NCBI RefSeq assembly: GCF_000023325.1 | Contig: NC_012785.1 | Location: 992,001-1,056,000 of the forward strand | Direction of reading: 5' to 3' | Length of the DNA stretch: 64,000 nt | Source of the DNA: Kosmotoga olearia TBF 19.5.1 | GTDB taxonomy: Bacteria > Thermotogota > Thermotogae > Petrotogales > Kosmotogaceae | In this document: positions 1 through 64,000 of the stretch, piece after piece | Layout of the letters: every line of letters begins with the position of its first letter | Numbering within the stretch: the first letter of the stretch is position 1 | Notes under the pieces: model-generated | Told to the model about the DNA's origin: nothing | Database searches by the model: none | The model's input: the letters and a program-made list of their open reading frames with translations, nothing else | Position numbers and translations under genes: made by a program

Positions 1-248
1 ACCTGACCAAAGGTTATTGCAAAAGTCACTATAATGCTGTTCAGATAATATCTCCCGAAGGGGATCATCTCAAGAACTCTGGAGAAATTTTCAAAGGTCC
101 AGGTTGATGGCAGCCATTTTGGGGGATAGGAGAAAACATCCATATCCGTTTTGAAAGCAGATAAAAACATCCAAACAAAAGGAAAAATCATGAGCATAGC
201 ACCGATCAAAAGTATCAAATGTATGTACCATGTCTTCTTCATTCCCAT
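1..248 (-). CDS. Carbohydrate ABC transporter permease, MalG type (partial, 3' end outside window)
   Basis: Only the N-terminal 82 or so residues are in the window; the gene runs off the left edge. It starts MGMKKTWYIH and has one hydrophobic segment (about residues 8-25), followed by FKTDMDVFSYPPKWLPS and the phrase WTFENFSRV. That arrangement is typical of the second permease of CUT1 sugar importers, just before the periplasmic loop. The start is the ATG at 248, eight bases after the stop of the MalF-type permease upstream, with GCGGGG in front; a second ATG two codons later is also possible. It should pair with that permease in a membrane complex. Substrate unknown; the neighbouring dehydrogenase and aldolase suggest a sugar or polyol. 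Confidence 0.85.
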   Translation of the reverse strand, partial: MGMKKTWYIHLILLIGAMLMIFPFVWMFLSAFKTDMDVFSYPPKWLPSTWTFENFSRVLEMIPFGRYYLNSIIVTFAITFGQ

Positions 249-256
249 CACCCCGC

Positions 257-1144
257 TCAAGAATACTCAACGGATTTTCTGCCAAGTCTCTTTTGGACTT
301 GTGTCAAAGCAATAACCATGCCAAACAGAATCAACGCCGCTGCAGATGCCCTTCCCATCTTGTAATTTTCAAAAGCTTGCTGGTATATGTAAAACACCAT
401 CACACCGGTACTGTACAAAGGACCACCTTTAGGTGTCATTACAGATATCTGTGCGAAGACCTTAAACGAATTAATAATCCCCATAAGTACAACAAAGTAA
501 ACGATCGGAGAGAGAAGGGGAAGAGTAATTTTGAAAAAGGTTTGCCTTGAATTGGCACCATCTATGTAAGCAGCCTCTATCAAATGATTTGGTATAGATT
601 GAAGCCCTGCAAGGAATATGATGATATCGTAACCAAGCCCTTTCCAGAGAGAAAACAGGATTACAGACGGCATTGCCCAATTTGGATCATACAACCATTT
701 TATGGGCTTCAAACCTACAAAAGACAAAATTTGGTTGAGCGGACCAAAAGTTGGGTCGAAAAGCCATATCCATATGAGTGCCACCGCAACCATAGGTGTT
801 ACCACAGGTGCAAAATAAGATACTCTGTAGAATTTCTTCATTCTGATCTTCTTGTCAAGCAAAACGGCAATAAAAAGTGATATCACAAGATCAAGCGGTA
901 TCTTCACACAGGCAAAGTAGAATGTATTCCTTATTGATTTGAGAAACTTTTCATCACTGAAGATATAGATATAGTTTTTCAAACCAACGAACTTTTTAAC
1001 AGGGCTTACGAAATCCCAGTTGGTGAAACTGACGTAAAATACCACGATCATGGGAATTATCATGAAAATGGTGGCAAGTACCAATGTCGGTGAAAGGCAC
1101 ACATAAGCGGTTATGGTTTCGCGAAGCTTACGCTTTTTCATCAT
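257..1144 (-). CDS. Carbohydrate ABC transporter permease, MalF/UgpA type
   Basis: A 295-residue integral membrane protein with about six hydrophobic segments. An N-terminal one (about 12-35) precedes the phrase FYVSFTNWDF, typical of CUT1 MalF-type permeases. The EAA-loop region, reading EAAYIDGANSRQTFFKITLPLLSP, lies near residue 190; it is where the ATPase docks. The gene overlaps the end of the upstream dehydrogenase gene by 17 bases and is followed after 8 bases by the MalG-type permease, so the two are translationally linked. No solute-binding protein or ATPase gene is visible here; they may lie left of the window or be shared. Family assignment is firm, substrate is not. Confidence 0.92.
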   Translation of the reverse strand: MMKKRKLRETITAYVCLSPTLVLATIFMIIPMIVVFYVSFTNWDFVSPVKKFVGLKNYIYIFSDEKFLKSIRNTFYFACVKIPLDLVISLFIAVLLDKKIRMKKFYRVSYFAPVVTPMVAVALIWIWLFDPTFGPLNQILSFVGLKPIKWLYDPNWAMPSVILFSLWKGLGYDIIIFLAGLQSIPNHLIEAAYIDGANSRQTFFKITLPLLSPIVYFVVLMGIINSFKVFAQISVMTPKGGPLYSTGVMVFYIYQQAFENYKMGRASAAALILFGMVIALTQVQKRLGRKSVEYS

Positions 1145-2117
1145 TTTCCCACATCCTCAGTGAGATTTTCATACACTCCTTGTCCATAACTTTTTCAAAA
1201 GCCTTGTCGTATTCAGATACTGAGTAACTGTGCGTAACAAGCTTTGAATAAAGCTCATTTTCTATTCCAAGTTCTTCAAGTGCTTCAGCAAAATCGGGCA
1301 AGCTATATCCGAAGCTTCCGCTAACGACTATTTCCCTGTAATGTAGATGGAATGGATTTAATGTGAGCCTCTTATCCTTCGGGTAACCACCGAATAGTAG
1401 CAAACTCCCGCCATCCTGCATCAAATCCATGTACTGGAAAGGTTCATCTATGGTTGCGGCAATCACTACCATATCGTAGCCTTTTTCTTTAAGAGCATCA
1501 GGTTCCATGACATCAAGCCCCATATCTTTCAAAAAAGAAGCCCTCCACTCGAAAGGTTCTAAAATCCTGACAGATGTTCCCCTAACGCTTAAATAAATGG
1601 CAAAAAGCGTTCCCATAACTCCTCCACCAACTATCAGAACACGTTCGGGAACACCAAACTTTCTAACCGTACCAATTACGCACGCAAGAGGCTCTGCCAG
1701 TACTACCTGTTTTCCCGGTTTCTCTATCTTGAAAAGACCCCTCAAACTATGATTCGCAGGAACTGTTATGTACTGTGCAAAACAGCCGCTCGGAAGATAT
1801 GTCTTATTCTTACAAAGCTCGGGAAGCCCTTTTCTGCATTTTTCACAGACACCGCATTCACCGTACGGAGCGACCGCAACATAATCACCGACTTCGAGAT
1901 GTTCTACAAAAGCAGGTTTTTCCACGACAATTCCGTAACATTCGTGCCCCAGTATCGTTGGCGGTTTAAAAAGATGATGCCCTCGCAAAAAGGTTTTAAT
2001 ATCGGTCCCACATATGCCTGTTTCCAAAACCTTGATGACTACACCGTCTTCATTCTTTGGTTCCTCAATATCCCTCAACTCAAGTTTCTTAGGTCCTAAA
2101 TAGAAGAGTGCCTTCAT
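1128..2117 (-). CDS. Zinc-dependent medium-chain alcohol/polyol dehydrogenase
   Basis: The 329-residue protein has the MDR layout. The N-terminal catalytic domain has ETGICGTDIKTF (catalytic Cys about residue 36) and GHECYG (His-Glu pair). A four-cysteine structural zinc loop, CGVCEKCRKGLPELC, follows at about 88-102. The Rossmann fold begins at VLIVGGGVMGTLFAIYL. It resembles sorbitol/threonine dehydrogenase relatives that oxidise a secondary alcohol of a polyol or sugar with NAD(P). The start ATG overlaps the SorC stop by 4 bases (ATGA). Its position between a SorC regulator and sugar permeases suggests it oxidises the imported substrate; the exact substrate cannot be read from sequence. 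Confidence 0.85.
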   Translation of the reverse strand: MKALFYLGPKKLELRDIEEPKNEDGVVIKVLETGICGTDIKTFLRGHHLFKPPTILGHECYGIVVEKPAFVEHLEVGDYVAVAPYGECGVCEKCRKGLPELCKNKTYLPSGCFAQYITVPANHSLRGLFKIEKPGKQVVLAEPLACVIGTVRKFGVPERVLIVGGGVMGTLFAIYLSVRGTSVRILEPFEWRASFLKDMGLDVMEPDALKEKGYDMVVIAATIDEPFQYMDLMQDGGSLLLFGGYPKDKRLTLNPFHLHYREIVVSGSFGYSLPDFAEALEELGIENELYSKLVTHSYSVSEYDKAFEKVMDKECMKISLRMWENDEKA

Positions 2118-3073
2118 TCCCCTCTCTCCTCTCTCAGCTTCTCAAGGACAAAATTAGCCGTTATGGAATCTGTTACAAGCACATTAAAATACCCTTTCTT
2201 AGAAGCTGTTATTATTCCATCCACTTTCTTTTCTCCACCGCACAAACATATTCTCAGAGGCACTTTTAGAAGATCATCTATATTTATGCCGAGGATAAGC
2301 TTATTCAGTGAAGACTTGCAGATTTCGCCATTTTTATTGAAAAATCTGGCTAAGATATCACCAACAGCCTTCTCCCTTATGAGATCTATTATCATTGAAC
2401 TATCGATTTCGGACTTTATAATCTCAGAATCATGAATGGGCTTTCCAAGACCGAAGATAGCAACATCCAATCTTTTCCACATTTCCAGAACGTTTAAAAC
2501 CTGTTTTTCTTTAAGAAATAACTCAAATGTATTCTTATCCGCAAAAAACGCCGGAGCATTGAGGTACATAACCTGAGCTTTGAAGATCTCCGCAGCTTTT
2601 TCAACAAGGGAATTAACCTGATAATACTTAACTGACTGTCCTGTTCCCCCAATAAGAGGAATGAACAAACTTGAAAAATGGGAATCTGTGCTGTTTAAGG
2701 ATTGCACAGTCCTAAACATAGTTCTTCCCCAACCCCAGCCTACAATCTGACCGTTCTTCAACGTTCTGGATATAAACTCAGCACCGGCTTTTGCAACCCT
2801 TTTTAGAATGTCTTCCTCATTCCTCTCAATTGTCTCTGTTACTATCACATCCATTAGATTCAAGCGCTCTTTCAGGGATTTCGAGAGAAACTCCTTACTC
2901 TCAACGTCAGGCGCTTTCAACTTTATCTCAACCATCCCAACATCCCGTGCATAAGTTAAAAGCCTCGATACTTTTGGCCGGGATATACCAAGGCGATTGG
3001 CAATCTGTTGCTGGGTTAGACCATCAAGGTAATAAAGCCGCGAAACACGATACGCAAGTTCGTTTAAATCCAT
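2114..3073 (-). CDS. SorC/DeoR-type sugar-binding transcriptional regulator
   Basis: A 319-residue protein with an N-terminal helix-turn-helix (LTQQQIANRLGISRPKVSRLL, about residues 19-39), followed by a long effector domain of the SorC family. That family binds phosphorylated sugars through a sugar-isomerase-like fold; GWGWGRTMFRTVQSL and LIGGTGQS match its phosphate-binding region. An AAAGGAG precedes the ATG by nine bases. It is the second gene of the operon, directly after the aldolase, so autoregulation is likely. A perfect TGAAC/GTTCA inverted repeat just upstream of the aldolase start is a plausible operator. The likely inducer is a sugar phosphate handled by the aldolase; this is inference. 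Confidence 0.88.
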   Translation of the reverse strand: MDLNELAYRVSRLYYLDGLTQQQIANRLGISRPKVSRLLTYARDVGMVEIKLKAPDVESKEFLSKSLKERLNLMDVIVTETIERNEEDILKRVAKAGAEFISRTLKNGQIVGWGWGRTMFRTVQSLNSTDSHFSSLFIPLIGGTGQSVKYYQVNSLVEKAAEIFKAQVMYLNAPAFFADKNTFELFLKEKQVLNVLEMWKRLDVAIFGLGKPIHDSEIIKSEIDSSMIIDLIREKAVGDILARFFNKNGEICKSSLNKLILGINIDDLLKVPLRICLCGGEKKVDGIITASKKGYFNVLVTDSITANFVLEKLREERGE

Positions 3074-3116
3074 TCCGCTAAACTCCTTTGTCTCGCATCA
3101 TTTTCTAATTACACTT

Positions 3117-3854
3117 TTAACCATGTACGATCTTTGAGAGCTCTTTTACGTATTTCATGGGATCCTCTGCCTGAAAGACATTTCGACCAAAGGCAACTCC
3201 CTTTGCTCCGAGCTGGATTGCTTCGCTTGCCATAACGAACGCATCCTTATCCTTTGGCCCGCCGGCGATTACCACCGGTATTGCGACCGAATCAACGATG
3301 GTGCGGAAAGAGTCATTTCCAGTGTAGTAGACTTTCAGTACATCAGCACCGAGTTCATATGCAGCCCTTGCACCGGTTGAAATATACGTTGGATCTGTAA
3401 AATGCTCAAGATCCTGCGGCAGCATTTCAACAATCAATGGCAGACCACACTTATCACAGGCTTCAGCAACATGCCCGATCAGTTCAAGAGATTTGCTTTC
3501 GCCAGGTCCACAGATAAAGCCCATAACGATAACCGCATCTGCACCTATCGAAAGGGCGTGTTCGACAGATGTTGTGAGTCGGTGATAATCGAAAGAAGGG
3601 CTGTAATTTGTCGATGCACCGGTGATCCTTACTATAACAGAAGTTTTGCCCGCGAGAAGATCATAATGTTTTGCAACAATTCCCGGATTCAATATCAAAG
3701 CATCAGGACCACCTGCAACAATCTTTCTTAAGGTTTCCGGCATGTTTGAAATGCCAGGTAATGGCCCCTGAAACTGCCCATGATCGAGCGCTACGATAAC
3801 CGTTTTACCATCGTCCTTAAAAATTCTATTCAACCTCAATGCTTTTCCTGACAT
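3117..3854 (-). CDS. DhnA/LsrF-type class I aldolase
   Basis: About 245 residues, a TIM-barrel Schiff-base aldolase of the archaeal FbaB/DhnA/LsrF group. Visible are VALDHGQFQGP near the N-terminus, the Schiff-base lysine context ADVLKVYYTGN, and the phosphate-binding VVIAGGPKDKD followed by GAKGVAFGRNVFQ. Likely reactions are cleavage of a ketose (bis)phosphate or a related transaldol reaction. An upstream ATG would add 11 residues, but I chose the ATG at 3854 because AGGAGG ends eight bases before it. First gene of the SorC-dehydrogenase-permease operon. Thirty-nine codons of spacing and a clear promoter-operator region lie upstream. Exact substrate open: fructose bisphosphate, a deoxy sugar or a heptulosonate precursor. 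Confidence 0.82.
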   Translation of the reverse strand: MSGKALRLNRIFKDDGKTVIVALDHGQFQGPLPGISNMPETLRKIVAGGPDALILNPGIVAKHYDLLAGKTSVIVRITGASTNYSPSFDYHRLTTSVEHALSIGADAVIVMGFICGPGESKSLELIGHVAEACDKCGLPLIVEMLPQDLEHFTDPTYISTGARAAYELGADVLKVYYTGNDSFRTIVDSVAIPVVIAGGPKDKDAFVMASEAIQLGAKGVAFGRNVFQAEDPMKYVKELSKIVHG

Positions 3855-3880
3855 CTGCATCTCCTCCTGCACATTTGTGC

Positions 3881-3894
3881 TGAACATTCGTTCA
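3881..3894. promoter_or_regulatory. Candidate SorC-family operator
   Basis: TGAACATTCGTTCA is an inverted repeat with perfect 5-bp arms (TGAAC/GTTCA). It lies 27 bases upstream of the chosen aldolase start and just downstream of an A+T-rich stretch on the minus strand (TATTATAAG) that could be a -10 element. Known SorC/DeoR operators contain TGAAC-type half sites, so this is a plausible autoregulatory site for the SorC gene. A second small palindrome (CACATTTGTG, 3870-3879) adjoins it. Confidence 0.45.
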
Positions 3895-4079
3895 CATGTT
3901 AACCTTATAATATTTCATTTTGCTTTCAAAATGGTAAATACTCGTGAAGTAAAGCTGCAAATTTATATTATAAGCGTAAAACAATCGCATTCGTGAAAGA
4001 GAAAAAGAGTTATGAATAGTGACTTGTATTGGGTAACTGATAAAAAAACATTTTAGCCATTTTACTGGATATAGACGAC

Positions 4080-4113
4080 AAAAAAACACCGGGGATATCC
4101 CCGGTGTTTTTTT
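4080..4113 (-). terminator. Strong rho-independent terminator (bidirectional in form)
   Basis: A stem CACCGGGG / CCCCGGTG around an ATAT loop, flanked by A and T runs on both sides. It lies 17 bases after the stop of the 31-codon ORF on the minus strand and fits as that transcript's terminator. It also separates it from the aldolase operon. Confidence 0.88.
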
Positions 4114-4129
4114 GTTTTTCTTCAATCGC

Positions 4130-4225
4130 TTAATACTGAAAGTATGTCTGACTCAAAATATCTACTTTTATCTCTTCTAGCTTTTTCTCTATCTCTTTGT
4201 AATGAATTCTTCTTTCCTTGCTCAT
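4130..4225 (-). CDS. Small protein, 31 aa, second ORF of a micro-operon
   Basis: Encodes MSKERRIHYKEIEKKLEEIK followed by VDILSQTYFQY: charged, probably one amphipathic helix, with no membrane segment. A GGGGGAG lies seven bases before the ATG, and a strong terminator follows the stop by 17 bases. It lies 30 bases downstream of the 24-codon ORF in the same frame and under the same consensus promoter. No family recognised. It could be a small regulator, half of a toxin-antitoxin-like pair, or the decayed tail of a longer gene. The correct ribosome site, promoter and terminator argue that it is expressed. Confidence 0.5.
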   Translation of the reverse strand: MSKERRIHYKEIEKKLEEIKVDILSQTYFQY

Positions 4226-4255
4226 TGTGCGCTCCCCCTTTCAGTATTTCTGATT

Positions 4256-4330
4256 TCAGAACAAGAGAGGTTCAGCGTACAGTCTCTGCAATATTTCGAG
4301 TTTGCTTTTTTCAGCTATTCTCTTTTTCAT
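4256..4330 (-). CDS. Small protein, 24 aa, first ORF of a micro-operon
   Basis: Encodes MKKRIAEKSKLEILQRLYAE plus PLLF. GAGGGAG precedes the ATG at 4330 by a few bases, and a consensus promoter lies about 36 bases further upstream. The sequence resembles the first helix of a winged-helix domain, but no domain follows before the stop. The next ORF begins in the same frame after two stop codons, so a decayed single gene is an alternative. No function assigned. Confidence 0.42.
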   Translation of the reverse strand: MKKRIAEKSKLEILQRLYAEPLLF

Positions 4331-4372
4331 CCTGCTCCCTCTTTTATAAAGGTCTTTATCTTTTACATCAAT

Positions 4373-4401
4373 AATATACCGTTTAAATTTATAAATGTCA
4401 A
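4373..4401 (-). promoter_or_regulatory. Consensus sigma-70-type promoter for the micro-operon
   Basis: On the minus strand, TTGACA (4401-4396), a 17-bp spacer and TATATT (4378-4373). Predicted transcription start is near 4366, leaving about 36 nt before the first small ORF. It is among the strongest promoters visible in the window, although no conventional gene follows it. Confidence 0.75.
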
Positions 4402-4592
4402 GAGTGATATTAAAAATGTTATAGTTAATCTCAAAATAATTTCGATAAAAGGCGAGAGATACAGGGGGCAATTCGCCCAAACCAGCTTAGATAGCTGCAT
4501 ATTTCTGGTTTTATAATATAGAATAGAAAATTTGCTCTTTACTAAATAAATTTGAGTTTTTTATAAATAATCAACAAGTGTCTTTGGATATA

Positions 4593-4622
4593 TTGTATGA
4601 ATCCTATAGATGATGGTATTAT
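4593..4622 (+). promoter_or_regulatory. Candidate promoter of the HExxH lipoprotein gene
   Basis: TTGTAT (4593-4598), an 18-bp spacer and TATTAT (4617-4622), followed about 50 bases later by TAAGGAGG and the start codon. The rest of the gap 4402-4592 is A+T-rich and shows no gene or clear repeat. Confidence 0.5.
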
Positions 4623-4674
4623 ACTAAAAAAAAATACGACTTCATATCTTCCGGGTATCATAAGGAGGTTCGCT

Positions 4675-5730
4675 ATGAAAAATTTAATTCCGCTGTTAAT
4701 AATCATGTTCCTTTTATCCGGGTGTTCGCTTTTGCAAATCACATGCCCAATGGAGGAAACCATTGCCAACGAGGTTGAGGTCAGACCTCCCGTTTTGAAA
4801 TATTCTCTCGTAAGCTCTCTAGAAGAAATCTATCTGGCCAATGTACTCGTACCAGATAAATGGAGTGAGTACTATGAAGATGCCGACAGATCCGCTCAGG
4901 AGCACTACCAGTGGTTGAAAGACACATACGCAGCGATGGATGAAGACATGAAAGACTCTCTGGTGGAAATTTTCGAGAATGTTAGTGACTGGAAACTGAT
5001 GGATCTGAGTACAAAACTATCAGATAGTTGCACGTTGGATGATATCCTGACGCTTTACAATTCAGCTATCTTCGAGCTTCCATATTCCGTGAGGCAGAAT
5101 CTGAAAAAGCTTCTTCCATATTACTATGAAAATTTCTTTCGGGATTATTTTGAAAGACACGTACAAGAATTTGAGGAGTTAGCAGAAGCATTGACTCTTG
5201 AAGCCCAAAATTATGAAAACCCTTACGAGTTCATTGAAAGAATGAGCGGGATTGAGCTTGGCGATTATGCCTGTTTGTTCTATTTTACTTTCAAAAAGGT
5301 TGGAGCCTATGGATTCAGTTACGGCAACTTAAAAATCTCCACCCTTCAACGAAACGTCACAACTATCGAAAAACTTTATTTCACACCCCTGCATGAGTAT
5401 TCTCACGCTTTTTTCCGGACTTTTACCAATTCAGATGAATTCGAAGATCTTGCGGAAAAGTTGAAAAATGATACCGGTTTCTATGATTTCTGGCGCGAAA
5501 ACCGCAATTTAACCCGCTCCTACCCCTGGAGAAGCTTTTGCGAAGAAAATCTCGTAGAGGGATTCGCGAAGTTCCTGAGGGAAAAACTCTATGAAGAAGA
5601 AACTCACGTGGAAATTTACTACTACGATCTTGACTTCTACCTTTATCTTAAAGAGATTGATTATAATCCTGGAACAATGACACTTAAAGATGTCTCCCTG
5701 GATTTTTATAGACAAAAATTAAGTGAATGA
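4675..5730 (+). CDS. Lipoprotein with HExxH zinc-metallopeptidase motif
   Basis: 351 residues. A short lipoprotein signal peptide ends in LLSGC (lipobox cysteine about residue 17), so the protein is probably anchored outside the cytoplasmic membrane. LHEYSHAFF gives HExxH at H240-H244. A downstream ENLVEGF supplies Glu295 as a plausible third zinc ligand, the spacing of gluzincin peptidases. The rest is rich in acidic and aromatic residues. The ATG at 4675 was chosen over one 78 bases upstream because TAAGGAGG precedes it and the signal peptide begins there. No named family recognised. It is monocistronic: own promoter, convergent gene downstream. Peptidase activity is inference from the motif. 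Confidence 0.75.
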   Translation: MKNLIPLLIIMFLLSGCSLLQITCPMEETIANEVEVRPPVLKYSLVSSLEEIYLANVLVPDKWSEYYEDADRSAQEHYQWLKDTYAAMDEDMKDSLVEIFENVSDWKLMDLSTKLSDSCTLDDILTLYNSAIFELPYSVRQNLKKLLPYYYENFFRDYFERHVQEFEELAEALTLEAQNYENPYEFIERMSGIELGDYACLFYFTFKKVGAYGFSYGNLKISTLQRNVTTIEKLYFTPLHEYSHAFFRTFTNSDEFEDLAEKLKNDTGFYDFWRENRNLTRSYPWRSFCEENLVEGFAKFLREKLYEEETHVEIYYYDLDFYLYLKEIDYNPGTMTLKDVSLDFYRQKLSE

Positions 5731-5768
5731 GAAATTAGTTATCACAGAAAGTCTTTTGCTGATACTAT

Positions 5769-5802
5769 GGCCGCCTTTACATAATCCTCCAGGCGGCCTT
5801 TC
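5769..5802 (+). terminator. Rho-independent terminator of the lipoprotein gene
   Basis: GGCCGCCT (5769-5776) pairs with AGGCGGCC (5791-5798) around a 14-base loop, followed by TTTCTT on the plus strand. The loop holds the last codons of the convergent sua5 gene, so the terminator is built partly from coding sequence. Confidence 0.65.
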
Positions 5803-6805
5803 TTAATCTGTTCATTATGGCAAGTCCTACACCAGTCTCCGGAAATGCTTCGCTTACTATCCGTTCGAATTCTTCACCTGGTTCACGAAGTGCATAAAAT
5901 AGATTCGCCGCAACCTCGTATAGATTATCCCTAGAACCTAAAACCCTTCTCTTGATCTCTCCCGGATAAAGGTGTTCTGTTTCTCTGGAACAGAGTATGA
6001 TTGAGTTTTTTTCAAAAGCGAAGGTTATGATCTCCTTATAACGTTCCCGAGGATCACCTTCAACAAGTATCAACTCTATCTTCGGAGAATAATGTCTATA
6101 TTTCATCCCGGGTGCAAGAGCCGGTCCTGAGTACTTTTCTTCCGCTTTCACGAATTCTGGAACCTCCAGATCCGGGAAAAGCGTTTTAAGCCTCTCGACA
6201 GAAATAGGCCCCGGTCTCAAAAGTGTTGGTTTTCCCCTGCTTAGATCTACGATGGTGGATTCTAAACCAAAAAGTGTCTTTCCTGCTAAAAGCATACATG
6301 CAATTCTTCCATCCATATCCTCAATCACGTGAAATTCATCGGTAGGGCTTGGTCTGCCGGAAAGATTTGCGCTCGGTGCTGCTATGGGCAATCCTGCAAT
6401 CTCTATGAGTTTTTGGGCCACAGGATGGCTGGGAAATCTTATTCCTACATTGGGCAACCCTGCAGTAACGATATCAGGAATTCTCCTGGATTTTCTGAAG
6501 ATTATGGTTACAGGCCCCGGCCAGAGAAGTTCTACAAGCCACTTGTAATCATTCAAGTCATCTAAAACGAGTTCTTGAGCCATTTCAATTGATGAGACAT
6601 GTACTATCAAAGGATTATCCTGTGGTCTCCCCTTTGCCTCAAAGATCTTGCTAGCCGCTTTGGCATCCAGAGCATTCGCCCCAAGACCGTAAACCGTTTC
6701 TGTTGGAAAAGCAACGAGTTCTCCCTTCTGCAAATACCTGGCGGCTCTTAAAATAATACCTTTGTCCGGCTTGTTCGTATCAACGAACAGTTTTTCCGTT
6801 TTCAA
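5777..6805 (-). CDS. L-threonylcarbamoyladenylate synthase, Sua5 type
   Basis: 342 residues. The N-terminal YrdC domain (about 15-200) has FPTETVYGLGANA, KGRPQDNPLIVH and SANLSGRPSPT, the ATP/threonine-binding signatures. A C-terminal Sua5 extension (APGMKYRHYSPK onward, about 235-342) makes it the long Sua5 form rather than the short TsaC. It makes threonylcarbamoyl-AMP from threonine, bicarbonate and ATP for tRNA t6A37. The start is TTG at 6805, overlapping the stop of the upstream fusion gene. It ends the dehydratase-like operon; this looks like gene-order coincidence rather than shared function. Confidence 0.93.
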   Translation of the reverse strand: MKTEKLFVDTNKPDKGIILRAARYLQKGELVAFPTETVYGLGANALDAKAASKIFEAKGRPQDNPLIVHVSSIEMAQELVLDDLNDYKWLVELLWPGPVTIIFRKSRRIPDIVTAGLPNVGIRFPSHPVAQKLIEIAGLPIAAPSANLSGRPSPTDEFHVIEDMDGRIACMLLAGKTLFGLESTIVDLSRGKPTLLRPGPISVERLKTLFPDLEVPEFVKAEEKYSGPALAPGMKYRHYSPKIELILVEGDPRERYKEIITFAFEKNSIILCSRETEHLYPGEIKRRVLGSRDNLYEVAANLFYALREPGEEFERIVSEAFPETGVGLAIMNRLRKAAWRIM

Positions 6806-8565
6806 AACCGCTCACTCTCCTCCATTCTCTCCATGGCAATGAGTGCCGCTCCGTAAGCACCGACGATGTCAGGGACATCTGGTATCAGGAGTGAGGTTCC
6901 GAGCATTTCTTCCAGTGTCCGTACCATCCCTTTGTTTCTGGCAACGCCTCCTGTGAAAACCGTTGGCGGTTCACATTTCAAACGCCTGTACATCGCTTTT
7001 ATCCTTTTTCCAATAGACTCAAAAAGCCCCGCGGATATATCTTCAACGGATTCCCCTTTTCCTAAAAGCGAAATAACCTCGGATTCCGCGAAAACAGTGC
7101 ACATACTGCTTATAGGAACTATTTTCTTCGAGTTGAATGCCGCTTCGCTCATTTTACCCAGATCCAATTGAAGAACATTCGACATAACCTCGAGAAATCT
7201 TCCCGTTCCAGCTGCACATTTATCATTCATGACGAAATCAACCACTTTGCCACTAGCATCCAGCCTTATGACCTTACTGTCCTGTCCGCCCATGTCTATA
7301 ACGCTTCTCGCCTGGGGGAAGAATCTGTGCGCTCCTTTTGCATGGCAGGTTATCTCCGTTACGGCATCATTGGCAAAGTCGATTATATTCCTCCCGTATC
7401 CTGTGGCTATACAATAGGAAATATCATTCATATTGAATTCCAGTTCCCTCATTAAATCCTCGAGGAGTTCTGTCGCTTTTTTTGAAATATCCCTTCCTGT
7501 CTTTTCGCTTCTCCAGCCTATTATATTACCCATCTGATCAACAACAACTATGTTGGTTGTTGTTGAACCCGAATCAACCCCAACAAAGAGTTTTCCTTCG
7601 CCCCTTCGAACGTGGGTCATTTTCTCCTTTTTGAGTGTTTCTATGAAAGCTCCAAGCCTTGTAAGCAGCTGTCCACCCGAATAGAGAGGATAATCAACCT
7701 CCACAAATATAGAGGGCTTTGAAATCTTCACATTTCTGTATACGAAACCGTAAAAATCGCAGAATTTAGGAGAACCAAAAATGACGCCATCGATTTCGAA
7801 CTCCATCAGGAGCTCTTCATAATCTTTTCTAGCAGCAACCTCAAAACGCCCGCATGGAATTCTCGACTGTAAAAGCCTTTTCGATATTGCATTTAATGGA
7901 TTCTCACGAGTGCTGTAATCACCGGTAAAACCGCGGATTCCCCCACAACTTTCGTTAAGTACCATCTTCCCACCAGCTTTTCTAATTAGCTCACCAATTT
8001 GGACCGATTCAGCAATCCCGCCAAAATAGGCTATTCTCGGCAAAAAGTTAGAGTCTCTTTCGCTTTCTGGTGTATAGATCTTCCCACTTCCGGCAGCTTT
8101 CAAAGCCGCTGAAAGTTCTTCAGCGGAATAACCCTCCCTGTGAACCTTCCAGAGATGTTTTCTTAGCTTGATAAATCTCTCCATTCCCTTTATAAGCTCA
8201 TCGGTGGTTATTGGTTTGCCTCTCAATTCGGAGAGAAATTCTGTTAACCTCTTCAATTCACCAGCATAGAATTCAACAGCGCTATCATCGTTTCTCCATG
8301 GGAGCCTGAGTGTGAAGACCTTTGCTTGAGAATTTTTCATCAAGACATCCGCTGTTCGTCTCATTCCATCGCACGAGTCCACAGCAATATAAACATCATC
8401 TTTCTTCAGGTTCTTCACACCTTCATATACGGATTTGCAATAACCGCAGAGATTGCGGTGTATCAACGGATCCTCTCCGGATTCTCTGACCTCCAGCTTC
8501 TGGAAAGGTAACCCTGAAGCAATCAGAATTTCAACCGGTACGTAAGTACATGCGTAATATATCAT
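6802..8565 (-). CDS. Fusion: HgdB-like dehydratase subunit plus BadF/HgdC-type ATPase activator
   Basis: About 587 residues. The first 320 resemble a 2-hydroxyacyl-CoA dehydratase subunit, with cysteines in LCGYCKS (about 40 and 43), DSCDG (65), ESCGG and KFCDF. The rest is an ASKHA ATPase of the HgdC/BadF family: VGVDSGSTTTNIVVVD, IDMGGQDSKVI, KCAAGTGRF and SSMCTVFAESEV. The last two supply the cysteines that bridge the dimer's [4Fe-4S] cluster in known activators. Such ATPases drive low-potential electron transfer to a dehydratase or double-cubane partner. Start: ATG at 8565, after TAGGAAG; an in-frame TTG at 8589 is possible. The partner is probably the adjacent HgdB-like protein. Substrate unknown. 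Confidence 0.82.
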   Translation of the reverse strand: MIYYACTYVPVEILIASGLPFQKLEVRESGEDPLIHRNLCGYCKSVYEGVKNLKKDDVYIAVDSCDGMRRTADVLMKNSQAKVFTLRLPWRNDDSAVEFYAGELKRLTEFLSELRGKPITTDELIKGMERFIKLRKHLWKVHREGYSAEELSAALKAAGSGKIYTPESERDSNFLPRIAYFGGIAESVQIGELIRKAGGKMVLNESCGGIRGFTGDYSTRENPLNAISKRLLQSRIPCGRFEVAARKDYEELLMEFEIDGVIFGSPKFCDFYGFVYRNVKISKPSIFVEVDYPLYSGGQLLTRLGAFIETLKKEKMTHVRRGEGKLFVGVDSGSTTTNIVVVDQMGNIIGWRSEKTGRDISKKATELLEDLMRELEFNMNDISYCIATGYGRNIIDFANDAVTEITCHAKGAHRFFPQARSVIDMGGQDSKVIRLDASGKVVDFVMNDKCAAGTGRFLEVMSNVLQLDLGKMSEAAFNSKKIVPISSMCTVFAESEVISLLGKGESVEDISAGLFESIGKRIKAMYRRLKCEPPTVFTGGVARNKGMVRTLEEMLGTSLLIPDVPDIVGAYGAALIAMERMEESERF

Positions 8566-8569
8566 CTTC

Positions 8570-9826
8570 CTATACCCCCAACATCTCAAAGAAAGCTTTT
8601 ACCCTTGTACTAAATTGTCCGGCACTTTCTGCCGTATGATCCACACAGTCTCCATCCAGGGACAGGAAGGGTATCTCTTTCTCGATGAACTGCTTCTTAA
8701 GATACCCAACCGCTCCACTTGATTGGCGGCATCCCCAATGAGAAAAATGAACCACAGCATCTACTTTCAATTCCTCGCTAAGCTTTATGAGAAAATTCCC
8801 TCTTTCTTCTACCGTCCCATTTTCTATGTTGAATACCAGTTTTTCAGCGAGACTCCTTATGGGATCCTTTGGATTCAAAGGATACACCCAGTCCCACCAG
8901 AGTTCTGAACTAACAACTGATACCTTACCATAAGGTGAAAACAGCTCGAAAAGTTCGTTGTCGTAGTAAGGCGGTATATGAAGCCAGAGAACTCTCTTCT
9001 CAGGATCCTGCCATTCTCTATCAAAATCTGAAAGGAATCTATTTGAAGCTTCCAGCAACCTTTCATCACCTACCAAAGTGTGGAGAACGTAAAGCGTGTT
9101 CATATGTTCATACACCTCGAAGGGAATAACCTTTTCAGCGAGCTTTTTTCTCGCTTGAAGAAGATTCTTCCTTGTTTCTTCTTCTATTTCGAGGATTTCT
9201 GAGAGCCTGTTCATATTGTAAGTTTGTCCTGTGATCTCTTCCACGAAGGTTATGAGCTCACGAAGTTGTTTCTCAACATAGGGAACGTATTCCCTTTTTC
9301 GACCGCGCGGGACATCTATCATGAAAAAGGGGACCCCGTAAGCCTTTGCTATCGAATGAAACGTTCCTGCATTTCCGTCGCATAAAACCGATGTGGTCAT
9401 TGTAAACAACGGCTTTGGAAAACTTTTCCAAATTGCTGTTCCCAACGAGCACCGATGAAACGTGCAAAGAGAGGGCGTTACTCCTTCGCTCATGCTCAAC
9501 TCTATTGCGTACCCCTCGAGGTGCATGGCTGACATCGTTCCGGCTATGCCCTCAGCTGAAACGGGGTTCAAACCTGCAGCTATCAGTATTTCAGAAGGCG
9601 CGAGAAGATTCACCCAGACGCTGTTGTTTCCTCTTACCGCCTGATATACCTCATAAACGGCAAGGTGATTTATACTGGCAACAAAAGAAGGTTTCTTCTT
9701 ATCCGGAAAATTTTTTCTTTTGAAGAGTTCGAAACTTAATCCCATACTCAGATACCTTCTGAATTTTTCGGGCTGATCTAGGTAATTGCTTAAGAACTTT
9801 CCGAACAATCTACTCGATTTTGACAT
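8570..9826 (-). CDS. 2-hydroxyacyl-CoA dehydratase (HgdB)-family iron-sulfur protein
   Basis: About 418 residues of the HgdB/double-cubane-cluster family. Candidate cluster cysteines are in SLCTFHRCS (about 121 and 126), VLCDGNAG (149), HWGCRQS (near 360) and DGDCVDH (near 388). VDAVVHFSHWGCRQSSG near the C-terminus is the typical final cluster loop. Members reduce difficult substrates using an ATP-driven activator. No CoA-transferase or other fermentation gene adjoins, so a classical hydroxyacyl-CoA dehydratase role is not supported by context. A double-cubane-type reductase is an alternative. Start: ATG at 9826, five bases after CGGGAGG. Its stop lies 5 bases before the fusion gene, so the two are co-translated. 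Confidence 0.8.
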   Translation of the reverse strand: MSKSSRLFGKFLSNYLDQPEKFRRYLSMGLSFELFKRKNFPDKKKPSFVASINHLAVYEVYQAVRGNNSVWVNLLAPSEILIAAGLNPVSAEGIAGTMSAMHLEGYAIELSMSEGVTPSLCTFHRCSLGTAIWKSFPKPLFTMTTSVLCDGNAGTFHSIAKAYGVPFFMIDVPRGRKREYVPYVEKQLRELITFVEEITGQTYNMNRLSEILEIEEETRKNLLQARKKLAEKVIPFEVYEHMNTLYVLHTLVGDERLLEASNRFLSDFDREWQDPEKRVLWLHIPPYYDNELFELFSPYGKVSVVSSELWWDWVYPLNPKDPIRSLAEKLVFNIENGTVEERGNFLIKLSEELKVDAVVHFSHWGCRQSSGAVGYLKKQFIEKEIPFLSLDGDCVDHTAESAGQFSTRVKAFFEMLGV

Positions 9827-9832
9827 AAGCAC

Positions 9833-10183
9833 CTCCCGAGTTCGGTAATACCCGCACTTTCGATATCTTCAGGAAAGTCTGCATTAATACTCTATATATT
9901 AAAATCATACACGATATCATCTGCCTGAAGTTAGAAATTACGTGCAACTATATGAAGCATTATACACGAGCTTTGTATGTACAATTCGCAGATAATTATG
10001 ATATACATGTATGGGAAAATCAACCTGTACCTGTTAACCTATATCTACAACGTAGATCACCTTAAAAAACCACAAACCAGGGTAAGCATCAAACTCACGT
10101 GGTTTATCCATGTGTACCGAATACTCATTCAGAAGGGAGGAAATCGGTATTCCTTGTGCAATTTAGTGAGAAGAGGAATATCG
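9833..10183. other. Divergent gene-free region with candidate promoters
   Basis: Between the minus-strand dehydratase operon and the plus-strand phosphoesterase. On the plus strand TTGTAT (9973-9978), 18 bp, TATGAT (9997-10002) is a candidate promoter. On the minus strand a TATAAT (9964-9959) and several AT-rich boxes near 9890 are candidates without a good -35. An open frame runs through 9977-10183 but has no ribosome site and no recognisable protein. I take the region as untranslated. Confidence 0.4.
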
Positions 10184-10942
10184 TTGTTCTTTGTGAAGGG
10201 AATAATAAAGAAGGGCACAACTATCCTCATGATAGCGGTTTTCGCATTGGCTTTTTATGCGTTTGTTATCGAACCAGAAATATTGAAAGTGAGGAAATTT
10301 AAGATATCTGATGATAAGGGGTTGAAAGTCCTCTTCTTTTCGGACCTCCATATGAGGCACTACACAAATTTCCACGCCCAACTGATAAACCAAATAAAAG
10401 AACTTAAACCGAATTATATACTTTTTGGTGGTGATGCCGTCAAGTCGGGAGTTAATTTTTCCGATCTCCAGAGATTCTTTACAGAGCTTTCGAAAATAGC
10501 CCCATGTTATGCTGTTTTCGGCAACTGGGACTATGATATCGGCAGCAAATTAAAAGAGGTGTACAAAAATAGCGGGGTAATTCTCCTGGATGGAAAAGAA
10601 GCAGTCCTTTCCGGCAAAAACGGTAGCCTAACCCTCGTTGGCATGCCTTTGAACAGGCGTTACACTTTTACAGGTAATAAACACCCTCTGGTATTCGGTC
10701 ATTATCCCCATACTATCTTTCGGTATACCGGGATCGAACCGGTACTTTACCTTTCCGGCCACACACACGGTGGTCAGGTTTATATCCCATATATCTCAAA
10801 TCTTCTGCTTAAAAATAAATATCCAATCCTAAAAGGTATGGGTAACTTCGGTAAGCATAGGGTTCTTGTATCTGCGGGAGTCGGTTCATGGCTACATTTC
10901 AGGCTTTTCGTTCCTCCAGAGATCGTGTTAATACAGTTTTGA
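10184..10942 (+). CDS. Membrane-anchored metallophosphoesterase (YkuE-like)
   Basis: About 252 residues. One N-terminal hydrophobic segment (about 12-30, LMIAVFALAFYAFVI) is followed by the calcineurin-like metal-binding motifs in order: FFSDLHMRH, FGGDAVKSG, FGNWDYD, FGHYPHTIF and SGHTHGGQV. The catalytic domain is probably outside the membrane. Relatives cleave phosphodiesters such as UDP-lipid or cell-wall intermediates. The start is uncertain: I prefer TTG at 10184, seven bases after AGAAGAGG, because it sits just before the membrane anchor. An ATG at 9977 would add 69 residues with no domain. It is probably transcribed alone, since a strong new promoter begins right after its stop. Confidence 0.82.
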   Translation: MFFVKGIIKKGTTILMIAVFALAFYAFVIEPEILKVRKFKISDDKGLKVLFFSDLHMRHYTNFHAQLINQIKELKPNYILFGGDAVKSGVNFSDLQRFFTELSKIAPCYAVFGNWDYDIGSKLKEVYKNSGVILLDGKEAVLSGKNGSLTLVGMPLNRRYTFTGNKHPLVFGHYPHTIFRYTGIEPVLYLSGHTHGGQVYIPYISNLLLKNKYPILKGMGNFGKHRVLVSAGVGSWLHFRLFVPPEIVLIQF

Positions 10943-10947
10943 AACGG

Positions 10948-10976
10948 TTGACAGTGTTTTTTGGCAATGCTATAAT
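10948..10976 (+). promoter_or_regulatory. Perfect-consensus promoter of the glutaredoxin-like gene
   Basis: TTGACA (10948-10953), a 17-bp spacer and TATAAT (10971-10976). Predicted start near 10983, so the palindrome at 10987-11003 lies immediately downstream, where a bound repressor would block it. Confidence 0.88.
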
Positions 10977-10986
10977 AATTTTTGAT

Positions 10987-11003
10987 ATACCCATATGGGG
11001 TAT
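10987..11003. promoter_or_regulatory. Candidate CsoR/CstR-family operator
   Basis: ATACCCATATGGGGTAT, an inverted repeat with ATACCC/GGGTAT arms. It matches the general form of CsoR/CstR operators (ATACC...GGTAT) and sits at about +5 to +21 of a consensus promoter. No CsoR-family gene is in the window, so the regulator is inferred only from the site. Confidence 0.5.
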
Positions 11004-11020
11004 AAGGAGGTGACACGATC

Positions 11021-11257
11021 ATGCATCTGAAGGTTACGGTTTATTCCACTCCGTCCTGCCCGTGGTGCAGAAAAGCAAAACAGTATTTCAAGTCTCTTGG
11101 CATTCCTTTCAAGGATATAGACGTAAGCAAGAACCAAAAGAAAGCCGAAGAAATGTATAGAAAAAGCGGGCAGATGGGTGTTCCCGTAATAACGATAGGC
11201 AACCAGGTAATCGTTGGTTTCGATAAGGCAAAAATCGACAAAATTTTAGGTATTTAA
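11021..11257 (+). CDS. Glutaredoxin-like redox protein (CPWC)
   Basis: 78 residues forming one thioredoxin-fold domain. The active site TPSCPWCRKAK has Cys13 and Cys16. The cis-proline region QMGVPVITIGNQVIVGFD is typical of NrdH/YruB-type small glutaredoxins. It likely reduces disulfides or carries persulfide in the cytoplasm. AAGGAGG lies ten bases before the ATG. The gene stands alone between a perfect promoter and a terminator. The CsoR/CstR-like palindrome over its start site suggests induction by copper or by reactive sulfur; this is inference from the site. Confidence 0.9.
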   Translation: MHLKVTVYSTPSCPWCRKAKQYFKSLGIPFKDIDVSKNQKKAEEMYRKSGQMGVPVITIGNQVIVGFDKAKIDKILGI

Positions 11258-11276
11258 CAGAACCTATCAATGAAGT

Positions 11277-11304
11277 AAGGCGGTTTTTTTAGACCGCCTT
11301 TTTT
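11277..11304 (+). terminator. Rho-independent terminator after the glutaredoxin-like gene
   Basis: AAGGCGGT (11277-11284) pairs with ACCGCCTT (11293-11300), followed by a T tract to 11304. It is immediately upstream of the extended -10 of galT. Confidence 0.85.
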
Positions 11305-11305
11305 G

Positions 11306-11314
11306 TGCTATACT
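11306..11314 (+). promoter_or_regulatory. Extended -10 promoter of galT-galK
   Basis: TGCTATACT is a TGn-extended -10 element. The -35 position at 17-bp spacing is T-rich and falls inside the preceding terminator, so termination and initiation overlap. Start codon of galT at 11351. Confidence 0.5.
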
Positions 11315-11350
11315 TTTTGTGTAGAACGTTCAAGGGGGGGTATAGCGATA

Positions 11351-12313
11351 ATGCACGAACTTCGGTTCAACCCGCTAACAGGTGAGTGGGTAATTATTTC
11401 TTCCACAAGAAGTTCCCGCCCGGTACTCCCAGAAGGAAGCTGTCCATTGTGTCCAGGAGTTCTTGAACTGGAAAAAGATTATGATCTTGCTGTTTTCGAC
11501 AACCGCTATCCCTCCTTACTGCTAAATGCTGAAGAGCCACATACTTACGGTTCCCGGGTATTAAAAACGGAAAAAGCCATTGGAAAGTGCGAAGTAATAA
11601 TGTACACTTCTGAGCATAACTCGGCAGTATCAAAGCTGAACTTAAAACAGCTTACAAAACTCATCGAGGTCTGGTGCGATAGATACCGCGAACTTTCAAA
11701 TTTGAACGGGATTAAGTACATCTTCATCTTTGAAAACAGAGGAAAAGAAGTGGGGACAACCTTAAGCCACGCTCATGGCCAACTGTATGCTTTTCCCTTC
11801 ATCCCTAAAAGGATAAAAGAAAAACTTCATACGATAAAAACGTATTATCTTAAAAATCTTTCCTGTGCTCTATGTGATCTTATAAAAGAAAACTCTCTTG
11901 AAAAAAACATCGTTAGAGAAACTGAGTATATGTTAACCGTCGTTCCCCCTTACGCAAGATTCCCCTATGAGGTGCATATATATCCCAAACGTCACGTTTC
12001 AGCCATTATTGATCTAACAGCCAGGGAAAAAATAGATCTCGCCGTGGCTATAGGAGACGTGGCAAAGAGGTACGACAAACTCTTCGATGAAGCTTTCCCT
12101 TACATGATGACACTGTATAACCCTCCCGTAAACACAGGAGAGATTCACGATGACTATTTCCACTTTCACGTTGAGTTCAATCCACCAAAAAGAACAAAAG
12201 ACAAGCTGAAATGGATGGCCAGCGTTGAAACTGGTAGCTGGACGTTTATAAATCCATCAGAACCCGAAGAAGTAGCAAAAAAACTCAGAGAGGTGGTGAT
12301 AGACAATGGGTAA
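11351..12313 (+). CDS. galT: Galactose-1-phosphate uridylyltransferase
   Basis: 320 residues. It transfers UMP from UDP-glucose to galactose 1-phosphate in the Leloir pathway. The protein begins MHELRFNPLTGEWVIISSTR, has a zinc-type CPLCPG near the N-terminus and an active-site SHAHGQLYAFPFIP (the nucleophile is the second His). CALCDL and HVEFNPPKRTKDKLKW in the C-terminal half are also typical. The common HPH active site is HAH here. The ATG at 11351 was chosen, after GGGGGG, over an upstream ATG that would start inside the promoter. Its last codons overlap galK by 8 bases, so the two form one operon. Confidence 0.94.
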   Translation: MHELRFNPLTGEWVIISSTRSSRPVLPEGSCPLCPGVLELEKDYDLAVFDNRYPSLLLNAEEPHTYGSRVLKTEKAIGKCEVIMYTSEHNSAVSKLNLKQLTKLIEVWCDRYRELSNLNGIKYIFIFENRGKEVGTTLSHAHGQLYAFPFIPKRIKEKLHTIKTYYLKNLSCALCDLIKENSLEKNIVRETEYMLTVVPPYARFPYEVHIYPKRHVSAIIDLTAREKIDLAVAIGDVAKRYDKLFDEAFPYMMTLYNPPVNTGEIHDDYFHFHVEFNPPKRTKDKLKWMASVETGSWTFINPSEPEEVAKKLREVVIDNG

Positions 12314-13409
12314 TTTCGAATACTATGTTGCCCCTGGGAGAATCAACATAATAGGAGAGCATACTGATTACAACGATGGCTATGTTTTACCCGCTGCGAT
12401 AAACAAATATATTCAGGTCGGGGTCAGAAAAGCACCAGACAACAAGATAACCGTCAGATCCGCACAGAAAGGAACCTCTGCATTCTCCACAGATTCTATC
12501 GAAAAGGCCAATGACTGGTCAGACTATATAAGAGGCGTTTTCTGGATTCTTAAAAAGGAAAAGAACATAGATTTCCCTGGATTGGAACTGGAAATTACCT
12601 CGAACATTCCGGAAGGCGCGGGTCTTTCAAGTTCCGCCGCTCTTGAAGTCGCGGTAATAACCGCGCTAAATGGACTGTTGAACCTTGGCCTTACAGATAA
12701 GGAAAGGATTATTCTCTGCCAAAAAGCAGAAAACGATTTTGTTGGCGTCCAATGCGGAATAATGGACCAGTTTGCAAGCGTAATGGGAAAAGAAAATAAA
12801 GCGATCTTTCTCGATACCTATACGATGGATTACGAATACATCCCTCTTGAGCTAAAAGATTATTCTTTACTTGTAATAGATTCGGGAGTAAGGCATACCC
12901 TCTCATCCGGTGACTACAACAAACGAAGAGAAGAAGCAAAGAAGGCTCTTGCAGAGCTTGGGAAAACCAGCTATCGCGATGTGAAACTCGCCGACGTTCT
13001 TATGGCACGTTCTAAGATAAGCGAGATAAGTTACAGGAGAGCTATGCACATCGTTTCCGAGAACATGAGGGTTCTCGAAAGTGTGGATATTTTGAAACAC
13101 TCAAATTTTGAAAACCTTGGCAGACTCTTAATCCAGTCCCATGAATCTCTGGCTTTCGAATACGAGGTATCATGCGAAGAACTCGACTTTATGGTCGAAA
13201 AGCTCAGGAATCTTCCCGGCGTTTCAGGGTGCAGGATGATCGGCGCCGGATTCGGTGGTTCTGTCCTCGCAATCTGTGAAAAAACGGCAGTGGACAGCAT
13301 CATCTCAGAGCTTTCAGAGGTTTATAAAAAAGCATACAATCATGAACCAAAATTTTACGATGTTCTTCCATCTGATGGCGCAAGAAAAGTGGAAAAGCCT
13401 ATTTTATGA
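12306..13409 (+). CDS. galK: Galactokinase
   Basis: 367 residues of the GHMP kinase family. It phosphorylates galactose at C1 with ATP. The galactokinase signature GRINIIGEHTDYNDG lies at the N-terminus, the ATP loop EGAGLSSSAALE near residue 105, and the third motif GCRMIGAGFGGSVLA near 315. GGTGGTGA before the ATG lies inside galT. With galT this completes two Leloir steps; no galE is visible in the window. A terminator follows the stop by 20 bases. Confidence 0.96.
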   Translation: MGNFEYYVAPGRINIIGEHTDYNDGYVLPAAINKYIQVGVRKAPDNKITVRSAQKGTSAFSTDSIEKANDWSDYIRGVFWILKKEKNIDFPGLELEITSNIPEGAGLSSSAALEVAVITALNGLLNLGLTDKERIILCQKAENDFVGVQCGIMDQFASVMGKENKAIFLDTYTMDYEYIPLELKDYSLLVIDSGVRHTLSSGDYNKRREEAKKALAELGKTSYRDVKLADVLMARSKISEISYRRAMHIVSENMRVLESVDILKHSNFENLGRLLIQSHESLAFEYEVSCEELDFMVEKLRNLPGVSGCRMIGAGFGGSVLAICEKTAVDSIISELSEVYKKAYNHEPKFYDVLPSDGARKVEKPIL

Positions 13410-13428
13410 AATTAGGCTTTCAAGTGTT

Positions 13429-13453
13429 GGGTCGGTCTAGCCGACCCTTTTTG
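13429..13453 (+). terminator. Rho-independent terminator of galT-galK
   Basis: GGGTCGG / CCGACCC around TCTAG, followed by TTTTTG. Confidence 0.9.
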
Positions 13454-13561
13454 TTTTGAATTGAGGGATTGGGCTTGTTAGTAAAAAACTTGAATTCCAG
13501 AGAGCATTTGTGTGACAATAACTACGTCAGGTCAACTCATCTCATCCTTAGGGGGGATTGT

Positions 13562-14623
13562 ATGAAAAAGCTTGGTTCGTTCGGATTAATTCTGCTAATG
13601 GGGCTGTCAATCTTTGCACTCAAAATTGGGTTCGTTTATGTTGGCCCTGTAAGCGATGCTGGGTGGTCGTATGCACACGATCAGGGTCGCCAATACCTGG
13701 AGAAAATTTTCCCGGGCATCGAAACGATGTATTTCGAGGCCGTGCCTGAAGGTGCGGAGTCTGTGGCAAGAATCAGGCAATTGGCCGCTGACGGTTGTGA
13801 CATAGTCTTTACAACAAGTTTTGGCTATATGGATCCAACCCTTGAAGTCGCAAAGGACTTTCCCGATACTATCTTCATGCATTGTTCAGGATTCAAAAGA
13901 GCCGAAAATGTGGGAACATACTTCGGAAGAATCTACCAGGCTGATTTCCTCGTCGGCATGGTAGCTGGTGCGATGACAAAAACAAACATTATCGGCTATG
14001 TTGCCCCGCACCCAATTCCCGAAGTGGTCAGAGGTATAAACGCTTTCACTCTCGGTGTTAGAAAAGTAAATCCGTATGCTGTCGTCAAGGTCGTCTGGGT
14101 TAACGCATGGTTCGATCCCGCCACAGAGAAAGAAGCTGCTCTCAGTTTGATAGAAGCTGGTGCAGACGTTGTAGCCCACGGTCAGGACTCTCCCGCTGTG
14201 AACCAAACAGCACAGGAACATGGTGTCTGGTCGATAGGTTACAACAATGATATGTCAGCTTTTGCGCCGGAATCTCACCTCACAGCGGCAATCTGGAATT
14301 GGGGCCCGCTTTACGAGAAAATAGTGAAAAGTGTTATCGATGGTACGTGGAAAAGCGAAGATCTGTGGCCTGGCCTTGAAATGGGCGTTGTGGACATAGC
14401 TCCCATCCATTCTGCTGTACCCCGCCCCATAAGAGCTTTTGTTGAAACCTATAAGAAAAGAATTGCCCTCGGACAATATAAAATATTTGAAGGACCTATA
14501 AAGGATCAAAATGGCGAGGTCAGAATACCCGAAGGGGTAGTACCAAGTGACGAAGAGCTTCTCTCCATGTACTGGTTTGTAGAAGGAGTAGAAGGAACAT
14601 TACCAGAATCACCTGTGGAATAA
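13562..14623 (+). CDS. BMP/PnrA-family ABC transporter substrate-binding protein
   Basis: 353 residues. The signal peptide is MKKLGSFGLILLMGLSIFAL, without a lipobox cysteine, so the mature protein is periplasmic. KIGFVYVGPVSDAGWSYAHDQG opens the basic membrane protein (Bmp) fold, and YFGRIYQADFLVGMVAGAMT and VVAHGQDSPAVNQTA are typical of nucleoside-binding PnrA relatives. Start: ATG at 13562, four bases after GGGGGGAT; an upstream ATG would extend into sequence without coding character. It heads a four-gene transporter operon with two permeases and a double ATPase. Purine nucleosides are the best substrate guess; related systems also take up other small molecules. Confidence 0.9.
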   Translation: MKKLGSFGLILLMGLSIFALKIGFVYVGPVSDAGWSYAHDQGRQYLEKIFPGIETMYFEAVPEGAESVARIRQLAADGCDIVFTTSFGYMDPTLEVAKDFPDTIFMHCSGFKRAENVGTYFGRIYQADFLVGMVAGAMTKTNIIGYVAPHPIPEVVRGINAFTLGVRKVNPYAVVKVVWVNAWFDPATEKEAALSLIEAGADVVAHGQDSPAVNQTAQEHGVWSIGYNNDMSAFAPESHLTAAIWNWGPLYEKIVKSVIDGTWKSEDLWPGLEMGVVDIAPIHSAVPRPIRAFVETYKKRIALGQYKIFEGPIKDQNGEVRIPEGVVPSDEELLSMYWFVEGVEGTLPESPVE

Positions 14624-14633
14624 GTGAAAAGCT

Positions 14634-16544
14634 ATGCGTAAGAGCCTGTTATTACTCTCCATAGTTGCTATCACAACAGCGTTTATCGTTTCCGGAATAT
14701 ATCTGGCAGAAGTGCAAAAAGGCACTTCTGCTGTTTATTCTGAGCTGAAAAACCTATGCGATGAATTCGTCACTGGTATCGAAGGGGATGTTGAAAACAT
14801 AAAAGAAGTAATTTCTGATTATACCTATAGCTTTTCCTTTTCTTCCAATAAGTTGAGTGAGTTTGTGGCCGGTTTGCAAAACAGAATAGAAGGCCAGGAT
14901 TTTTACATCGTTTTGAATAGTGGTGACCAGGTTGACGCCTTTGGCTATTACAAACTGGTTCCAGGAAGCTTTTTCCCGCTCGATGAAAGGAAAGAACCGT
15001 GGTTCCTAAAAGCCAGAGAGTTTTCAGAAAATGTTTATATCAGTTGTATATACCTTGAAAGAGGGAAACTTTATGTTGATATCTCCTTCGATATTGGAAA
15101 CATTGAAGGTGTTCTGAGAGTAACCAGGATACCTCTGAACAGTGCAACAAAGTATCTCACCAAAAAAGAACGATACGGCATGGTGTTAACGGATAAGGAT
15201 TTTGTAGTTATAGCCTCGAACGACTATCAAAAAGGATCAAAAGTACCTGCTCTTGAAAAAGTTTCAGAAGGATTAAACAAATTCGATTCCGGTGATACAT
15301 GGCTGGTAAAAAAACTGAGCATTTCTGGACAAACGCTGTCTACGGCTTTTTATGTAAACAAGGATATCATTGAATCACAGAAGAAAAAATTAAGGGAACG
15401 TTATACCCTTTGGGTGTTGATTTTGATAGCGCTGGAAATGCTATTCTACATATTCATTATTAGAAGGAGATATGTAATAACCATAGAGGAAAAGGAAGAA
15501 AGCTCAAAAAGCATTATAGTCCCGATAATCTCTCTTTTTGTCGCCCTTGGAATCATAGCGGTGCTGATCTTGATTTTTGGTGAAAACCCACTTTACGGTA
15601 TAAGGGAAATGTTTTCATACGCTTTCCTCAGCAGAGCGGGGCTTTCTGAAACGCTCAACAAAGCTGTTCCTATAACGATAGATGCTTTTGGCCTCGCTAT
15701 TGCTTTCTACGCCGGGCTCTGGAATATAGGGATGGAAGGGCAATTTTACCTTGGGGCCATTGGAGCAGTATGGATATCTGTCTTTCTCATACCCGGTGCA
15801 CCTGTGTGGATATATTTCATAATCATCCCGCTTTTTTCAATCCTTATGGGAGCTATCTGGGGACTGATTCCAGGGTTCCTGAAGGTAAGATTTGGAGTAA
15901 ATGAAATTCTATCGACCCTCATGTTCAACTATGTCGCCATAAGAATCGTGGATTATCTTGTTTACGGACCGTGGAAAAGCTCGTCTGTTAGAAACTTCCC
16001 GCTTTCAGATCCGATACCAGTTAAACTTCCGAAAATTCCAGGTACAGATGTGCATGTCGGGATATTCCTGCTTCCCGTTATAGCCTTGTTGTTGTGGTTC
16101 GTGTTTCAAAAAACAACCTTAGGATTCAAATGGAAAGCGATAAGGCTTAACAACCGGGCTGCCCGTTATGCCGGAATGAACCCCAGACGATTCTTGCTCT
16201 TAGCAATGGTCATAAGTGGAGCCTTTGGAGGGCTTTCAGGAGCAATTCATATGATGGGCGCACAATATGTACTTCAATCCCACTTTTCACCAGGCTATGG
16301 CTACACAGCTATCATTGTTGCCTGGTTGTCCGGGTTAAATCCCTGTGGAATTATGATTTCCGGACCGCTTCTCGCGGGGCTTTTCGTAGGAAATGCGAGG
16401 TTAGAATTATTGATGAAATTTCCTGTGGCAGTTTCCAGTTTCTTCCAGGGAATTGTTCTGCTGACGCTTTTAGTCGGGGGATTCTTGCAGCGTTATCATG
16501 TTAAAGTAATCCCCCGCACCGGGAAGGTGAAACAACATGTCTGA
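14634..16544 (+). CDS. Cache-like sensor domain fused to nucleoside-type ABC permease
   Basis: 636 residues, about twice the length usual for this permease. Residues 5-25 form a membrane segment and 26-255 an extracytoplasmic domain with the double-Cache hallmark DERKEPWFLKA (117-127) and GMVLTDKDFVVIASND (182-197). A second membrane segment follows at 257-276. From about residue 294 the protein is a full BPD_transp_2 permease: NIGMEGQFYLGAIGAVW, RFGVNEILSTLMFNYVA, GFKWKAIRLNNRAARYAG and SGAFGGLSGAIHMMGAQ. No stop or frameshift separates the parts. The start has a weak site, ten bases after the binding-protein stop. The Cache domain may sense substrate or gate transport; this is inference. 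Confidence 0.85.
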   Translation: MRKSLLLLSIVAITTAFIVSGIYLAEVQKGTSAVYSELKNLCDEFVTGIEGDVENIKEVISDYTYSFSFSSNKLSEFVAGLQNRIEGQDFYIVLNSGDQVDAFGYYKLVPGSFFPLDERKEPWFLKAREFSENVYISCIYLERGKLYVDISFDIGNIEGVLRVTRIPLNSATKYLTKKERYGMVLTDKDFVVIASNDYQKGSKVPALEKVSEGLNKFDSGDTWLVKKLSISGQTLSTAFYVNKDIIESQKKKLRERYTLWVLILIALEMLFYIFIIRRRYVITIEEKEESSKSIIVPIISLFVALGIIAVLILIFGENPLYGIREMFSYAFLSRAGLSETLNKAVPITIDAFGLAIAFYAGLWNIGMEGQFYLGAIGAVWISVFLIPGAPVWIYFIIIPLFSILMGAIWGLIPGFLKVRFGVNEILSTLMFNYVAIRIVDYLVYGPWKSSSVRNFPLSDPIPVKLPKIPGTDVHVGIFLLPVIALLLWFVFQKTTLGFKWKAIRLNNRAARYAGMNPRRFLLLAMVISGAFGGLSGAIHMMGAQYVLQSHFSPGYGYTAIIVAWLSGLNPCGIMISGPLLAGLFVGNARLELLMKFPVAVSSFFQGIVLLTLLVGGFLQRYHVKVIPRTGKVKQHV

Positions 16545-17469
16545 ACTTCTTTCTATTACAACCGATCTGGCAAAAGCAGCCGTGAGAGCAGGAACTCCAT
16601 TACTATTCGCGGCCGCCGGCGAGCTATTAACGGAGCGCTCCGGTGTACTCAACCTTGGAATCGAGGGAACCATGTTAATGGGTGCGATAACAGGGTTTGC
16701 TGTCGCAGTTCAAACGGGAAACCCTTACTTCGGAATACTCGCAGCAGCAGTAGTTGGAGCTATTTTTGGATACATATATTCTCTTTTTGTGGTAAATATG
16801 GGGCTCAATCAGGTTGTTACAGGTCTCGCCTTTATGATGATTGGAACTGGCCTGAGTGGTTATATAGGGAGAGCTTATGTTGGAATAGGTTTGAAAAACT
16901 CTCTAAAGCCCATAGAAATCCCATATCTTTCAAAGATTCCGGTTCTCGGAAAAGCCCTTTTTTCCCAAGATATACTCGTTTATTCATCTATAATCCTCAT
17001 CGCATTACTCCATTACTGGTTATTCAAAACACAGAATGGCCTGCACCTAAGATCCGTAGGAGAATCGCCAGAAACAGCAGATTTCACAGGTATAAACGTT
17101 TTCCTTACCAGACAGTTCGCGACTTCATTAGGAGCAACTATAATCGCTGTTGGAGGGGCTTATATTTCCATCGCCTATTCTCCTCTGTGGGTGGAGAATA
17201 TGACAGCCGGAAGAGGCTGGATAGCTCTCGCTCTGGTCATCTTTGCCGGCTGGAGACCATGGAGGGCTTTGCTGGGTGCATATCTTTTCGGGGGAATCTC
17301 CGCATTGCAGTATCGTGCGCAGGTTTTAAATGTGAAGCTTTCCCCCTACATTATGGATATGTTCCCGTACCTGCTTACTGTACTGATAATGATTTTCATA
17401 TCCTCTGAAGCTGCAAGGCGGAAACTCGGTGCGCCTTCAGCAATTGGAATACCTTACAGGAGAAGATAG
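16537..17469 (+). CDS. Nucleoside-type ABC transporter permease, second subunit
   Basis: 310 residues with about eight hydrophobic segments. Signatures are RAGTPLLFAAAGELLTERSGVLNLGIEGTML near the N-terminus and AGRGWIALALVIFAGWRPWRALLGAYLFGG near residue 225, both typical of the BmpC/NupQ type of BPD_transp_2 permease. It overlaps the preceding fusion gene by 8 bases. It has no Cache extension, so the sensor is present once or twice per complex depending on stoichiometry. Confidence 0.92.
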   Translation: MSELLSITTDLAKAAVRAGTPLLFAAAGELLTERSGVLNLGIEGTMLMGAITGFAVAVQTGNPYFGILAAAVVGAIFGYIYSLFVVNMGLNQVVTGLAFMMIGTGLSGYIGRAYVGIGLKNSLKPIEIPYLSKIPVLGKALFSQDILVYSSIILIALLHYWLFKTQNGLHLRSVGESPETADFTGINVFLTRQFATSLGATIIAVGGAYISIAYSPLWVENMTAGRGWIALALVIFAGWRPWRALLGAYLFGGISALQYRAQVLNVKLSPYIMDMFPYLLTVLIMIFISSEAARRKLGAPSAIGIPYRRR

Positions 17470-17470
17470 T

Positions 17471-18964
17471 ATGCAAATCAAAATGGAGGGTATTGTCAAG
17501 AAGTTTGGTTCTGTTGTTGCTAACTCCCAAGTAGACTTTGATGTACTGCCCGGTGAAGTACACTCGCTACTCGGGGAAAACGGTGCAGGAAAAACAACTC
17601 TGATGAAGATCCTGTACGGAATACACATTCCGGATGAAGGAAAGATATTCATCAACGGAGAAGAGAGTTTCATACAATCCCCGCGTATTGCTCTTGAAAA
17701 AGGTATTGGCATGGTTCAACAGCACTTTTCATTGGTACCATCTTTCAGTGTATTCGAAAACGTTATACTGGGGCTTAAAAGTAGAGAAAAGCTCGATAAA
17801 TTGAGAAGAGCCGTTGAGGAAATTATTGAAAGGTTTCATCTCGGACTCGATCTGGATACAAAGATCTGGCAGCTCTCGCACGGGGAAAAACAAAAAGTGG
17901 AAATCCTTAAGTTTCTGTATCGCGATGTGGACCTACTGATCCTCGATGAACCCACGTCGGCCCTCGCACCATCCGAGGTGTATTCTCTCTTTGACATAAT
18001 CCGTGAGTTGAAATCAACGGGAAAATCTGTCGTATTCATAACCCACAAATTGGAAGAGGTTTTTACCGTTTCAGACAGAATAACCATTCTTAGAACGGGA
18101 AAGAAAATTGCCACTGTGGACGCTACAAGCGTTTCACCCCAGGAAGTCGTCAAGATGATGGTTGGGGAATACACAATCATTGAGAAATTCCCGAAAAACA
18201 TCGGCAAAGAGATTTTAAGGGTAAGAAACTTCACAGTTATTGGGGATAGGGGGACACCCGCAGTTAGAAATATCTCTTTCGATTTAAGAGCCGGCGAGAT
18301 TCTCGGGATAGCCGGTGTTGAAGGCAACGGGCAACGCGAGCTTGCAGAAGGGCTCTACGGTTTGCGGACCTACGATGGGGAAATATTTCTCCATGGAAAT
18401 CACGTGAGAATAAACTCTCCCCAAAAAGCCCTCTCATACGGGATAGGTTATATACCTGAAGATAGATTTGTGACAGGGTTGATACCGGATCTATCGGTTA
18501 GTGAAAATATCGTTCTTAAGTCGATAAGTGGCACCCCATTTTCATCAAAAGGGATTATCAACCGGGAGAAAGTCAGGAATTTTTCCGAAAAGGTGGTGAA
18601 AAAATACAGGGTATCACTTCCTTCTATATGGGCACCGATAAAGAAACTGTCAGGCGGTAACGCTCAAAAGGTTCTGGCGGGAAGGGAACTGGAGGCTCCG
18701 TTGAATCTTTTGATAGCTGTTAACCCCACTAATGGACTTGACGTAGCCTCAACCGAACATATTCATAAATTACTACTGAAAACAAGTCAGAATGGAATCC
18801 CTGTCTTACTTATTTCCACCGATCTCGAAGAAATATATAAGATTTCTGATATCATAGTAGTAATGTATAAAGGTAAACTGACAAAAAGGATAGAAGCATT
18901 ACCTGAAAACCAGGAGCTTATCGGTCAATTAATGGCCGGGGTGAACTTCGAGAAATACCTTTAA
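17471..18964 (+). CDS. Double ATP-binding protein of the nucleoside-type ABC transporter
   Basis: About 497 residues with two ABC domains. In the first, Walker A is GENGAGKTTLMK (about 37-48), the signature LSHGEKQKVEIL and Walker B LLILDEPTSAL. In the second, Walker A is degenerate (GVEGNGQRELAE), the signature is LSGGNAQKVLAGREL and Walker B is LLIAVNPTNGLD, where Asn replaces the catalytic Glu context. Asymmetric domains are normal for this RbsA/NupO-like type. Start: ATG at 17471, one base after the permease stop, with AGGAGAAG in front; an in-frame ATG 42 bases upstream would lie inside the permease gene. It energises the two permeases. Confidence 0.92.
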   Translation: MQIKMEGIVKKFGSVVANSQVDFDVLPGEVHSLLGENGAGKTTLMKILYGIHIPDEGKIFINGEESFIQSPRIALEKGIGMVQQHFSLVPSFSVFENVILGLKSREKLDKLRRAVEEIIERFHLGLDLDTKIWQLSHGEKQKVEILKFLYRDVDLLILDEPTSALAPSEVYSLFDIIRELKSTGKSVVFITHKLEEVFTVSDRITILRTGKKIATVDATSVSPQEVVKMMVGEYTIIEKFPKNIGKEILRVRNFTVIGDRGTPAVRNISFDLRAGEILGIAGVEGNGQRELAEGLYGLRTYDGEIFLHGNHVRINSPQKALSYGIGYIPEDRFVTGLIPDLSVSENIVLKSISGTPFSSKGIINREKVRNFSEKVVKKYRVSLPSIWAPIKKLSGGNAQKVLAGRELEAPLNLLIAVNPTNGLDVASTEHIHKLLLKTSQNGIPVLLISTDLEEIYKISDIIVVMYKGKLTKRIEALPENQELIGQLMAGVNFEKYL

Positions 18965-18976
18965 AGGAGGGATCTT

Positions 18977-19423
18977 ATGAAAAGGCTCTACAAATCACGA
19001 AAAGACAAAGTGATCGACGGAGTTTGTGGCGGGATAGCCGAATATTTTGGAATAGACCCGACAATAATAAGGCTTATCTGGGTACTGCTCCTCTTCGCCC
19101 ATGGCGCAGGGTTAATCCTTTATCTCATCGCCATGATTATCATTCCGCGAGAACCACTGGGTGCTTCTGCAGAAAATACGGATCAAAGCGCTGAACGTTC
19201 GGTTAACACTACCCCGACTTCTTTAGAGGACAAAGAGAATAAAATTGACAAAAATCGATTGTTAATGGCTCTCATTGTGATTGTAATTGGGTTTGTCCTC
19301 TTGATGAGTTCTTTCACTACTTTTACAATATTTTCGGTAGTCTTCGGAAAGATTTTCCTTGGTGTCCTGCTCATGGCAGGAGGGGGTTATTTGTTGTACA
19401 AGCTGGTTAAAGAAGGGGAGTGA
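18977..19423 (+). CDS. PspC-domain membrane protein
   Basis: 148 residues. The N-terminal PspC domain reads RLYKSRKDKVIDGVCGGIAE followed by YFGIDPTIIRLIWVLL, with its hydrophobic segment at about 32-55. A polar linker rich in Ser, Asn and Asp follows (about 60-90), then two hydrophobic segments (about 92-112 and 118-140). PspC proteins bind envelope-stress regulators in phage-shock-like systems. AAAGGAGG precedes the ATG. It follows the ABC ATPase by 12 bases but has no obvious tie to transport; it pairs with the next gene, which it overlaps. Confidence 0.88.
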   Translation: MKRLYKSRKDKVIDGVCGGIAEYFGIDPTIIRLIWVLLLFAHGAGLILYLIAMIIIPREPLGASAENTDQSAERSVNTTPTSLEDKENKIDKNRLLMALIVIVIGFVLLMSSFTTFTIFSVVFGKIFLGVLLMAGGGYLLYKLVKEGE

Positions 19424-19428
19424 AATCC

Positions 19429-20322
19429 TTGAAACTAGCCCTTGGATTAATTCTCGTCATTTTAGGCATTTTACTCGTTACTGGAAACCTTACAATGGAT
19501 TCGTTTCATAACGTGATGTTTAACCTCTCAGACTTTTGGCCAATGATTTTGATCTTCGTCGGTCTGGGAATACTTTCCAGCGTCAAAGGGTTCCACTGGG
19601 TAAAATACGTGAATAATATTCTTATCGCTCTATTCGTGTTGTTCCTATTCTTCTGGCCCTCAGGAATCATTGGCGAAGGGGAATTTCAAACCAGCGAACT
19701 TCTTCTGGAAAATCCGGAGAATGTGAAAGTTGAAGCGGTTGAGATTTATCTCAAATCTGACGTTCTTACGCTCACTATAAACAACTTATCTGGCGTGGTA
19801 CAGGAAGACAAGATTGGGGATGTTTGGTATTCCGTATCTTCCGGAACGGTTTTCGACATTCAAAAAAAGTTAAAAGGTGATAGATTTATCATCACCCTGA
19901 ATGTGCAAAAGAAAGATTTTCTAAGCTTCATAGATAAATCAAAGGTCGTTCTAAACCTTAATCCAGCTTACAAATACATTATTTACACGAAATCCGGCGT
20001 GTTCAAAACTGATCTTGATCTTTCCGGTCTTACTATTAAAGAACTGAACATCGAGAGCGGTATTCTGGAATTTTCATTAAATCTCTCTCAGTCCATTTAT
20101 ACGTCTGTAACTCTCAAGGGTGGAGTTATTAAAGGAGAAGTAAACGTCCCCGAAGGTGTAAAGCTGACGCTCAATGCTGGCACTAGTATGAAAAAGATAC
20201 GTTCCCTCGGGGTACAGGAACATCGTTTTGATTCAAATTATATCTTTGGCTCCATGGAAAGCCCCATCGAAAGTACACTGAAAATTGACGCCGGCATACT
20301 GGATCTAGAGGTTTCACGCTGA
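19429..20322 (+). CDS. Membrane-anchored protein with LiaF/toastrack-like C-terminal domain
   Basis: About 297 residues. Four hydrophobic segments occupy residues 1-80 (GLILVILGILLVTGNL, MILIFVGLGILSSV, ILIALFVLFLFFWP). They are followed by a largely beta-strand region of about 210 residues (TINNLSGVVQEDKIGDVWYS onward) that resembles the adhesin-like domains of LiaF/LiaI-type proteins. I recognise the architecture, not a named family. Start: TTG at 19429 lies eight bases after GGGGAG. A GTG at 19420 overlapping the PspC stop is possible but has its ribosome site too close. The pair suggests an envelope-stress role. Its 3' end overlaps the convergent kinase gene by 9 bases. Confidence 0.65.
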   Translation: MKLALGLILVILGILLVTGNLTMDSFHNVMFNLSDFWPMILIFVGLGILSSVKGFHWVKYVNNILIALFVLFLFFWPSGIIGEGEFQTSELLLENPENVKVEAVEIYLKSDVLTLTINNLSGVVQEDKIGDVWYSVSSGTVFDIQKKLKGDRFIITLNVQKKDFLSFIDKSKVVLNLNPAYKYIIYTKSGVFKTDLDLSGLTIKELNIESGILEFSLNLSQSIYTSVTLKGGVIKGEVNVPEGVKLTLNAGTSMKKIRSLGVQEHRFDSNYIFGSMESPIESTLKIDAGILDLEVSR

Positions 20323-21216
20323 AGCTATTTTCAATGCTCTATCTACGATCTTTATTGTCATGGGGAGTTTTCCTACGACCTCTCCATCCATTTCTATGAG
20401 CGTCTCTTTTTTTCCTTCAATTTTTATAACACGTCCCGTGTTGTGAAGCACGGGATTTACTTTTAAATGTTCTCCTTTGTAAACATCAGGAAAATGACAA
20501 AAGAGCTTTAACTTCGGCATCTTGGTTATTCCTACTATATCTATTTTCCCATCAGAAGGATCAGCCAGAGGGCAGATCTTCATGCCTCCACCAAAGTATT
20601 TTCCATTTCCAAAAACCATGAAAAACTGCTCTGTATCGAGTTTTCTGCCATCAATCTCAAGGTTCAATGGGTACGTTCATGTTACAAGAAATTCTATGAA
20701 GAAAGACATCAAATACGAGAACGTCCCTCTGAATTTAAAACGTAACCTATTAAATCTTGTAGTGACCGCAGCATCAAATCCAGTTCCCACAACGTTAACC
20801 GCATAGCGTTTTTGCACACGACCATTAAAATCAGTGAACTCCGTATACAATAAATCACATTCTATAAACTTATTTCCCAATGCATTCTTTACCATATCAG
20901 GATAATTATTTGGAATGCCTAGTGTCCTTATGAAATCATTCCCTGTACCAACACCAATTATTCCAACAGGTATATCATGTCCACCTTCAATGAGACCGTT
21001 AACAACTTCATTGAGTGTTCCATCTCCACCAACGCTTATAACTCTGTCGTAGCCTTCAGCTTTTTTGGCAATTTTCCAGGCGTGTTCCTGAGATTCAGTA
21101 AAGACAACATCGAATTTTCCAAGAATATTTTCTAAAAGCCCTGAAATTTCGTTCTTATAATCGGTAAGACCTTTTCCATTGGAAGCGGTTGGATTAACGA
21201 TCACCAAAACCTTCAC
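20314..21216 (-). pseudogene. Diacylglycerol kinase/YegS-like lipid kinase interrupted by an in-frame TGA
   Basis: The frame encodes a complete DAGK-catalytic protein of about 300 residues: LVIVNPTASNGKG at the N-terminus, VISVGGDGTLNEVVNGL, GIIGVGTGNDFIRTLGIP, VVGTGFDAAV, then FGNGKYFGGGMKICPLADPSDG and EMDGEVVG in the second half. A single TGA at 20679-20677, after FIEFLVT, breaks it. The reading frame is otherwise intact, and a TTG nine codons' worth of bases later could restart translation (second half 20314-20667). With one substitution and no shift, this is either a very recent null mutation, a sequencing error, or a read-through or two-piece protein. It ends the lysine operon. Both halves keep family-conserved residues. 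Confidence 0.8.
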
Positions 21217-21240
21217 GTTTTCACTCCTTAAACTTTTTCT

Positions 21241-22029
21241 TCACTTTTCTTTCCTCATTCTTCTAACCATTTCTTGGGCTATGAAAGCCGCAACATCTTC
21301 CGCAAATGTTCCAGGTCCAAATCCCGCATCGTAACCGAGTTCTTTGGCAAGTTCGTAAGTTATTCTCGCACCACCCGCAATTAATATTACTTTATCACGA
21401 ATTCCCTCGGCTTCCAAAAGTTCTACCAATTCGGTCATATTTTTGATGTGTGCATCCTTAGCCGTAACTGTTTGAGATACAAGGAGAGCGTCAGCATTAA
21501 CCTCTATGGCTTTCGCAACAAACTCTTCATTTGGAACCTGGCTGCCCATGTTGTAAGTTTCAAACATCTGATAGCGCTCCAGACCGTAGTGGCCGGCAAA
21601 TCCCTTCATATTCATAATAGCATCCAGACCAACTGTATGCGCGTCAGTACCTGTAGTAGCCCCAACAACAACTATTTTCCTGCCAATGTTTTCCTTTATA
21701 TACTCATCTATTTCCTGCATCGTCATTTTTTTCACGTTTGCCTTTGGAACCTTTATAGCTGTGTAATCAACCGTGTGAACACATTCTCCATAAGCCACAA
21801 AGAAAGTGAATCCGTGGGTTAGCTCCTTCCAGTAAACAATCTGCGGGTTTTGGAGTCCCATTTTCTTCATGAGACGTTTTGCAGCCTCAACGGCTTCCTC
21901 GCCAGCGGGAACGGGTAGTGTGAAGCTGAGCTGAACTTTTCCATCATTCATTGTATCTCCATAAGGCTTCACCGCTCTGAAGTTAAGGGTCTTATCGAAT
22001 TCTTTTTTCTCAAGATTGTATCCACTCAT
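21241..22029 (-). CDS. kamE: D-lysine/beta-lysine 5,6-aminomutase, beta (B12-binding) subunit
   Basis: 262 residues. The adenosylcobalamin-binding region TDAHTVGLDAI gives the base-off His at 131. MNMK eleven residues later places the PLP-lysine at 142, matching the known His-Lys spacing of this enzyme. LLVSQTVTAKDAH and LIAGGARITYELAKELGYDAGF complete the B12 domain. With KamD it moves the terminal amino group of beta-lysine from C6 to C5. The start overlaps the kamD stop by four bases (ATGA). Confidence 0.96.
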   Translation of the reverse strand: MSGYNLEKKEFDKTLNFRAVKPYGDTMNDGKVQLSFTLPVPAGEEAVEAAKRLMKKMGLQNPQIVYWKELTHGFTFFVAYGECVHTVDYTAIKVPKANVKKMTMQEIDEYIKENIGRKIVVVGATTGTDAHTVGLDAIMNMKGFAGHYGLERYQMFETYNMGSQVPNEEFVAKAIEVNADALLVSQTVTAKDAHIKNMTELVELLEAEGIRDKVILIAGGARITYELAKELGYDAGFGPGTFAEDVAAFIAQEMVRRMRKEK

Positions 22030-23585
22030 TCTTCATCAACCCCCAACATCTTCGGAATAAACGGATTGAAATAATTTTTCCCTTTTTCTACAACTCCATC
22101 GAGTCCTTTTCCGCCGGTTTTACTGCGTTTTATATCCGCAAAAATTCCTCTTTCAAGAGCACCGAAAAGACCTATTTCACGAATTTTTTCCAGGAGTTCC
22201 GTGGTTTCTTGAAGAACCTGCTGAGCTCTTTTCTGGATTATACCGTCCTTTTTGAAGTATATCTCATCACCGATATTTCGCATGTTATTGAAAATATAGC
22301 GAGCGTTCTCAATGGAGAGATACCTATCTGACATGAAAGGAGTGTGTATGGCTTCTGTGAGCATTCCAAGAAGTTGAATCCCCTGATGCGTCCATATGGC
22401 GATGACGTTGAATAGAGCGTCTTGTATGTGCCCTCTAAAGATGTTTCCGGTCATATATTTTGTGGGAGGCATATATTTTAACGGCGCTTTTGGGAATATT
22501 TCCCTCGCCATCTGAGCCTGGGCAAGCTCGTATAAGAAACCATTTTCCAGTTCGGGATCCATTTCGAAAGCGTGTCCTAATCCCATTTGCTCTTCTGGTA
22601 TACCAGCAAGCAAGGCTAATTGCTCATTTATAAACTGTGATGCCAGAACCGTGTGAGCTGCTTCATAAGCGTCTGCTGTTGTCAGATAGTTGTCTTCACC
22701 GGTATTTATTATGACCCCGGCAAAACCATTGATAACCCTACTGAAAAACTGGTCAACGAGGGTTCGCTGCATGTTTATATCCCTGAAAAGAATCCCGTAA
22801 AGAGCATCGTTTAGCATGACATCAAGTCTTTCAAATGCACCCATTGCAGCTATTTCAGGCATACATAAACCCGAGCAATAATTACAGAGGCGAATGTACC
22901 TACCAACTTCTTCCGCGACTTCATCAAGTCCTTTCCTCATTATCTGGAAGTTAGCCTGGGTAGCATAAGTCCCACCAAAACCCTCTGTCGTAGGACCATA
23001 TGGAACATAGTCTAAAAGGCTCTGACCTGTGGATCGAATAACTGCAACTATATCGGCTCCCTGTCTGGCCGCTGCCTGGGCTTGAATAACATCTTCATAT
23101 ATATTGCCGGTAGCTACAATAACATACAGATACGGTTGAGGTCCTTCTCCCAGGCGTTCTATCATCGTTTCCCGGGTCTTTCTGTTGTCTTCTATTTTCT
23201 TTATTGCTTTGTCCACATACGGTTCAAGTGCCTCTCTGATCTTGTCTATCGGATGCATTGGCAATTCCGTAATGTTCAATTTGCCTTTAGCGATTTCTTC
23301 TGCTATCTCCTGCGGAGTCATTCCCGTTTCGAGTATCGCGTTTCCCATAAACAGACTTATACCCTCAGAAAGCAAGCCCTTTTCCTTTATCTGATTTACC
23401 ACAACATTCGGTAATGGAACACCAGTATTATCTACACCGTCAATACCTAAAAGTCTGGTAATGGTTCTTTCAACGCTAACCGTGGTATGTTTATCAACAA
23501 ACTGCTGTACATCAGCAGCGATGTCTTTCGCAAGGTTCCTGGCATATTCAACTTTCTTAAAATCTAGACCAAGCTTACTTTTCAT
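22026..23585 (-). CDS. kamD: Lysine 5,6-aminomutase, alpha subunit
   Basis: 519 residues, the expected length. It forms the TIM-barrel catalytic subunit, using AdoCbl and PLP carried by KamE. Conserved phrases include IVAVIRSTGQSLLDYVPYGP, YATQANFQIMRKGLDE, GFAGVIINTGEDNYLTTADA and PPTKYMTGNIFRGHIQDALF. GGGAGG lies ten bases before the ATG. It follows the MutS-like kamC by 41 bases. Confidence 0.96.
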   Translation of the reverse strand: MKSKLGLDFKKVEYARNLAKDIAADVQQFVDKHTTVSVERTITRLLGIDGVDNTGVPLPNVVVNQIKEKGLLSEGISLFMGNAILETGMTPQEIAEEIAKGKLNITELPMHPIDKIREALEPYVDKAIKKIEDNRKTRETMIERLGEGPQPYLYVIVATGNIYEDVIQAQAAARQGADIVAVIRSTGQSLLDYVPYGPTTEGFGGTYATQANFQIMRKGLDEVAEEVGRYIRLCNYCSGLCMPEIAAMGAFERLDVMLNDALYGILFRDINMQRTLVDQFFSRVINGFAGVIINTGEDNYLTTADAYEAAHTVLASQFINEQLALLAGIPEEQMGLGHAFEMDPELENGFLYELAQAQMAREIFPKAPLKYMPPTKYMTGNIFRGHIQDALFNVIAIWTHQGIQLLGMLTEAIHTPFMSDRYLSIENARYIFNNMRNIGDEIYFKKDGIIQKRAQQVLQETTELLEKIREIGLFGALERGIFADIKRSKTGGKGLDGVVEKGKNYFNPFIPKMLGVDEE

Positions 23586-23626
23586 AATCTCAAGCCTCCC
23601 TGATCTATTTCATTCATTTATTCAAT

Positions 23627-25048
23627 CTAATGTAACTCTGTTTCTTCGTCTAGTAATTCCCTGGCAGTTTCTATAATGACGGGATCGACTCCCAAAAGAG
23701 TTGCCACTTTCAAAGCTTCGCGTGGTACCTGATATTCCCCTTTCACCTTAACAAGTGAATAATCGGTGTATTCCGTAAGTGTTTCTGGTTTGACTTCACC
23801 ACTAACATCAATATCTTCTCTCAATCCTTTTACCATATAATGGTGTACGTTTTCACCTCTGGAAACTCCATCATAATGCGTGGTAATAACTGTGAAAGAT
23901 TTCGATGAATTAAATCTTCTCAAAACTGATTTTACAATGGCTTTCCCCTCGTGGGGGTTCGTGTTCCTTGCTAACTCGTCAAAAAGAAATAATCCTCTTT
24001 TCCCCACCTTTAAAAATTCTACCGCTGTGTTCAACTGAATCATTTCAGCGGCAAATGAAGATAACCCGTGTTTGAAAGACTGATAATCCCCCGATAAAAA
24101 GAAAACCCCATCAACAGGCTTTATTTTTGCCCTCTTCGCCGGAACATAGAAACCAAATTGAAACAACACTTGAGCGACAGCAAGGGAACGCAATAGAACG
24201 GTTTTACCAGTCATATTAGCACCGGTTATAAGAGTTACTCCGGGTTGTAGCTGTATATCAACAGGTTGAAATTCTTTTCCCTTTTTCTTCAGTTCATCGC
24301 TAACCTGTGGCTCAAACAACCCCACATATTCTGTTACACTATCAGAAACAGTGGGTCTAATGAAACCAAACTTCTCTATGATCTCCAGCTTTGCAAGAGA
24401 AAAATCTAAAAATCCAACCTTTTCAAGCGCTTCTTCGAGAAGCTCACGATATTTTGAAAGCCTCTCTGTAAGCATTGTTCGGATGCGATCTTCAATATCT
24501 CCTATCCTGTTAATCAAATCGTTAAGTTCCTCGTTTACCTGAACATCATCACCATCTGAAAGTCCCTCTAACTCCCGCTTTCTTTTCCTTAAAGCAGCAA
24601 GTTCGACGGAATAAGCATCGTATATGTAAAAACTTTTCATTCCGAACCCTTCAGGATCCAGAAGTCTGATAACTTCCGAAAGCTCTGGAATTTCAATCGA
24701 CTTCGGCGGGGTAACAAGCAACCTTCGAAGTTCTTCCGCTTCAATACAGAACGCCTTTATTTCAAAAAGTGCGATATCATCGAAGGTTTCACCTGTTCCC
24801 AATCTCTTAACCACACCAGAAATATCCCTGAGTTGACACAACCTATGCTTGAGATTATCCTTAAGAGAAAGGTTACAGGCGATGTACCTGGCTATTTCAT
24901 CAAAAATTCTGAGTTCAGCTTCGATCTTTTCAGGATCGGTGAGATATTCAAGGGACTCAAGATGCTTCCTGCCCATAGGCGTGATTATATCGAGAGCGTT
25001 TTTGATATATGTGAAACCAATCTTTTCCGCAAAATCCCTTTCAATCAC
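23627..25048 (-). CDS. kamC: MutS-like ATPase, aminomutase reactivase subunit
   Basis: 473 residues. The C-terminal half is a MutS-type ATPase: Walker A GANMTGKT at 276-283, Walker B LFLFDELARNTNP around 353-365, then TVITTHYDG. The N-terminal half has MutS core/lever helices but no mismatch-recognition domain. In lysine-fermentation loci this gene accompanies the aminomutase, and I recall it being annotated as the reactivase ATPase KamC; the B/C lettering may be swapped in some databases. The role is probably exchange of damaged cobalamin in KamDE. It overlaps the P-loop gene upstream by four bases. Confidence 0.82.
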   Translation of the reverse strand: MIERDFAEKIGFTYIKNALDIITPMGRKHLESLEYLTDPEKIEAELRIFDEIARYIACNLSLKDNLKHRLCQLRDISGVVKRLGTGETFDDIALFEIKAFCIEAEELRRLLVTPPKSIEIPELSEVIRLLDPEGFGMKSFYIYDAYSVELAALRKRKRELEGLSDGDDVQVNEELNDLINRIGDIEDRIRTMLTERLSKYRELLEEALEKVGFLDFSLAKLEIIEKFGFIRPTVSDSVTEYVGLFEPQVSDELKKKGKEFQPVDIQLQPGVTLITGANMTGKTVLLRSLAVAQVLFQFGFYVPAKRAKIKPVDGVFFLSGDYQSFKHGLSSFAAEMIQLNTAVEFLKVGKRGLFLFDELARNTNPHEGKAIVKSVLRRFNSSKSFTVITTHYDGVSRGENVHHYMVKGLREDIDVSGEVKPETLTEYTDYSLVKVKGEYQVPREALKVATLLGVDPVIIETARELLDEETELH

Positions 25049-26073
25049 GTCAAATCACCTTCTTCAACGACATCGATAACCGGTACTCCCAGTTCCTTCT
25101 CCAGAAGCCCTACAAGCTCTTCCGAATTGAGCTTGTAGCCCTTTGGAGAAAGAGGATTAACGGTAACCGCCAGAAGATTTACCTGTTTCAAAACAAAGAT
25201 CCTGCCACCAAGACGGAAATACCTATCCAATGTTTCTGGAGAAACGAAAACCTTTGTGTAATCTCTAACGATGATTTCAGGCATAGTTTTCCACTTTCTC
25301 TGAATAATGTTCCGTACAAATTTTTCAGAAAGTGATCCCGTCACGTATATACGTTTTCCCTTTAAAACATCTTCTTCCAGATCCCCTATTCCTAATAGCG
25401 TAGTCTTCATGGGAATTTTTTCAAGCTCCCCTTTATCGTCAACGAGCCACAGCGCTTCGATTACGCTGGAAAGTTTTTTCCGCAGTTCTTGGCTAACTTC
25501 AGGGAGTTTCATCAAATTAACCTTATGCTTCGTCTTTTTCAGAAGTTCGTATTTATTCAGGGATAATGCTGCTCCCGTTGCAAGAATAACACCGTCCGTT
25601 ATAAACGGTGAAGAAGAGCTCAGCCTAAAAATCGCCCCATCCACCAATACGGTAGTGGCACCCAACTTTATCATATCTTCTATCACTCGTTTAACCTGGG
25701 TAGTTGTCGAAGGACCTGTAAGAATTATTTTCCCCGGTTCTAATGCTTTCGCTAACACAATTCTTCCCAGCGGAGTAAAAATCTCACTAACTTCAAGTAT
25801 CTCGGCAAGAAATTTTTTCTCTTTGAAATGGCGTTCCGAAGTTGCAAAAAAGTTGCCCTCTCTGAGTATTATTTCAGGTTTTGGCGTCAACGTTACCTGA
25901 TCGATACTTTCGCCATCCATTCCAATAGAAGTAACCCCAATTTTAGTTGAAGAATCACCGAGGTGCTTAACGATGAAATTAAGCACCTCGGTTTTTCCGG
26001 TATTCTTTTCCATTCCAACGATAGCAACGCTATCTAGATCTAGTATTTTTTTAAGGAGATCACGTGTTTTCAT
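25045..26073 (-). CDS. kamB: P-loop protein of the aminomutase reactivase
   Basis: 342 residues. An N-terminal P-loop GMEKNTGKT (20-28) is followed by the switch-like segment IGVTSIGMDGESIDQ and DGAIFRLSSSSPF. The family is found only beside lysine 5,6-aminomutase genes as far as I know. Together with the MutS-like protein it is thought to reactivate the B12 enzyme, in analogy to diol-dehydratase reactivases. The symbol follows recalled usage. Start ATG at 26073; the ribosome site is AAGGAGTACCG about eight bases away. The stop overlaps kamC by 4 bases. Confidence 0.78.
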   Translation of the reverse strand: MKTRDLLKKILDLDSVAIVGMEKNTGKTEVLNFIVKHLGDSSTKIGVTSIGMDGESIDQVTLTPKPEIILREGNFFATSERHFKEKKFLAEILEVSEIFTPLGRIVLAKALEPGKIILTGPSTTTQVKRVIEDMIKLGATTVLVDGAIFRLSSSSPFITDGVILATGAALSLNKYELLKKTKHKVNLMKLPEVSQELRKKLSSVIEALWLVDDKGELEKIPMKTTLLGIGDLEEDVLKGKRIYVTGSLSEKFVRNIIQRKWKTMPEIIVRDYTKVFVSPETLDRYFRLGGRIFVLKQVNLLAVTVNPLSPKGYKLNSEELVGLLEKELGVPVIDVVEEGDLT

Positions 26074-26095
26074 CGGTACTCCTTCTTAAAAGAAA

Positions 26096-26515
26096 CTAAG
26101 ATTCATCCCTGAACATAACCAGCGCTTCGCCATCAACGGCGATTTCTCCGTTGCTTTTGATCACCTGCGTCGACAATCTTATTCTTGATTTCCCGGTTAT
26201 CTTTTCAAGAACTTCTACCCGAATGGTGATTTCTTCATCAAGATAGACAGGCCGTTTGAATTTTGCATCCTGCTTGAGATATATCGTACCTGGCCCCGGG
26301 AAATCTCTTCCAAGAACCGCCGAAACAAGACCGAGGATGAGGATTCCATGGGCAATTCTGCCACCAAAAATCGTACTCCTGGCGTACTCTTCATCGAGGT
26401 GAACCGGATTATCATCCCCGGTAATCTTCGCGAATTCTCTAATCATCTCGTCGGTGACCTTTCTTTTCTTCTCAAAAACTTTACCAACTGTTATGTCATC
26501 ATACTTTCTGGCCAC
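26096..26515 (-). CDS. MaoC-like (R)-specific enoyl-CoA hydratase
   Basis: About 139 residues forming one hot-dog domain. [39 protein letters not shown] contains the catalytic Asp-His dyad (D and H of the hydratase motif). It interconverts crotonyl-CoA and (R)-3-hydroxybutyryl-CoA in the best-known relatives. Start: GTG at 26515, a few bases after GGAGGGG; an ATG upstream would add 16 residues inside kamA. It is embedded in the lysine operon, which yields crotonyl-CoA via Kal, so a link from crotonyl-CoA to 3-hydroxybutyryl-CoA is a reasonable inference. It is not part of the textbook set. Confidence 0.84.
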
Positions 26516-27779
26516 CCTTTCCCCTCCCTTCTTTCCAGCGGAGGATCCGCTCTTTTCTATCAAGATTAGCCGGTTCTATGTTGAGCTGCTTACCGTCAAG
26601 AAGGGCTGCAACTCCTTTGAGTTCGTATTTCTTCCTGTATTCAGAATCATCAACGTCGGTATCCGTTTCTTCCGGTTCATGATAGGTGGTTATTACTCCT
26701 TCATAGTTTCTGAGAACCACCGTTCTATCCGACTGTGAAACAACGTATTGTGGCATCACCCTGATCTTCCCGCCGCCACCGGGAGCATCAACAACAAAGG
26801 TAGGAACACAGAATCCCGATGTATGCCCTATCAACGATTCCATGATCGCTATACCTTTTCTGATAGAAGTTCGGAAATGACCTATTCCCTGGGAAAGATC
26901 ACACTGGTAAATATAATAAGGCCTGACCCTTATCTTCACAAGCTGGTGAACGAGTTCCATCATTATGTAAGGACTGTCATTGACACCTCTAAGCAAAACG
27001 CTCTGGTTACCAAGTGGTATACCTGCATTTGCGAGAGTTTCACAGGCTTTTGCGGATTCAGGTGTAATTTCTTTTGGATGATTAAAATGAGTGTTCAACC
27101 AAATAGGATGATATTTTTTAAGCATCTTCACCAGTTCTGGTGTTATTCTTTGTGGAAGAACAACAGGCGTTCTGCTTCCAATCCTTATTATCTCCACATG
27201 TGGTATTTTCCTGAGTTCCTTCAATATGTATTCTAAAACAGAATCATCAACGAGCAGAGCGTCCCCACCGGAAAGCAAAACGTCCCTCACCTGCGGAGTT
27301 TCTCGAATGTACTCAATGGCTTTATCGATTTCCCTTTTGGTTCTCGGTTTGTCCAGCTGGCCGGCAAATCTCCTTCGGGTACAATGACGGCAATACATAG
27401 AACACTGATCGGTTATCAACAGCAGAACACGGTCAGGATATCTGTGAGTTAGGCCAGGAACCGGAGAATCCTCATCTTCGTGCAATGGATCAAGCATGTC
27501 CCATCTGTCAACAATGAGTTCCTTTTCAGTAGGAACAGCTTGCCTTCTGATAGGACATTTTGGATTGTCAGGATCCATCAACGTGGCGTAGTAAGGAGTA
27601 ATAGCCATTCTAAGGGTTTTGAGGCAGTTTTTGATACCTTCTTCTTCTTCCTTGGTTATATTGATCACCTGTTTTAACTGTTCAACTGTGGTGATCCTAT
27701 TCCGTACCTGCCATCGCCAGTCGTTCCACTCCTTTTCTGTGACATCCTTCCAAAGCGGTATTTTCTTATAGTCTCTCAT
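26499..27779 (-). CDS. kamA: Lysine 2,3-aminomutase
   Basis: 426 residues. The radical-SAM cluster motif CSMYCRHC has cysteines at 126, 130 and 133. The PLP-lysine lies in [13 protein letters not shown] near residue 337, and [11 protein letters not shown] is family-conserved. It converts L-lysine to L-beta-lysine, the first step of this fermentation, anaerobically. GGAGGGGG precedes the ATG closely. The C-terminal tail has a zinc-site-like region and ends in a basic GRGKGGQKV that overlaps the hydratase gene by 17 bases. Confidence 0.97.
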
Positions 27780-27836
27780 ACGCCCCCTCCGACTTTATGT
27801 TTTTTATATAAGTGTATCCCTGCAACAACCCCTCTT

Positions 27837-28871
27837 CTAAGCATATACGCTTTCAAACAATTCTCTTATTTTCGGTGCTTCTCTGAGAATATTCAAACTG
27901 AGTTCTGCATGACCCTTGGTGTAACCATTTCCGATTATCATTGTCACATCTTTGCCGACACCTTCAGCTCCAAGGGCCGCTCTAGTAAATGATGTTGCCA
28001 TGCTGAAGAAATAAACTATCCCCTCGTCTTTGGTTATAAGAATAGAAGACATTTCTGTGGCTTCAACGTTGACATTGTTTATAACTACATCGCATAAGTT
28101 ACCATTTGTGAGCTTATTGATTTCTTCAAAAACTTCGACAGGTTTTGTGGCGTCAAGCTGAAGGACGTGATGTGCCAGTCCAAGTTCTTCAATTCTTTTA
28201 GCATTTTGTTCGGATTTTTCAATAACAATTACTTTTCCGTCTTTTCCGGCATTTTTCATCGCCTGATAGGCACACAAAACACCAGACTTTCCGCCACCAC
28301 CAATTATGGCAACGGTCATTCCCGGGTTGACCAGCTTGTTCACCTGTGCTGGTGCTCCAGCAACATCTAAAACCGCAAGGGCAAGTTTTTCCGGGATATC
28401 ATCTGGAAGTACAGCGTAGATTCCACTCTCGAAAAGAATAGCTTTACCTTCTATATCTACCTGATCAGTATTCAGATTTATAGACTTTATCTTTTCTATT
28501 TTGAGTGGTGTGAGTGAAAGGGAAACAAGAGTTGCTACCTTGTCACCAACCTTTAAGCCTCTATCCTTAAGATCGGGGCCAATCTCTCTGACCACTCCAA
28601 TGAGCATGCCACCAGAACCCGTCACAGGGTTCTGAAGCTTTCCGCGTTCGTTGACTATGTCCAAAATCATCTGCTTGATCTTTTCAGGATCGTTTCCACA
28701 AGCTTGTTTCATCTGGGTAAAGCTCGCAGAATCAACATTTAATGTTATGACATCAAGAAGAATTTCGTTGGAGTATATCTCCATAGTGTTGTCTATCTTC
28801 CATGCTGCTTGGGGCAACGATCCGACTGGCTCTATCACTCTATGAGTTCCAAAGGGACATCCTTTTTTCAC
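27837..28871 (-). CDS. kdd: L-erythro-3,5-diaminohexanoate dehydrogenase
   Basis: 344 residues. The N-terminal phrase MKKGCPFGTHRVIEPVGSLP is characteristic of Kdd. The Rossmann region VAIIGGGGKSGVLCAYQAM begins near residue 184. It oxidatively deaminates 3,5-diaminohexanoate to 3-keto-5-aminohexanoate with NAD. The start is GTG at 28871, after AGGAGG with about eight bases of spacing. It follows kce by five bases and precedes kamA by 57, all in one direction. Confidence 0.95.
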   Translation of the reverse strand: MKKGCPFGTHRVIEPVGSLPQAAWKIDNTMEIYSNEILLDVITLNVDSASFTQMKQACGNDPEKIKQMILDIVNERGKLQNPVTGSGGMLIGVVREIGPDLKDRGLKVGDKVATLVSLSLTPLKIEKIKSINLNTDQVDIEGKAILFESGIYAVLPDDIPEKLALAVLDVAGAPAQVNKLVNPGMTVAIIGGGGKSGVLCAYQAMKNAGKDGKVIVIEKSEQNAKRIEELGLAHHVLQLDATKPVEVFEEINKLTNGNLCDVVINNVNVEATEMSSILITKDEGIVYFFSMATSFTRAALGAEGVGKDVTMIIGNGYTKGHAELSLNILREAPKIRELFESVYA

Positions 28872-28876
28872 AATTT

Positions 28877-29701
28877 CTACCTCCTGATACCAAGGATTTC
28901 TCTTGCTTCATCCGGGGTAGCGATCTCTCTACCAAGTTCCTTAGCAATCCTCACAATCCTTTCTACTAACTGTGCGTTTGATTTAGCGAGTTCACCCTTT
29001 CTGTAATAAATATTGTCTTCAAACCCAACTCGCACGTGTCCTCCCATAGCAATAGCATGAACAGCTAATGGCAGTTCGTAACGTCCGATTCCCGCAACAC
29101 TCCATGTGGAACCTGGAGGAATACAGTTAACAAGATAAACAAGGTCCTGAATGTTTCCTGGTATAGCACCTGGTACTCCCATCACAAAATCGAAATGCAA
29201 AGGAGGTTCCAAAATACCTTTTTTCACCAATCTGAGAGCATTTTCAATCATTCCGCGTTCAAAAACCTCAATCTCAGGCTTTATACCACGTTTTTTCATT
29301 TCTAAAGCGAAACGCTCGATATACTCCTCAGGATTAGCGAAAATATCTTTGCCGAAATTGCAAGTTCCTGTTGAAAGCGTTGCCATTTCTGGGTTGAGGT
29401 AAAGTGGTTGAATTCTCTCTTCAACGGTGTGCCACACTGCTCCACCCGTAGATGGCTGCACGATGATGTTACATTTAGCTTCTATCTTTTCCTTTATCTC
29501 TCTATAAATTTCAAGTGACTGTGTAGGCTTTCCTTCCGGATCGCGTGCATGAACGTGCACAATGGAAGCACCAGAAAGATAACACCTGTACGCTTCTTCA
29601 GCTATTTCATCTGGTGTTATTGGAAGATTGGGTTGTTGTTTCTTGGTAACCTCCGCACCAGTCACCGCAGCGGTAATTATAAGCTTTTGCGTATCAACCA
29701 C
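28877..29701 (-). CDS. kce: 3-keto-5-aminohexanoate cleavage enzyme (BKACE family)
   Basis: About 274 residues of the DUF849/BKACE TIM barrel. Visible are [38 protein letters not shown] (metal-binding His pair) and [17 protein letters not shown]. It condenses 3-keto-5-aminohexanoate with acetyl-CoA to give 3-aminobutyryl-CoA and acetoacetate. The start is uncertain: I took the GTG at 29701, which overlaps the end of kal by 8 bases; a GTG 33 bases further upstream is possible. No strong ribosome site is visible, so translation is probably coupled to kal. Confidence 0.93.
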
Positions 29702-30086
29702 CTCGCTTTCGCTGTTTATCAAGCGGAACAACACAGGTTCCGGAAGCTCTACAAACTACTATCGGTTCTTCCAAAACCTCAGCAGCCGAATCGGAAATAT
29801 CAGGTCTTGCGGTTATCACTTTTCTTGCTTCAAAAACCATTTTTCTCGAGGTCCTTCCAACCTCAACGATTTCTCCAATTGCTTCGATATAATCGCCCGC
29901 ATAAACGGGAGCAAGAAATTCGATGTTGTCATAAGCTCTGAAAAGTCCCTCATCACCATCATGTCTTATAAGAAGCTCAGTTGCAACATCTCCGAAAAGT
30001 TGCAGTATTCTGGCCCCATCCACAAGGTTTCCGCCGTAATGAGCATCGTGTAGACTCATTCTCACTCGAATAATCGCTTTTTCCAT
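29694..30086 (-). CDS. kal: 3-aminobutyryl-CoA ammonia-lyase
   Basis: 130 residues, a hot-dog-fold protein. [20 protein letters not shown] and [22 protein letters not shown] are characteristic of Kal. It removes ammonia from 3-aminobutyryl-CoA to give crotonyl-CoA. It is the first gene of the lysine operon; GGGGGT lies six bases before the ATG. The A+T-rich leader to 30180 contains TTGTTT/TAAATA-like boxes but no convincing promoter. Confidence 0.94.
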
Positions 30087-30298
30087 TCACATACCCCCTT
30101 ACTTTAATATTTTCTCAGTATATTTATATTTCAGCAATTACAAAAACAAACGTTTATAGCCAAAAGAATTCAGGAAATACGCTCTAAATGCTTTATGCTC
30201 GCTTATAATGTTCCATAATCCGCGCGTTTTTAGGAGGTCAATCAAAACTTTTATTGGGCAAATATTTGTTATATTATCGTTATAAGGTTGGTGGGATA

Positions 30299-30901
30299 AT
30301 GAGTGGGTTCACTTATGACGCAATAGCAAAGATATATGATCTGCTTCTTTTTCCTCTCGAAAAATTTGGGATTGAAAAGCTAAGAAGAAGGTTTGTTCCC
30401 ATGATTGAAGGTTATACTCTGGATCTTGCTGTTGGCACAGGGAACAACATAAAATATTATCCAGAGAGTTCAAAGGTCGTTCTCATAGATGCTTCCAGTA
30501 AAATGCTTAAAATTGCAGAGGAAAAAGCAAAAAAACAAGCGAAAAACGTAAACTTAAAATTTGTCCATTCGCGCCTTGAAAATCTACCTTTTCCAGACAA
30601 CTTTTTCGACACTATCCTATCTATAGATGTTTTTTGTTCAGTTCAAGACCAACAAAAAGCTCTTTTAGAGGTCGAAAGGGTTCTTAAACCCGGCGGAAAG
30701 GCTATCTTTGTCGAGCACATGCTCACCGGGAAGCCTCTTAAAGACTTATGGTTATATTTGTTTAACGTAATAACTTATCCCACCGTAGGTTCATCAATGA
30801 CTCGTAGAACTCTGCAAAACATAGAAAAAAGCGGTCTAGTTATTTTGAAGGTAGAGAACCTTCGGGGATCTTTCAAATATATACTCTGCACGAAAAACTG
30901 A
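30299..30901 (+). CDS. SAM-dependent methyltransferase, UbiE-like class I
   Basis: 200 residues. SAM-binding motif I is TLDLAVGTGNNIKYY, with ILSIDVFCSVQDQQKAL and RVLKPGGKAIFVEH as later motifs. Substrate unknown; small-molecule or lipid methylation is typical of this group. Start: ATG at 30299, shortly after GGTGGGAT; an upstream ATG at 30254 lies in A+T-rich leader. Boxes TTTATT and TATTAT (16-bp spacing, about 30251-30278) could be its promoter. It sits divergently from the lysine operon and convergently to fabZ, with no clear partner. Confidence 0.82.
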   Translation: MSGFTYDAIAKIYDLLLFPLEKFGIEKLRRRFVPMIEGYTLDLAVGTGNNIKYYPESSKVVLIDASSKMLKIAEEKAKKQAKNVNLKFVHSRLENLPFPDNFFDTILSIDVFCSVQDQQKALLEVERVLKPGGKAIFVEHMLTGKPLKDLWLYLFNVITYPTVGSSMTRRTLQNIEKSGLVILKVENLRGSFKYILCTKN

Positions 30902-30920
30902 ACGGAAAAAGGAGCTGTAT

Positions 30921-31340
30921 TTAAGACCTCTTCATTCCCACAAGTATCGTGGCAACGGTAACAACCTTTTCTTCTACCTTTGCTTTGCCTTCAACAGTCA
31001 CTATCCCCATTCTTTCACGAACCAATTCAACCTCGTAAACGAGCCTATCTCCCGGTTTCACCTCTCTCTTAAATCGGGCTTTCTCAATCCCTATAAAAAG
31101 CGGTGTCCCCTGGGCTTCCTTCATAAGCAATACCCCGGCAGCCTGAGCTAGCCCTTCAATTATTAGAACGCCGGGATAAATGGGATAATCCGGAAAATGC
31201 CCCTTAAACACTGGATCGTCCTCCCGGATATCCCTGAACGCCACTATTTTTGATTCTTGCTCTTCAATTACACCATCAACAAGTAGAAAAGGATCCCTGT
31301 GTGGAAGTACCGACATAACATATTCTTTTCCTCTCAACAT
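30921..31340 (-). CDS. fabZ: 3-hydroxyacyl-ACP dehydratase
   Basis: 139 residues. LPHRDPFLLVDGV and GHFPDYPIYPGVLIIEGLAQAAG contain the catalytic His and Glu of the hot-dog dehydratase. It removes water in the fatty acid elongation cycle. It is read divergently from fabH, with a 184-bp shared upstream region, so the fab genes are probably co-regulated from that region. Confidence 0.94.
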   Translation of the reverse strand: MLRGKEYVMSVLPHRDPFLLVDGVIEEQESKIVAFRDIREDDPVFKGHFPDYPIYPGVLIIEGLAQAAGVLLMKEAQGTPLFIGIEKARFKREVKPGDRLVYEVELVRERMGIVTVEGKAKVEEKVVTVATILVGMKRS

Positions 31341-31400
31341 AACATCACCTCAAAAAAATAATAGCATTAAAATGTGGATTATGCGCTGTCCAGATTTCGT

Positions 31401-31437
31401 ACGTTCAATATGGAAGTACCGACCGAATATCGAACGT
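31401..31437. promoter_or_regulatory. Inverted repeat between fabZ and fabH
   Basis: ACGTTCAATAT (31401-31411) and ATATCGAACGT (31427-31437) are inverted repeats matching at 10 of 11 positions, separated by 15 bases and followed on the plus strand by a run of seven T. It could be a regulator site shared by fabZ and fabH. It could also be a terminator/attenuator in the fabH leader. Confidence 0.45.
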
Positions 31438-31524
31438 TTTTTTGCTTAAAAAGCATGGCATATTGTTGCTATGAGTTAAGAGCACTCACAAAAACGAGTT
31501 GCAGAGATTATGGAGGGGATCAAA

Positions 31525-32505
31525 ATGTCAATAAATGTTATTGGAACAGGGGCGTATTTACCGCCCAAAGTTGTTACGAACCAGGAATTAGCCACAATGC
31601 TAGACATTTCTCCAGAGTGGATTGAACGCCGAACGGGCATCAAAGAAAGACGATTTGCAACTGAAGATACTCTGCTATCTATGGCTGTAAAAGCATCTCT
31701 GAAAGCTCTCGAGAATTTTGATAAAAATGTTGATTTTATTGTTGCTCATTCATCTTCTGTGGAGGAAAGCTTCCCATCGCTCTCTTCCTCAATTGCCAAA
31801 GAATTGGGTATAAAACCCAAGCTTGCTTTCGATCTGGTTTCAGGATGCACTGGTTTTCTTCAAGCACTTTTAACAGCATCTTCTGCAATGGAACAATTCA
31901 ATCTGAACACAGCTTTAGTTGTCGCTTCAGAACATCTAAGCAAACATCTCGATTTTTCCGATAGAGATACCGCTATCATCTTTGGTGATGGTGCCGGGGC
32001 CCTTCTCTTGGAAAAATCCACTGGTAACGACTTTATTATCGGCTACGATCTTGGAACCATGGTGGAAAGGAAAGACAGTCTTTCATTGAAAGCTGGAACA
32101 ACAAGCAAGATCAAAATGCGAGGTACCGAAGTATTTCGTTTTGCCGTTCGTGCACTAACACGTTCCATAGAGAACTCACTCAAAAAGGCCGGAATCGGTC
32201 CGGAAGAGCTGGATTTCATCATACCACACCAGTCAAATTCAAGAATTTTGGAATCCGCAAACAAAATTCTACAAATTCCTGAAGAGAAGATCATTTCACA
32301 TCTAACGTATTACGGTAATACCGGGTCGGCTTCTATTCCGATAGCAATAGATCTTGCTACAAGAGAAGGAAAATTACAGCAGGGTCAAAAAATACTCTTC
32401 ACCAGTTACGGTGCTGGTTTATCATGGACAAGTTTGCTGGTTGAGTGGAGAACCGGGAAGGAGGAATGGAGTTGCATCTTAGAAACAGTATTTCAAGGTT
32501 ACTAG
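31525..32505 (+). CDS. fabH: 3-oxoacyl-ACP synthase III
   Basis: 326 residues. The catalytic triad is visible: Cys in LVSGCTGFLQAL (about 109), His in IPHQSNSRI and Asn in YYGNTGSASIPIA. It starts fatty acid synthesis from an acyl-CoA and malonyl-ACP. Start: ATG at 31525, six bases after GGAGGGG. The normal FabH end (LLVEW) is followed by about 20 extra residues that read over the fabK ribosome site and start, giving a 34-base overlap. That suggests loss of an original stop. Confidence 0.94.
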   Translation: MSINVIGTGAYLPPKVVTNQELATMLDISPEWIERRTGIKERRFATEDTLLSMAVKASLKALENFDKNVDFIVAHSSSVEESFPSLSSSIAKELGIKPKLAFDLVSGCTGFLQALLTASSAMEQFNLNTALVVASEHLSKHLDFSDRDTAIIFGDGAGALLLEKSTGNDFIIGYDLGTMVERKDSLSLKAGTTSKIKMRGTEVFRFAVRALTRSIENSLKKAGIGPEELDFIIPHQSNSRILESANKILQIPEEKIISHLTYYGNTGSASIPIAIDLATREGKLQQGQKILFTSYGAGLSWTSLLVEWRTGKEEWSCILETVFQGY

Positions 32506-33422
32506 GGATAAAATATCCAATTCTACAGGGAGGAATGGCCTGGGTTTCTACGGCGGAGCTGGTCTCCGCTGTCTCGAATGCTGGTGGTCTTGGAATAATA
32601 GCGGCAGGAAACTTAACTCCAGAAGAACTTGAAAAAGAGATTAAAAGAACTCGAGAAATGACGGATAAACCTTTCGGGGTCAACATAATGTTGTTGTCTC
32701 CTCACGTTGATTCTCTCATAGAAGTTGTATGTCAACAAAAAATACCTGTTGTTACCACAGGAGCAGGCAATCCCGGAAAATACATGGACACATTTAAGAA
32801 CGCCGGTATAAAAGTTATTCCCGTGGTAGCTTCACCTTCTCTCGCAAAAAGGATGGAAAACCTTGGTGCCGATGCAGTCATAGCTGAGGGGATGGAAGCA
32901 GGTGGACATGTGGGAAAATTAACAACAATGGTTCTCATTCCACAGGTTGTGGATGCTGTTTCTATCCCGGTCATCGCTGCTGGAGGAATAGCTGACGGCC
33001 GTGGTGTTGCGGCAGCTTTCTGTCTCGGAGCTTCAGGAGTACAGATTGGAACACGCTTTGTTTGTTCACAAGAATGTACAGTCCACACTGAATACAAAAA
33101 AAGAATAGTAAAAGCAGGGCCTATGGATAGCGTTCTAACGGGTCTCAGTACCGGTCACCCGGTAAGATCTCTGAGAAACAAACTCACAAGAAAGCTTCTA
33201 CAAATAGAAAAAAACGGAGCCTCTTTCGAGGAAATCGAAAAGTTGACCCTCGGATCACTTCGTAGGGCGGTTGTGGAAGGAGATATAGCTGAAGGTTCCG
33301 TGATGGCAGGTCAGATAGCCGGAATGATAAAGGATATAAAACCCGTAAAAGAAATCATCACTGATTTAATTGAAGAAGCCAATAACGTACTTGCCAGTCT
33401 CCACGGAGGTGTAACCGCATGA
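32472..33422 (+). CDS. fabK: Enoyl-ACP reductase II, FMN-dependent
   Basis: About 316 residues of the nitronate-monooxygenase/FabK barrel. LLGIKYPILQGGMAWVSTAELV is the typical N-terminus; IAEGMEAGGHVGKLTTMVLIP holds the catalytic His and AAGGIADGRGVAAAFCLGA the flavin phosphate site. It replaces FabI as the enoyl reductase. Start: I chose TTG at 32472, seven bases after AAGGAGG; an ATG at 32466 is only a base or two from that site. It lies between fabH and fabD, which it overlaps by 4 bases. Confidence 0.93.
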   Translation: MHLRNSISRLLGIKYPILQGGMAWVSTAELVSAVSNAGGLGIIAAGNLTPEELEKEIKRTREMTDKPFGVNIMLLSPHVDSLIEVVCQQKIPVVTTGAGNPGKYMDTFKNAGIKVIPVVASPSLAKRMENLGADAVIAEGMEAGGHVGKLTTMVLIPQVVDAVSIPVIAAGGIADGRGVAAAFCLGASGVQIGTRFVCSQECTVHTEYKKRIVKAGPMDSVLTGLSTGHPVRSLRNKLTRKLLQIEKNGASFEEIEKLTLGSLRRAVVEGDIAEGSVMAGQIAGMIKDIKPVKEIITDLIEEANNVLASLHGGVTA

Positions 33423-34351
33423 ATGCATGGATATTCGCAGGTCAGGGAAGCCAATACGTTGGAATGGGAAAGGAGCTCTACAAACGCTATCAAACAGCAA
33501 AGAATATTCTGGAACAAGCAAACGATATTCTCGGTTTCGACATATTGAAACTCATGTTTGAAGGACCTCAGGATCAACTCACGTTGACCGAAAATGCTCA
33601 ACCTGCCATTTTAGCCCATAGTTTCGCAATAGCTCAGGTTCTTGAAGAAATGGGAGTAAAATGTAACATAACAGCCGGCTTTAGCCTTGGTGAAATCACC
33701 GCCCTGACTGTTTCTGGAGTACTTTCATACGAAGATGCTCTTAAGCTAGCTCACTTGAGAGGAAAAGCGATGCAGTCACAGGTACCGGAAGGTGTCGGAA
33801 GCATGGCTGCGGTAATTGGCGTAGACAGCAAAAAAGCCGAGGAGATCTGCAATGAAATCTCTCCGGAAGGTGATCTCGTGGTAGCCAATTACAACTGCCC
33901 GGGCCAGGTAACCATTTCGGGTCTTAAAGAACTTGTTGAAAAAGCAGTGGAAAGGTTCAAAAATGAGGGCGCAAGAAAAGTGGTTCCGCTCAGAGTCAGC
34001 GCCCCTTTCCACACAAAATTTCTAAAACCTGTTGGAGATACCCTTTTAGACTTTCTCAACACTATCAACGTTTCCGTTCCAAAAATCCCGGTCATCTCGA
34101 ATGTAACCACTGAACCCTATCCAGATGATACGAAAAAAATCAAAGAACTGGTTGCTTTACAGGCTTACAGCCCTGTGAAATGGGAACAATCCATCAATAC
34201 AATGCTCGGAATGGGTGTGGAAAAATTCATTGAAATCGGTCCCGGTAAAACTCTCACCGGATTTATGAGAAGAATCAACAGAAACAGTTTTGCAAAATCC
34301 ACTGATGGAACTGACTTAGAAGAATTGGCCAGAGAACTGGCGGATACATAA
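33419..34351 (+). CDS. fabD: Malonyl-CoA:ACP transacylase
   Basis: 310 residues. FAGQGSQYVGMGKELY opens the protein. GFSLGEITAL holds the active-site Ser, and SAPFHTKFLKP the catalytic His. It loads malonate onto acyl carrier protein. ATGA overlap with fabK. The 101-bp gap to acpP carries no gene; AAGGAG precedes the carrier gene. Confidence 0.95.
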   Translation: MNAWIFAGQGSQYVGMGKELYKRYQTAKNILEQANDILGFDILKLMFEGPQDQLTLTENAQPAILAHSFAIAQVLEEMGVKCNITAGFSLGEITALTVSGVLSYEDALKLAHLRGKAMQSQVPEGVGSMAAVIGVDSKKAEEICNEISPEGDLVVANYNCPGQVTISGLKELVEKAVERFKNEGARKVVPLRVSAPFHTKFLKPVGDTLLDFLNTINVSVPKIPVISNVTTEPYPDDTKKIKELVALQAYSPVKWEQSINTMLGMGVEKFIEIGPGKTLTGFMRRINRNSFAKSTDGTDLEELARELADT

Positions 34352-34452
34352 GTTTAGCAGTAATGTTTTACATATCACAGTTCAGATGTACACAACAGAT
34401 AGTGGATAGCCCCATAAAATCATAAAACTTCTTAAGAAAGGAGCTGAAAAAA

Positions 34453-34683
34453 ATGGAAGAAAAAGTAATTTCTGTTATTGCGGAGCACCTTGGAGTTGAC
34501 AAGGAGGAGGTCAAACTGGATTCAAGGTTCGTGGAAGATCTCGGTGCTGACTCCCTGGATCTTGTCGATCTCGTCATGAAACTTGAGGATGAATTCGGCG
34601 TACAGATAAGCGATGAAGAGGCAGGAGCACTGAAAACCGTCAAAGACGCCGTTGAGTACCTGAAAAAACTGGGGGTGGAATAA
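34453..34683 (+). CDS. acpP: Acyl carrier protein
   Basis: 76 residues, acidic. The phosphopantetheine Ser lies in LGADSLDLVDLVMKLEDEFG. AAGGAGC precedes the ATG by eight bases. Placement between fabD and fabF is the classical order. The fabF start follows its stop by five bases. Confidence 0.96.
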   Translation: MEEKVISVIAEHLGVDKEEVKLDSRFVEDLGADSLDLVDLVMKLEDEFGVQISDEEAGALKTVKDAVEYLKKLGVE

Positions 34684-34688
34684 ATAAA

Positions 34689-35915
34689 ATGGGGAGAAGA
34701 GTTGTAGTTACCGGGCTAGGCATCGTTAGCCCGATCGGAAACAACGTACCGGAATTCTGGAACTCTCTGGAGAACGGCATTTCCGGGATAGATTGGGTTA
34801 AAGCCTTTGATGCATCAGAATATCATTCAAAAGTAGCCGGAGAAGTTAAGAACTTTGATCCTACCCAATACATGGATCGCAAAGAAGCCAGACGAACCTC
34901 CAGATTCATTCAACTTGCGGTGGCAAGCGCTACGCAGGCTATTGAAGACAGTGGATTAAATCCTGATGAAATCCCACCATATCGCTCCGGGGTTGTTTAT
35001 GGCGTTGGTATGGGGGCTCTTGACCTGATCGAAGAGCAACACAAAGTATTGTTGAACAAAGGGCCAAGAAGAGTGAGTCCATTCTTCATACCAATGACTA
35101 TTTCAAATATGGCCTCAGGAACCCTCGCAATAAAATTTGGCTTCAAAGGGGTTAATATAACGGTTACCACTGCCTGCGCATCAAGTACCAACGCTATTGG
35201 TGAAGCCTACAGAATGATTCGAGACGGCATACTGGATGTAGCACTGACGGGAGGTGCGGAATCCACGATCACTCCTCTTGCATTTGCAGGATTTGGCTCA
35301 ATGACCGCACTTTCTACCAAACCACCCGACGAAGCATGCCGACCATTTGATGCTAATCGCGATGGTTTTATCATAGCAGAAGGCTCAGCAACGCTTGTAC
35401 TCGAAGAATACGAACACGCCAAAAAAAGAGGTGCAAAAATCTACGCAGAGATAGCTGGTTATGGTGCCACAGATGATGCCAATCACATGACAGCTCCAGA
35501 TTTGGAGGGTACTTCAGCGGCTATGGCTATGAGACTCGCACTTGAAAGTGCGAAAGTGAATCCTGAAGAAGTAGACTACATAAACGCTCATGGAACCTCA
35601 ACTCCATTAAACGATAAAACAGAAACCAGAGCAATCAAAAAGGTCTTTGGGAAGAGAAAAGATCTCAATATAAGTTCTACAAAGTCCATGCATGGCCATG
35701 CTCTGGGTGCCGCCGGAGCGCTTGAGGCAGTAGCGACGGTACTCGCCATAATAAATGAAACCGTTCCACCTACCATAAACCTAAAAACCCCGGATCCGGA
35801 ATGTGATTTAAACTATACCCCAAATACCGCTGTTAAAAAGAAAATACGCTGTGCTCTGAGTAACTCATTTGGATTTGGTGGGCATAACGCTTCAGTACTC
35901 TTCAAAAGGATCTGA
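34689..35915 (+). CDS. fabF: 3-oxoacyl-ACP synthase II
   Basis: 408 residues. The condensing-enzyme triad is complete: Cys in TVTTACASSTNAIG, His in YINAHGTSTPLNDKTE and His in SMHGHALGAAGALEAV. It elongates acyl-ACP. It ends the fab operon; a terminator follows the stop by 7 bases. Confidence 0.96.
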   Translation: MGRRVVVTGLGIVSPIGNNVPEFWNSLENGISGIDWVKAFDASEYHSKVAGEVKNFDPTQYMDRKEARRTSRFIQLAVASATQAIEDSGLNPDEIPPYRSGVVYGVGMGALDLIEEQHKVLLNKGPRRVSPFFIPMTISNMASGTLAIKFGFKGVNITVTTACASSTNAIGEAYRMIRDGILDVALTGGAESTITPLAFAGFGSMTALSTKPPDEACRPFDANRDGFIIAEGSATLVLEEYEHAKKRGAKIYAEIAGYGATDDANHMTAPDLEGTSAAMAMRLALESAKVNPEEVDYINAHGTSTPLNDKTETRAIKKVFGKRKDLNISSTKSMHGHALGAAGALEAVATVLAIINETVPPTINLKTPDPECDLNYTPNTAVKKKIRCALSNSFGFGGHNASVLFKRI

Positions 35916-35922
35916 AAAGGCT

Positions 35923-35951
35923 GACCGGAATTCTCCGGTCGGTCTCTTTTT
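35923..35951 (+). terminator. Rho-independent terminator of the fab operon
   Basis: GACCGGA / TCCGGTC around ATTC (35923-35940), followed by GGTCTC and a short T run ending at 35951. Confidence 0.8.
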
Positions 35952-36098
35952 ATTCCTAAAGAATCCTCTCATTCTTTCCTTTCGTCAAGGCAAGTACTCA
36001 ATGAAATGGTTTCTTGATAACAGCTCTCAAAGTACGTATCTTCCTGAAAGCGAAATATACTATAATTGAGTTAACCACTAAATAAAGGAGGGGATTTC

Positions 36099-36380
36099 AT
36101 GGGAGAAAAACTTCCAATAAAGACTGTCATGGCTATTATTGTCGATAACAGAAAAAATGTTGCCGAGAAGGTACAAAAACTATTAACAGGTTGGGGATGC
36201 CTGATTAAAACCAGACTTGGTTTACACGACGGGGTTCTGGATAATTGCTCTGACGTAGGTTTAATTATTCTCGAACTGGTTGGAAATTCCGAGCAGCATG
36301 AGGAACTCTGTAGAAAGCTCAACCTCCTCGATGGTGTCTCTGCAAAATATATGGATCTGTCATTTGAAGAAAATAGGTAA
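36099..36380 (+). CDS. TM1266-like small protein (putative hydrogenase-system regulator)
   Basis: 93 residues. VMAIIVDNRKNVAEKVQKLL and GLHDG followed by LIILELVGNSEQHEELCRKLNLLDGV resemble the TM1266 family, which has an ACT/NikR-like fold and is usually found beside [FeFe]-hydrogenase maturation genes. No such genes adjoin here. AAGGAGGGG precedes the ATG. A TATAAT (about 36061) lies shortly upstream, without a clear -35. Function unproven. Confidence 0.65.
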   Translation: MGEKLPIKTVMAIIVDNRKNVAEKVQKLLTGWGCLIKTRLGLHDGVLDNCSDVGLIILELVGNSEQHEELCRKLNLLDGVSAKYMDLSFEENR

Positions 36381-36434
36381 AGTTTGAGAACAGGTCTAAT
36401 AGCATTGTTGTACCTCACAAGAGGAGGAATGTTT

Positions 36435-38465
36435 ATGAGAAAAATTGTTAGCATCCTACTGCTATTGTTTTTATCGTACCCTTTATTTTCGCAGTTGGTG
36501 ATTCATCAGGTTGATTCTTCTAAATTTCCTGAGGTTACTCTTTTTGTAAGTGGTGAGAAATTAGAGCTTGAGGAAATAGAAATTATGGAAGCGGGATCCA
36601 CAGCTGAAATAATCTCTATAAAGACAGAAGCACAGGAAAAGAAGAAACCGGTTGACATCGTTTTTGTCGTTGATAATTCGGGTACAATGTATGATAAAGT
36701 GCAGATTGTTATAGAAAAACTAGGGGATCTGGTAAGGTTGCTTCACGAGAACGGTTACGATGCAAGATTTGCCGTTCTTGGATTTGGCACAGAGGTAAAT
36801 AAAGAGTTTGTTGTTACCGGCGGGAGTCGGTTTACAAGCTCACCTGAGAAAACCATTGAACGTTTAAAAGAAACGATACAGTATCCCGGTGGCAAAGATG
36901 AGTGCCAGATACATGCTCTCTGGATCGCATCAAATTACGATTTCAGGAAAGATGCTTCGAAAATCCTGATCCTTCTCACTGATGAAGACACAACCCAGAA
37001 CAAACTCAACGAGGTTGCGAAGCCGAAGCTGGTTGAAAATATAATCAAACGAAATTTGACAGTTTTTACGCTTCGTTATGATCCCGATCCGGTTTATGAA
37101 GAACTTGCTAAACTCAGTGGTGGACAGGTTTTAAGTTTTAAAAGCGAATTTTTTGAGGAGGCCTTGAAGAGGTTATTTACCTTCGCTGAATATTATTCCA
37201 CTGTTACTTATATTTCCCCTTTGAGCTATCCTCTTGTGACTTTTTCGGAACCTAACCAGCTCATCCTTAAAAATATGCTTACCGGTTCGCAGGTTTCAGT
37301 AAATTACATGATTCCAGAAAGAAGTGATGTCAAACTTTCTATACTGGAGATAAATAAGAACTCATTCCCGGATATAGACGTAAAGGTGATTATAGAGAGT
37401 ACCGATAAGTACATTCTAGAGAATATAAATGTTTTTGAAGATGGGATTCCTGTTGGGACAACTGAACCCCGATTGGTTTCTGAAAAACTGGTCAATTTCG
37501 TTGATGTTGTTTTTGTTTTGGATACTACGGGAAGTATGACGCAGGAACTCAACGGAATGGTTGAAAACCTTATAGAGTTTTCGAATATTCTTGAGAATTA
37601 CGGTGTTCTTGCTAGGGTTGGGTTGGTTACCTTTGGTGATGAGATACGTTTAACCGCGGATTTAACCCCAAGCTTTGAAAAAATAAGGAGATTGCTTCAG
37701 AGTCAAACTGCTGACGGTGGTGGAGATGTACCGGAGATTTCCCTCGACGCACTTAATGAAGCTTTGAACATGAATTTTCTTGATAACTCCCAAAAGATTT
37801 TGATCCTTATAACAGATGCTTCTCCTCATATTGAAGGAGATGGCACGAAATTTTCTAGTACAACAATTGAGGAGACACGTAAGAAAATTCTTGCAAGTGG
37901 TGCAACGCTGATCCTGGTTGTTCCCTCTAACAAAGAAGAATTTGTGAGGTTGTCAGAAGATATTCCTGGTCAACTTCTTGATATTCACTCAGCAAAATCT
38001 TTTGGTGAACTCATAAAATTTGTGGCAAAACAGATTACGAGGCAGTATGATATCCATTACACGACTTCGAATCTCGAACCCAATACGGAAAGGGAAGTAA
38101 TTGTTAGCTATGGACTTACCTGGGATTCAAAGGTTTATCTTTCTCCGGAACTGGTTACAAGTTCTCAAACCACCCCAACAGCAGTTGTTAGTGACTTTGA
38201 GATCAATTCCTTCACAGCCAAACCTTTTGTTGTTGAACCGGGTGGAATCGTCACCTTGAGGTGTCTTACATATCCGGAGGATGGATTGGTTTTCAACTGG
38301 AGTGCCGAATCAGGTACCTTCGTTGAATTTAGGAATAATACTGCAAAGTGGGTAGCGCCGGATGTTCCGGGATATTATAGCGTCTTTGTGATTGTTTCTG
38401 ACGGAAGCGTTAAGAAGGTTGCTGAGGTAGTTGTTTTGGTAAGTGACAAATCGCCCTATGATTAA
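36435..38465 (+). CDS. Secreted protein with two von Willebrand factor A domains
   Basis: 676 residues. The signal peptide MRKIVSILLLLFLSYPLFSQ lacks a lipobox. The first VWA domain begins KPVDIVFVVDNSGTM (about 75), the second VDVVFVLDTTGSM (about 355). Both have the DxSGT/DTTGS metal site (MIDAS). A C-terminal Ig-like domain follows (VVEPGGIVTLRC to VVLVS, about 590-672). It is probably a cell-surface or periplasmic adhesion/scaffold protein. The ATG at 36435 follows GAGGAGG by seven bases; an upstream ATG would precede the signal peptide by 17 residues. The gene is T-rich on the coding strand compared with its fab neighbours. Confidence 0.82.
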   Translation: MRKIVSILLLLFLSYPLFSQLVIHQVDSSKFPEVTLFVSGEKLELEEIEIMEAGSTAEIISIKTEAQEKKKPVDIVFVVDNSGTMYDKVQIVIEKLGDLVRLLHENGYDARFAVLGFGTEVNKEFVVTGGSRFTSSPEKTIERLKETIQYPGGKDECQIHALWIASNYDFRKDASKILILLTDEDTTQNKLNEVAKPKLVENIIKRNLTVFTLRYDPDPVYEELAKLSGGQVLSFKSEFFEEALKRLFTFAEYYSTVTYISPLSYPLVTFSEPNQLILKNMLTGSQVSVNYMIPERSDVKLSILEINKNSFPDIDVKVIIESTDKYILENINVFEDGIPVGTTEPRLVSEKLVNFVDVVFVLDTTGSMTQELNGMVENLIEFSNILENYGVLARVGLVTFGDEIRLTADLTPSFEKIRRLLQSQTADGGGDVPEISLDALNEALNMNFLDNSQKILILITDASPHIEGDGTKFSSTTIEETRKKILASGATLILVVPSNKEEFVRLSEDIPGQLLDIHSAKSFGELIKFVAKQITRQYDIHYTTSNLEPNTEREVIVSYGLTWDSKVYLSPELVTSSQTTPTAVVSDFEINSFTAKPFVVEPGGIVTLRCLTYPEDGLVFNWSAESGTFVEFRNNTAKWVAPDVPGYYSVFVIVSDGSVKKVAEVVVLVSDKSPYD

Positions 38466-38532
38466 AAGTTATATTGGTTGTTACTCCGGGAGTTTTTTCT
38501 AGAGCTTTCTTTATATGTTTAATATATTTTGG

Positions 38533-38569
38533 ATGGTTCCTGTTTGTGGATAATGGGAACCATTTTTTT
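38533..38569 (+). terminator. Rho-independent terminator after the VWA protein gene
   Basis: ATGGTTCC (38533-38540) pairs with GGAACCAT (38556-38563), followed by a run of seven T. Confidence 0.8.
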
Positions 38570-38673
38570 ATTAGTTATCATGGTTGAGAGATAGCTGTGG
38601 GAATTTTAGTTAAATCTCTGTGTTTTTGTCTTTCTATTACTTATTACTTATATAGTAATAGTAGTAATATAGG

Positions 38674-38975
38674 TGTTCAAAACCGTGTTCAAAACTTCTG
38701 AAAATTCGGTTGAAATTAATTTACCTACCATGTAGAAAACTCTTGAGTTTTGAACATATTATGTAGAAAAAGCCTGTAAATCTCTTCTGGTGTAAAAAAG
38801 CTCTATGTTCAAAACTTTTTCTTTCGAAAACAGCTTTTCATAAGTGTTTCGGAGATTTTGTACCCAGTTCCTGGAAAGAAACAAATATCGTTATGTTCAA
38901 AACTTAGAGCACGTGAGCATCATAACGTCTAAAATCGGCTCTAGAAAATAATTTTGTGCAGAAAAGTTTTGAACA
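38674..38975. repeat. Cluster of six 10-bp TGTTCAAAAC repeats in both orientations
   Basis: TGTTCAAAAC occurs at 38674, 38686, 38806 and 38894, and as its reverse complement GTTTTGAACA at 38747 and 38966, all in a 302-bp gene-free stretch. A second short word, ATGTAGAAAA, recurs nearby (38730, 38761, 39048), and TTCTACAT (39026-39033) forms an 8-bp inverted repeat with ATGTAGAA (39048-39055). Spacing is irregular, so this is not a CRISPR array. The whole gap 38466-39094 lies between convergent gene ends and contains no supported ORF. Confidence 0.7.
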
Positions 38976-39094
38976 TAAATCTAAAGTCTCTATGGAAGCC
39001 AAAAATGGAAGTTTTATAGAAGATTTTCTACATGAAAAGTCGAAAAAATGTAGAAAACTCCGAAATGTGATTCCGAAAACAGGAAACTGGTTTC

Positions 39095-40021
39095 TCACGA
39101 AAAATCATCCATAAAGAAGCTGACAGAGTCTTTTATTATGCGTTTCTTGAAGAGAATTGAACTGAGATGACCGGAAGGGATCCATTTCAGTCGTGCATTC
39201 GGCAGAGTTTTGAAAAGCTGGAGGGTAGATTCTTTTGGAATGAAAATATCAAATTTTGCACCCAACAGCAGCACTGGTTGTTTTACAAAACGTGCATATG
39301 TTAAGGGATCGTATTCCAGACAGGATATAGGAGCACTATTAAAGGGAATACCGGGTCCTTTGAGTTTGCTGAGATATTCCTGATAGATTTCCGAGTGATA
39401 ATTCAAGCATTTTTCAGGGTTACATGTTTGGTCTTCTTCATAACGTATTCTCAAAACCCTGGTGGCGAAACTCTTCCAGGTGATGTGATAGAAATTTCCA
39501 CCGGTAACGACCAGAGACAGCTTTTTTACCGAGGGTTCGAGTGCTGCGGATATTGTCGAGATAAATCCTCCGAAACTGTAACCCATAAGGTATATGGGAG
39601 ATGGATACCTGGACTTAATAAACTCTATACAGGTTAAAGCATCGACAACGGCGTTTTCGAAGCGGTCTCTCAAAGGATCCGTTCTTGGGTCTAAAAACAA
39701 TTCTCCGGATTTGTAGCCGGCCGGGGTTCTGGCGAAGTGATACGGAAGAATCATCAAAGCACCGGTGAATCCATAGTTTGGGAAAGTTTGAGGAAACCAT
39801 TTTAGGTATTTTAGATTTCGATGACCTGTGCCGTGTATAAAAAGAACGGTTCCTCTGTTACCGCCTTCGTAAACACTCAGAGGTATTCTGTCATTCTCCG
39901 GATAACCCGAATTGTAATTGGATTTCAGGATAAATCTATGTACGTTCTCTATTTTTTCATCTTGAATGATGTTTATTTTTCTTCCAAACCTTAAAGCAAA
40001 CAGTTCTTCTTTTGTACTCAT
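39095..40021 (-). CDS. Alpha/beta hydrolase
   Basis: 308 residues. Oxyanion-hole HGTGHRN (about 87) and the nucleophile elbow YLMGYSFGGFIS (Ser about 159) are present. A late Asp (LLGAKFDIFIP) and His (WIPSGHLSS) complete a plausible triad. No signal peptide, so cytoplasmic. It may be an esterase or deacetylase; substrate unknown. It is the last gene of the minus-strand run, 18 bases after the M24 gene, possibly part of the same transcript as the inositol locus. Confidence 0.8.
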   Translation of the reverse strand: MSTKEELFALRFGRKINIIQDEKIENVHRFILKSNYNSGYPENDRIPLSVYEGGNRGTVLFIHGTGHRNLKYLKWFPQTFPNYGFTGALMILPYHFARTPAGYKSGELFLDPRTDPLRDRFENAVVDALTCIEFIKSRYPSPIYLMGYSFGGFISTISAALEPSVKKLSLVVTGGNFYHITWKSFATRVLRIRYEEDQTCNPEKCLNYHSEIYQEYLSKLKGPGIPFNSAPISCLEYDPLTYARFVKQPVLLLGAKFDIFIPKESTLQLFKTLPNARLKWIPSGHLSSILFKKRIIKDSVSFFMDDFS

Positions 40022-40039
40022 GAGATACTCTCCTTTGGT

Positions 40040-41197
40040 TTATAACAATAAGATATTCGGTCGACGTATAACTTTTCCATAGATTTCAAAGGTAAGTGAG
40101 GGCCATTCACTTTTTTCGGGATAAGAAAGTAGCTCTACATCATTTTCTCCAACCAGGATAGTATCTTCTGATTTAGTTCCGGTGATGGTTGGATTCCAGG
40201 CTACAACATTTCCTGGCCTCAGGGGGTAGTCTATATCTTTGGTGGCTATCAGTTCACGAGGATTGTATCCTGCCAATCCCCCCTGATGGTGTAACTTCCA
40301 TTCTTCCGGTTTTCCCACTTTAGCATAGGCCTGTTTTAGCATATCAGAAAGCTGTGAAAGTTTTGTTCCGGGTATGGAATTGGCGATAGCAACGGCATCA
40401 ACATAGCAATTATCCAGGTGCTGTTTTATGTATTTTTTGTTCTTTTCAAACATGATCGAACGAGTGCAAGAAAGTACAAGCCCTTTTTTTCTTGCGCAGA
40501 TACTGACAAAGGCCTTTTTTCCGAGAGGAACCTTTCTTGAGAGATTATGGCGATAGAGAAGAGCACTTTCATCACCAAAAACGATGGTCAGCAAAGGTTC
40601 AATTCCTTCGGCAGCGAGACTATGATAAAAGCGTCCCTGAACTTCCAGTTCTGTAACATCTGGAGATAGTTTTCTTATTTCCCGGTTCATTATATGATCA
40701 CAAATTCTGCCCAATTCCCGGTAAGTTTCTATCTCAGGCTTTGTGAGAACATATCTGAAGGGATCAATTTTAGACGCGACATTGATTGTACCGTATCGAC
40801 CCGTATCTGACAAAATTTTTTTGTCTTCCAGAAAAGGCATAATAGCGGTTCTTTCACTCTTCCACCAATCATATTCGATCACTTCCAGTTCTTTCCATAT
40901 CTCAGGGGCTATTTCTTCCTTTCTCAGCCGTTCTTTTTCTATATTGTCGACGAAAAGGTATATTTTTTCTCTAGTTAACAGAATACTGGCTACGCCCTCT
41001 ACTGAGTTCAGGGTAATATGGTTTCTGCCCCCGAAGGTAAACCATGAAAAGTTATCACATCGACTGATAAGTAGCCCTTCGGCTCCTTCATTAGTGATGA
41101 AATTTCTTAGCTGTTCAACCCGTTGTGGGAAAAGCACCTTTTCACCCTCTTTTTCAGGAAAACCCCAAATATTTGTCGTTGGTATTATGATTGTCAT
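40040..41197 (-). CDS. M24-family (creatinase/prolidase-fold) protein lacking canonical metal ligands
   Basis: 385 residues. The N-terminal creatinase-like domain is about 1-155 and the pita-bread catalytic domain about 156-385. HHQGGLAGYNPRE and AWNPTITGTKSEDTILV correspond to the conserved His and Glu region. The segment where peptidases have DxG...D reads SICARKKGLVLSCTRS, so both metal-binding aspartates are replaced. That argues against a metal-dependent aminopeptidase and for a creatinase-like or other hydrolase. AAAGGAAC before the ATG is the ribosome site. Its first 120 codons and leader are duplicated just upstream. Confidence 0.75.
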   Translation of the reverse strand: MTIIIPTTNIWGFPEKEGEKVLFPQRVEQLRNFITNEGAEGLLISRCDNFSWFTFGGRNHITLNSVEGVASILLTREKIYLFVDNIEKERLRKEEIAPEIWKELEVIEYDWWKSERTAIMPFLEDKKILSDTGRYGTINVASKIDPFRYVLTKPEIETYRELGRICDHIMNREIRKLSPDVTELEVQGRFYHSLAAEGIEPLLTIVFGDESALLYRHNLSRKVPLGKKAFVSICARKKGLVLSCTRSIMFEKNKKYIKQHLDNCYVDAVAIANSIPGTKLSQLSDMLKQAYAKVGKPEEWKLHHQGGLAGYNPRELIATKDIDYPLRPGNVVAWNPTITGTKSEDTILVGENDVELLSYPEKSEWPSLTFEIYGKVIRRPNILLL

Positions 41198-41285
41198 GTT
41201 CCTTTATGTTAATTTTGCAGGTGGAAACTCTTGTATTTCTTATTCTACAGTATTCATTTGAGAACTACGTATATGAGATCATAAT

Positions 41286-41329
41286 AAAAATCGACTACTC
41301 TATCTCAAAAAATGGGGTAGTCGATTTTT
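41286..41329. terminator. Hairpin terminator, copy 1 of the duplication
   Basis: AAAAATCGACTAC pairs with GTAGTCGATTTTT around an 18-base loop. A and T runs on both sides make it bidirectional. Confidence 0.75.
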
Positions 41330-41355
41330 ATTGTTGTTCCTTCAAACATCAATGG

Positions 41356-41721
41356 TTAAGGCATAATAGCGGTTCTTTCACTCTTCCACCAATCGTATTC
41401 GATCACTTCCAGTTCTTTCCATATCTCAGGGGCTATTTCTTCCTTTCTCAGCCGTTCTTTTTCTATATTGTCGACGAAAAGGTATATCTTTTCCCTAGTT
41501 AACAGAATACTGGCTACGCCCTCTACTGTGTTCAGGGTAATATGGTTTCTGCCCCCGAAGGTAAACCATGAAAAGTTATCACATCGACTGATAAGTAGCC
41601 CTTCGGCTCCTTCATTAGTGATGAAATTTTTTAGCTGTTCAACCCGTTGTGGGAAAAGCACCTTTTCACCCTCTTTTTCAGGAAAACCCCAAATATTTGT
41701 CGTTGGTATTATGATTGTCAT
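41356..41721 (-). pseudogene. Truncated duplicate of the M24 gene (N-terminal 120 codons)
   Basis: 121 codons. The first 120 match the intact M24 protein except for two residues (Arg to Lys in EQLKNFI, Ser to Thr in TLNTVEG). The frame then hits one new codon and a stop at the duplication junction. It keeps the original ribosome site and leader, so a short N-terminal fragment may still be made. No catalytic domain remains. Confidence 0.92.
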
Positions 41722-41809
41722 GTTCCTTTATGTTAATTTTGCAGGTGGAAACTCTTGTATTTCTTATTCTACAGTATTCATTTGAGAACTACGTATATGA
41801 GATCATAAT

Positions 41810-41853
41810 AAAAATCGACTACTCTATATCAAAAAATGGGGTAGTCGATTTTT
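41810..41853. terminator. Hairpin terminator, copy 2 (downstream of the GH130-like gene)
   Basis: Same stem as at 41286 with one loop substitution. On the minus strand it follows the GH130-like stop by 19 bases. It would end or attenuate the long inositol transcript before the M24 copies. Confidence 0.75.
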
Positions 41854-41872
41854 ATTGTTGTTCCTTCAAACA

Positions 41873-42919
41873 TCAATGGTTACTGTAAGGTTTTAATTCT
41901 TTCATAACATCTTCCAGCCTGGCAATGAATATCCCTATGCAATAATCACTTACCCCACCGATCCACAGGAGATAGTCATTATATAAAACCAATCCATCAC
42001 CGAAGATGACCATAGCTCTATCTCCATACTCTTCATTTAGGCCGGTGGGAAAAAGCAGGTAATCGCTGATTGCCAGAAGCTTACCATCTTTATCTACAAG
42101 GGCAAGTCCGTTTTTGTAGGACAAATTATCTTTCAGCACAGCGTGCCATCCAACCAGATATTCGTTGTCGGATATCTTTACTGTGTTTGTTGACCAACCA
42201 ACTTTATGCTCCCATTTTTCTGGTAACAGTACGGGTTCTATACTCTCCGCATTCAGTGTCAGTGTTTCCATATCTGCTCTGGCACGCCAACACGCAAGTG
42301 TGTCCTGAACCTCTATTCTGATGAGCATTGTTGCGTCATTTCCATCGATGTTTATAAAAGCGCTGTCTTTGTTAGATACCGGAAAGAAATCTTCATTACC
42401 GTTGCTTATTTTAAAATATCCTCTTCTTTTTAGCTCGTATGTATCTGTGAACTCCGCAAAGCCAAGAACATCTCGCCTGGTTAACTTGTTGTTTTCACCG
42501 TAGAAGTACCCTTTACCTGTGTAGAGCATGTACAAATTATCATCATTTAAGGAAACTCTCGCATCTTCACACCCAAGGAACTCCCACAAATGTTGTGGCC
42601 ACAGAATTATCTCTGTTTCTATTGGCTGGTTTATCTTGCCTTTTATCACTTTCTCAATATCCAGTGAGATTGCTCCCACGCTTGAGGTGTATTTATAGTA
42701 GTCGAATATCAGTCTTGGAAAAACGTGGAGCATTCCATTTTTTTCCAGTGCTCCGGGGTTAAAAACAGCGATAGGCTTTGACCTTATGTAGTTTTTCACG
42801 TACAAATCTTCTGGACCTATGTAGTACCTTTCTTCAAAAACATTGCTTGATCTCTGGTTTCTTATACCAGCTGCACAGCTTTCAAGTTTTCTTTTCAAAT
42901 TTTCTTCAATGTTTATCAT
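41873..42919 (-). CDS. GH130-like glycoside phosphorylase/hydrolase
   Basis: 348 residues, a five-bladed propeller by family. Signatures are FNPGALEKNGMLHVFPRL near residue 55, GCEDARVSLNDDNLYMLYTG near 117 (the catalytic Asp lies in this type of motif) and YLVGWHAVLKDNLSYKNGLALVD near 250. Family members phosphorolyse beta-mannosides. Its place in an inositol locus makes an inositol-containing mannoside a speculative substrate. The start is ATG at 42919; AAAGGAGAAG lies eight bases away. The last four codons are the edge of the duplicated unit. Confidence 0.78.
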   Translation of the reverse strand: MINIEENLKRKLESCAAGIRNQRSSNVFEERYYIGPEDLYVKNYIRSKPIAVFNPGALEKNGMLHVFPRLIFDYYKYTSSVGAISLDIEKVIKGKINQPIETEIILWPQHLWEFLGCEDARVSLNDDNLYMLYTGKGYFYGENNKLTRRDVLGFAEFTDTYELKRRGYFKISNGNEDFFPVSNKDSAFINIDGNDATMLIRIEVQDTLACWRARADMETLTLNAESIEPVLLPEKWEHKVGWSTNTVKISDNEYLVGWHAVLKDNLSYKNGLALVDKDGKLLAISDYLLFPTGLNEEYGDRAMVIFGDGLVLYNDYLLWIGGVSDYCIGIFIARLEDVMKELKPYSNH

Positions 42920-42941
42920 TGTCTCCTGACTTCTCCTTTCT

Positions 42942-43817
42942 TTAAGGAATGTACGGTTCGGTTGGAGATATGAGTTTGAACATGTATATGGTAGTAATGT
43001 TATCCTCAGGAGCGAAATACATCACATCTTTGTGATATGAAAAACCTTCGCGGGATAGTGTGTTTCTGTCAGTCTTGCAACTGGTAAAGCCTGTTTCAAC
43101 TCTTTTCACTACTTTTCCGGTTTCCAGATCCAGCCAATCAACCATTCCAAAGATATCGTCATATCCATGGAAGTAAGGATAACCGAATATGTATCCATCA
43201 GGATCTTTATAGGGTTTTCGTGTATCACCATTGCACAATAACAGTCCACTTTCAAAATCATAATGAATGTCCTGATAAGCGCATATGTACCCCATTTTCT
43301 GTGTGATACCGGGATTCAATATTTTTTTGATTACTTTCCCTGAGAGATCAGTGATATATATGTACAAAGAATCCCAGTTGGCAAGATAGAGTCTGTCCTT
43401 GCCATTGGAAGCCACGGCACCTATATGATCACCGAAGTTTATTTTGTCAGCTATCTCCATGGTTTCAGGATCTATTTTGAATATTATGGTTGGTGATTCT
43501 CGTCTGTAACCAGCGGCAGGGGCCCAGAGATAATTTCCATCATGGTATATGCCACCAACATGTATTGTGAGTTCACCGATAGCATTTTCATTTGTTAAGT
43601 CCAGGACTTTCACAATTTCAAGAGAGGATCTGTCGATTTTCCAGAGCCACCCTTTGTTGTGTATTTCATCAACGGAACTGAGATAGTAATGCTCGTCAGT
43701 AACTGCCAGCCCTTGAACATGGTAAGTTATAAAAGGGAGTTCAACATTACCAAGTGGTTTAAGATTTGACGCACTGAGAATGGGGAATCCAAGTGATGAA
43801 TCTGAACCCCTGCTCAT
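42942..43817 (-). CDS. Beta-propeller-like protein of unknown function
   Basis: 291 residues without signal peptide or membrane segment. Repeating strands of the form GLAVTDEHYYLSSVDE, HDGNYLWAPAAGY, SNGKDRLYLANWDSLYIYI and LETGKVVKRVETG suggest a six-bladed or similar propeller of NHL/SMP-30 appearance. I do not recognise a characterised family (perhaps DUF6454-like). AGGAGG lies eight bases before the ATG. It sits between the kinase and the GH130-like gene, so a sugar-binding or lactonase-type role is possible but unproven. Confidence 0.6.
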   Translation of the reverse strand: MSRGSDSSLGFPILSASNLKPLGNVELPFITYHVQGLAVTDEHYYLSSVDEIHNKGWLWKIDRSSLEIVKVLDLTNENAIGELTIHVGGIYHDGNYLWAPAAGYRRESPTIIFKIDPETMEIADKINFGDHIGAVASNGKDRLYLANWDSLYIYITDLSGKVIKKILNPGITQKMGYICAYQDIHYDFESGLLLCNGDTRKPYKDPDGYIFGYPYFHGYDDIFGMVDWLDLETGKVVKRVETGFTSCKTDRNTLSREGFSYHKDVMYFAPEDNITTIYMFKLISPTEPYIP

Positions 43818-43846
43818 TACTTAAATCTCCTCCTCTTTTTGAGTAC

Positions 43847-44677
43847 TTAAGTTTTTCTATAAGGACCCGGATATTGCATTTTTTCGGTGGTAATTCTGGC
43901 TGCAAATTTAGTTGCAGTAGCGATATCAAACTTTGCATAGCCAACAATAAAAGCCGCTGTGCAGGTATCGCCTCTACCTGTTCTTCCTTCTAGCTTCCAT
44001 TCCCCAAAAGGAGCTTCGTAGAATTTTGAACCATCATAAACACACACACCAGCCGAATGGGTAGCGATGACCATTGAAGGCCCTGTTTCCTGGATGGTTT
44101 TTACGGCTTTTTTGAGATTATCGATGCCTGTTAGAATCCTGGCTTCATTCACGTCAACTTTGAAAAGGTCAAAGTATTTTAAGTATTCTTTTTTTCTCTC
44201 CCAGTCTCTGTAAACCATCTGACCATTTTCAATATTTCGCAAAAAGCCCTGTGCATCTCCAGCTAAAAATTTTGTTTTTTTCCTAATAACTGGAATGAGT
44301 TCTTCAGGAAATTCACCATGCCATAATGGATTTATGTGTACAAATTCTTCGTTGAGATCCTCTAATTCTTCTGCTTCAAACGGTGCGGCGAGGGAAAGTA
44401 TTCTGCTGTATCTGTCATCCGGATTTGTCGTTGGATAAACATTCTCGATACTGGTGGAAGAAGGACTTGGTAGGAATTGAACTTCAACACCGGTTTCTTC
44501 CATCGTTTTGAATAAAGGTCTATCATCGGCAGAACATTTTGTGTAAACCATTGCATTTTCTCCAAGATTGGTGACGGCGATACTGCCAAAAAACACGCCG
44601 CCACCAGGAACGATACTTTTCTTACCCAGAACAACATTGATATCCTTTGATACGTGCCCAACAAAAGAAATTTTCAC
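43847..44677 (-). CDS. PfkB-family kinase, resembling myo-inositol kinases
   Basis: 276 residues. The C-terminal PfkB signature is GRTGRGDTCTAAFIVGY, with the catalytic Asp in GDTC. The N-terminal MKISFVGHVSKDINVV and GGGVFFGSIAVTNLGENAMV bind sugar. The phrase FLAGDAQGFLR recalls archaeal myo-inositol 3-kinase as I remember it. It is distinctly shorter than IolC. Its position in the inositol locus favours a cyclitol or related sugar as substrate. The start ATG follows GGAGGAATC. Confidence 0.72.
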   Translation of the reverse strand: MKISFVGHVSKDINVVLGKKSIVPGGGVFFGSIAVTNLGENAMVYTKCSADDRPLFKTMEETGVEVQFLPSPSSTSIENVYPTTNPDDRYSRILSLAAPFEAEELEDLNEEFVHINPLWHGEFPEELIPVIRKKTKFLAGDAQGFLRNIENGQMVYRDWERKKEYLKYFDLFKVDVNEARILTGIDNLKKAVKTIQETGPSMVIATHSAGVCVYDGSKFYEAPFGEWKLEGRTGRGDTCTAAFIVGYAKFDIATATKFAARITTEKMQYPGPYRKT

Positions 44678-44704
44678 GATGATTCCTCCATTCTTTTCCG
44701 AATG

Positions 44705-45577
44705 CTACATCAGCTTTTCCCGAAGGAATTTGAGAGTTTTCGCATACTCATCTTCAAAACGATCTTTGCTGTTCATTTCTACTGTAACCACTCCATCAAA
44801 TTGTGAAGCTTTTATCAGTGAGAATACCTCATCAAAGGGAATAGCTCCTTCGCCGGGTGGTAGGTGAAGGTCACCTATTCCGTATGTAAAACTGAAGGAT
44901 TCATTGTTAGAAATGTTTCGTAAATGAACAGAGGGCAACTTGCCGAAATTATCATGAACATGGAGTTCAACAGCGTATTTCAGACCGATCTCGATTTGTT
45001 CGAGAAAATCCACTTTGAAATAATTACATGCCAGGAAAAGATGCCCAATATCCATAACGACCCGCAGAGCTGGATGATCAACCAGCTCTATAAACCGATT
45101 TACATCTGACATGGTTTGTGTAAGATTCTCTGCACCTATCAGTATTCCGTACTTGTGTGCAATATCGGCGAGTTGTCTGAGATCTTCAATCTCGGCGGAT
45201 TCCTGTTCTTTTTCGGTGATTTCCGAATCGGGATAGAATTCTCCAAGATGATAAACGATAACTTCGGCACCTACTTCATGTGCAAATTCGATAGTCGCTT
45301 CCATGACCTCTCGATGTGATACATCCATTTTGTCCTTCAAATTCACTGGATCAGGAGTGTGAACGGTGTATCGAAACTTGAATCTGGATAGTATCTTTTT
45401 AATTCGTTCCACCTGTTTGCTTCGTATCTTACCCCAGTAAATTACATCGAGGCCAGCAGGTGGAAGTTCAACATAATCGAAACCTACGGACTGAAAAAAT
45501 GCCAGTTCATTTTCAAACCTCGCGATTGATCCATTAATCCTTTTAGTGTCCACATTTATACCTATCCCTTTGATCAT
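44705..45577 (-). CDS. Sugar phosphate isomerase/epimerase-like TIM barrel (AP endonuclease 2 fold)
   Basis: 290 residues. Metal-binding elements are VYHLGEF, GAENLTQTM, VVMDIGHLFLA, VELHVHDNFGK and VTVEMNS, in the order expected for xylose-isomerase-like enzymes. IolE, IolI, IolH and ketose epimerases share this fold. IolI (inosose isomerase) or IolH is an attractive guess given the locus, but no specific residues prove it. It follows the ABC ATPase gene by 48 bases. Confidence 0.78.
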   Translation of the reverse strand: MIKGIGINVDTKRINGSIARFENELAFFQSVGFDYVELPPAGLDVIYWGKIRSKQVERIKKILSRFKFRYTVHTPDPVNLKDKMDVSHREVMEATIEFAHEVGAEVIVYHLGEFYPDSEITEKEQESAEIEDLRQLADIAHKYGILIGAENLTQTMSDVNRFIELVDHPALRVVMDIGHLFLACNYFKVDFLEQIEIGLKYAVELHVHDNFGKLPSVHLRNISNNESFSFTYGIGDLHLPPGEGAIPFDEVFSLIKASQFDGVVTVEMNSKDRFEDEYAKTLKFLREKLM

Positions 45578-45625
45578 CTCAAAATCAGTCCTCCAAAAAC
45601 GTTTGTGGTTGTTTTTTATATAGCC

Positions 45626-46726
45626 TCAGGACTTAAAGAAAATGGATTCCCCTGTTTCCGCATCGAAAAGGTGATAATTATCGAGACTGATATTCATATA
45701 TATTTGATCACCGGGATGCAGATCCATACGTTCTTCAGTAAGTACTTTGAAGATCACGTCTCCAATTTTGATGTTGTAGATGATCTCTCTTCCCAGAGGT
45801 TCCAATATGTAGACAACGGCTTTGATCGAATTTTCGTCCAGTGGTTTTGGGGACAGTTTGATATGCTCAGGACGAATTCCAAACTTCAATTTCTTGCCGA
45901 TGAGTTTTTCAAGTTTTTCTGCTCGTTCTTTTCTTGTTTTGAGCTTTATACTGCCGTTTACAACGTAGAAGCTGCCGTTTTCCAGAATTACCGTTGCATC
46001 TATGATATTCATAGCGGGTGTTCCCACAAATTTTGCTACAAAAACGTTGGCAGGTTTGTTATAAATATTCTCCGGAGTATCGTACTGTTGAATCTTTCCC
46101 GTGGAGAAGACAGCAATTCTATCGGCCATGGTCATTGCTTCAACCTGGTCATGGGTAACGTAAACGGTGGTGATTCCAAGATCATGCTGAAGTTTCTTAA
46201 TCTCCGCACGCATATAGGCTCTTAAAGCTGCGTCGAGGTTAGAGAGTGGTTCATCAAAGAGAAGGATTTTTGGCCTTTTAATCAACGCGCGTGCAATAGC
46301 GACCCTTTGCTGCTGTCCTCCAGAAATTTGGTGAGGTTTCCTGTCTAAAAGTTTTCCTATGTCAAGATTTTTGGTTACTTCTTTAACTCGACGATCGATT
46401 TCATCCTTTTTAACTTTCATTGCTCTCAGTGGGAACGCTATGTTATCGTACAGAGTCATATGTGGATAGAGGGCATAACTTTGAAAAACCATCCCAATTT
46501 CCCGATCTTTTGGAGGTACATCGTTCATTAAATAACCATCGAAAAAGATCTCACCCTTTGTTGGTTTGTAAATTCCAGCGAGCATTAACAGGGTTGTTGT
46601 TTTACCACAACCAGATGGACCCAGAAACACTGTGAATTCCCCATCTTCAACATCAAGGTTTATTCCATCAACAGCTCTAACTTTTCCAAAATGTTTGTGG
46701 AGATCTTTAAGAACGATACGTGCCAT
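45626..46726 (-). CDS. ABC transporter ATP-binding protein, MalK/UgpC type
   Basis: 366 residues. Walker [17 protein letters not shown] (about 36), signature [15 protein letters not shown] (about 134), Walker [17 protein letters not shown] and H-loop [14 protein letters not shown] are present. The C-terminal OB-type regulatory domain (about 240-366, [12 protein letters not shown]) is typical of CUT1 importers. It follows the two permeases by 17 bases and energises the transporter. Confidence 0.95.
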
Positions 46727-46743
46727 AAACTCACTCCTTATCT

Positions 46744-47619
46744 TTATCCTTTCGTACCGGTTATATTGACTTCTAACAGGTATTTATTCGTAAAGAGGTA
46801 GAATACGAGTGTTGGGAGCATGTAAAACAAAGATACTGCTGTAAGAAGACCATAGTCGACAAACCTGAAGTCTCCGATTACACCTTTAATTAGCCTTGAT
46901 AATGTCCAGGTTTGTTGGTCGAGAATGAAAGTGTTGATAAAGATGAATTCTCCCCAACCGGAGAGGAACCCAAAAATCGCGGTCACGGCAAGACCGGGTT
47001 TTACCAGAGGAAGAATGACTTTGAAGAAAACCTGGATTCGAGAATAACCGTCCACTACCCCAGCCCATTCAAGTTCCCAGGGCAGTTGATCGTAAAAGCC
47101 TTTCATGATCCAGGCCCCCCATGGGATTTCCAGTGCTGCCTTTAGTAATATTACTCCCCACAGGTTGTTAATGAGTCCTAAAACCTTAAGAACGTAGTAA
47201 ATAGCTACCAGAAGTGACACGGATGGGAAAGAATGAAGAACCAGTATCCCCATCAGCATCGTTCGTCTACCTTTGAATTTGAAACGTGAAAGAGCATAAC
47301 CAGCGAAGCTTGTGATGAATAATTCCAGGAACATGACCATTAAAGCTACGATAAGCGTGTTGAGTGTGATATGCCATATATTTGGATAGCCAGCGATTGA
47401 CTCCCAGAGAAATCTCCAGTTGTGAAGGGTTAACTTTGTGGGAATGATTCCGTACTTCATATTTTCAGAAAAAGAACTCAAGAAAAGCCAAAGGTATCCG
47501 AGAACAATTGGGAGACTTACAACGATTAGAATGGTGTAGATTACCAGGCTTGCAATTTTCTCTTTCTTTCTTTGAAAAAAGGTGATTTTATATGTTCTTC
47601 CTGTCGTTTTTTCCATCAT
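46744..47619 (-). CDS. Carbohydrate ABC transporter permease, MalG type
   Basis: 291 residues with six hydrophobic segments. The coupling-helix EAA loop is ELEWAGVVDGYSRIQVFFKVILPLVKPGLAVTAIF near residue 195. It has a four-base ATGA overlap with the MalF-type permease. It ends VNITGTKG, the usual C-terminal form of the type. Confidence 0.94.
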   Translation of the reverse strand: MMEKTTGRTYKITFFQRKKEKIASLVIYTILIVVSLPIVLGYLWLFLSSFSENMKYGIIPTKLTLHNWRFLWESIAGYPNIWHITLNTLIVALMVMFLELFITSFAGYALSRFKFKGRRTMLMGILVLHSFPSVSLLVAIYYVLKVLGLINNLWGVILLKAALEIPWGAWIMKGFYDQLPWELEWAGVVDGYSRIQVFFKVILPLVKPGLAVTAIFGFLSGWGEFIFINTFILDQQTWTLSRLIKGVIGDFRFVDYGLLTAVSLFYMLPTLVFYLFTNKYLLEVNITGTKG

Positions 47620-48572
47620 GCATCAACCTCTATCCGTGGTTCTTGAATCATTTCCTTGAATCTGAATATTTTCAAATACACCAGAGAAGCTACCAGACCA
47701 ATTACTACCAGTACTAATGAAAGAGCTGCTCCGAAACCAAATCTAAAGTTTTCAAAAGCATTATGGTATGTGTAAAGTGCCCAGACTTCTGTTGAGAACA
47801 CAGGGCCACCGTCGGTGATTATGAGAATGTATTCGAAGGATGTAAGAAGTGATAACGTTTGGTATGCCGTTGTAAAAAGTATCTGCCATTTTAGCAATGG
47901 GAGAATGATCTTTCTTAATCTGTAAAACCAGCTAGCTCCATCTACACTTGCTGCATATAAATAATCCTTTGGAATAGATTTAATCGCAGAGGTAAATAAG
48001 ATCATTCCAAACGAAGCACCAACGAACCCGTTGGCGATGATGATAATGAGCATAGGATGTTGCCACAAGAAATCAATAGGTTCTACCCCGTTGAAAAGGG
48101 CTGAACGTATTCCATTTATCAAACCGTACTTTGTGGGATCGAAGATCCACAGCCAGAGCAATCCATAAACGACAGATGGAGTTAATCGGGGCATCATCCA
48201 GATGAGCCTGAAGATGGTGCCACCACGATCTCCTATACTTGTCGTTAAAATCGAAAGAACAAGAGACAAACCGACATTGAAAAATGCAAGGGTAAAAGCG
48301 ACATATATGATCGTGTTCTTGATGACTCCCTTGATCATGAAATCTCTAAACATGTCTATGAAGTTCTGTATCCCCACGAAATCCCAGTTGAATCTATAAT
48401 CCATCGAGGTTAAAGATAGAATAACCGTTAAAATAACCGGTATGAAAAAGAATACCACGGTAAGCAGTAATGCTGGCATAATAAAGGTTGCCAGTGTAAA
48501 ACGGGTTTTTAATCTGGATCTTTTATAAACGACTGCTTTGCTTTTCATATGTCGACGTGCAACAAGAAGCAC
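47616..48572 (-). CDS. Carbohydrate ABC transporter permease, MalF type
   Basis: 318 residues with about six hydrophobic segments. PKDYLYAASVDGASWFYRLRKIILPLLKWQILFT near residue 215 is the EAA loop. The start is uncertain: the GTG at 48572 has GGGAGGAA almost touching it, and the next in-frame ATG at 48548 lacks a ribosome site at normal distance. Sequence before the first membrane helix is basic either way. It follows the binding-protein gene by 85 bases with an intervening hairpin. Confidence 0.92.
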   Translation of the reverse strand: MLLVARRHMKSKAVVYKRSRLKTRFTLATFIMPALLLTVVFFFIPVILTVILSLTSMDYRFNWDFVGIQNFIDMFRDFMIKGVIKNTIIYVAFTLAFFNVGLSLVLSILTTSIGDRGGTIFRLIWMMPRLTPSVVYGLLWLWIFDPTKYGLINGIRSALFNGVEPIDFLWQHPMLIIIIANGFVGASFGMILFTSAIKSIPKDYLYAASVDGASWFYRLRKIILPLLKWQILFTTAYQTLSLLTSFEYILIITDGGPVFSTEVWALYTYHNAFENFRFGFGAALSLVLVVIGLVASLVYLKIFRFKEMIQEPRIEVDA

Positions 48573-48615
48573 TTCCTCCCTTCAAAAAGAGTCCAAAAAC
48601 AAGGGAAATAACCCC

Positions 48616-48638
48616 GCACACTCAAAACGAGTGTGCGA
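48616..48638 (-). terminator. Intercistronic hairpin between binding-protein and permease genes
   Basis: CGCACACTC / GAGTGTGCG around AAAAC, with no U tract on the minus strand. It lies 20 bases after the binding-protein stop. Such stems usually stabilise the upstream message, giving more binding protein than permease. Confidence 0.65.
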
Positions 48639-48657
48639 GGACGGGAAAGAACGGTGA

Positions 48658-50010
48658 TTACTTAATTATTACTTCATCCTTTAGCTGGGCTCTCAAACGC
48701 TGAACTACCCATTCTACGGCAAATTTAGGAGTCATCTTTCCGGATTCAAGACCGGTCATAGCATCGAATATGATTTTGTTGTATTCATTGAATCTGTCGT
48801 TGTTAGGAGCGAATGTGGCGTAGGGTAGGAGTTTCTTTGCGGTGTCGGTTAAGAAATCATCTTCCGCGTACATTGGCAGTGAAAGTTCAGCATATCTGAT
48901 TGCCAGGTGACCGCTGTTTACTGCGTGAATTGCGTTCAACCTTGCATCGGACGCGAGAAGAATAAGTAGTGTGGCAAGTTCTGGATATTTTGATTTTGAT
49001 GTAACCATGTATGCAACCGGATGGGAAATGGTGTTACCGGGTTTCCCTTTTTCAGCGCTGGGTACGAGAGTGTAGGTAAACTTCGCTTTTATATCTTCTT
49101 TTGTGTAACCGAACATATTCATCCATTCGGCAACGTTCCAGGTTCCTCCGAGGTAGAAGAGTACGTCTCCTTCGGGACCAGCAAAGGATCTGTGTATTGT
49201 GTTCCATGGTGTACCGATGAGGTTCTTTGGAGTGACTTTGTAGGTATTGCAAATGTCATAGAAGAACTGGAATGCTTTCAAATAACCGGCCTTGTCGAAT
49301 ACCAATTTACCCTGATCGGGATCATAATACTGAACACCGAAGGAATTGAAGATCTGGAAGTAATCCACACCGGGTTTTGGTCTGTGCCAGATTCCCCACT
49401 TAACGACTCCTGCTTTGATTGCTTCCTGTGATATCTTCACGGCGTCGTAAAGTGTGTATTCACCAGTGGCAAATTTTTCCATCATGTCAGCTATTTCTTC
49501 TTCAGTGTAACCCATAGCCAGAAGTTTGTCTTTTCTTGCGTAGAAAGGTCTTGCTTCAGTGTCCTGTGGAACACCATAAATCTTTCCTTTGAATTTCATG
49601 GCTTCCCACAGTGACGGAATAATGTCGTAGAATCCAAGATTCCAGAACTTTTTGATGTATTCGTCAAGAGGTCTGACGTATCCGGCTTTTGCCCACATGC
49701 CGATATCGTCATGTCCACTTGTGATGATGTCCAATTGCTGGTCCGGGGATTGGAAAGCGATTAACGCTCTCTGTTTGTAGGAAGACCAATCCGTCGAGTC
49801 AAAAGAAGATACGAGTTCGATTCTTATGTCCGAACCTGAAGCCTCCAGCATAGCATTGAGCATTTCGGCTGCTCTATCGAGGTTCAGCTTTCTGTTGATG
49901 GATGGATCATCTGGTCCAACAGTCCAGGCAACAAGTTTAATTGTTTGAACCGCAAGCAATGAAGTCCCCAGCATAAGCAACAGTACTAACAACCAAAAAG
50001 ACCTTTTCAT
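48658..50010 (-). CDS. Extracellular solute-binding protein, family 1 (inositol-locus transporter)
   Basis: 450 residues. The Sec signal peptide MKRSFWLLVLLLMLGTSLLA lacks a lipobox Cys. IKLVAWTVGPDDPSI opens the mature protein; AKAGYVRPLDEYIKKFW, KGKIYGVPQDTEARPFYARKD and FYLGGTWNVAEWMN are typical of CUT1 sugar binders. Start: ATG at 50010, eight bases after AAGGAGGG; an in-frame ATG 63 bases upstream precedes the signal peptide and is unlikely. Immediately downstream of iolG, so inositol or an inositol glycoside is the likely ligand. Confidence 0.93.
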   Translation of the reverse strand: MKRSFWLLVLLLMLGTSLLAVQTIKLVAWTVGPDDPSINRKLNLDRAAEMLNAMLEASGSDIRIELVSSFDSTDWSSYKQRALIAFQSPDQQLDIITSGHDDIGMWAKAGYVRPLDEYIKKFWNLGFYDIIPSLWEAMKFKGKIYGVPQDTEARPFYARKDKLLAMGYTEEEIADMMEKFATGEYTLYDAVKISQEAIKAGVVKWGIWHRPKPGVDYFQIFNSFGVQYYDPDQGKLVFDKAGYLKAFQFFYDICNTYKVTPKNLIGTPWNTIHRSFAGPEGDVLFYLGGTWNVAEWMNMFGYTKEDIKAKFTYTLVPSAEKGKPGNTISHPVAYMVTSKSKYPELATLLILLASDARLNAIHAVNSGHLAIRYAELSLPMYAEDDFLTDTAKKLLPYATFAPNNDRFNEYNKIIFDAMTGLESGKMTPKFAVEWVVQRLRAQLKDEVIIK

Positions 50011-50088
50011 AAGTAATTCCCTCCTTCTTTCAATTTTGATAAACAATCCAAAATAAAAGCACCCTTTCTCCACGGAACCTATACATGG

Positions 50089-50127
50089 CTAACCCTTTTG
50101 ATTTGAACCGCGTTCGGATCCCCCCAA
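50089..50127 (-). other. Possible 12-codon leader ORF before the binding-protein gene
   Basis: The gap 50011-50210 contains AAGGAGGTGAT, the full anti-Shine-Dalgarno complement, six bases before a TTG at 50127. It opens a frame of 12 codons (MGGSERGSNQKG) and stops at 50089, 79 bases upstream of the binding-protein start. Either a real leader peptide or a chance ribosome site. No promoter was convincing in this gap. Confidence 0.3.
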
Positions 50128-50210
50128 GTATCACCTCCTTAAATTGGTGGTAATAGGAGTTGTAGTACAGCATCAACATTCACGAAGCTTATCTCGTCGT
50201 ACCAAAGCAC

Positions 50211-51248
50211 TTAACCCAGCGCAGTTTTTTCTATTTCCTCTATCCTGACAGGTCTTTTTTCTTTAGCGGATAATGTTGCTGCTTTGGCAATGATGATAGC
50301 TTTGAGTCCATCATTCCCGGTGACAGGCAATTCTTTGTTCTTTGTTAGAGCGTCAATAAAGTTCTTCATCTCTTCCTCGAAAGATTTCATGTATCTTTCG
50401 AGGAAGAAATATAGGGGCTTGTCACTTGAAACACCCTCTTCAGTACTAACTACAACGTTTGTCGGTCTGTCATTTAAAGCCATTGCGTTTCCTCTGGAAC
50501 CGAAAACCTCAACTCTCTGGTCATAACCATAAACGGCTTTTCTACTGTTATCTATGAGACATGTGGCACCATTCTCAAATTTGAGGACTACAGCAGCTGT
50601 ATCAAAGTCTCCAGCCTCTCCGATTCTCGGATCGACCATTACACCTCCAACAGCATAAACTTCGGTTACCTCACTACCTACAAGGTATCTGGCCATGTCG
50701 AAATCGTGGATAGTCATATCCATGAATATGCCGCCCGAGCTCTTTACATAGTCTATCGAGGGGGGATTGGGATCTCTGGATGTTATATTCACTATGTGAA
50801 CGTTTCCCAGTTTTCCATCTTCGATGAGTTTCTTGATTTTCCTGAAATTATGGTCGAAGCGCCTGTTGAATCCTATTTGAAGTTTTACGCCGGTTTCCTC
50901 GACGACCCTCAAAGCTTCTATCGTCTTTTTAAGATCCAGATCAATTGGTTTTTCGCAGAAGATATCTTTTCCCGCTTTTGCTGTGGCAACAATCAAATCA
51001 GCGTGAGTGTTAGTTGGACTACAGACAACAACTGCATCAACTTCTGGATCCGCTATGACTTCGTAAGGATCGGATACCACTCTTTCTATACCAAACTCTT
51101 TCGCCCATTCTTTTGTTTCATTTACAAGGGGATCGGCAATGATAGTAACCTCGGCATCAGGAACATTTTTAACGAGGTTTTCGATATGTATCTTTCCGAT
51201 TCTCCCGGCACCTATAACCCCTATCTTCACTTTGCTTTTCTTCGCCAT
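50211..51248 (-). CDS. iolG: Inositol 2-dehydrogenase (Gfo/Idh/MocA family)
   Basis: 345 residues. The Rossmann motif GVIGAGRIGKIHIENL is N-terminal. EKPIDLDL holds the conserved Lys, and GGIFMDMTIHDFDMARYLVG the catalytic Asp-His pair (DxxxH). It oxidises myo-inositol to 2-keto-myo-inositol with NAD. GGAGGAGAAAG lies close before the ATG. It follows iolE by 12 bases. Confidence 0.93.
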   Translation of the reverse strand: MAKKSKVKIGVIGAGRIGKIHIENLVKNVPDAEVTIIADPLVNETKEWAKEFGIERVVSDPYEVIADPEVDAVVVCSPTNTHADLIVATAKAGKDIFCEKPIDLDLKKTIEALRVVEETGVKLQIGFNRRFDHNFRKIKKLIEDGKLGNVHIVNITSRDPNPPSIDYVKSSGGIFMDMTIHDFDMARYLVGSEVTEVYAVGGVMVDPRIGEAGDFDTAAVVLKFENGATCLIDNSRKAVYGYDQRVEVFGSRGNAMALNDRPTNVVVSTEEGVSSDKPLYFFLERYMKSFEEEMKNFIDALTKNKELPVTGNDGLKAIIIAKAATLSAKEKRPVRIEEIEKTALG

Positions 51249-51260
51249 ATCTTTCTCCTC

Positions 51261-52157
51261 CTAAAATCCCAGTACACTGGATAGATAATTCCTGGCTTTT
51301 ATTGCGTATTCAAGTGGTGGCGCAAGCTTCGGATCCTGTTCGGCTTCGACAATAATCCAGCCCTTGTAATCTATTTCATCCAGTGCTTTTACGATTGGAA
51401 CAAAATCAATCGTTCCGTCGCCGGGGACCGTGAAAACCCCGAGTTTAACAGAATTTAGAAAACTAAGATCATCTTTGAAAGAGCGTTCCATTACGTCTTT
51501 TCGTAAATCTTTGAAATGAACGTGTTTAATTCTTGGGCCAAACTCTTTTATTAATTCAACAGGATCTCCACCAGCGAAGACCATGTGACCGGTATCTACA
51601 AGGAGGTAAACGAGTTCTGGATCAGTGAGTTCCATGAGTTTTCGGATTTCTTCGTAAGTCTGAACGCCCGTACCCATGTGATGGTGGAAAACAATTTTCA
51701 TACCTTTTTCCGCAGCCAGTTTTCCCAATTCATGAAGTCCATCCACCAGTTTTTTCCAATCCATGTCACTGAAGATAGGTTTTGCGCTGTGCAGGGGGGT
51801 GTTTATCTCCCCCTGAATAGATTTTCCAGTCTCAGAAACGACAATAACTTTTGCGCCCATTGCATGGAGAAAGTCGCGGTGTTTCAGAAAGGCAGTATAG
51901 GTTTCTTCGGGATCTTTGGTGGTAAAGAAGGTGCTGAACCAGGCGCTGGCTACCTGAAGGCCTCTCGGTTCAAGAGCAGCTCTTAATACCTCAGGATCTC
52001 TTGGGAATTTGTTTCCAACCTCACACCCTTCAAATTTTGCTTCTGCCATTTCGTCGATGCATTGTTCAAAAGGAATATCTCCACCAAGTTCTGGCATGTC
52101 GTCGTTGGTCCATCCAATCGGAGCAATTCCTAACCCTATATCCTCTCTTACGACCAC
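51261..52157 (-). CDS. iolE: Myo-inosose-2 dehydratase
   Basis: 298 residues of the xylose-isomerase-like barrel. GIAPIGWTNDDMPELGGDI is the characteristic IolE N-terminus. FHHHMGTGVQTYEEI, LVDTGHMVFAGGDPVELI, IKHVHFKDLR and VEAEQDPKLAPP supply metal and substrate ligands. It dehydrates 2-keto-myo-inositol to the diketone substrate of IolD. Confidence 0.95.
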   Translation of the reverse strand: MVVREDIGLGIAPIGWTNDDMPELGGDIPFEQCIDEMAEAKFEGCEVGNKFPRDPEVLRAALEPRGLQVASAWFSTFFTTKDPEETYTAFLKHRDFLHAMGAKVIVVSETGKSIQGEINTPLHSAKPIFSDMDWKKLVDGLHELGKLAAEKGMKIVFHHHMGTGVQTYEEIRKLMELTDPELVYLLVDTGHMVFAGGDPVELIKEFGPRIKHVHFKDLRKDVMERSFKDDLSFLNSVKLGVFTVPGDGTIDFVPIVKALDEIDYKGWIIVEAEQDPKLAPPLEYAIKARNYLSSVLGF

Positions 52158-52173
52158 AAGAACTCCCCCTCGA

Positions 52174-54045
52174 TTACCATTTTCTGGCTTTCTTCATGTA
52201 TTTCTGGTTTTCTTCAAAGGCTTTCCTTACGGTATCACTTTCTGAAACCTCTGCAACGCCAACTCTCCACCAGGACTCATAACCTCCTGATTGCGTGCCG
52301 GGAAGTACCTTAACGTCTATAAGAACACTTATGTCTTCTTTTCTAGCTTTTTCGAGAGCGTCTTTCAGTTCTTCAATAGTTCTTGCCGTGTAGGCTTTTG
52401 CGCCAAGACTTTTTGCTATACCTGCGAAATCGATCTTCATATAGTCTCCATCAAGTTTTCCGGTGGTTTTAGAACGATAACGTAATTCGTTTCCAAAACC
52501 TGTTTTACTTCCATGTCCTTTTTGCAAGCTGTTTATACTCTGGAAGCCTCCGTTGTCGAGAATTATCACGTTTATCTTTTTGCCTTCTTGAAGACTGGTG
52601 ATGAGTTCGGAATGGAGCATGAGGAAGCTTCCATCGCTCAGAAGAGCGAATGCCTCTTTTTCGGGTTCAGCCATCTTAACACCGAAGGTACCGGAAACCT
52701 CGTAACCCATACATGAAAAACCGTATTCCATGTGATACGTCTTGATTCCCTTACATCTCCAGAGTCTGTGGAGATCTCCCGGTAGACTGCCAGCGGCAGC
52801 AACAAAGATGTCATTTTCTGTCGCGAATTCATTTATGACACCAAGTGCGGCTGTTTGAGGAATTCCTTTATCAGATCTCAAAGAATAAAGTCTATCTACC
52901 TCACGATCCCACTGAGCTTTGAGTTCTTTCAGCCTTTCTTCGGAATGTCCGGAGCGATAGCTTTTCTCCTTAAGGATTCTTTTGAGTTCTTTAAGGGCAA
53001 GTTTTGCATCAGCATTCAAATACTCTGCATCCATTTTCAGACCATCGAATGGATTTACGTTTATGCTCAAAATTTTGACATCCGGATTCTGGAAAGCTGT
53101 TTTGGAAGCAGTTGGGAAATCCATGAGGCGCGTACCGATAGCTATAATCAGGTCTGCTTCTTTTGCAAGAATATTTGCAGCCAGGGTACCGGTAGTTCCG
53201 ACGCCTCCCATATTTAAAGGATGATCCCACAACATAACGCTCTTACCGGCCTGCGTTACGCTCACCGGAATGTTGAAGGCTTCCGCAAATTCTCGAAGCT
53301 CTTCTACTGCTAGTGAATAATGCACACCTCCACCGGCTATGATCAAAGGTTTCTTCTTTTGAAGGATCAAATCGACAGCTCTCTCAAGAGCGGGTAGAGA
53401 AGGTGGACGGCGGTCTATATGATGAACCCTCTTTTCGAAAAATTCGACCGGGTAATCGTAAGCTTCTCCCTGAACGTCCTGTGGAAGACAGAGGGTAACC
53501 GCTCCTGTTTCGGCTGGATCTGTAAGAACCCTCATTGCATTCAGAGCAGCGGACATAAGCTGCTCAGGCCTTTCTATCCTGTCCCAGTATTTGCTTACAG
53601 CCTTAAAAGCATCATTAGACGTTATTGTTGGATTGTAAGGCATTTCAATTTGTTGAAGAACGGGATCGGGTTGTCTGTCAGCGAAAGTATCTCCCGGTAA
53701 CAACAAAACAGGAATCCTATTTACGGTGGCCGTTGCAGCTCCGACAACCATATTAAGTGCTCCAGGACCAATGGAGCTGGTACAGGCGAATATTTCGAGG
53801 CGGTTTTTTTGTTTTGCATAGGCGGTAGCGGCATGAACAATGCCCTGTTCGTTGTGTCCCTGGTAGAACGTTAAAGAAAGATCCTTCATATTTTCCAGAG
53901 CTTCACCGATACCAAGAAGGTTACCGTGGCCAAATATACCGTAAACCCCTTTGACAAATTTGTGTTCTTCCCCGTCCAATTCAACATACTGAGCATCAAG
54001 AAATTTCAGTAAGGCTTGAGCCGTAGTCAACCGAATTGTTTTCAA
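52174..54045 (-). CDS. iolD: 3D-(3,5/4)-trihydroxycyclohexane-1,2-dione acylhydrolase
   Basis: 623 residues, a ThDP enzyme of the acetolactate synthase fold. [17 protein letters not shown] and [17 protein letters not shown] (catalytic Glu) are N-terminal. The ThDP motif begins [16 protein letters not shown] and ends [14 protein letters not shown]. It hydrolytically opens the ring to 5-deoxy-D-glucuronate. It follows iolB by 3 bases. Confidence 0.96.
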
Positions 54046-54048
54046 GGA

Positions 54049-54852
54049 TCATTCACCTCTCTTTGTCCATATGGGCGCATTCTTGTTCATGACCCATGTA
54101 TGTTCTGGTTCGAAAACCGGTGTTATGTAAGGATTATCATCAAGATGGCGAATTGCCCATATGTAATACATTGCATAACCAGGAGCACTTACCTGAGGGT
54201 GTGATAGATCGTTTAGTATTTTCACTGTGTAGCCATTTCTGACTTTAAAAACTTCATCTCCAAGCATCGCGAAACCAAAACCCTGTTCGGGTAAGAAACG
54301 GTAGTGATAGATTTCTGGTTGAGGATGGTGATGTGGCGGGTAACTCGACCATTTACCCGGAAAATTCACAACCTCGCCAAGAACCAGTTTCGCGTCTGGT
54401 GCGTTGTTTATGTCGAATATAGTTCTGACTATACGGGTTGAGGTTTCCTGCATGGTACCCTGCCCGCGGTATTCGTCTTCTACATCGTATGGGGTGTACA
54501 AACGCGATGGAAAAGTTTTATCGTTAGTCGTGCGAACGATCGCGATCTCCGAATCACTCACAGCCTCGATCTTCACGGGAGTCTTTTGTGGGACGTGCAA
54601 ACACGTTGGGCCTTCATCAAAAAGGGAATTTCTTTTTGCTTCTCGTTTCTCTTCATTGAAAAAGAAAATAACATTTCCACTTAGCAAGAGAAATGCACGT
54701 TCTTTCGGAAGGGAACATTCATAGGTTTTACCAGCTTCGAGACGCAAGATGCCAAAATCCATCATGGTATTTCCAGATGCTTCTCCTTCCTCTGTAATTG
54801 ACGTATATCCCCATTGAAAAATTCCATCTGGTTTGAGTAGAAACATCACCAT
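54049..54852 (-). CDS. iolB: 5-deoxy-glucuronate isomerase
   Basis: 267 residues, bicupin. SSYPPHHHPQPEIYHYRFLP supplies the metal-binding histidines and glutamate, and ILNDLSHPQVSAPGYAMYYIW is conserved. It converts 5-deoxy-glucuronate to 5-dehydro-2-deoxy-D-gluconate, the end of the canonical part of this locus. No iolC, iolJ or iolA of normal form adjoins. Confidence 0.94.
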   Translation of the reverse strand: MVMFLLKPDGIFQWGYTSITEEGEASGNTMMDFGILRLEAGKTYECSLPKERAFLLLSGNVIFFFNEEKREAKRNSLFDEGPTCLHVPQKTPVKIEAVSDSEIAIVRTTNDKTFPSRLYTPYDVEDEYRGQGTMQETSTRIVRTIFDINNAPDAKLVLGEVVNFPGKWSSYPPHHHPQPEIYHYRFLPEQGFGFAMLGDEVFKVRNGYTVKILNDLSHPQVSAPGYAMYYIWAIRHLDDNPYITPVFEPEHTWVMNKNAPIWTKRGE

Positions 54853-54868
54853 CCGCCCCCTCTGAAAT

Positions 54869-55945
54869 TCACACGAGTTCTCTCATTTTATTTCTTATGG
54901 CCTCTCCTACTTCCTGGGTAGTTGAATTTCCGCCCAGATCTACGGTCAGGTATTTTCCTTCCTCTGTAACTGCTTCCATAGCATCGAATATCAATTTGGC
55001 AGCTTCAGGTACTCCCAAAAAGTCAAGCATCATGGAAGCGGCCCATATGGCTCCGATAGGATTTGCTATTCCCTTGCCAGCAACATCTGGTGCGGAACCA
55101 TGAACGGGCTCAAACATGGAAGGATACTTTCTCTCTGGATTGATGTTGGCACCGGGTGCTATACCGATGCTTCCCTGCATTGCGGATCCTAGATCCGTTA
55201 GAATATCCCCGAAAAGATTTGATGCAACGACCACATCTATCCTTTCAGGATGCAAAATGAAGTATCCAGACAAAGCATCAACGTGCATAACCTGTGTTTG
55301 AACGTCTTGGTAATCTTTGGCAACTTCGTTGAAAACCCTGTCCCAGAAGACCATGCTGTAATTCAAAGCGTTAGATTTTGTGGCGGATATAAGTTTTTTC
55401 TTTCTCTTTCTTGCCAGTTCGAAGGCATATCTCATAACTCGTTCCGTTCCAAAACGCGTAAATACATTGGTTTGCAACGCGATTTCGGATGCAGTTCCCT
55501 GATACGCCAGACCTCCAACTCCGGAGTACTCCCCTTCAACGTTTTCCCTGACGACAACGAAATCTATATCCTCAGGGCCTTTTCTCAGGGGGCCCTGTAT
55601 GCCCTTCAACAACTTTATCGGTCTCAGGTTTATGTATTCATCGAATTCCTTTCTTATAGGCAGAAGCAGTCCCCACAATGACACATGATCCGGTACACCT
55701 GGGAATCCGACAGCACCAAGATATATAGCCTCATGATCTTTCAGGATTCTCAAACCGTCTTCAGGCATCATTCTTCCGGTTTTTTTGTAATATTCACAGC
55801 CCCAGGGCAAATGGGTGTATTCAAAATCAAAGCCACCGTGGAGTTCTTTAGCTGTTTCGAGGATTTTTAGCCCTTCGTTAATAACATCTACGCCTATCCC
55901 GTCACCCGGTATCACCGCGATTTTGTACTTTCTCATTACATACAC
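54869..55945 (-). CDS. Beta-decarboxylating dehydrogenase, D-malate/tartrate dehydrogenase type
   Basis: 358 residues of the isopropylmalate/isocitrate dehydrogenase family. IAVIPGDGIGVDVINEGLKI, DFVVVRENVEGEYSGVGG, SATKSNALNYSMVFWDRVF (catalytic Lys region) and VASNLFGDILTDLGSAMQGSIGIAPGANINPE match the D-malate/tartrate (DmlA/TtuC-like) subgroup more than LeuB. These decarboxylate (R)-malate to pyruvate, CO2 and NADH. It overlaps the transketolase C-terminal gene by 10 bases. Lying between transketolase and iolB, it is unlikely to serve leucine synthesis. Confidence 0.82.
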   Translation of the reverse strand: MYVMRKYKIAVIPGDGIGVDVINEGLKILETAKELHGGFDFEYTHLPWGCEYYKKTGRMMPEDGLRILKDHEAIYLGAVGFPGVPDHVSLWGLLLPIRKEFDEYINLRPIKLLKGIQGPLRKGPEDIDFVVVRENVEGEYSGVGGLAYQGTASEIALQTNVFTRFGTERVMRYAFELARKRKKKLISATKSNALNYSMVFWDRVFNEVAKDYQDVQTQVMHVDALSGYFILHPERIDVVVASNLFGDILTDLGSAMQGSIGIAPGANINPERKYPSMFEPVHGSAPDVAGKGIANPIGAIWAASMMLDFLGVPEAAKLIFDAMEAVTEEGKYLTVDLGGNSTTQEVGEAIRNKMRELV

Positions 55946-56913
55946 CTCTTCTTCCTGGAAAGTACTTTCTTTACGCTTTTAACTATATCGTTGGAAGTAA
56001 GTTGGAATCGTTTCTTGAGATAATCAACACTTCCGACTTCGCCGAAGAGATCAAAAACTCCAACCCTTTCCATAGGAACAGGACAATTTTCTACAAGAAC
56101 CTCAGCAACAGCGGAACCAAGACCGTTATGGATGTTGTGATTTTCTGCGGTGACGACGGCTCCTGTCTCCTCGGCACATAAAGTAATGAGTTCTCTGTCG
56201 ATGGGCTTGATGGTGAATATGTTCACCACTCTGGCGTCAATACCTTCTTTTTCAAGGATGTCAGCAGCGTCGAGAGCTTCAGCCACCATAATGCCTGAGG
56301 CTATTATCGTCACGTCTTTTCCATTACGTAAGATGATGCCTTTGCCTATTTCAAAGGTGGAACCTTCTTCGTATATCTTCACCGGGAACTTTCTGGAAAC
56401 CCTGACGTAAAAAGGCCCATACGTGTATGTTATGTCTTTGAGGATGTTTTTCATCATGACGTTATCAACAGGTTCAACAATAGTCATGTTGGGGATTCCG
56501 CGCATTATCCCAACATCTTCTAAAGGCATATGAGTACCGCCGTTGTAAGAAGCGGTTATTCCTGGATCTGTTCCGATCAGTTTCGCATTCAGTTGTGCAT
56601 AAGCAATCGAAATATAGATCTGATCCAGGGCTCTTCTGGTATTGAAACAGGCGAAAGTATGGGTGAAAGGAATCTTCCCGGTAGCGGAAAGCCCTCCGGC
56701 GATACCTATCATATTAGCTTCCTGAACACCTACGTTGATTGTTCTGTCTGGGAATTCTTTGAGAAATTTGTGGGTGGCATTCGAATGCATCAAATCGGCA
56801 TCCAGAACGACGATATTTTTATCCTTTTTTGCCAGTTCTATGAGATTCTGGATATAAACGTCCCTCATCATCTCAGTATCGGGGATTCTATTTTTAACAA
56901 TTTTTACTGTCAT
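55936..56913 (-). CDS. Transketolase, C-terminal subunit
   Basis: 325 residues covering the pyrimidine-binding and C-terminal domains. INVGVQEANMIGIAGGLSATG contains the catalytic Glu (GVQEANM), and SYNGGTHMPLEDVGIMRGIP and HNIHNGLGSAVAEVLVE are typical. It overlaps the N-terminal subunit gene by 4 bases and must form the enzyme with it. Split transketolases occur in many anaerobes. In this operon its substrate may be the ketose acid made by IolB. Confidence 0.9.
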   Translation of the reverse strand: MTVKIVKNRIPDTEMMRDVYIQNLIELAKKDKNIVVLDADLMHSNATHKFLKEFPDRTINVGVQEANMIGIAGGLSATGKIPFTHTFACFNTRRALDQIYISIAYAQLNAKLIGTDPGITASYNGGTHMPLEDVGIMRGIPNMTIVEPVDNVMMKNILKDITYTYGPFYVRVSRKFPVKIYEEGSTFEIGKGIILRNGKDVTIIASGIMVAEALDAADILEKEGIDARVVNIFTIKPIDRELITLCAEETGAVVTAENHNIHNGLGSAVAEVLVENCPVPMERVGVFDLFGEVGSVDYLKKRFQLTSNDIVKSVKKVLSRKKRCM

Positions 56914-57764
56914 GCGAGATCCCTTTCTTTCCTGCGGAGTTCTTCTTCAAGAGGCTTTATTGCTTGTTCTATTTGTTCTTCTGTGAATTTCATATGATGG
57001 TTCAACTCAATACCTTCGGCGAAACTGCAGCCTTTTCCTTTTATTGTATGAAGGATAATTACAGAGCTTTTCCCTTTTGTTTTCTTGGCCTTCTGGATGG
57101 CATCATAAATCTCTGCAACGTTGTGGCCATCGACTTCTTGACTATGCCATCCGAATACTTCCCACTTCTCTCTAAGATCTCCCAATGGGTTGATATCGTC
57201 GATGTAGCCATCGAGCTGCTGCTTGTTGTAATCAACGAAAACTATAAGGTTGTCAAGTTTGGCATTTCCACCGTAAAGCGCCGCTTCCCAAACCTGTCCT
57301 TCCTGGCATTCTCCATCTCCAAGAACGACATAAACGTAATTGCTTTTACCGTCCATCTTAAAACCCAGAGCAACACCGATTCCCATGGAGATTCCCTGAC
57401 CTAGAGAGCCTGTGCTCATGTCTATACCGGGTGTTTTGTTTCTGTCACAGTGACTTGGAAGGTTCGTCCCGCCCTGATTCAGCGTTTTCAGTAGATCAAT
57501 AGAAAAGAACCCTTTCAAAGCGAGCGTTGCGTAAAGTGCCGGCCCTGCATGTCCTTTAGAAAGAATGAACCAATCCCGACCGTCCCATTTTGGGTTTTTT
57601 GGGTCGTATCTCATTTCCTTCCCATAGAGAACGGCCAGAAGCTCAACGATTGACATGGCACCACCGATATGCCCAAAACCGAGATATCCTAATTCTTTTA
57701 ATGTTTGTATCCGAATTTCAAGAGCAAACTTCTCGAGTTCCCTGATTTCTTTTTCTGTCAGCAT
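56910..57764 (-). CDS. Transketolase, N-terminal (ThDP pyrophosphate-binding) subunit
   Basis: 284 residues. GFGHIGGAMSIVELLAVLYG, ILSKGHAGPALYATLAL and the ThDP motif VLGDGECQEGQVWEA to VDYNKQQLDG are present. ATGA overlap with the C-terminal subunit; three bases separate it from the LarA-like gene upstream. It moves two-carbon ketol units between sugars. Confidence 0.92.
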   Translation of the reverse strand: MLTEKEIRELEKFALEIRIQTLKELGYLGFGHIGGAMSIVELLAVLYGKEMRYDPKNPKWDGRDWFILSKGHAGPALYATLALKGFFSIDLLKTLNQGGTNLPSHCDRNKTPGIDMSTGSLGQGISMGIGVALGFKMDGKSNYVYVVLGDGECQEGQVWEAALYGGNAKLDNLIVFVDYNKQQLDGYIDDINPLGDLREKWEVFGWHSQEVDGHNVAEIYDAIQKAKKTKGKSSVIILHTIKGKGCSFAEGIELNHHMKFTEEQIEQAIKPLEEELRRKERDLA

Positions 57765-57767
57765 TAT

Positions 57768-59033
57768 TCAGTTCTCACCTCTCTTAACTCTCGGTAAAGT
57801 TGAAGCTCCAAGCGGGAAGACAGCATACTCAGCCTTCTCACCTTTCATTTCAAAAGCTTTTGATATTGCCTTATCCGCATCCGTAAAAATTTCGATCCCT
57901 GTAAGTTTTTCATTCGCTAACTTTTCGGAAGTTACCAGGAATATTCTGGATTTCATGGCAACTTTTGCTATTGCTGCCGCTTTGTGTCCCCCAAGAACGA
58001 ATTTGTTTTTTATGTCCTGTATCAATTCTTCTGGTTTTTTTCCGGAAGTTATCCACTGTCTGAAAGTTTCACTTCCATAACCTTCGGGGCATTCTGCCAG
58101 CAGGATCATTATTCCATCTTTCTTGAGAATTCCAGCGCAGTTATCGATTGCCTTTTGTGCCTGGTAAAGATTTATATCTTTGGGAAAACCACCAGCACTG
58201 ACAACGGCAATATCCACCTTTTTGTCAATATAGATAGCCCCGGTTTCTTCAAGTCTTCTGGAAAGAAATCTGTGAGCTTGAATCCAGTCTCCCGATGCAG
58301 CAGCTACAATTTTGTGGTTTTCATCAACGATTACATTTAAGATGAAATCTATTCCGATGAATTTGACTCCTTCTTCAATATCTAACCTTACGGGATTGTT
58401 TTTTATATTGGCAGTAACCGCACCATCCTCGATCATGTGAGAATGGTTCTGGCGAATTGTCCTGGCAGAAGCAACACCAGGAATAATAGCTTTGGCACCA
58501 CCAGAGAACCCAGCAAAATAATGGAATTCAACGTTTCCCAAGCAAATAAGAAAGTCTGCTTCAACAACGGGTCTAAAGATTTCAACAGGGGTACCTCTGC
58601 TGGTAACTCCTACTTGAACTACATCATCGGCATCATGGTTGATTACCTTGACTCGATTGAAAACACTTTCACCTACGATTCTTCTGAGCTCTTCATCAGT
58701 CATTTTTCTGTGCAGCCCCAGCGCTATAACAATAGTGATATGATCATCCGGAACACCAGCTTTATTCAATCGGGTTAAAAGCGGGGGTAACATTACATCG
58801 CTGGGGCAGGGACGCGTCATATCACTTGTTACTATCACAACCTTTTGGCCTGGTTTAACGAGTTCCTCCACCCTTTTAGAAGCAACAGGATTGTCCAGGG
58901 CATGTTCAATGATTTCTTCATCGGTTTTTCCTGAAACGTGCCTTATTGGCAAAAACTCACCTGCAAACCCAGCAAGAGGCAATTTAACCGGTAATTGCCT
59001 CTTGCCATAAGGGAGGGAAAACTCACGTATCAT
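57768..59033 (-). CDS. LarA-like nickel-dependent 2-hydroxyacid racemase/epimerase
   Basis: 421 residues. LarA landmarks are in order: VTSDMTRPCPSDVMLPPLL, ALGLHRKMTDEEL (His of H108 type), NVEFHYFAGFSGGAKAIIPG (His and the Lys that carries the nickel-pincer cofactor) and TIRQNHSHM (His of H200 type). Homologues racemise lactate, malate or other 2-hydroxyacids or epimerise aldonates. No larB, larC or larE is in the window to make the cofactor. In this operon D-/L-malate interconversion is the best-fitting role, by inference. It overlaps the PGK-like gene by 4 bases. Confidence 0.85.
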   Translation of the reverse strand: MIREFSLPYGKRQLPVKLPLAGFAGEFLPIRHVSGKTDEEIIEHALDNPVASKRVEELVKPGQKVVIVTSDMTRPCPSDVMLPPLLTRLNKAGVPDDHITIVIALGLHRKMTDEELRRIVGESVFNRVKVINHDADDVVQVGVTSRGTPVEIFRPVVEADFLICLGNVEFHYFAGFSGGAKAIIPGVASARTIRQNHSHMIEDGAVTANIKNNPVRLDIEEGVKFIGIDFILNVIVDENHKIVAAASGDWIQAHRFLSRRLEETGAIYIDKKVDIAVVSAGGFPKDINLYQAQKAIDNCAGILKKDGIMILLAECPEGYGSETFRQWITSGKKPEELIQDIKNKFVLGGHKAAAIAKVAMKSRIFLVTSEKLANEKLTGIEIFTDADKAISKAFEMKGEKAEYAVFPLGASTLPRVKRGEN

Positions 59034-60295
59034 TTTTCAACCTTCCTAAAAGCTTTTTTCAAAGCTTTTATAAGAGGAAGTTCTTTTCCAGAAAGGAATC
59101 TAACCATTGCCCCGCCTGCCGTACAGATGTAGCCGAACTTTTTTTCGGCATTTTCTACAAGTTTTTGGGCGGCTGTAACGCTGTCGCCGCCTCCAACGAC
59201 GCTGTAACCAGGAGCATCAGCTATTGCGTTCCAGATTTCCCGTGTTCCCTTTTCAAAGATTGGGTTTTCGTAGGCACCAGCTGGACCATTAACGAAGATA
59301 GTACCAGCTCTATTAATCTCCTCTTTATAAAGCTCTATCGTTTTGGTTCCAATATCCATGAAAAGCACATCATCTATTGGGAGATCATCGATCGAACATT
59401 CCACCCTTTTTCCATCTCTCTCGTAAGCGAAGTCCACCGGATTGAGAAATTTGTCTCCAAATTTTTCCATATACTCTTTAGCGGGTTTTATGAATACATC
59501 GAGTGACCGGTCATAGATGAATTTTTCCTGGGCCTTTCCAAGTTTTTTCCCCATCGCCATCTGCATAACGATACCGGTGACCCCACAAGTGAGGATTTTG
59601 TCTGCTGTACCGTTTTCGAGAACTTCCTTCATCATACCGAAAGCATCTGATATCTTCAGGCCCCCCAGAACGAACACCGCTGGTTTATCCGGATTTTCCC
59701 TGACTCTTGTTAGTGCGGATACTTCTTTGAAAAGCAGTTCTCCAGCAGCAGTTGGGAGAATCTCTTCAAAGGCAACCATAGAAGGAGAATTTCTGTGGGC
59801 AGCAGAAAAAGCATCGTTGACATAGTAATCAGCAAGCGGTGCGAGATTTCTTACTATGTAGGTATTCAACATTTCATGAGGTTCTAATTTCACGACGTTT
59901 TCAAAGGTAGAAACTTCTTCAGTAAGATAGCGAACATTACCGAGAAGAATCGCTTCTCCTGGCTTTAAGTTTTTAACAGCTTCCTGAGCGGCAGGTCCGG
60001 CAACATCATCGATGTACTTGACTTCCTTTCCAAGTTTTTCGGAAAGTTTCTCGGCATGTTCGTTCATTGGTATCAGGTTGTGATAATCGAGTGTATCACC
60101 CTGATGGGCAAGAATTGCAATTTTGGCGCCTTTCTCCATCAAAGTTTTTATGGTTGGAATGCTTTTATTTAGCCTATTTTCGTTAACGATTTTCTTTGTT
60201 TTTGGATCTATGGGAGAGTTTATGTCTATTCTCAGTATCACGGTCTTGTTGTTAAAATCGAAATCATCGAGAGTATTGATAGGAAGCTCCCTCAT
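59030..60295 (-). CDS. Archaeal-type phosphoglycerate kinase-like protein
   Basis: 421 residues, longer than bacterial PGK in the archaeal way. VILRIDINSPIDPKTKKIV (Asp24, Asn26), Arg41, AHQGDTLDYHN (His64), GNVRYLTEEV (Arg122), NDAFSAAHRNSPSM (Arg168) and the nucleotide loop VVGGGDSVTAAQKL are seen. Position 67, where bacterial PGKs have a phosphate-binding Arg (SHLGRP) and archaeal ones usually Arg or Lys (HQGRP), is Asp here. That suggests a changed acid substrate. Five bases after the GAPDH-like gene. Transfer from archaea is likely by sequence character; a tree would be needed to prove it. Confidence 0.85.
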   Translation of the reverse strand: MRELPINTLDDFDFNNKTVILRIDINSPIDPKTKKIVNENRLNKSIPTIKTLMEKGAKIAILAHQGDTLDYHNLIPMNEHAEKLSEKLGKEVKYIDDVAGPAAQEAVKNLKPGEAILLGNVRYLTEEVSTFENVVKLEPHEMLNTYIVRNLAPLADYYVNDAFSAAHRNSPSMVAFEEILPTAAGELLFKEVSALTRVRENPDKPAVFVLGGLKISDAFGMMKEVLENGTADKILTCGVTGIVMQMAMGKKLGKAQEKFIYDRSLDVFIKPAKEYMEKFGDKFLNPVDFAYERDGKRVECSIDDLPIDDVLFMDIGTKTIELYKEEINRAGTIFVNGPAGAYENPIFEKGTREIWNAIADAPGYSVVGGGDSVTAAQKLVENAEKKFGYICTAGGAMVRFLSGKELPLIKALKKAFRKVEK

Positions 60296-60300
60296 GGAAA

Positions 60301-61317
60301 CTATCCCCCTATCTTCAAGTATTTGTTTGTGAGCCCAACAGCCTCAAGTCTGTCTGTTTGCATTTCCATGGCTGCTCTGATACCATCTATCGTCTCAGGG
60401 ATAACGACGGCTTCTTGAGGAATATTCAAGGCGTAGATAATGTGATCTTCAAAGATCGTTACCGTTTCTTCCCAGATCGCTATCTCGTACATATCTCCTC
60501 TGGGGTTTCCAAGATCTCTGGCGTATTTGAAGAGAGATGCGTTACCGAGGAATCCGTCCGCGATTCTCACTACTCTGATTCTTGGATGGGCTCTGAAACT
60601 TTCGAGGACTTCCTCTCTGGTTATCTTCTTTTTTGGTTTGGCAAATACGGTGATTATATGTCCGTGGGTAACCGGTGTGTGAACGAGAACACCCGTAGCT
60701 TTTACATGAGGCATTATCAGCATAAGGTCAACAGCCTGGTGATTGGGAACAGGATCGATTTTAAGGGCATTGGTAAGCCCCCTGTGATAATCACCTGGAT
60801 CAGCTACACGTCTGACTATATGGATCATTACGCTATCTATTCCAACGACCCTGTCGAGACAATCAACAGAGCGAATGAGTCCGGTTGTGTTACAGGATGT
60901 GAGTTTCAAAAACTGTTTACCGATTCCCTTTTCGTAATTGGCATATCCATGGAAGAAAACATCCGCTACACTTGTTTTTTCTCCACCCTGGAAGATGGCT
61001 TTTTTCCCGTACTTTTCATAAAGAACCTTATTCTTTGCGCCAACACCGGCATTTGTAGCATCAAGAATGATATCGACCTTCTGGATTAGTTCTTCCAGAG
61101 TCCCGGAAATTGGTATTCCGGCTTCTTCAAGTTTCTCCCTGTTTTCCGGTACAGCAAGATAAAAATCGTAGGGCATTCCTTTTTCCTTCAGTGCTCTAAC
61201 GGGAAGAGTGGGTCCAATATCGGCAACCCCCACAAGCTCCATATCACCTTGAAATGCTACTCCATCGGCAAGTCTCTGCCCTATGGTTCCATAACCTACT
61301 ACACCGACCTTTACCAT
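60301..61317 (-). CDS. Archaeal-type (type II) glyceraldehyde-3-phosphate dehydrogenase-like protein
   Basis: 338 residues. VKVGVVGYGTIGQRLADGV is the archaeal GAPDH start, and LTSCNTTGLIRSVDCLD gives catalytic Cys142. IVRRVADPGD, YARDLGNPRGDMYEIAIWEE and ALNIPQEAVVIPETIDGIRA follow the archaeal pattern. The usual archaeal SHHGPD segment reads NHQAVD (192-197), in the region that contacts the substrate phosphate. An Asp33 after the second strand suggests NAD use. Directly after lacI, first structural gene of the locus. A normal glycolytic role cannot be excluded but the site change argues otherwise. Confidence 0.85.
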   Translation of the reverse strand: MVKVGVVGYGTIGQRLADGVAFQGDMELVGVADIGPTLPVRALKEKGMPYDFYLAVPENREKLEEAGIPISGTLEELIQKVDIILDATNAGVGAKNKVLYEKYGKKAIFQGGEKTSVADVFFHGYANYEKGIGKQFLKLTSCNTTGLIRSVDCLDRVVGIDSVMIHIVRRVADPGDYHRGLTNALKIDPVPNHQAVDLMLIMPHVKATGVLVHTPVTHGHIITVFAKPKKKITREEVLESFRAHPRIRVVRIADGFLGNASLFKYARDLGNPRGDMYEIAIWEETVTIFEDHIIYALNIPQEAVVIPETIDGIRAAMEMQTDRLEAVGLTNKYLKIGG

Positions 61318-61333
61318 TTGAAATCCCTCCTGT

Positions 61334-62323
61334 TTATAGTTTCACGCTGTCTCGAATAACAATGTTGGTAAACAACGATATCTGTGTAGGCCTTATGTCT
61401 TCGTTGTTCAACAGGTCAAAAAGCCTTTTGGCAGCAAGAGAGCCCATTTCTTCTTTGAAGACATTGACCGTTGTCAAAGCAGGATCTGATGTTTCTGCGG
61501 ATTCTATATCGTCAAAACCCATTACTCCCACATCATCTGGAACACGTTTTCCCAAAGCCTTCAAACATTCAATTACTTTAAGAGCAACCCTGTCTTCACA
61601 GGTAGCGATCGCTTCGACTTCAGGGTGTTCTTCAAGGATTCTCTTTGTGATTTCCAGCATGTTGCTTTTTTCGTTGAATGGATAAACCAGAGGAGTGTAA
61701 CCTTTTTCGTACATAGCTTTTTCGTAACCGAGCCTTCTTTGTTCATAGCTGAAGTGGGTGGCAGTATCGAATAGATAAGCTATTGAACGATAACCTTTAT
61801 CCAGAAAGTACTTTATTAACTTGTACTCACCATAGAAACCATTGGAAACAACACAATCAATTTCATAACCATAAATATATTGGTCAACGAGAACGACGGG
61901 TTTTCCGATACTTTGAAAGAAATCAATAGTTTTTTTAGTAACGCCTCCACCGACCAGCAAAAACCCCTGTTTTCCTTTTATGTTTTCTTCGAGATTTTTA
62001 GAGTCAACGGAAAAAATGGTAAAGTTACATTTTTTCCTGGAAAAGTACTTTTGTATTCCCTCAATAACCTTGAGATAAAACTGATAATCTCTACTTTCAA
62101 TTCCCCTAAAAACTTCATCAGTACAGCCTATTCCTATCTCCCAATAGCGTTTTTTGGCAAGGTTTTTTGCAAAAAGGTCAGGTGTGTAGTCAAGAGATTC
62201 TATTGCCATCAAAACTTTTTGTCGGGTTTTTTCAGAAACATTCGGACTTCCATTTAAAACGCGGGATACTGTTGCAGTTGATACATTCGCGATTCGTGCT
62301 ATGTCTTTTGTTCTCACTTTCAA
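61334..62323 (-). CDS. LacI-family transcriptional regulator of the inositol locus
   Basis: About 329 residues. The N-terminal HTH is TKDIARIANVSTATVSRVLNGSPNVSEKTR, followed by a periplasmic-binding-protein-like effector domain (IGIGCTDEVF to VMGFDDIESAETSDPALTTV). Start: TTG at 62323, nine bases after AAAGGAGG; an ATG at 62332 is too close to that site. It is the first gene of the long minus-strand run and lies just below a 14-bp palindrome covering its own predicted transcription start, so autoregulation and control of the whole locus are likely. Confidence 0.92.
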   Translation of the reverse strand: MKVRTKDIARIANVSTATVSRVLNGSPNVSEKTRQKVLMAIESLDYTPDLFAKNLAKKRYWEIGIGCTDEVFRGIESRDYQFYLKVIEGIQKYFSRKKCNFTIFSVDSKNLEENIKGKQGFLLVGGGVTKKTIDFFQSIGKPVVLVDQYIYGYEIDCVVSNGFYGEYKLIKYFLDKGYRSIAYLFDTATHFSYEQRRLGYEKAMYEKGYTPLVYPFNEKSNMLEITKRILEEHPEVEAIATCEDRVALKVIECLKALGKRVPDDVGVMGFDDIESAETSDPALTTVNVFKEEMGSLAAKRLFDLLNNEDIRPTQISLFTNIVIRDSVKL

Positions 62324-62346
62324 AAGCTTCATCCTCCTTTGGTAAT

Positions 62347-62360
62347 TGTAAGCGATTACA
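62347..62360. promoter_or_regulatory. LacI-type operator, proximal
   Basis: TGTAAGCGATTACA has arms TGTAA/TTACA around a central GCGA, the size and CG-centred form of LacI-family sites. It overlaps the predicted start point of lacI, directly below the -10. Confidence 0.8.
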
Positions 62361-62388
62361 TTTATATGCCATATTATTTCACATCAAA
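62361..62388 (-). promoter_or_regulatory. Predicted promoter of lacI and the inositol locus
   Basis: Minus-strand TTTGAT (62388-62383), 16-bp spacer, TATAAA (62366-62361). The operator at 62347-62360 begins immediately downstream. Confidence 0.6.
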
Positions 62389-62474
62389 GGTTATTAAAGC
62401 TAACCTGTTTTCTACTGAACATATACAGTCAGGACTAAATAATCCGGATTAGCGGTTTTTGACTGAAGTGATTA

Positions 62475-62488
62475 TGTAATCGCTTACA
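62475..62488. promoter_or_regulatory. LacI-type operator, distal
   Basis: TGTAATCGCTTACA, exactly the reverse complement of the proximal site, 128 bp away centre to centre. The spacing is close to twelve helical turns and would allow looping. A TATAAT (62504-62509) just beyond it reads toward no gene. A separate perfect palindrome, TAATCCGGATTA (62440-62451), lies between the two. Confidence 0.78.
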
Positions 62489-62599
62489 ATTGCATTGAAA
62501 AGATATAATATATGAATTTTTTCACAAAATACAACGGCATATGACCTTTTTAAGCGAAACACGAAATGATAAATGCGAAGTATTTCACAAGCAGATTGC

Positions 62600-62993
62600 T
62601 TATGTATGCGGATACATTTTTGGTGGTGAGCGCTGGTCTGCGTCCAGGAGGATTGGAATGGCTATGCCGTTGACGCTTGGAGCGACTACGTCGCTGACAA
62701 AAAAGGGCACAGCATCCTGTATAAAATCCGAGAGTCCGAGACCCGAGAATCCGAGAAATCAAGAACAGCGGATCTTGAATCATGTTCAGGATGACGGTTT
62801 TACCAAACGTCGCTTCATCAGTCGACAGCTTCCGCAAGCATCCTGTTTTTCTCAGACTCTCTTGTTTTTCCAATCTCCAGTTTCTAACATCCAATCTCGC
62901 TCTTGATCTCTAATCCCGGGTCTCGGGCTCTCGGTTCTCGGATTCTCGGTTATTTATCTGCACCCTAGACCCGGTTTTTATAGTCTCGGCTTT
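62600..62993. repeat. Repeat-like, non-coding stretch with degenerate inverted arms
   Basis: No gene is supported between 62489 and 62993. Words of the type CCGAGAGTCCGAGACC recur at about 62727-62758, and their reverse complements (CTCGGGCTCTCGGTTCTCGG) at about 62923-62953, about 165 bp apart. Adjacent sequence has weak open frames on both strands with no ribosome site and odd composition (Arg/Ser/Pro-rich). It looks like a decayed dispersed repeat or a miniature element, placed beside a tRNA gene. Confidence 0.5.
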
Positions 62994-63032
62994 CTAAAAA
63001 AAAAAGAAACGGCGCTCTTTTCGAACGCCGTT
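62994..63032 (-). terminator. Rho-independent terminator of the tRNA gene
   Basis: On the minus strand AACGGCG (63032-63026) pairs with CGCCGTT (63014-63008), followed by TCTTTTTTTTTT. It begins three bases after the encoded CCA. Confidence 0.88.
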
Positions 63033-63034
63033 CC

Positions 63035-63110
63035 TGGTCGGGGCGACTGGACTTGAACCAGCGACCTTCTGCGCCCCATGCAGACACGCTTCCATCTGCG
63101 CTACGCCCCG
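63035..63110 (-). tRNA. tRNA-Pro(GGG)
   Basis: 76 nt including encoded CCA. Acceptor CGGGGCG pairs with CGCCCCG, discriminator A. The anticodon stem TCTGC/GCAGA encloses the loop ATGGGGC, giving anticodon GGG (proline, codons CCC and CCU). The T arm has GGTTCAAGTCC. It has its own promoter and terminator. Confidence 0.95.
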
Positions 63111-63119
63111 CTAAACTTC

Positions 63120-63148
63120 ATTCTATCACAGAGAACAATCACTTTCAA
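63120..63148 (-). promoter_or_regulatory. Promoter of tRNA-Pro
   Basis: Minus-strand TTGAAA (63148-63143), 17-bp spacer, TAGAAT (63125-63120). The mature tRNA begins ten bases after the -10. Confidence 0.75.
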
Positions 63149-63251
63149 GTATATTGTCTATGGCACTTTTTTGTTGTACATCCGGGAGGGTATATGGTTT
63201 CTTTATTCATGTTAAAATTCAATTGAGAAGAGAGGGAAGGAGGGGGGTAAT

Positions 63252-64000
63252 TTGGATGATACGGTTATCCTCACCTTATATGAAAGACAGATTCTGGTAG
63301 AAGGTATTGATATTGAATTTCAACAAAGACTCACAGAGCAGGTTTTGGGAGTTCCGAGAATACCTGCCGAAAGGTTGATAGTAAGGTTATTGTTCAGGTC
63401 AGGGTTGCTTGGGGTTTCCCAAGACTATTCCTGGGATGAAATGAAAGTTCTTTCGGGGATTAATTCTTATATTTTTCCTTCTTCAGAAACTACGGTTATT
63501 TTCGAAAATTCAAGTGAGATGTCAGTTGAGTATGACAACACCAATGATCGGGTTACAGTAAAATCCCCGGCAAATATTTCGGATATAGCCGCGGTAATAC
63601 TGGCAAGCAAGGTCTTCATGGCTTTTTTGAAGAAGGAAGGCACAAAGCTTTCCCCGGATATAATACCGGATTTTGGCAGATTTTCAATCCCGGAAAACAA
63701 AAAGGTAATGGTGGTCGGAGCTGGAGGGCTTGGATCACCGGTAATTGAATATTTGCTCCGTTGGGGATTGAAAAAGCTGGTGGTTGTCGACAATGATTGG
63801 GTGAATGTATCCAACCTTCACAGACAGACGTTGTATTTCTACGAAGATATTGGGAAGCCAAAGGTCAAGGTTTTAGAGAAAAGGATTTCCCGTTTCATGC
63901 AGGACGTTGAAATCATCGGTTATGAGACAACATTTTGTGGAGAAATGTTGTCAAAAGAGAAACCAGATGTTGTTGTTTCAGCGGTGGATAATTTCAGGAC
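63252..64000 (+). CDS. ThiF/MoeB/HesA-like E1 enzyme (partial, 3' end outside window)
   Basis: At least 249 residues are in the window. The start is TTG at 63252, six bases after GGAGGGG. The N-terminus has LYERQILVEGIDIEFQQRLTEQ, like the RQI...G segment of E1 proteins. About 130 residues then precede the adenylate-binding VMVVGAGGLGSPVIEYLLRWGLKKLVVVDND (about 153-183) and VNVSNLHRQTLYFYEDIGKPK, with VSAVDNFR at the edge. It adenylates a sulfur carrier or ubiquitin-like protein C-terminus for thiamin, Moco or thiolation chemistry. The stretch between the two parts is longer than in MoeB/ThiF and not recognised. Confidence 0.82.
   Translation, partial: MDDTVILTLYERQILVEGIDIEFQQRLTEQVLGVPRIPAERLIVRLLFRSGLLGVSQDYSWDEMKVLSGINSYIFPSSETTVIFENSSEMSVEYDNTNDRVTVKSPANISDIAAVILASKVFMAFLKKEGTKLSPDIIPDFGRFSIPENKKVMVVGAGGLGSPVIEYLLRWGLKKLVVVDNDWVNVSNLHRQTLYFYEDIGKPKVKVLEKRISRFMQDVEIIGYETTFCGEMLSKEKPDVVVSAVDNFR

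Follow-up and report, generated by a model that had tools for sequence, protein, structure and literature searches.

Cache domains have been described as the dominant extracellular sensors of prokaryotes, where they feed signaling outputs (PMC4822843). Why, then, would one subunit of an importer carry such a domain on the outer side of the membrane, and what could it do there? The question is raised by a gene on the forward strand (14634..16544) of the window, the 64,000-nucleotide stretch of the genome of the thermophilic bacterium Kosmotoga olearia TBF 19.5.1 analyzed here. The gene starts with ATG, runs to its stop codon without an internal stop, and encodes a protein of 636 residues. The initial annotation had read this protein as a membrane-bounded domain placed ahead of a complete permease, and the single frame, the transmembrane (TM) helices and a Pfam match to BPD_transp_2 at residues 338–612 (E=1e-42) bear out that description. 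Hydropathy places TM1 at residues 4–22 (14643..14699, forward strand, as for all features below), where the structural model forms a helix over residues 2–66. TM1 is N-terminal to an extracytoplasmic dCache-fold domain of residues about 28–255 (14715..15398), in which the previously proposed DxRxxPWFLKA-type hallmark is present as D117-E-R-K-E-P-W123-F-L-K-A127 (DERKEPWFLKA, residues 117–127; 14982..15014). Within this hallmark, the three fused proteins, namely the window protein and two relatives from MAGs, agree without exception at D117, E118, R119, and W123. The hydropathy-based TM2 (residues 258–276; 15405..15461) leads back to the cytoplasm, and the model helix 243–285 continues unbroken across it.

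Hydropathy and sequence further place an RRR motif and a short polar linker after TM2, followed by permease helices from residue 294, and the complete BPD_transp_2 permease domain identified by Pfam occupies residues about 294–627 (15513..16514). The positive charges C-terminal to TM2 agree with a permease N-terminus predicted to lie inside the cell. Unfused paralogous permeases of 350–400 residues align end to end with residues 280–630 of the fusion; the fusion thus adds a TM-domain-TM module, and the permease N-terminus stays inside. Pfam gave no significant match in residues 1–279, and sequence and Pfam inspection revealed no output domain after TM2 except the permease, with neither a HAMP nor any further signaling domain in between. 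The arrangement is asymmetric, as had been suspected, since the sister permease (16537..17469; 310 aa) matches BPD_transp_2 (E=3.4e-31) at residues 18–285 and has no such extension.

An unusual architecture could also arise by artefact, if a missed stop or a mis-assembly had joined two genes, or could be a passive fusion without function. The narrow distribution of the architecture, found in 3 of 103 Thermotogota genomes (G000, G043, and G053), would be compatible with such an origin, but the genome is a single contig, the frame is intact, and the MAGs UBA12178 and B41_G15 of uncultured Thermotogota (G043 and G053) encode orthologues (L066/L003, 623 aa; L067/L002, 629 aa) that keep the fusion architecture at 39–40% identity to the window protein over the full length. 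These two independent orthologues share an identical junction, which contradicts a missed stop or an assembly error, and the two-gene explanation against which the initial annotation had guarded was not borne out. We therefore consider an artefactual or functionless fusion highly improbable.

The search for the same architecture in other genomes, which the annotation had proposed, thus showed that the fusion recurs, and in our phylogenetic tree the permease domains of the three fused proteins form one clade with support of 100/100, while the partner permeases of the three operons group more weakly (89/80). An unfused paralogous permease is also present in each of the three genomes. The simplest reading of these sequence relationships is that the fusion arose once, within a separate subfamily of transporters, and then spread either vertically with losses or horizontally. 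Contig scans with single-protein and alignment queries, which detect near-exact short motifs so that distant fusions may escape, recovered only the two MAG fusions and an unfused Chloroflexota permease (L068). A search of 301 Chloroflexota genomes gave no match at E 0.001, a result of little weight given that no positive control exists there, and no fusion was matched among plasmids and viral contigs. Separately, L015 and a match on G004:C87 are homologues of the first permease with internal TGA, TAG, or TAA codons in their alignments, possibly reflecting pseudogenes or end effects.

Is the N-terminal domain indeed a Cache domain? Taken by itself, the window protein gave no match to PF02743 (dCache_1), for which the Pfam gathering cut-off is 45 bits, and the Cache assignment accordingly needed further tests. 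The MAG orthologue L002 matches PF02743 with an E-value of 4.7e-5 and 23.5 bits, below the 45-bit cut-off. An AlphaFold2 run on residues 1–286 with the two MAG relatives yielded a domain model with a mean pLDDT of 67.1, in which the core scored 70–89 and residues 101–114 and 187–222 were poor, the latter stretch, in the membrane-proximal lobe, falling below 50. The predicted order of elements is a long helix, a distal alpha/beta lobe, a small second lobe, and a long exit helix. Foldseek against the PDB returned 34 matches at E <= 0.001, and among the 50 matches listed essentially all were Cache or tandem-PAS sensors, with Tlp3 (6e-6) at the top and Mlp24 also present. VIA-align 2 gave a Z of 12.2 over 196 residues to PctC, its rows being dominated by dCache structures, and Z values of 9–12 over about 200 residues were obtained across Cache-type structures. 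The TM-scores were moderate (about 0.4–0.5) because the domain model is of middling quality.

In support of the structural matches, hhalign of the three fused domains against 13 Thermotogota dCache domains reached a probability of 95.8% (P 7e-9), and 30 column-shuffled control profiles never rose above 1%. When the domain profile was searched across the phylum, the three fused proteins were followed directly by the Cache-HD-GYP proteins L040 and L041, whose hallmark takes the form DPR(K/E)RPWYKAA. A sequence search of the PDB with the same profile gave no significant match, the best relevant hit being Mlp37 (6iov, E 0.48), which, at this non-significant score, aligns partly at the DxRxxWY region. 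The permease gave no match against the PDB, and an AlphaFold model of the full-length fusion (pLDDT 36.6) was left unused. Together, the model, the structure matches, the profile alignment, the orthologue's PF02743 match, and the phylum-wide search establish homology to dCache domains. The Cache fold put forward in the initial annotation is hence upheld, with low confidence for the proximal lobe, which is small and, in the MAG relatives, has about 13 fewer residues; on the predicted fold and the profile comparison, we place the domain in the Cache superfamily and do not file it under PF02743. The same genome also encodes two closely similar proteins with weak dCache_1 scores (L036 and L037; G000:C1 at about 113.8 and 789 kb), which by eye are HD-GYP-type Cache proteins and not transporters.

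The genes around the fusion define the machine to which the domain belongs. A BMP/PnrA-type substrate-binding protein (13559..14623; Pfam Bmp E=2.9e-69), two BPD_transp_2 permeases, and a double ABC ATPase (17468..18964, probable start ATG 17468; ABC_tran E=1.9e-44 in two stretches) are encoded together and make up a complete BMP-type importer set. The operon is tightly packed, with an overlap of 8 bases between the fusion and the second permease and of 2 bases thereafter. The binding-protein frame is listed from TTG 13469, and ATG 13559 is the likelier start, being accompanied by a GGGGGG ribosome-binding site and a signal peptide. Most BMP proteins are lipoproteins, and no lipobox Cys was seen in this one. 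The nearest named NCBIfam models are those of a putative B6 transporter (NF047927-30), with the ATPase closest to ABC_ATP_B6, and all four subunits score below the equivalog cut-offs of these models. The window also contains kamA and a fab cluster, in agreement with the genes Kole_0958 to Kole_0973 described in PMC5674127.

In each of the three genomes, the BMP gene immediately precedes that of the fused permease. This retention indicates that the Cache domain has not taken the place of the binding protein, and the earlier suggestion that it might replace contact with the binding protein is unlikely.

What the importer carries is best approached through this binding protein, whose closest solved relative is AtzT (PDB 6pi5, E=1.7e-106), followed by Brucella 3s99. 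Binding by AtzT is at 0.11 uM for guanine and 2.5 uM for adenine, and adenine was modeled in the 3s99 structure (PMC6834077). With the AtzT numbering offset set by demanding a match of all seven purine-contact residues, four of the seven are kept in the binding protein (Ser97, Phe98, Glu165, and Trp194 as S87, F88, E155, and W184), one is an aromatic swap (Tyr45 to Trp36), and two are changed (Asn218 to Gly208 and Asn220 to Asp210), so the exact base preference may differ from that of AtzT. In the MAG B41_G15, an adenine deaminase gene (TIGR01178, above cut-off; L058:1804-3435) lies between those of the second permease and the ATPase. An AtzT-like binding protein and an adenine deaminase in the MAG operon make a purine base the most likely substrate, and the system is probably an importer for purine bases, with nucleosides as possible substrates. 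The nucleoside-type reading of the permease is corrected to this extent: within the BMP-type class of nucleoside/nucleobase importers, a purine base is a likelier cargo than a nucleoside. Elsewhere in the MAGs, the genes after the unfused paralogue (L059:977-1834 and L060:1151-2008) look by eye like a molybdopterin-dehydrogenase FAD-binding-type subunit and a nucleotidyltransferase, neighbors which suggest a possible purine (xanthine dehydrogenase) link there too.

In a strong form of the gating that the initial annotation had considered, the Cache domain might bind an extracellular small molecule, perhaps the imported purine or a co-metabolite, and switch uptake on or off. Such ligand gating would be in keeping with dCache domains being ligand sensors, some of which bind purines (PMC11245519), with the probable purine-base cargo of the importer, and with the preservation of W123 and the following aromatic residue, which are common to the amino-acid, amine, and purine motifs. 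The known motifs themselves speak against it. The dCache_1AA amino-acid motif YxxxRxWY (PMC9901441) is not found in the distal lobe of the fused proteins; the corresponding stretch of the window protein reads D117xxxE121xW123F124, and the Arg position is occupied by Glu121 here and by Glu in both relatives. Similarly, the dCache_1PU purine motif, defined by Y121, R129, W140, F167, and D169 of McpH with variants such as YRWFN and YKWYN (PMC11245519), is matched by W123 and perhaps Y105, and the equivalents of R129, F167, and D169 lack the required residues; this comparison was mapped by sequence spacing from the W and not by structure, making it a fair but not final negative. A purine-sensing Cache domain on a purine importer is thus unsupported by motif evidence. 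Overall, we view gating by an external ligand as rather unlikely, and we would extend the same doubt to its corollary that the signal reaches the permease through the membrane helix of the Cache domain, so that the importer would serve as its own receptor and need no kinase, chemoreceptor, or second messenger.

Since neither the amino-acid nor the purine motif is found, a ligand-free docking or coupling role becomes a serious rival. Here, ligand binding would have been lost, and the Cache fold would serve only to keep the binding protein in place or in the right orientation above the two permeases, or to stabilize the complex. The loss of the known motifs and the reduced proximal lobe favor this explanation, as do the rapid divergence of the domain and the binding protein retained in every fused operon: between the two MAGs, identity is 51% in the Cache domain and 80% in the permease, and between the window protein and the MAGs it is 25–26% and 49–51%, respectively. 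No firm dN/dS could be derived, because synonymous sites are saturated. There is also a precedent in MalF-P2, judging by titles cited in PMC3328499. On the other side, the three fused proteins show no variation at D117 to R119, at W123, or in the proximal ASN-x-Y-x-x-G, a degree of constraint that exceeds what a mere spacer would need. We regard a purely docking or structural role as possible though somewhat unlikely. Judged by sequence, the faster divergence of the Cache domain, its reduced proximal lobe, and the unmatched ligand motifs could also mean relaxed function; both domains are conserved although diverged.

In both MAGs, the region upstream of the fused importer (L057:1505-3709 and L058:7409-9616) encodes a histidine kinase together with a response regulator of the OmpR type and a two-TM protein of 230 residues, the last of which has a C-terminal HAMP-like segment by eye and no Pfam match; divergently oriented to these three genes is a pst-like phosphate-binding gene. 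Could the Cache domain act as part of a transceptor, reporting substrate availability to another regulator and not to transport? The position of the response regulator, the Cache-less histidine kinase, and the short membrane protein just upstream of the binding-protein gene would fit this scenario, but the window's genome has galT and galK upstream of the operon and no adjacent regulator genes, and the MAG regulator pair, adjoining the phosphate gene, may belong with that gene instead. We consider this role improbable.

Taken together, our preferred reading, which we hold to be evenly balanced, is that the domain acts on the extracytoplasmic side as an accessory or regulatory element and tunes transport; this statement covers parts of both the ligand-gated and the docking explanations, so that its probability overlaps with theirs. 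One permease subunit would have gained an N-terminal TM-dCache-TM module of the kind found in chemoreceptor and HD-GYP/cyclase sensors, probably once, in the ancestor of the fused clade, and joined ahead of the permease's cytoplasmic N-terminus, a position that preserves the membrane orientation. The long C-terminal helix of the Cache domain is predicted to cross the membrane and run directly into the permease, which would couple helix to permease. With the permease as the sole element C-terminal to the domain, a signal could pass only to the permease itself, to the binding protein, or to another partner. The Cache domain may contact the binding protein, an extracellular small molecule, or both, and this contact would move the permease between a resting and a transporting state, in the manner of the periplasmic P2 domain of MalF or of an allosteric input. 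The narrow distribution of the fusion, the fast change of its Cache part, the reduced proximal lobe, and the unmatched ligand motifs weigh against this reading.

How does the fusion compare with known systems? With the dCache_1 sensors (PF02743: PctA/PctC, Mlp24, Tlp3, and KinD, as well as L040 and L041 of Thermotogota), it shares the fold, the long N-terminal helix, the DxR..(P/D)W(F/Y) hallmark, and the two flanking membrane helices. However, their outputs are MCP, kinase, HD-GYP, and cyclase domains, whereas that of the fusion is an ABC permease, and the fusion further differs in falling below the Pfam threshold, in its small proximal lobe, and in not matching the known ligand motifs. With BMP/PnrA-type importers, including the unfused paralogue L061 of the same genome, it shares all four gene products, the order of the two permeases, and a permease domain that aligns end to end, and the TM-Cache-TM module is present on the fusion alone; the operon's binding protein matches AtzT (6pi5) and Brucella 3s99 over the whole length. 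MalF-P2 is a loop inserted within MalF and has an unrelated fold, whereas the fusion's Cache domain is an N-terminal sensor-type module. Even so, MalF-P2 is the nearest functional precedent, since it, too, lies on the extracytoplasmic side of a single member of a permease pair and is reported, judging by titles cited in PMC3328499, to communicate substrate availability.

The broad Cache survey (PMC4822843) lists known signal-transduction outputs except SMP_2 and discusses the calcium-channel alpha2-delta subunits, and the words 'transporter' and 'permease' are absent from it. The literature searched, which included few subscription papers, yielded no paper uniting a Cache domain and an ABC permease in one protein. 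The parts are thus known, and their conserved combination is apparently unreported so far. The fusion suggests that the importer may itself be sensing its environment. A Cache domain on an importer would offer a compact natural test of direct transport regulation by sensor modules, with the unfused paralogous importer of the same genome as an ideal internal control. In the alpha2-delta subunits of voltage-gated calcium channels, dCache_1 domains are also tied to a transport protein, although these are separate auxiliary eukaryotic subunits with a VWA domain and with the amino-acid motif in the first dCache_1 domain (PMC9901441). To these Cache domains of calcium channels, a Cache-importer would offer a bacterial parallel.
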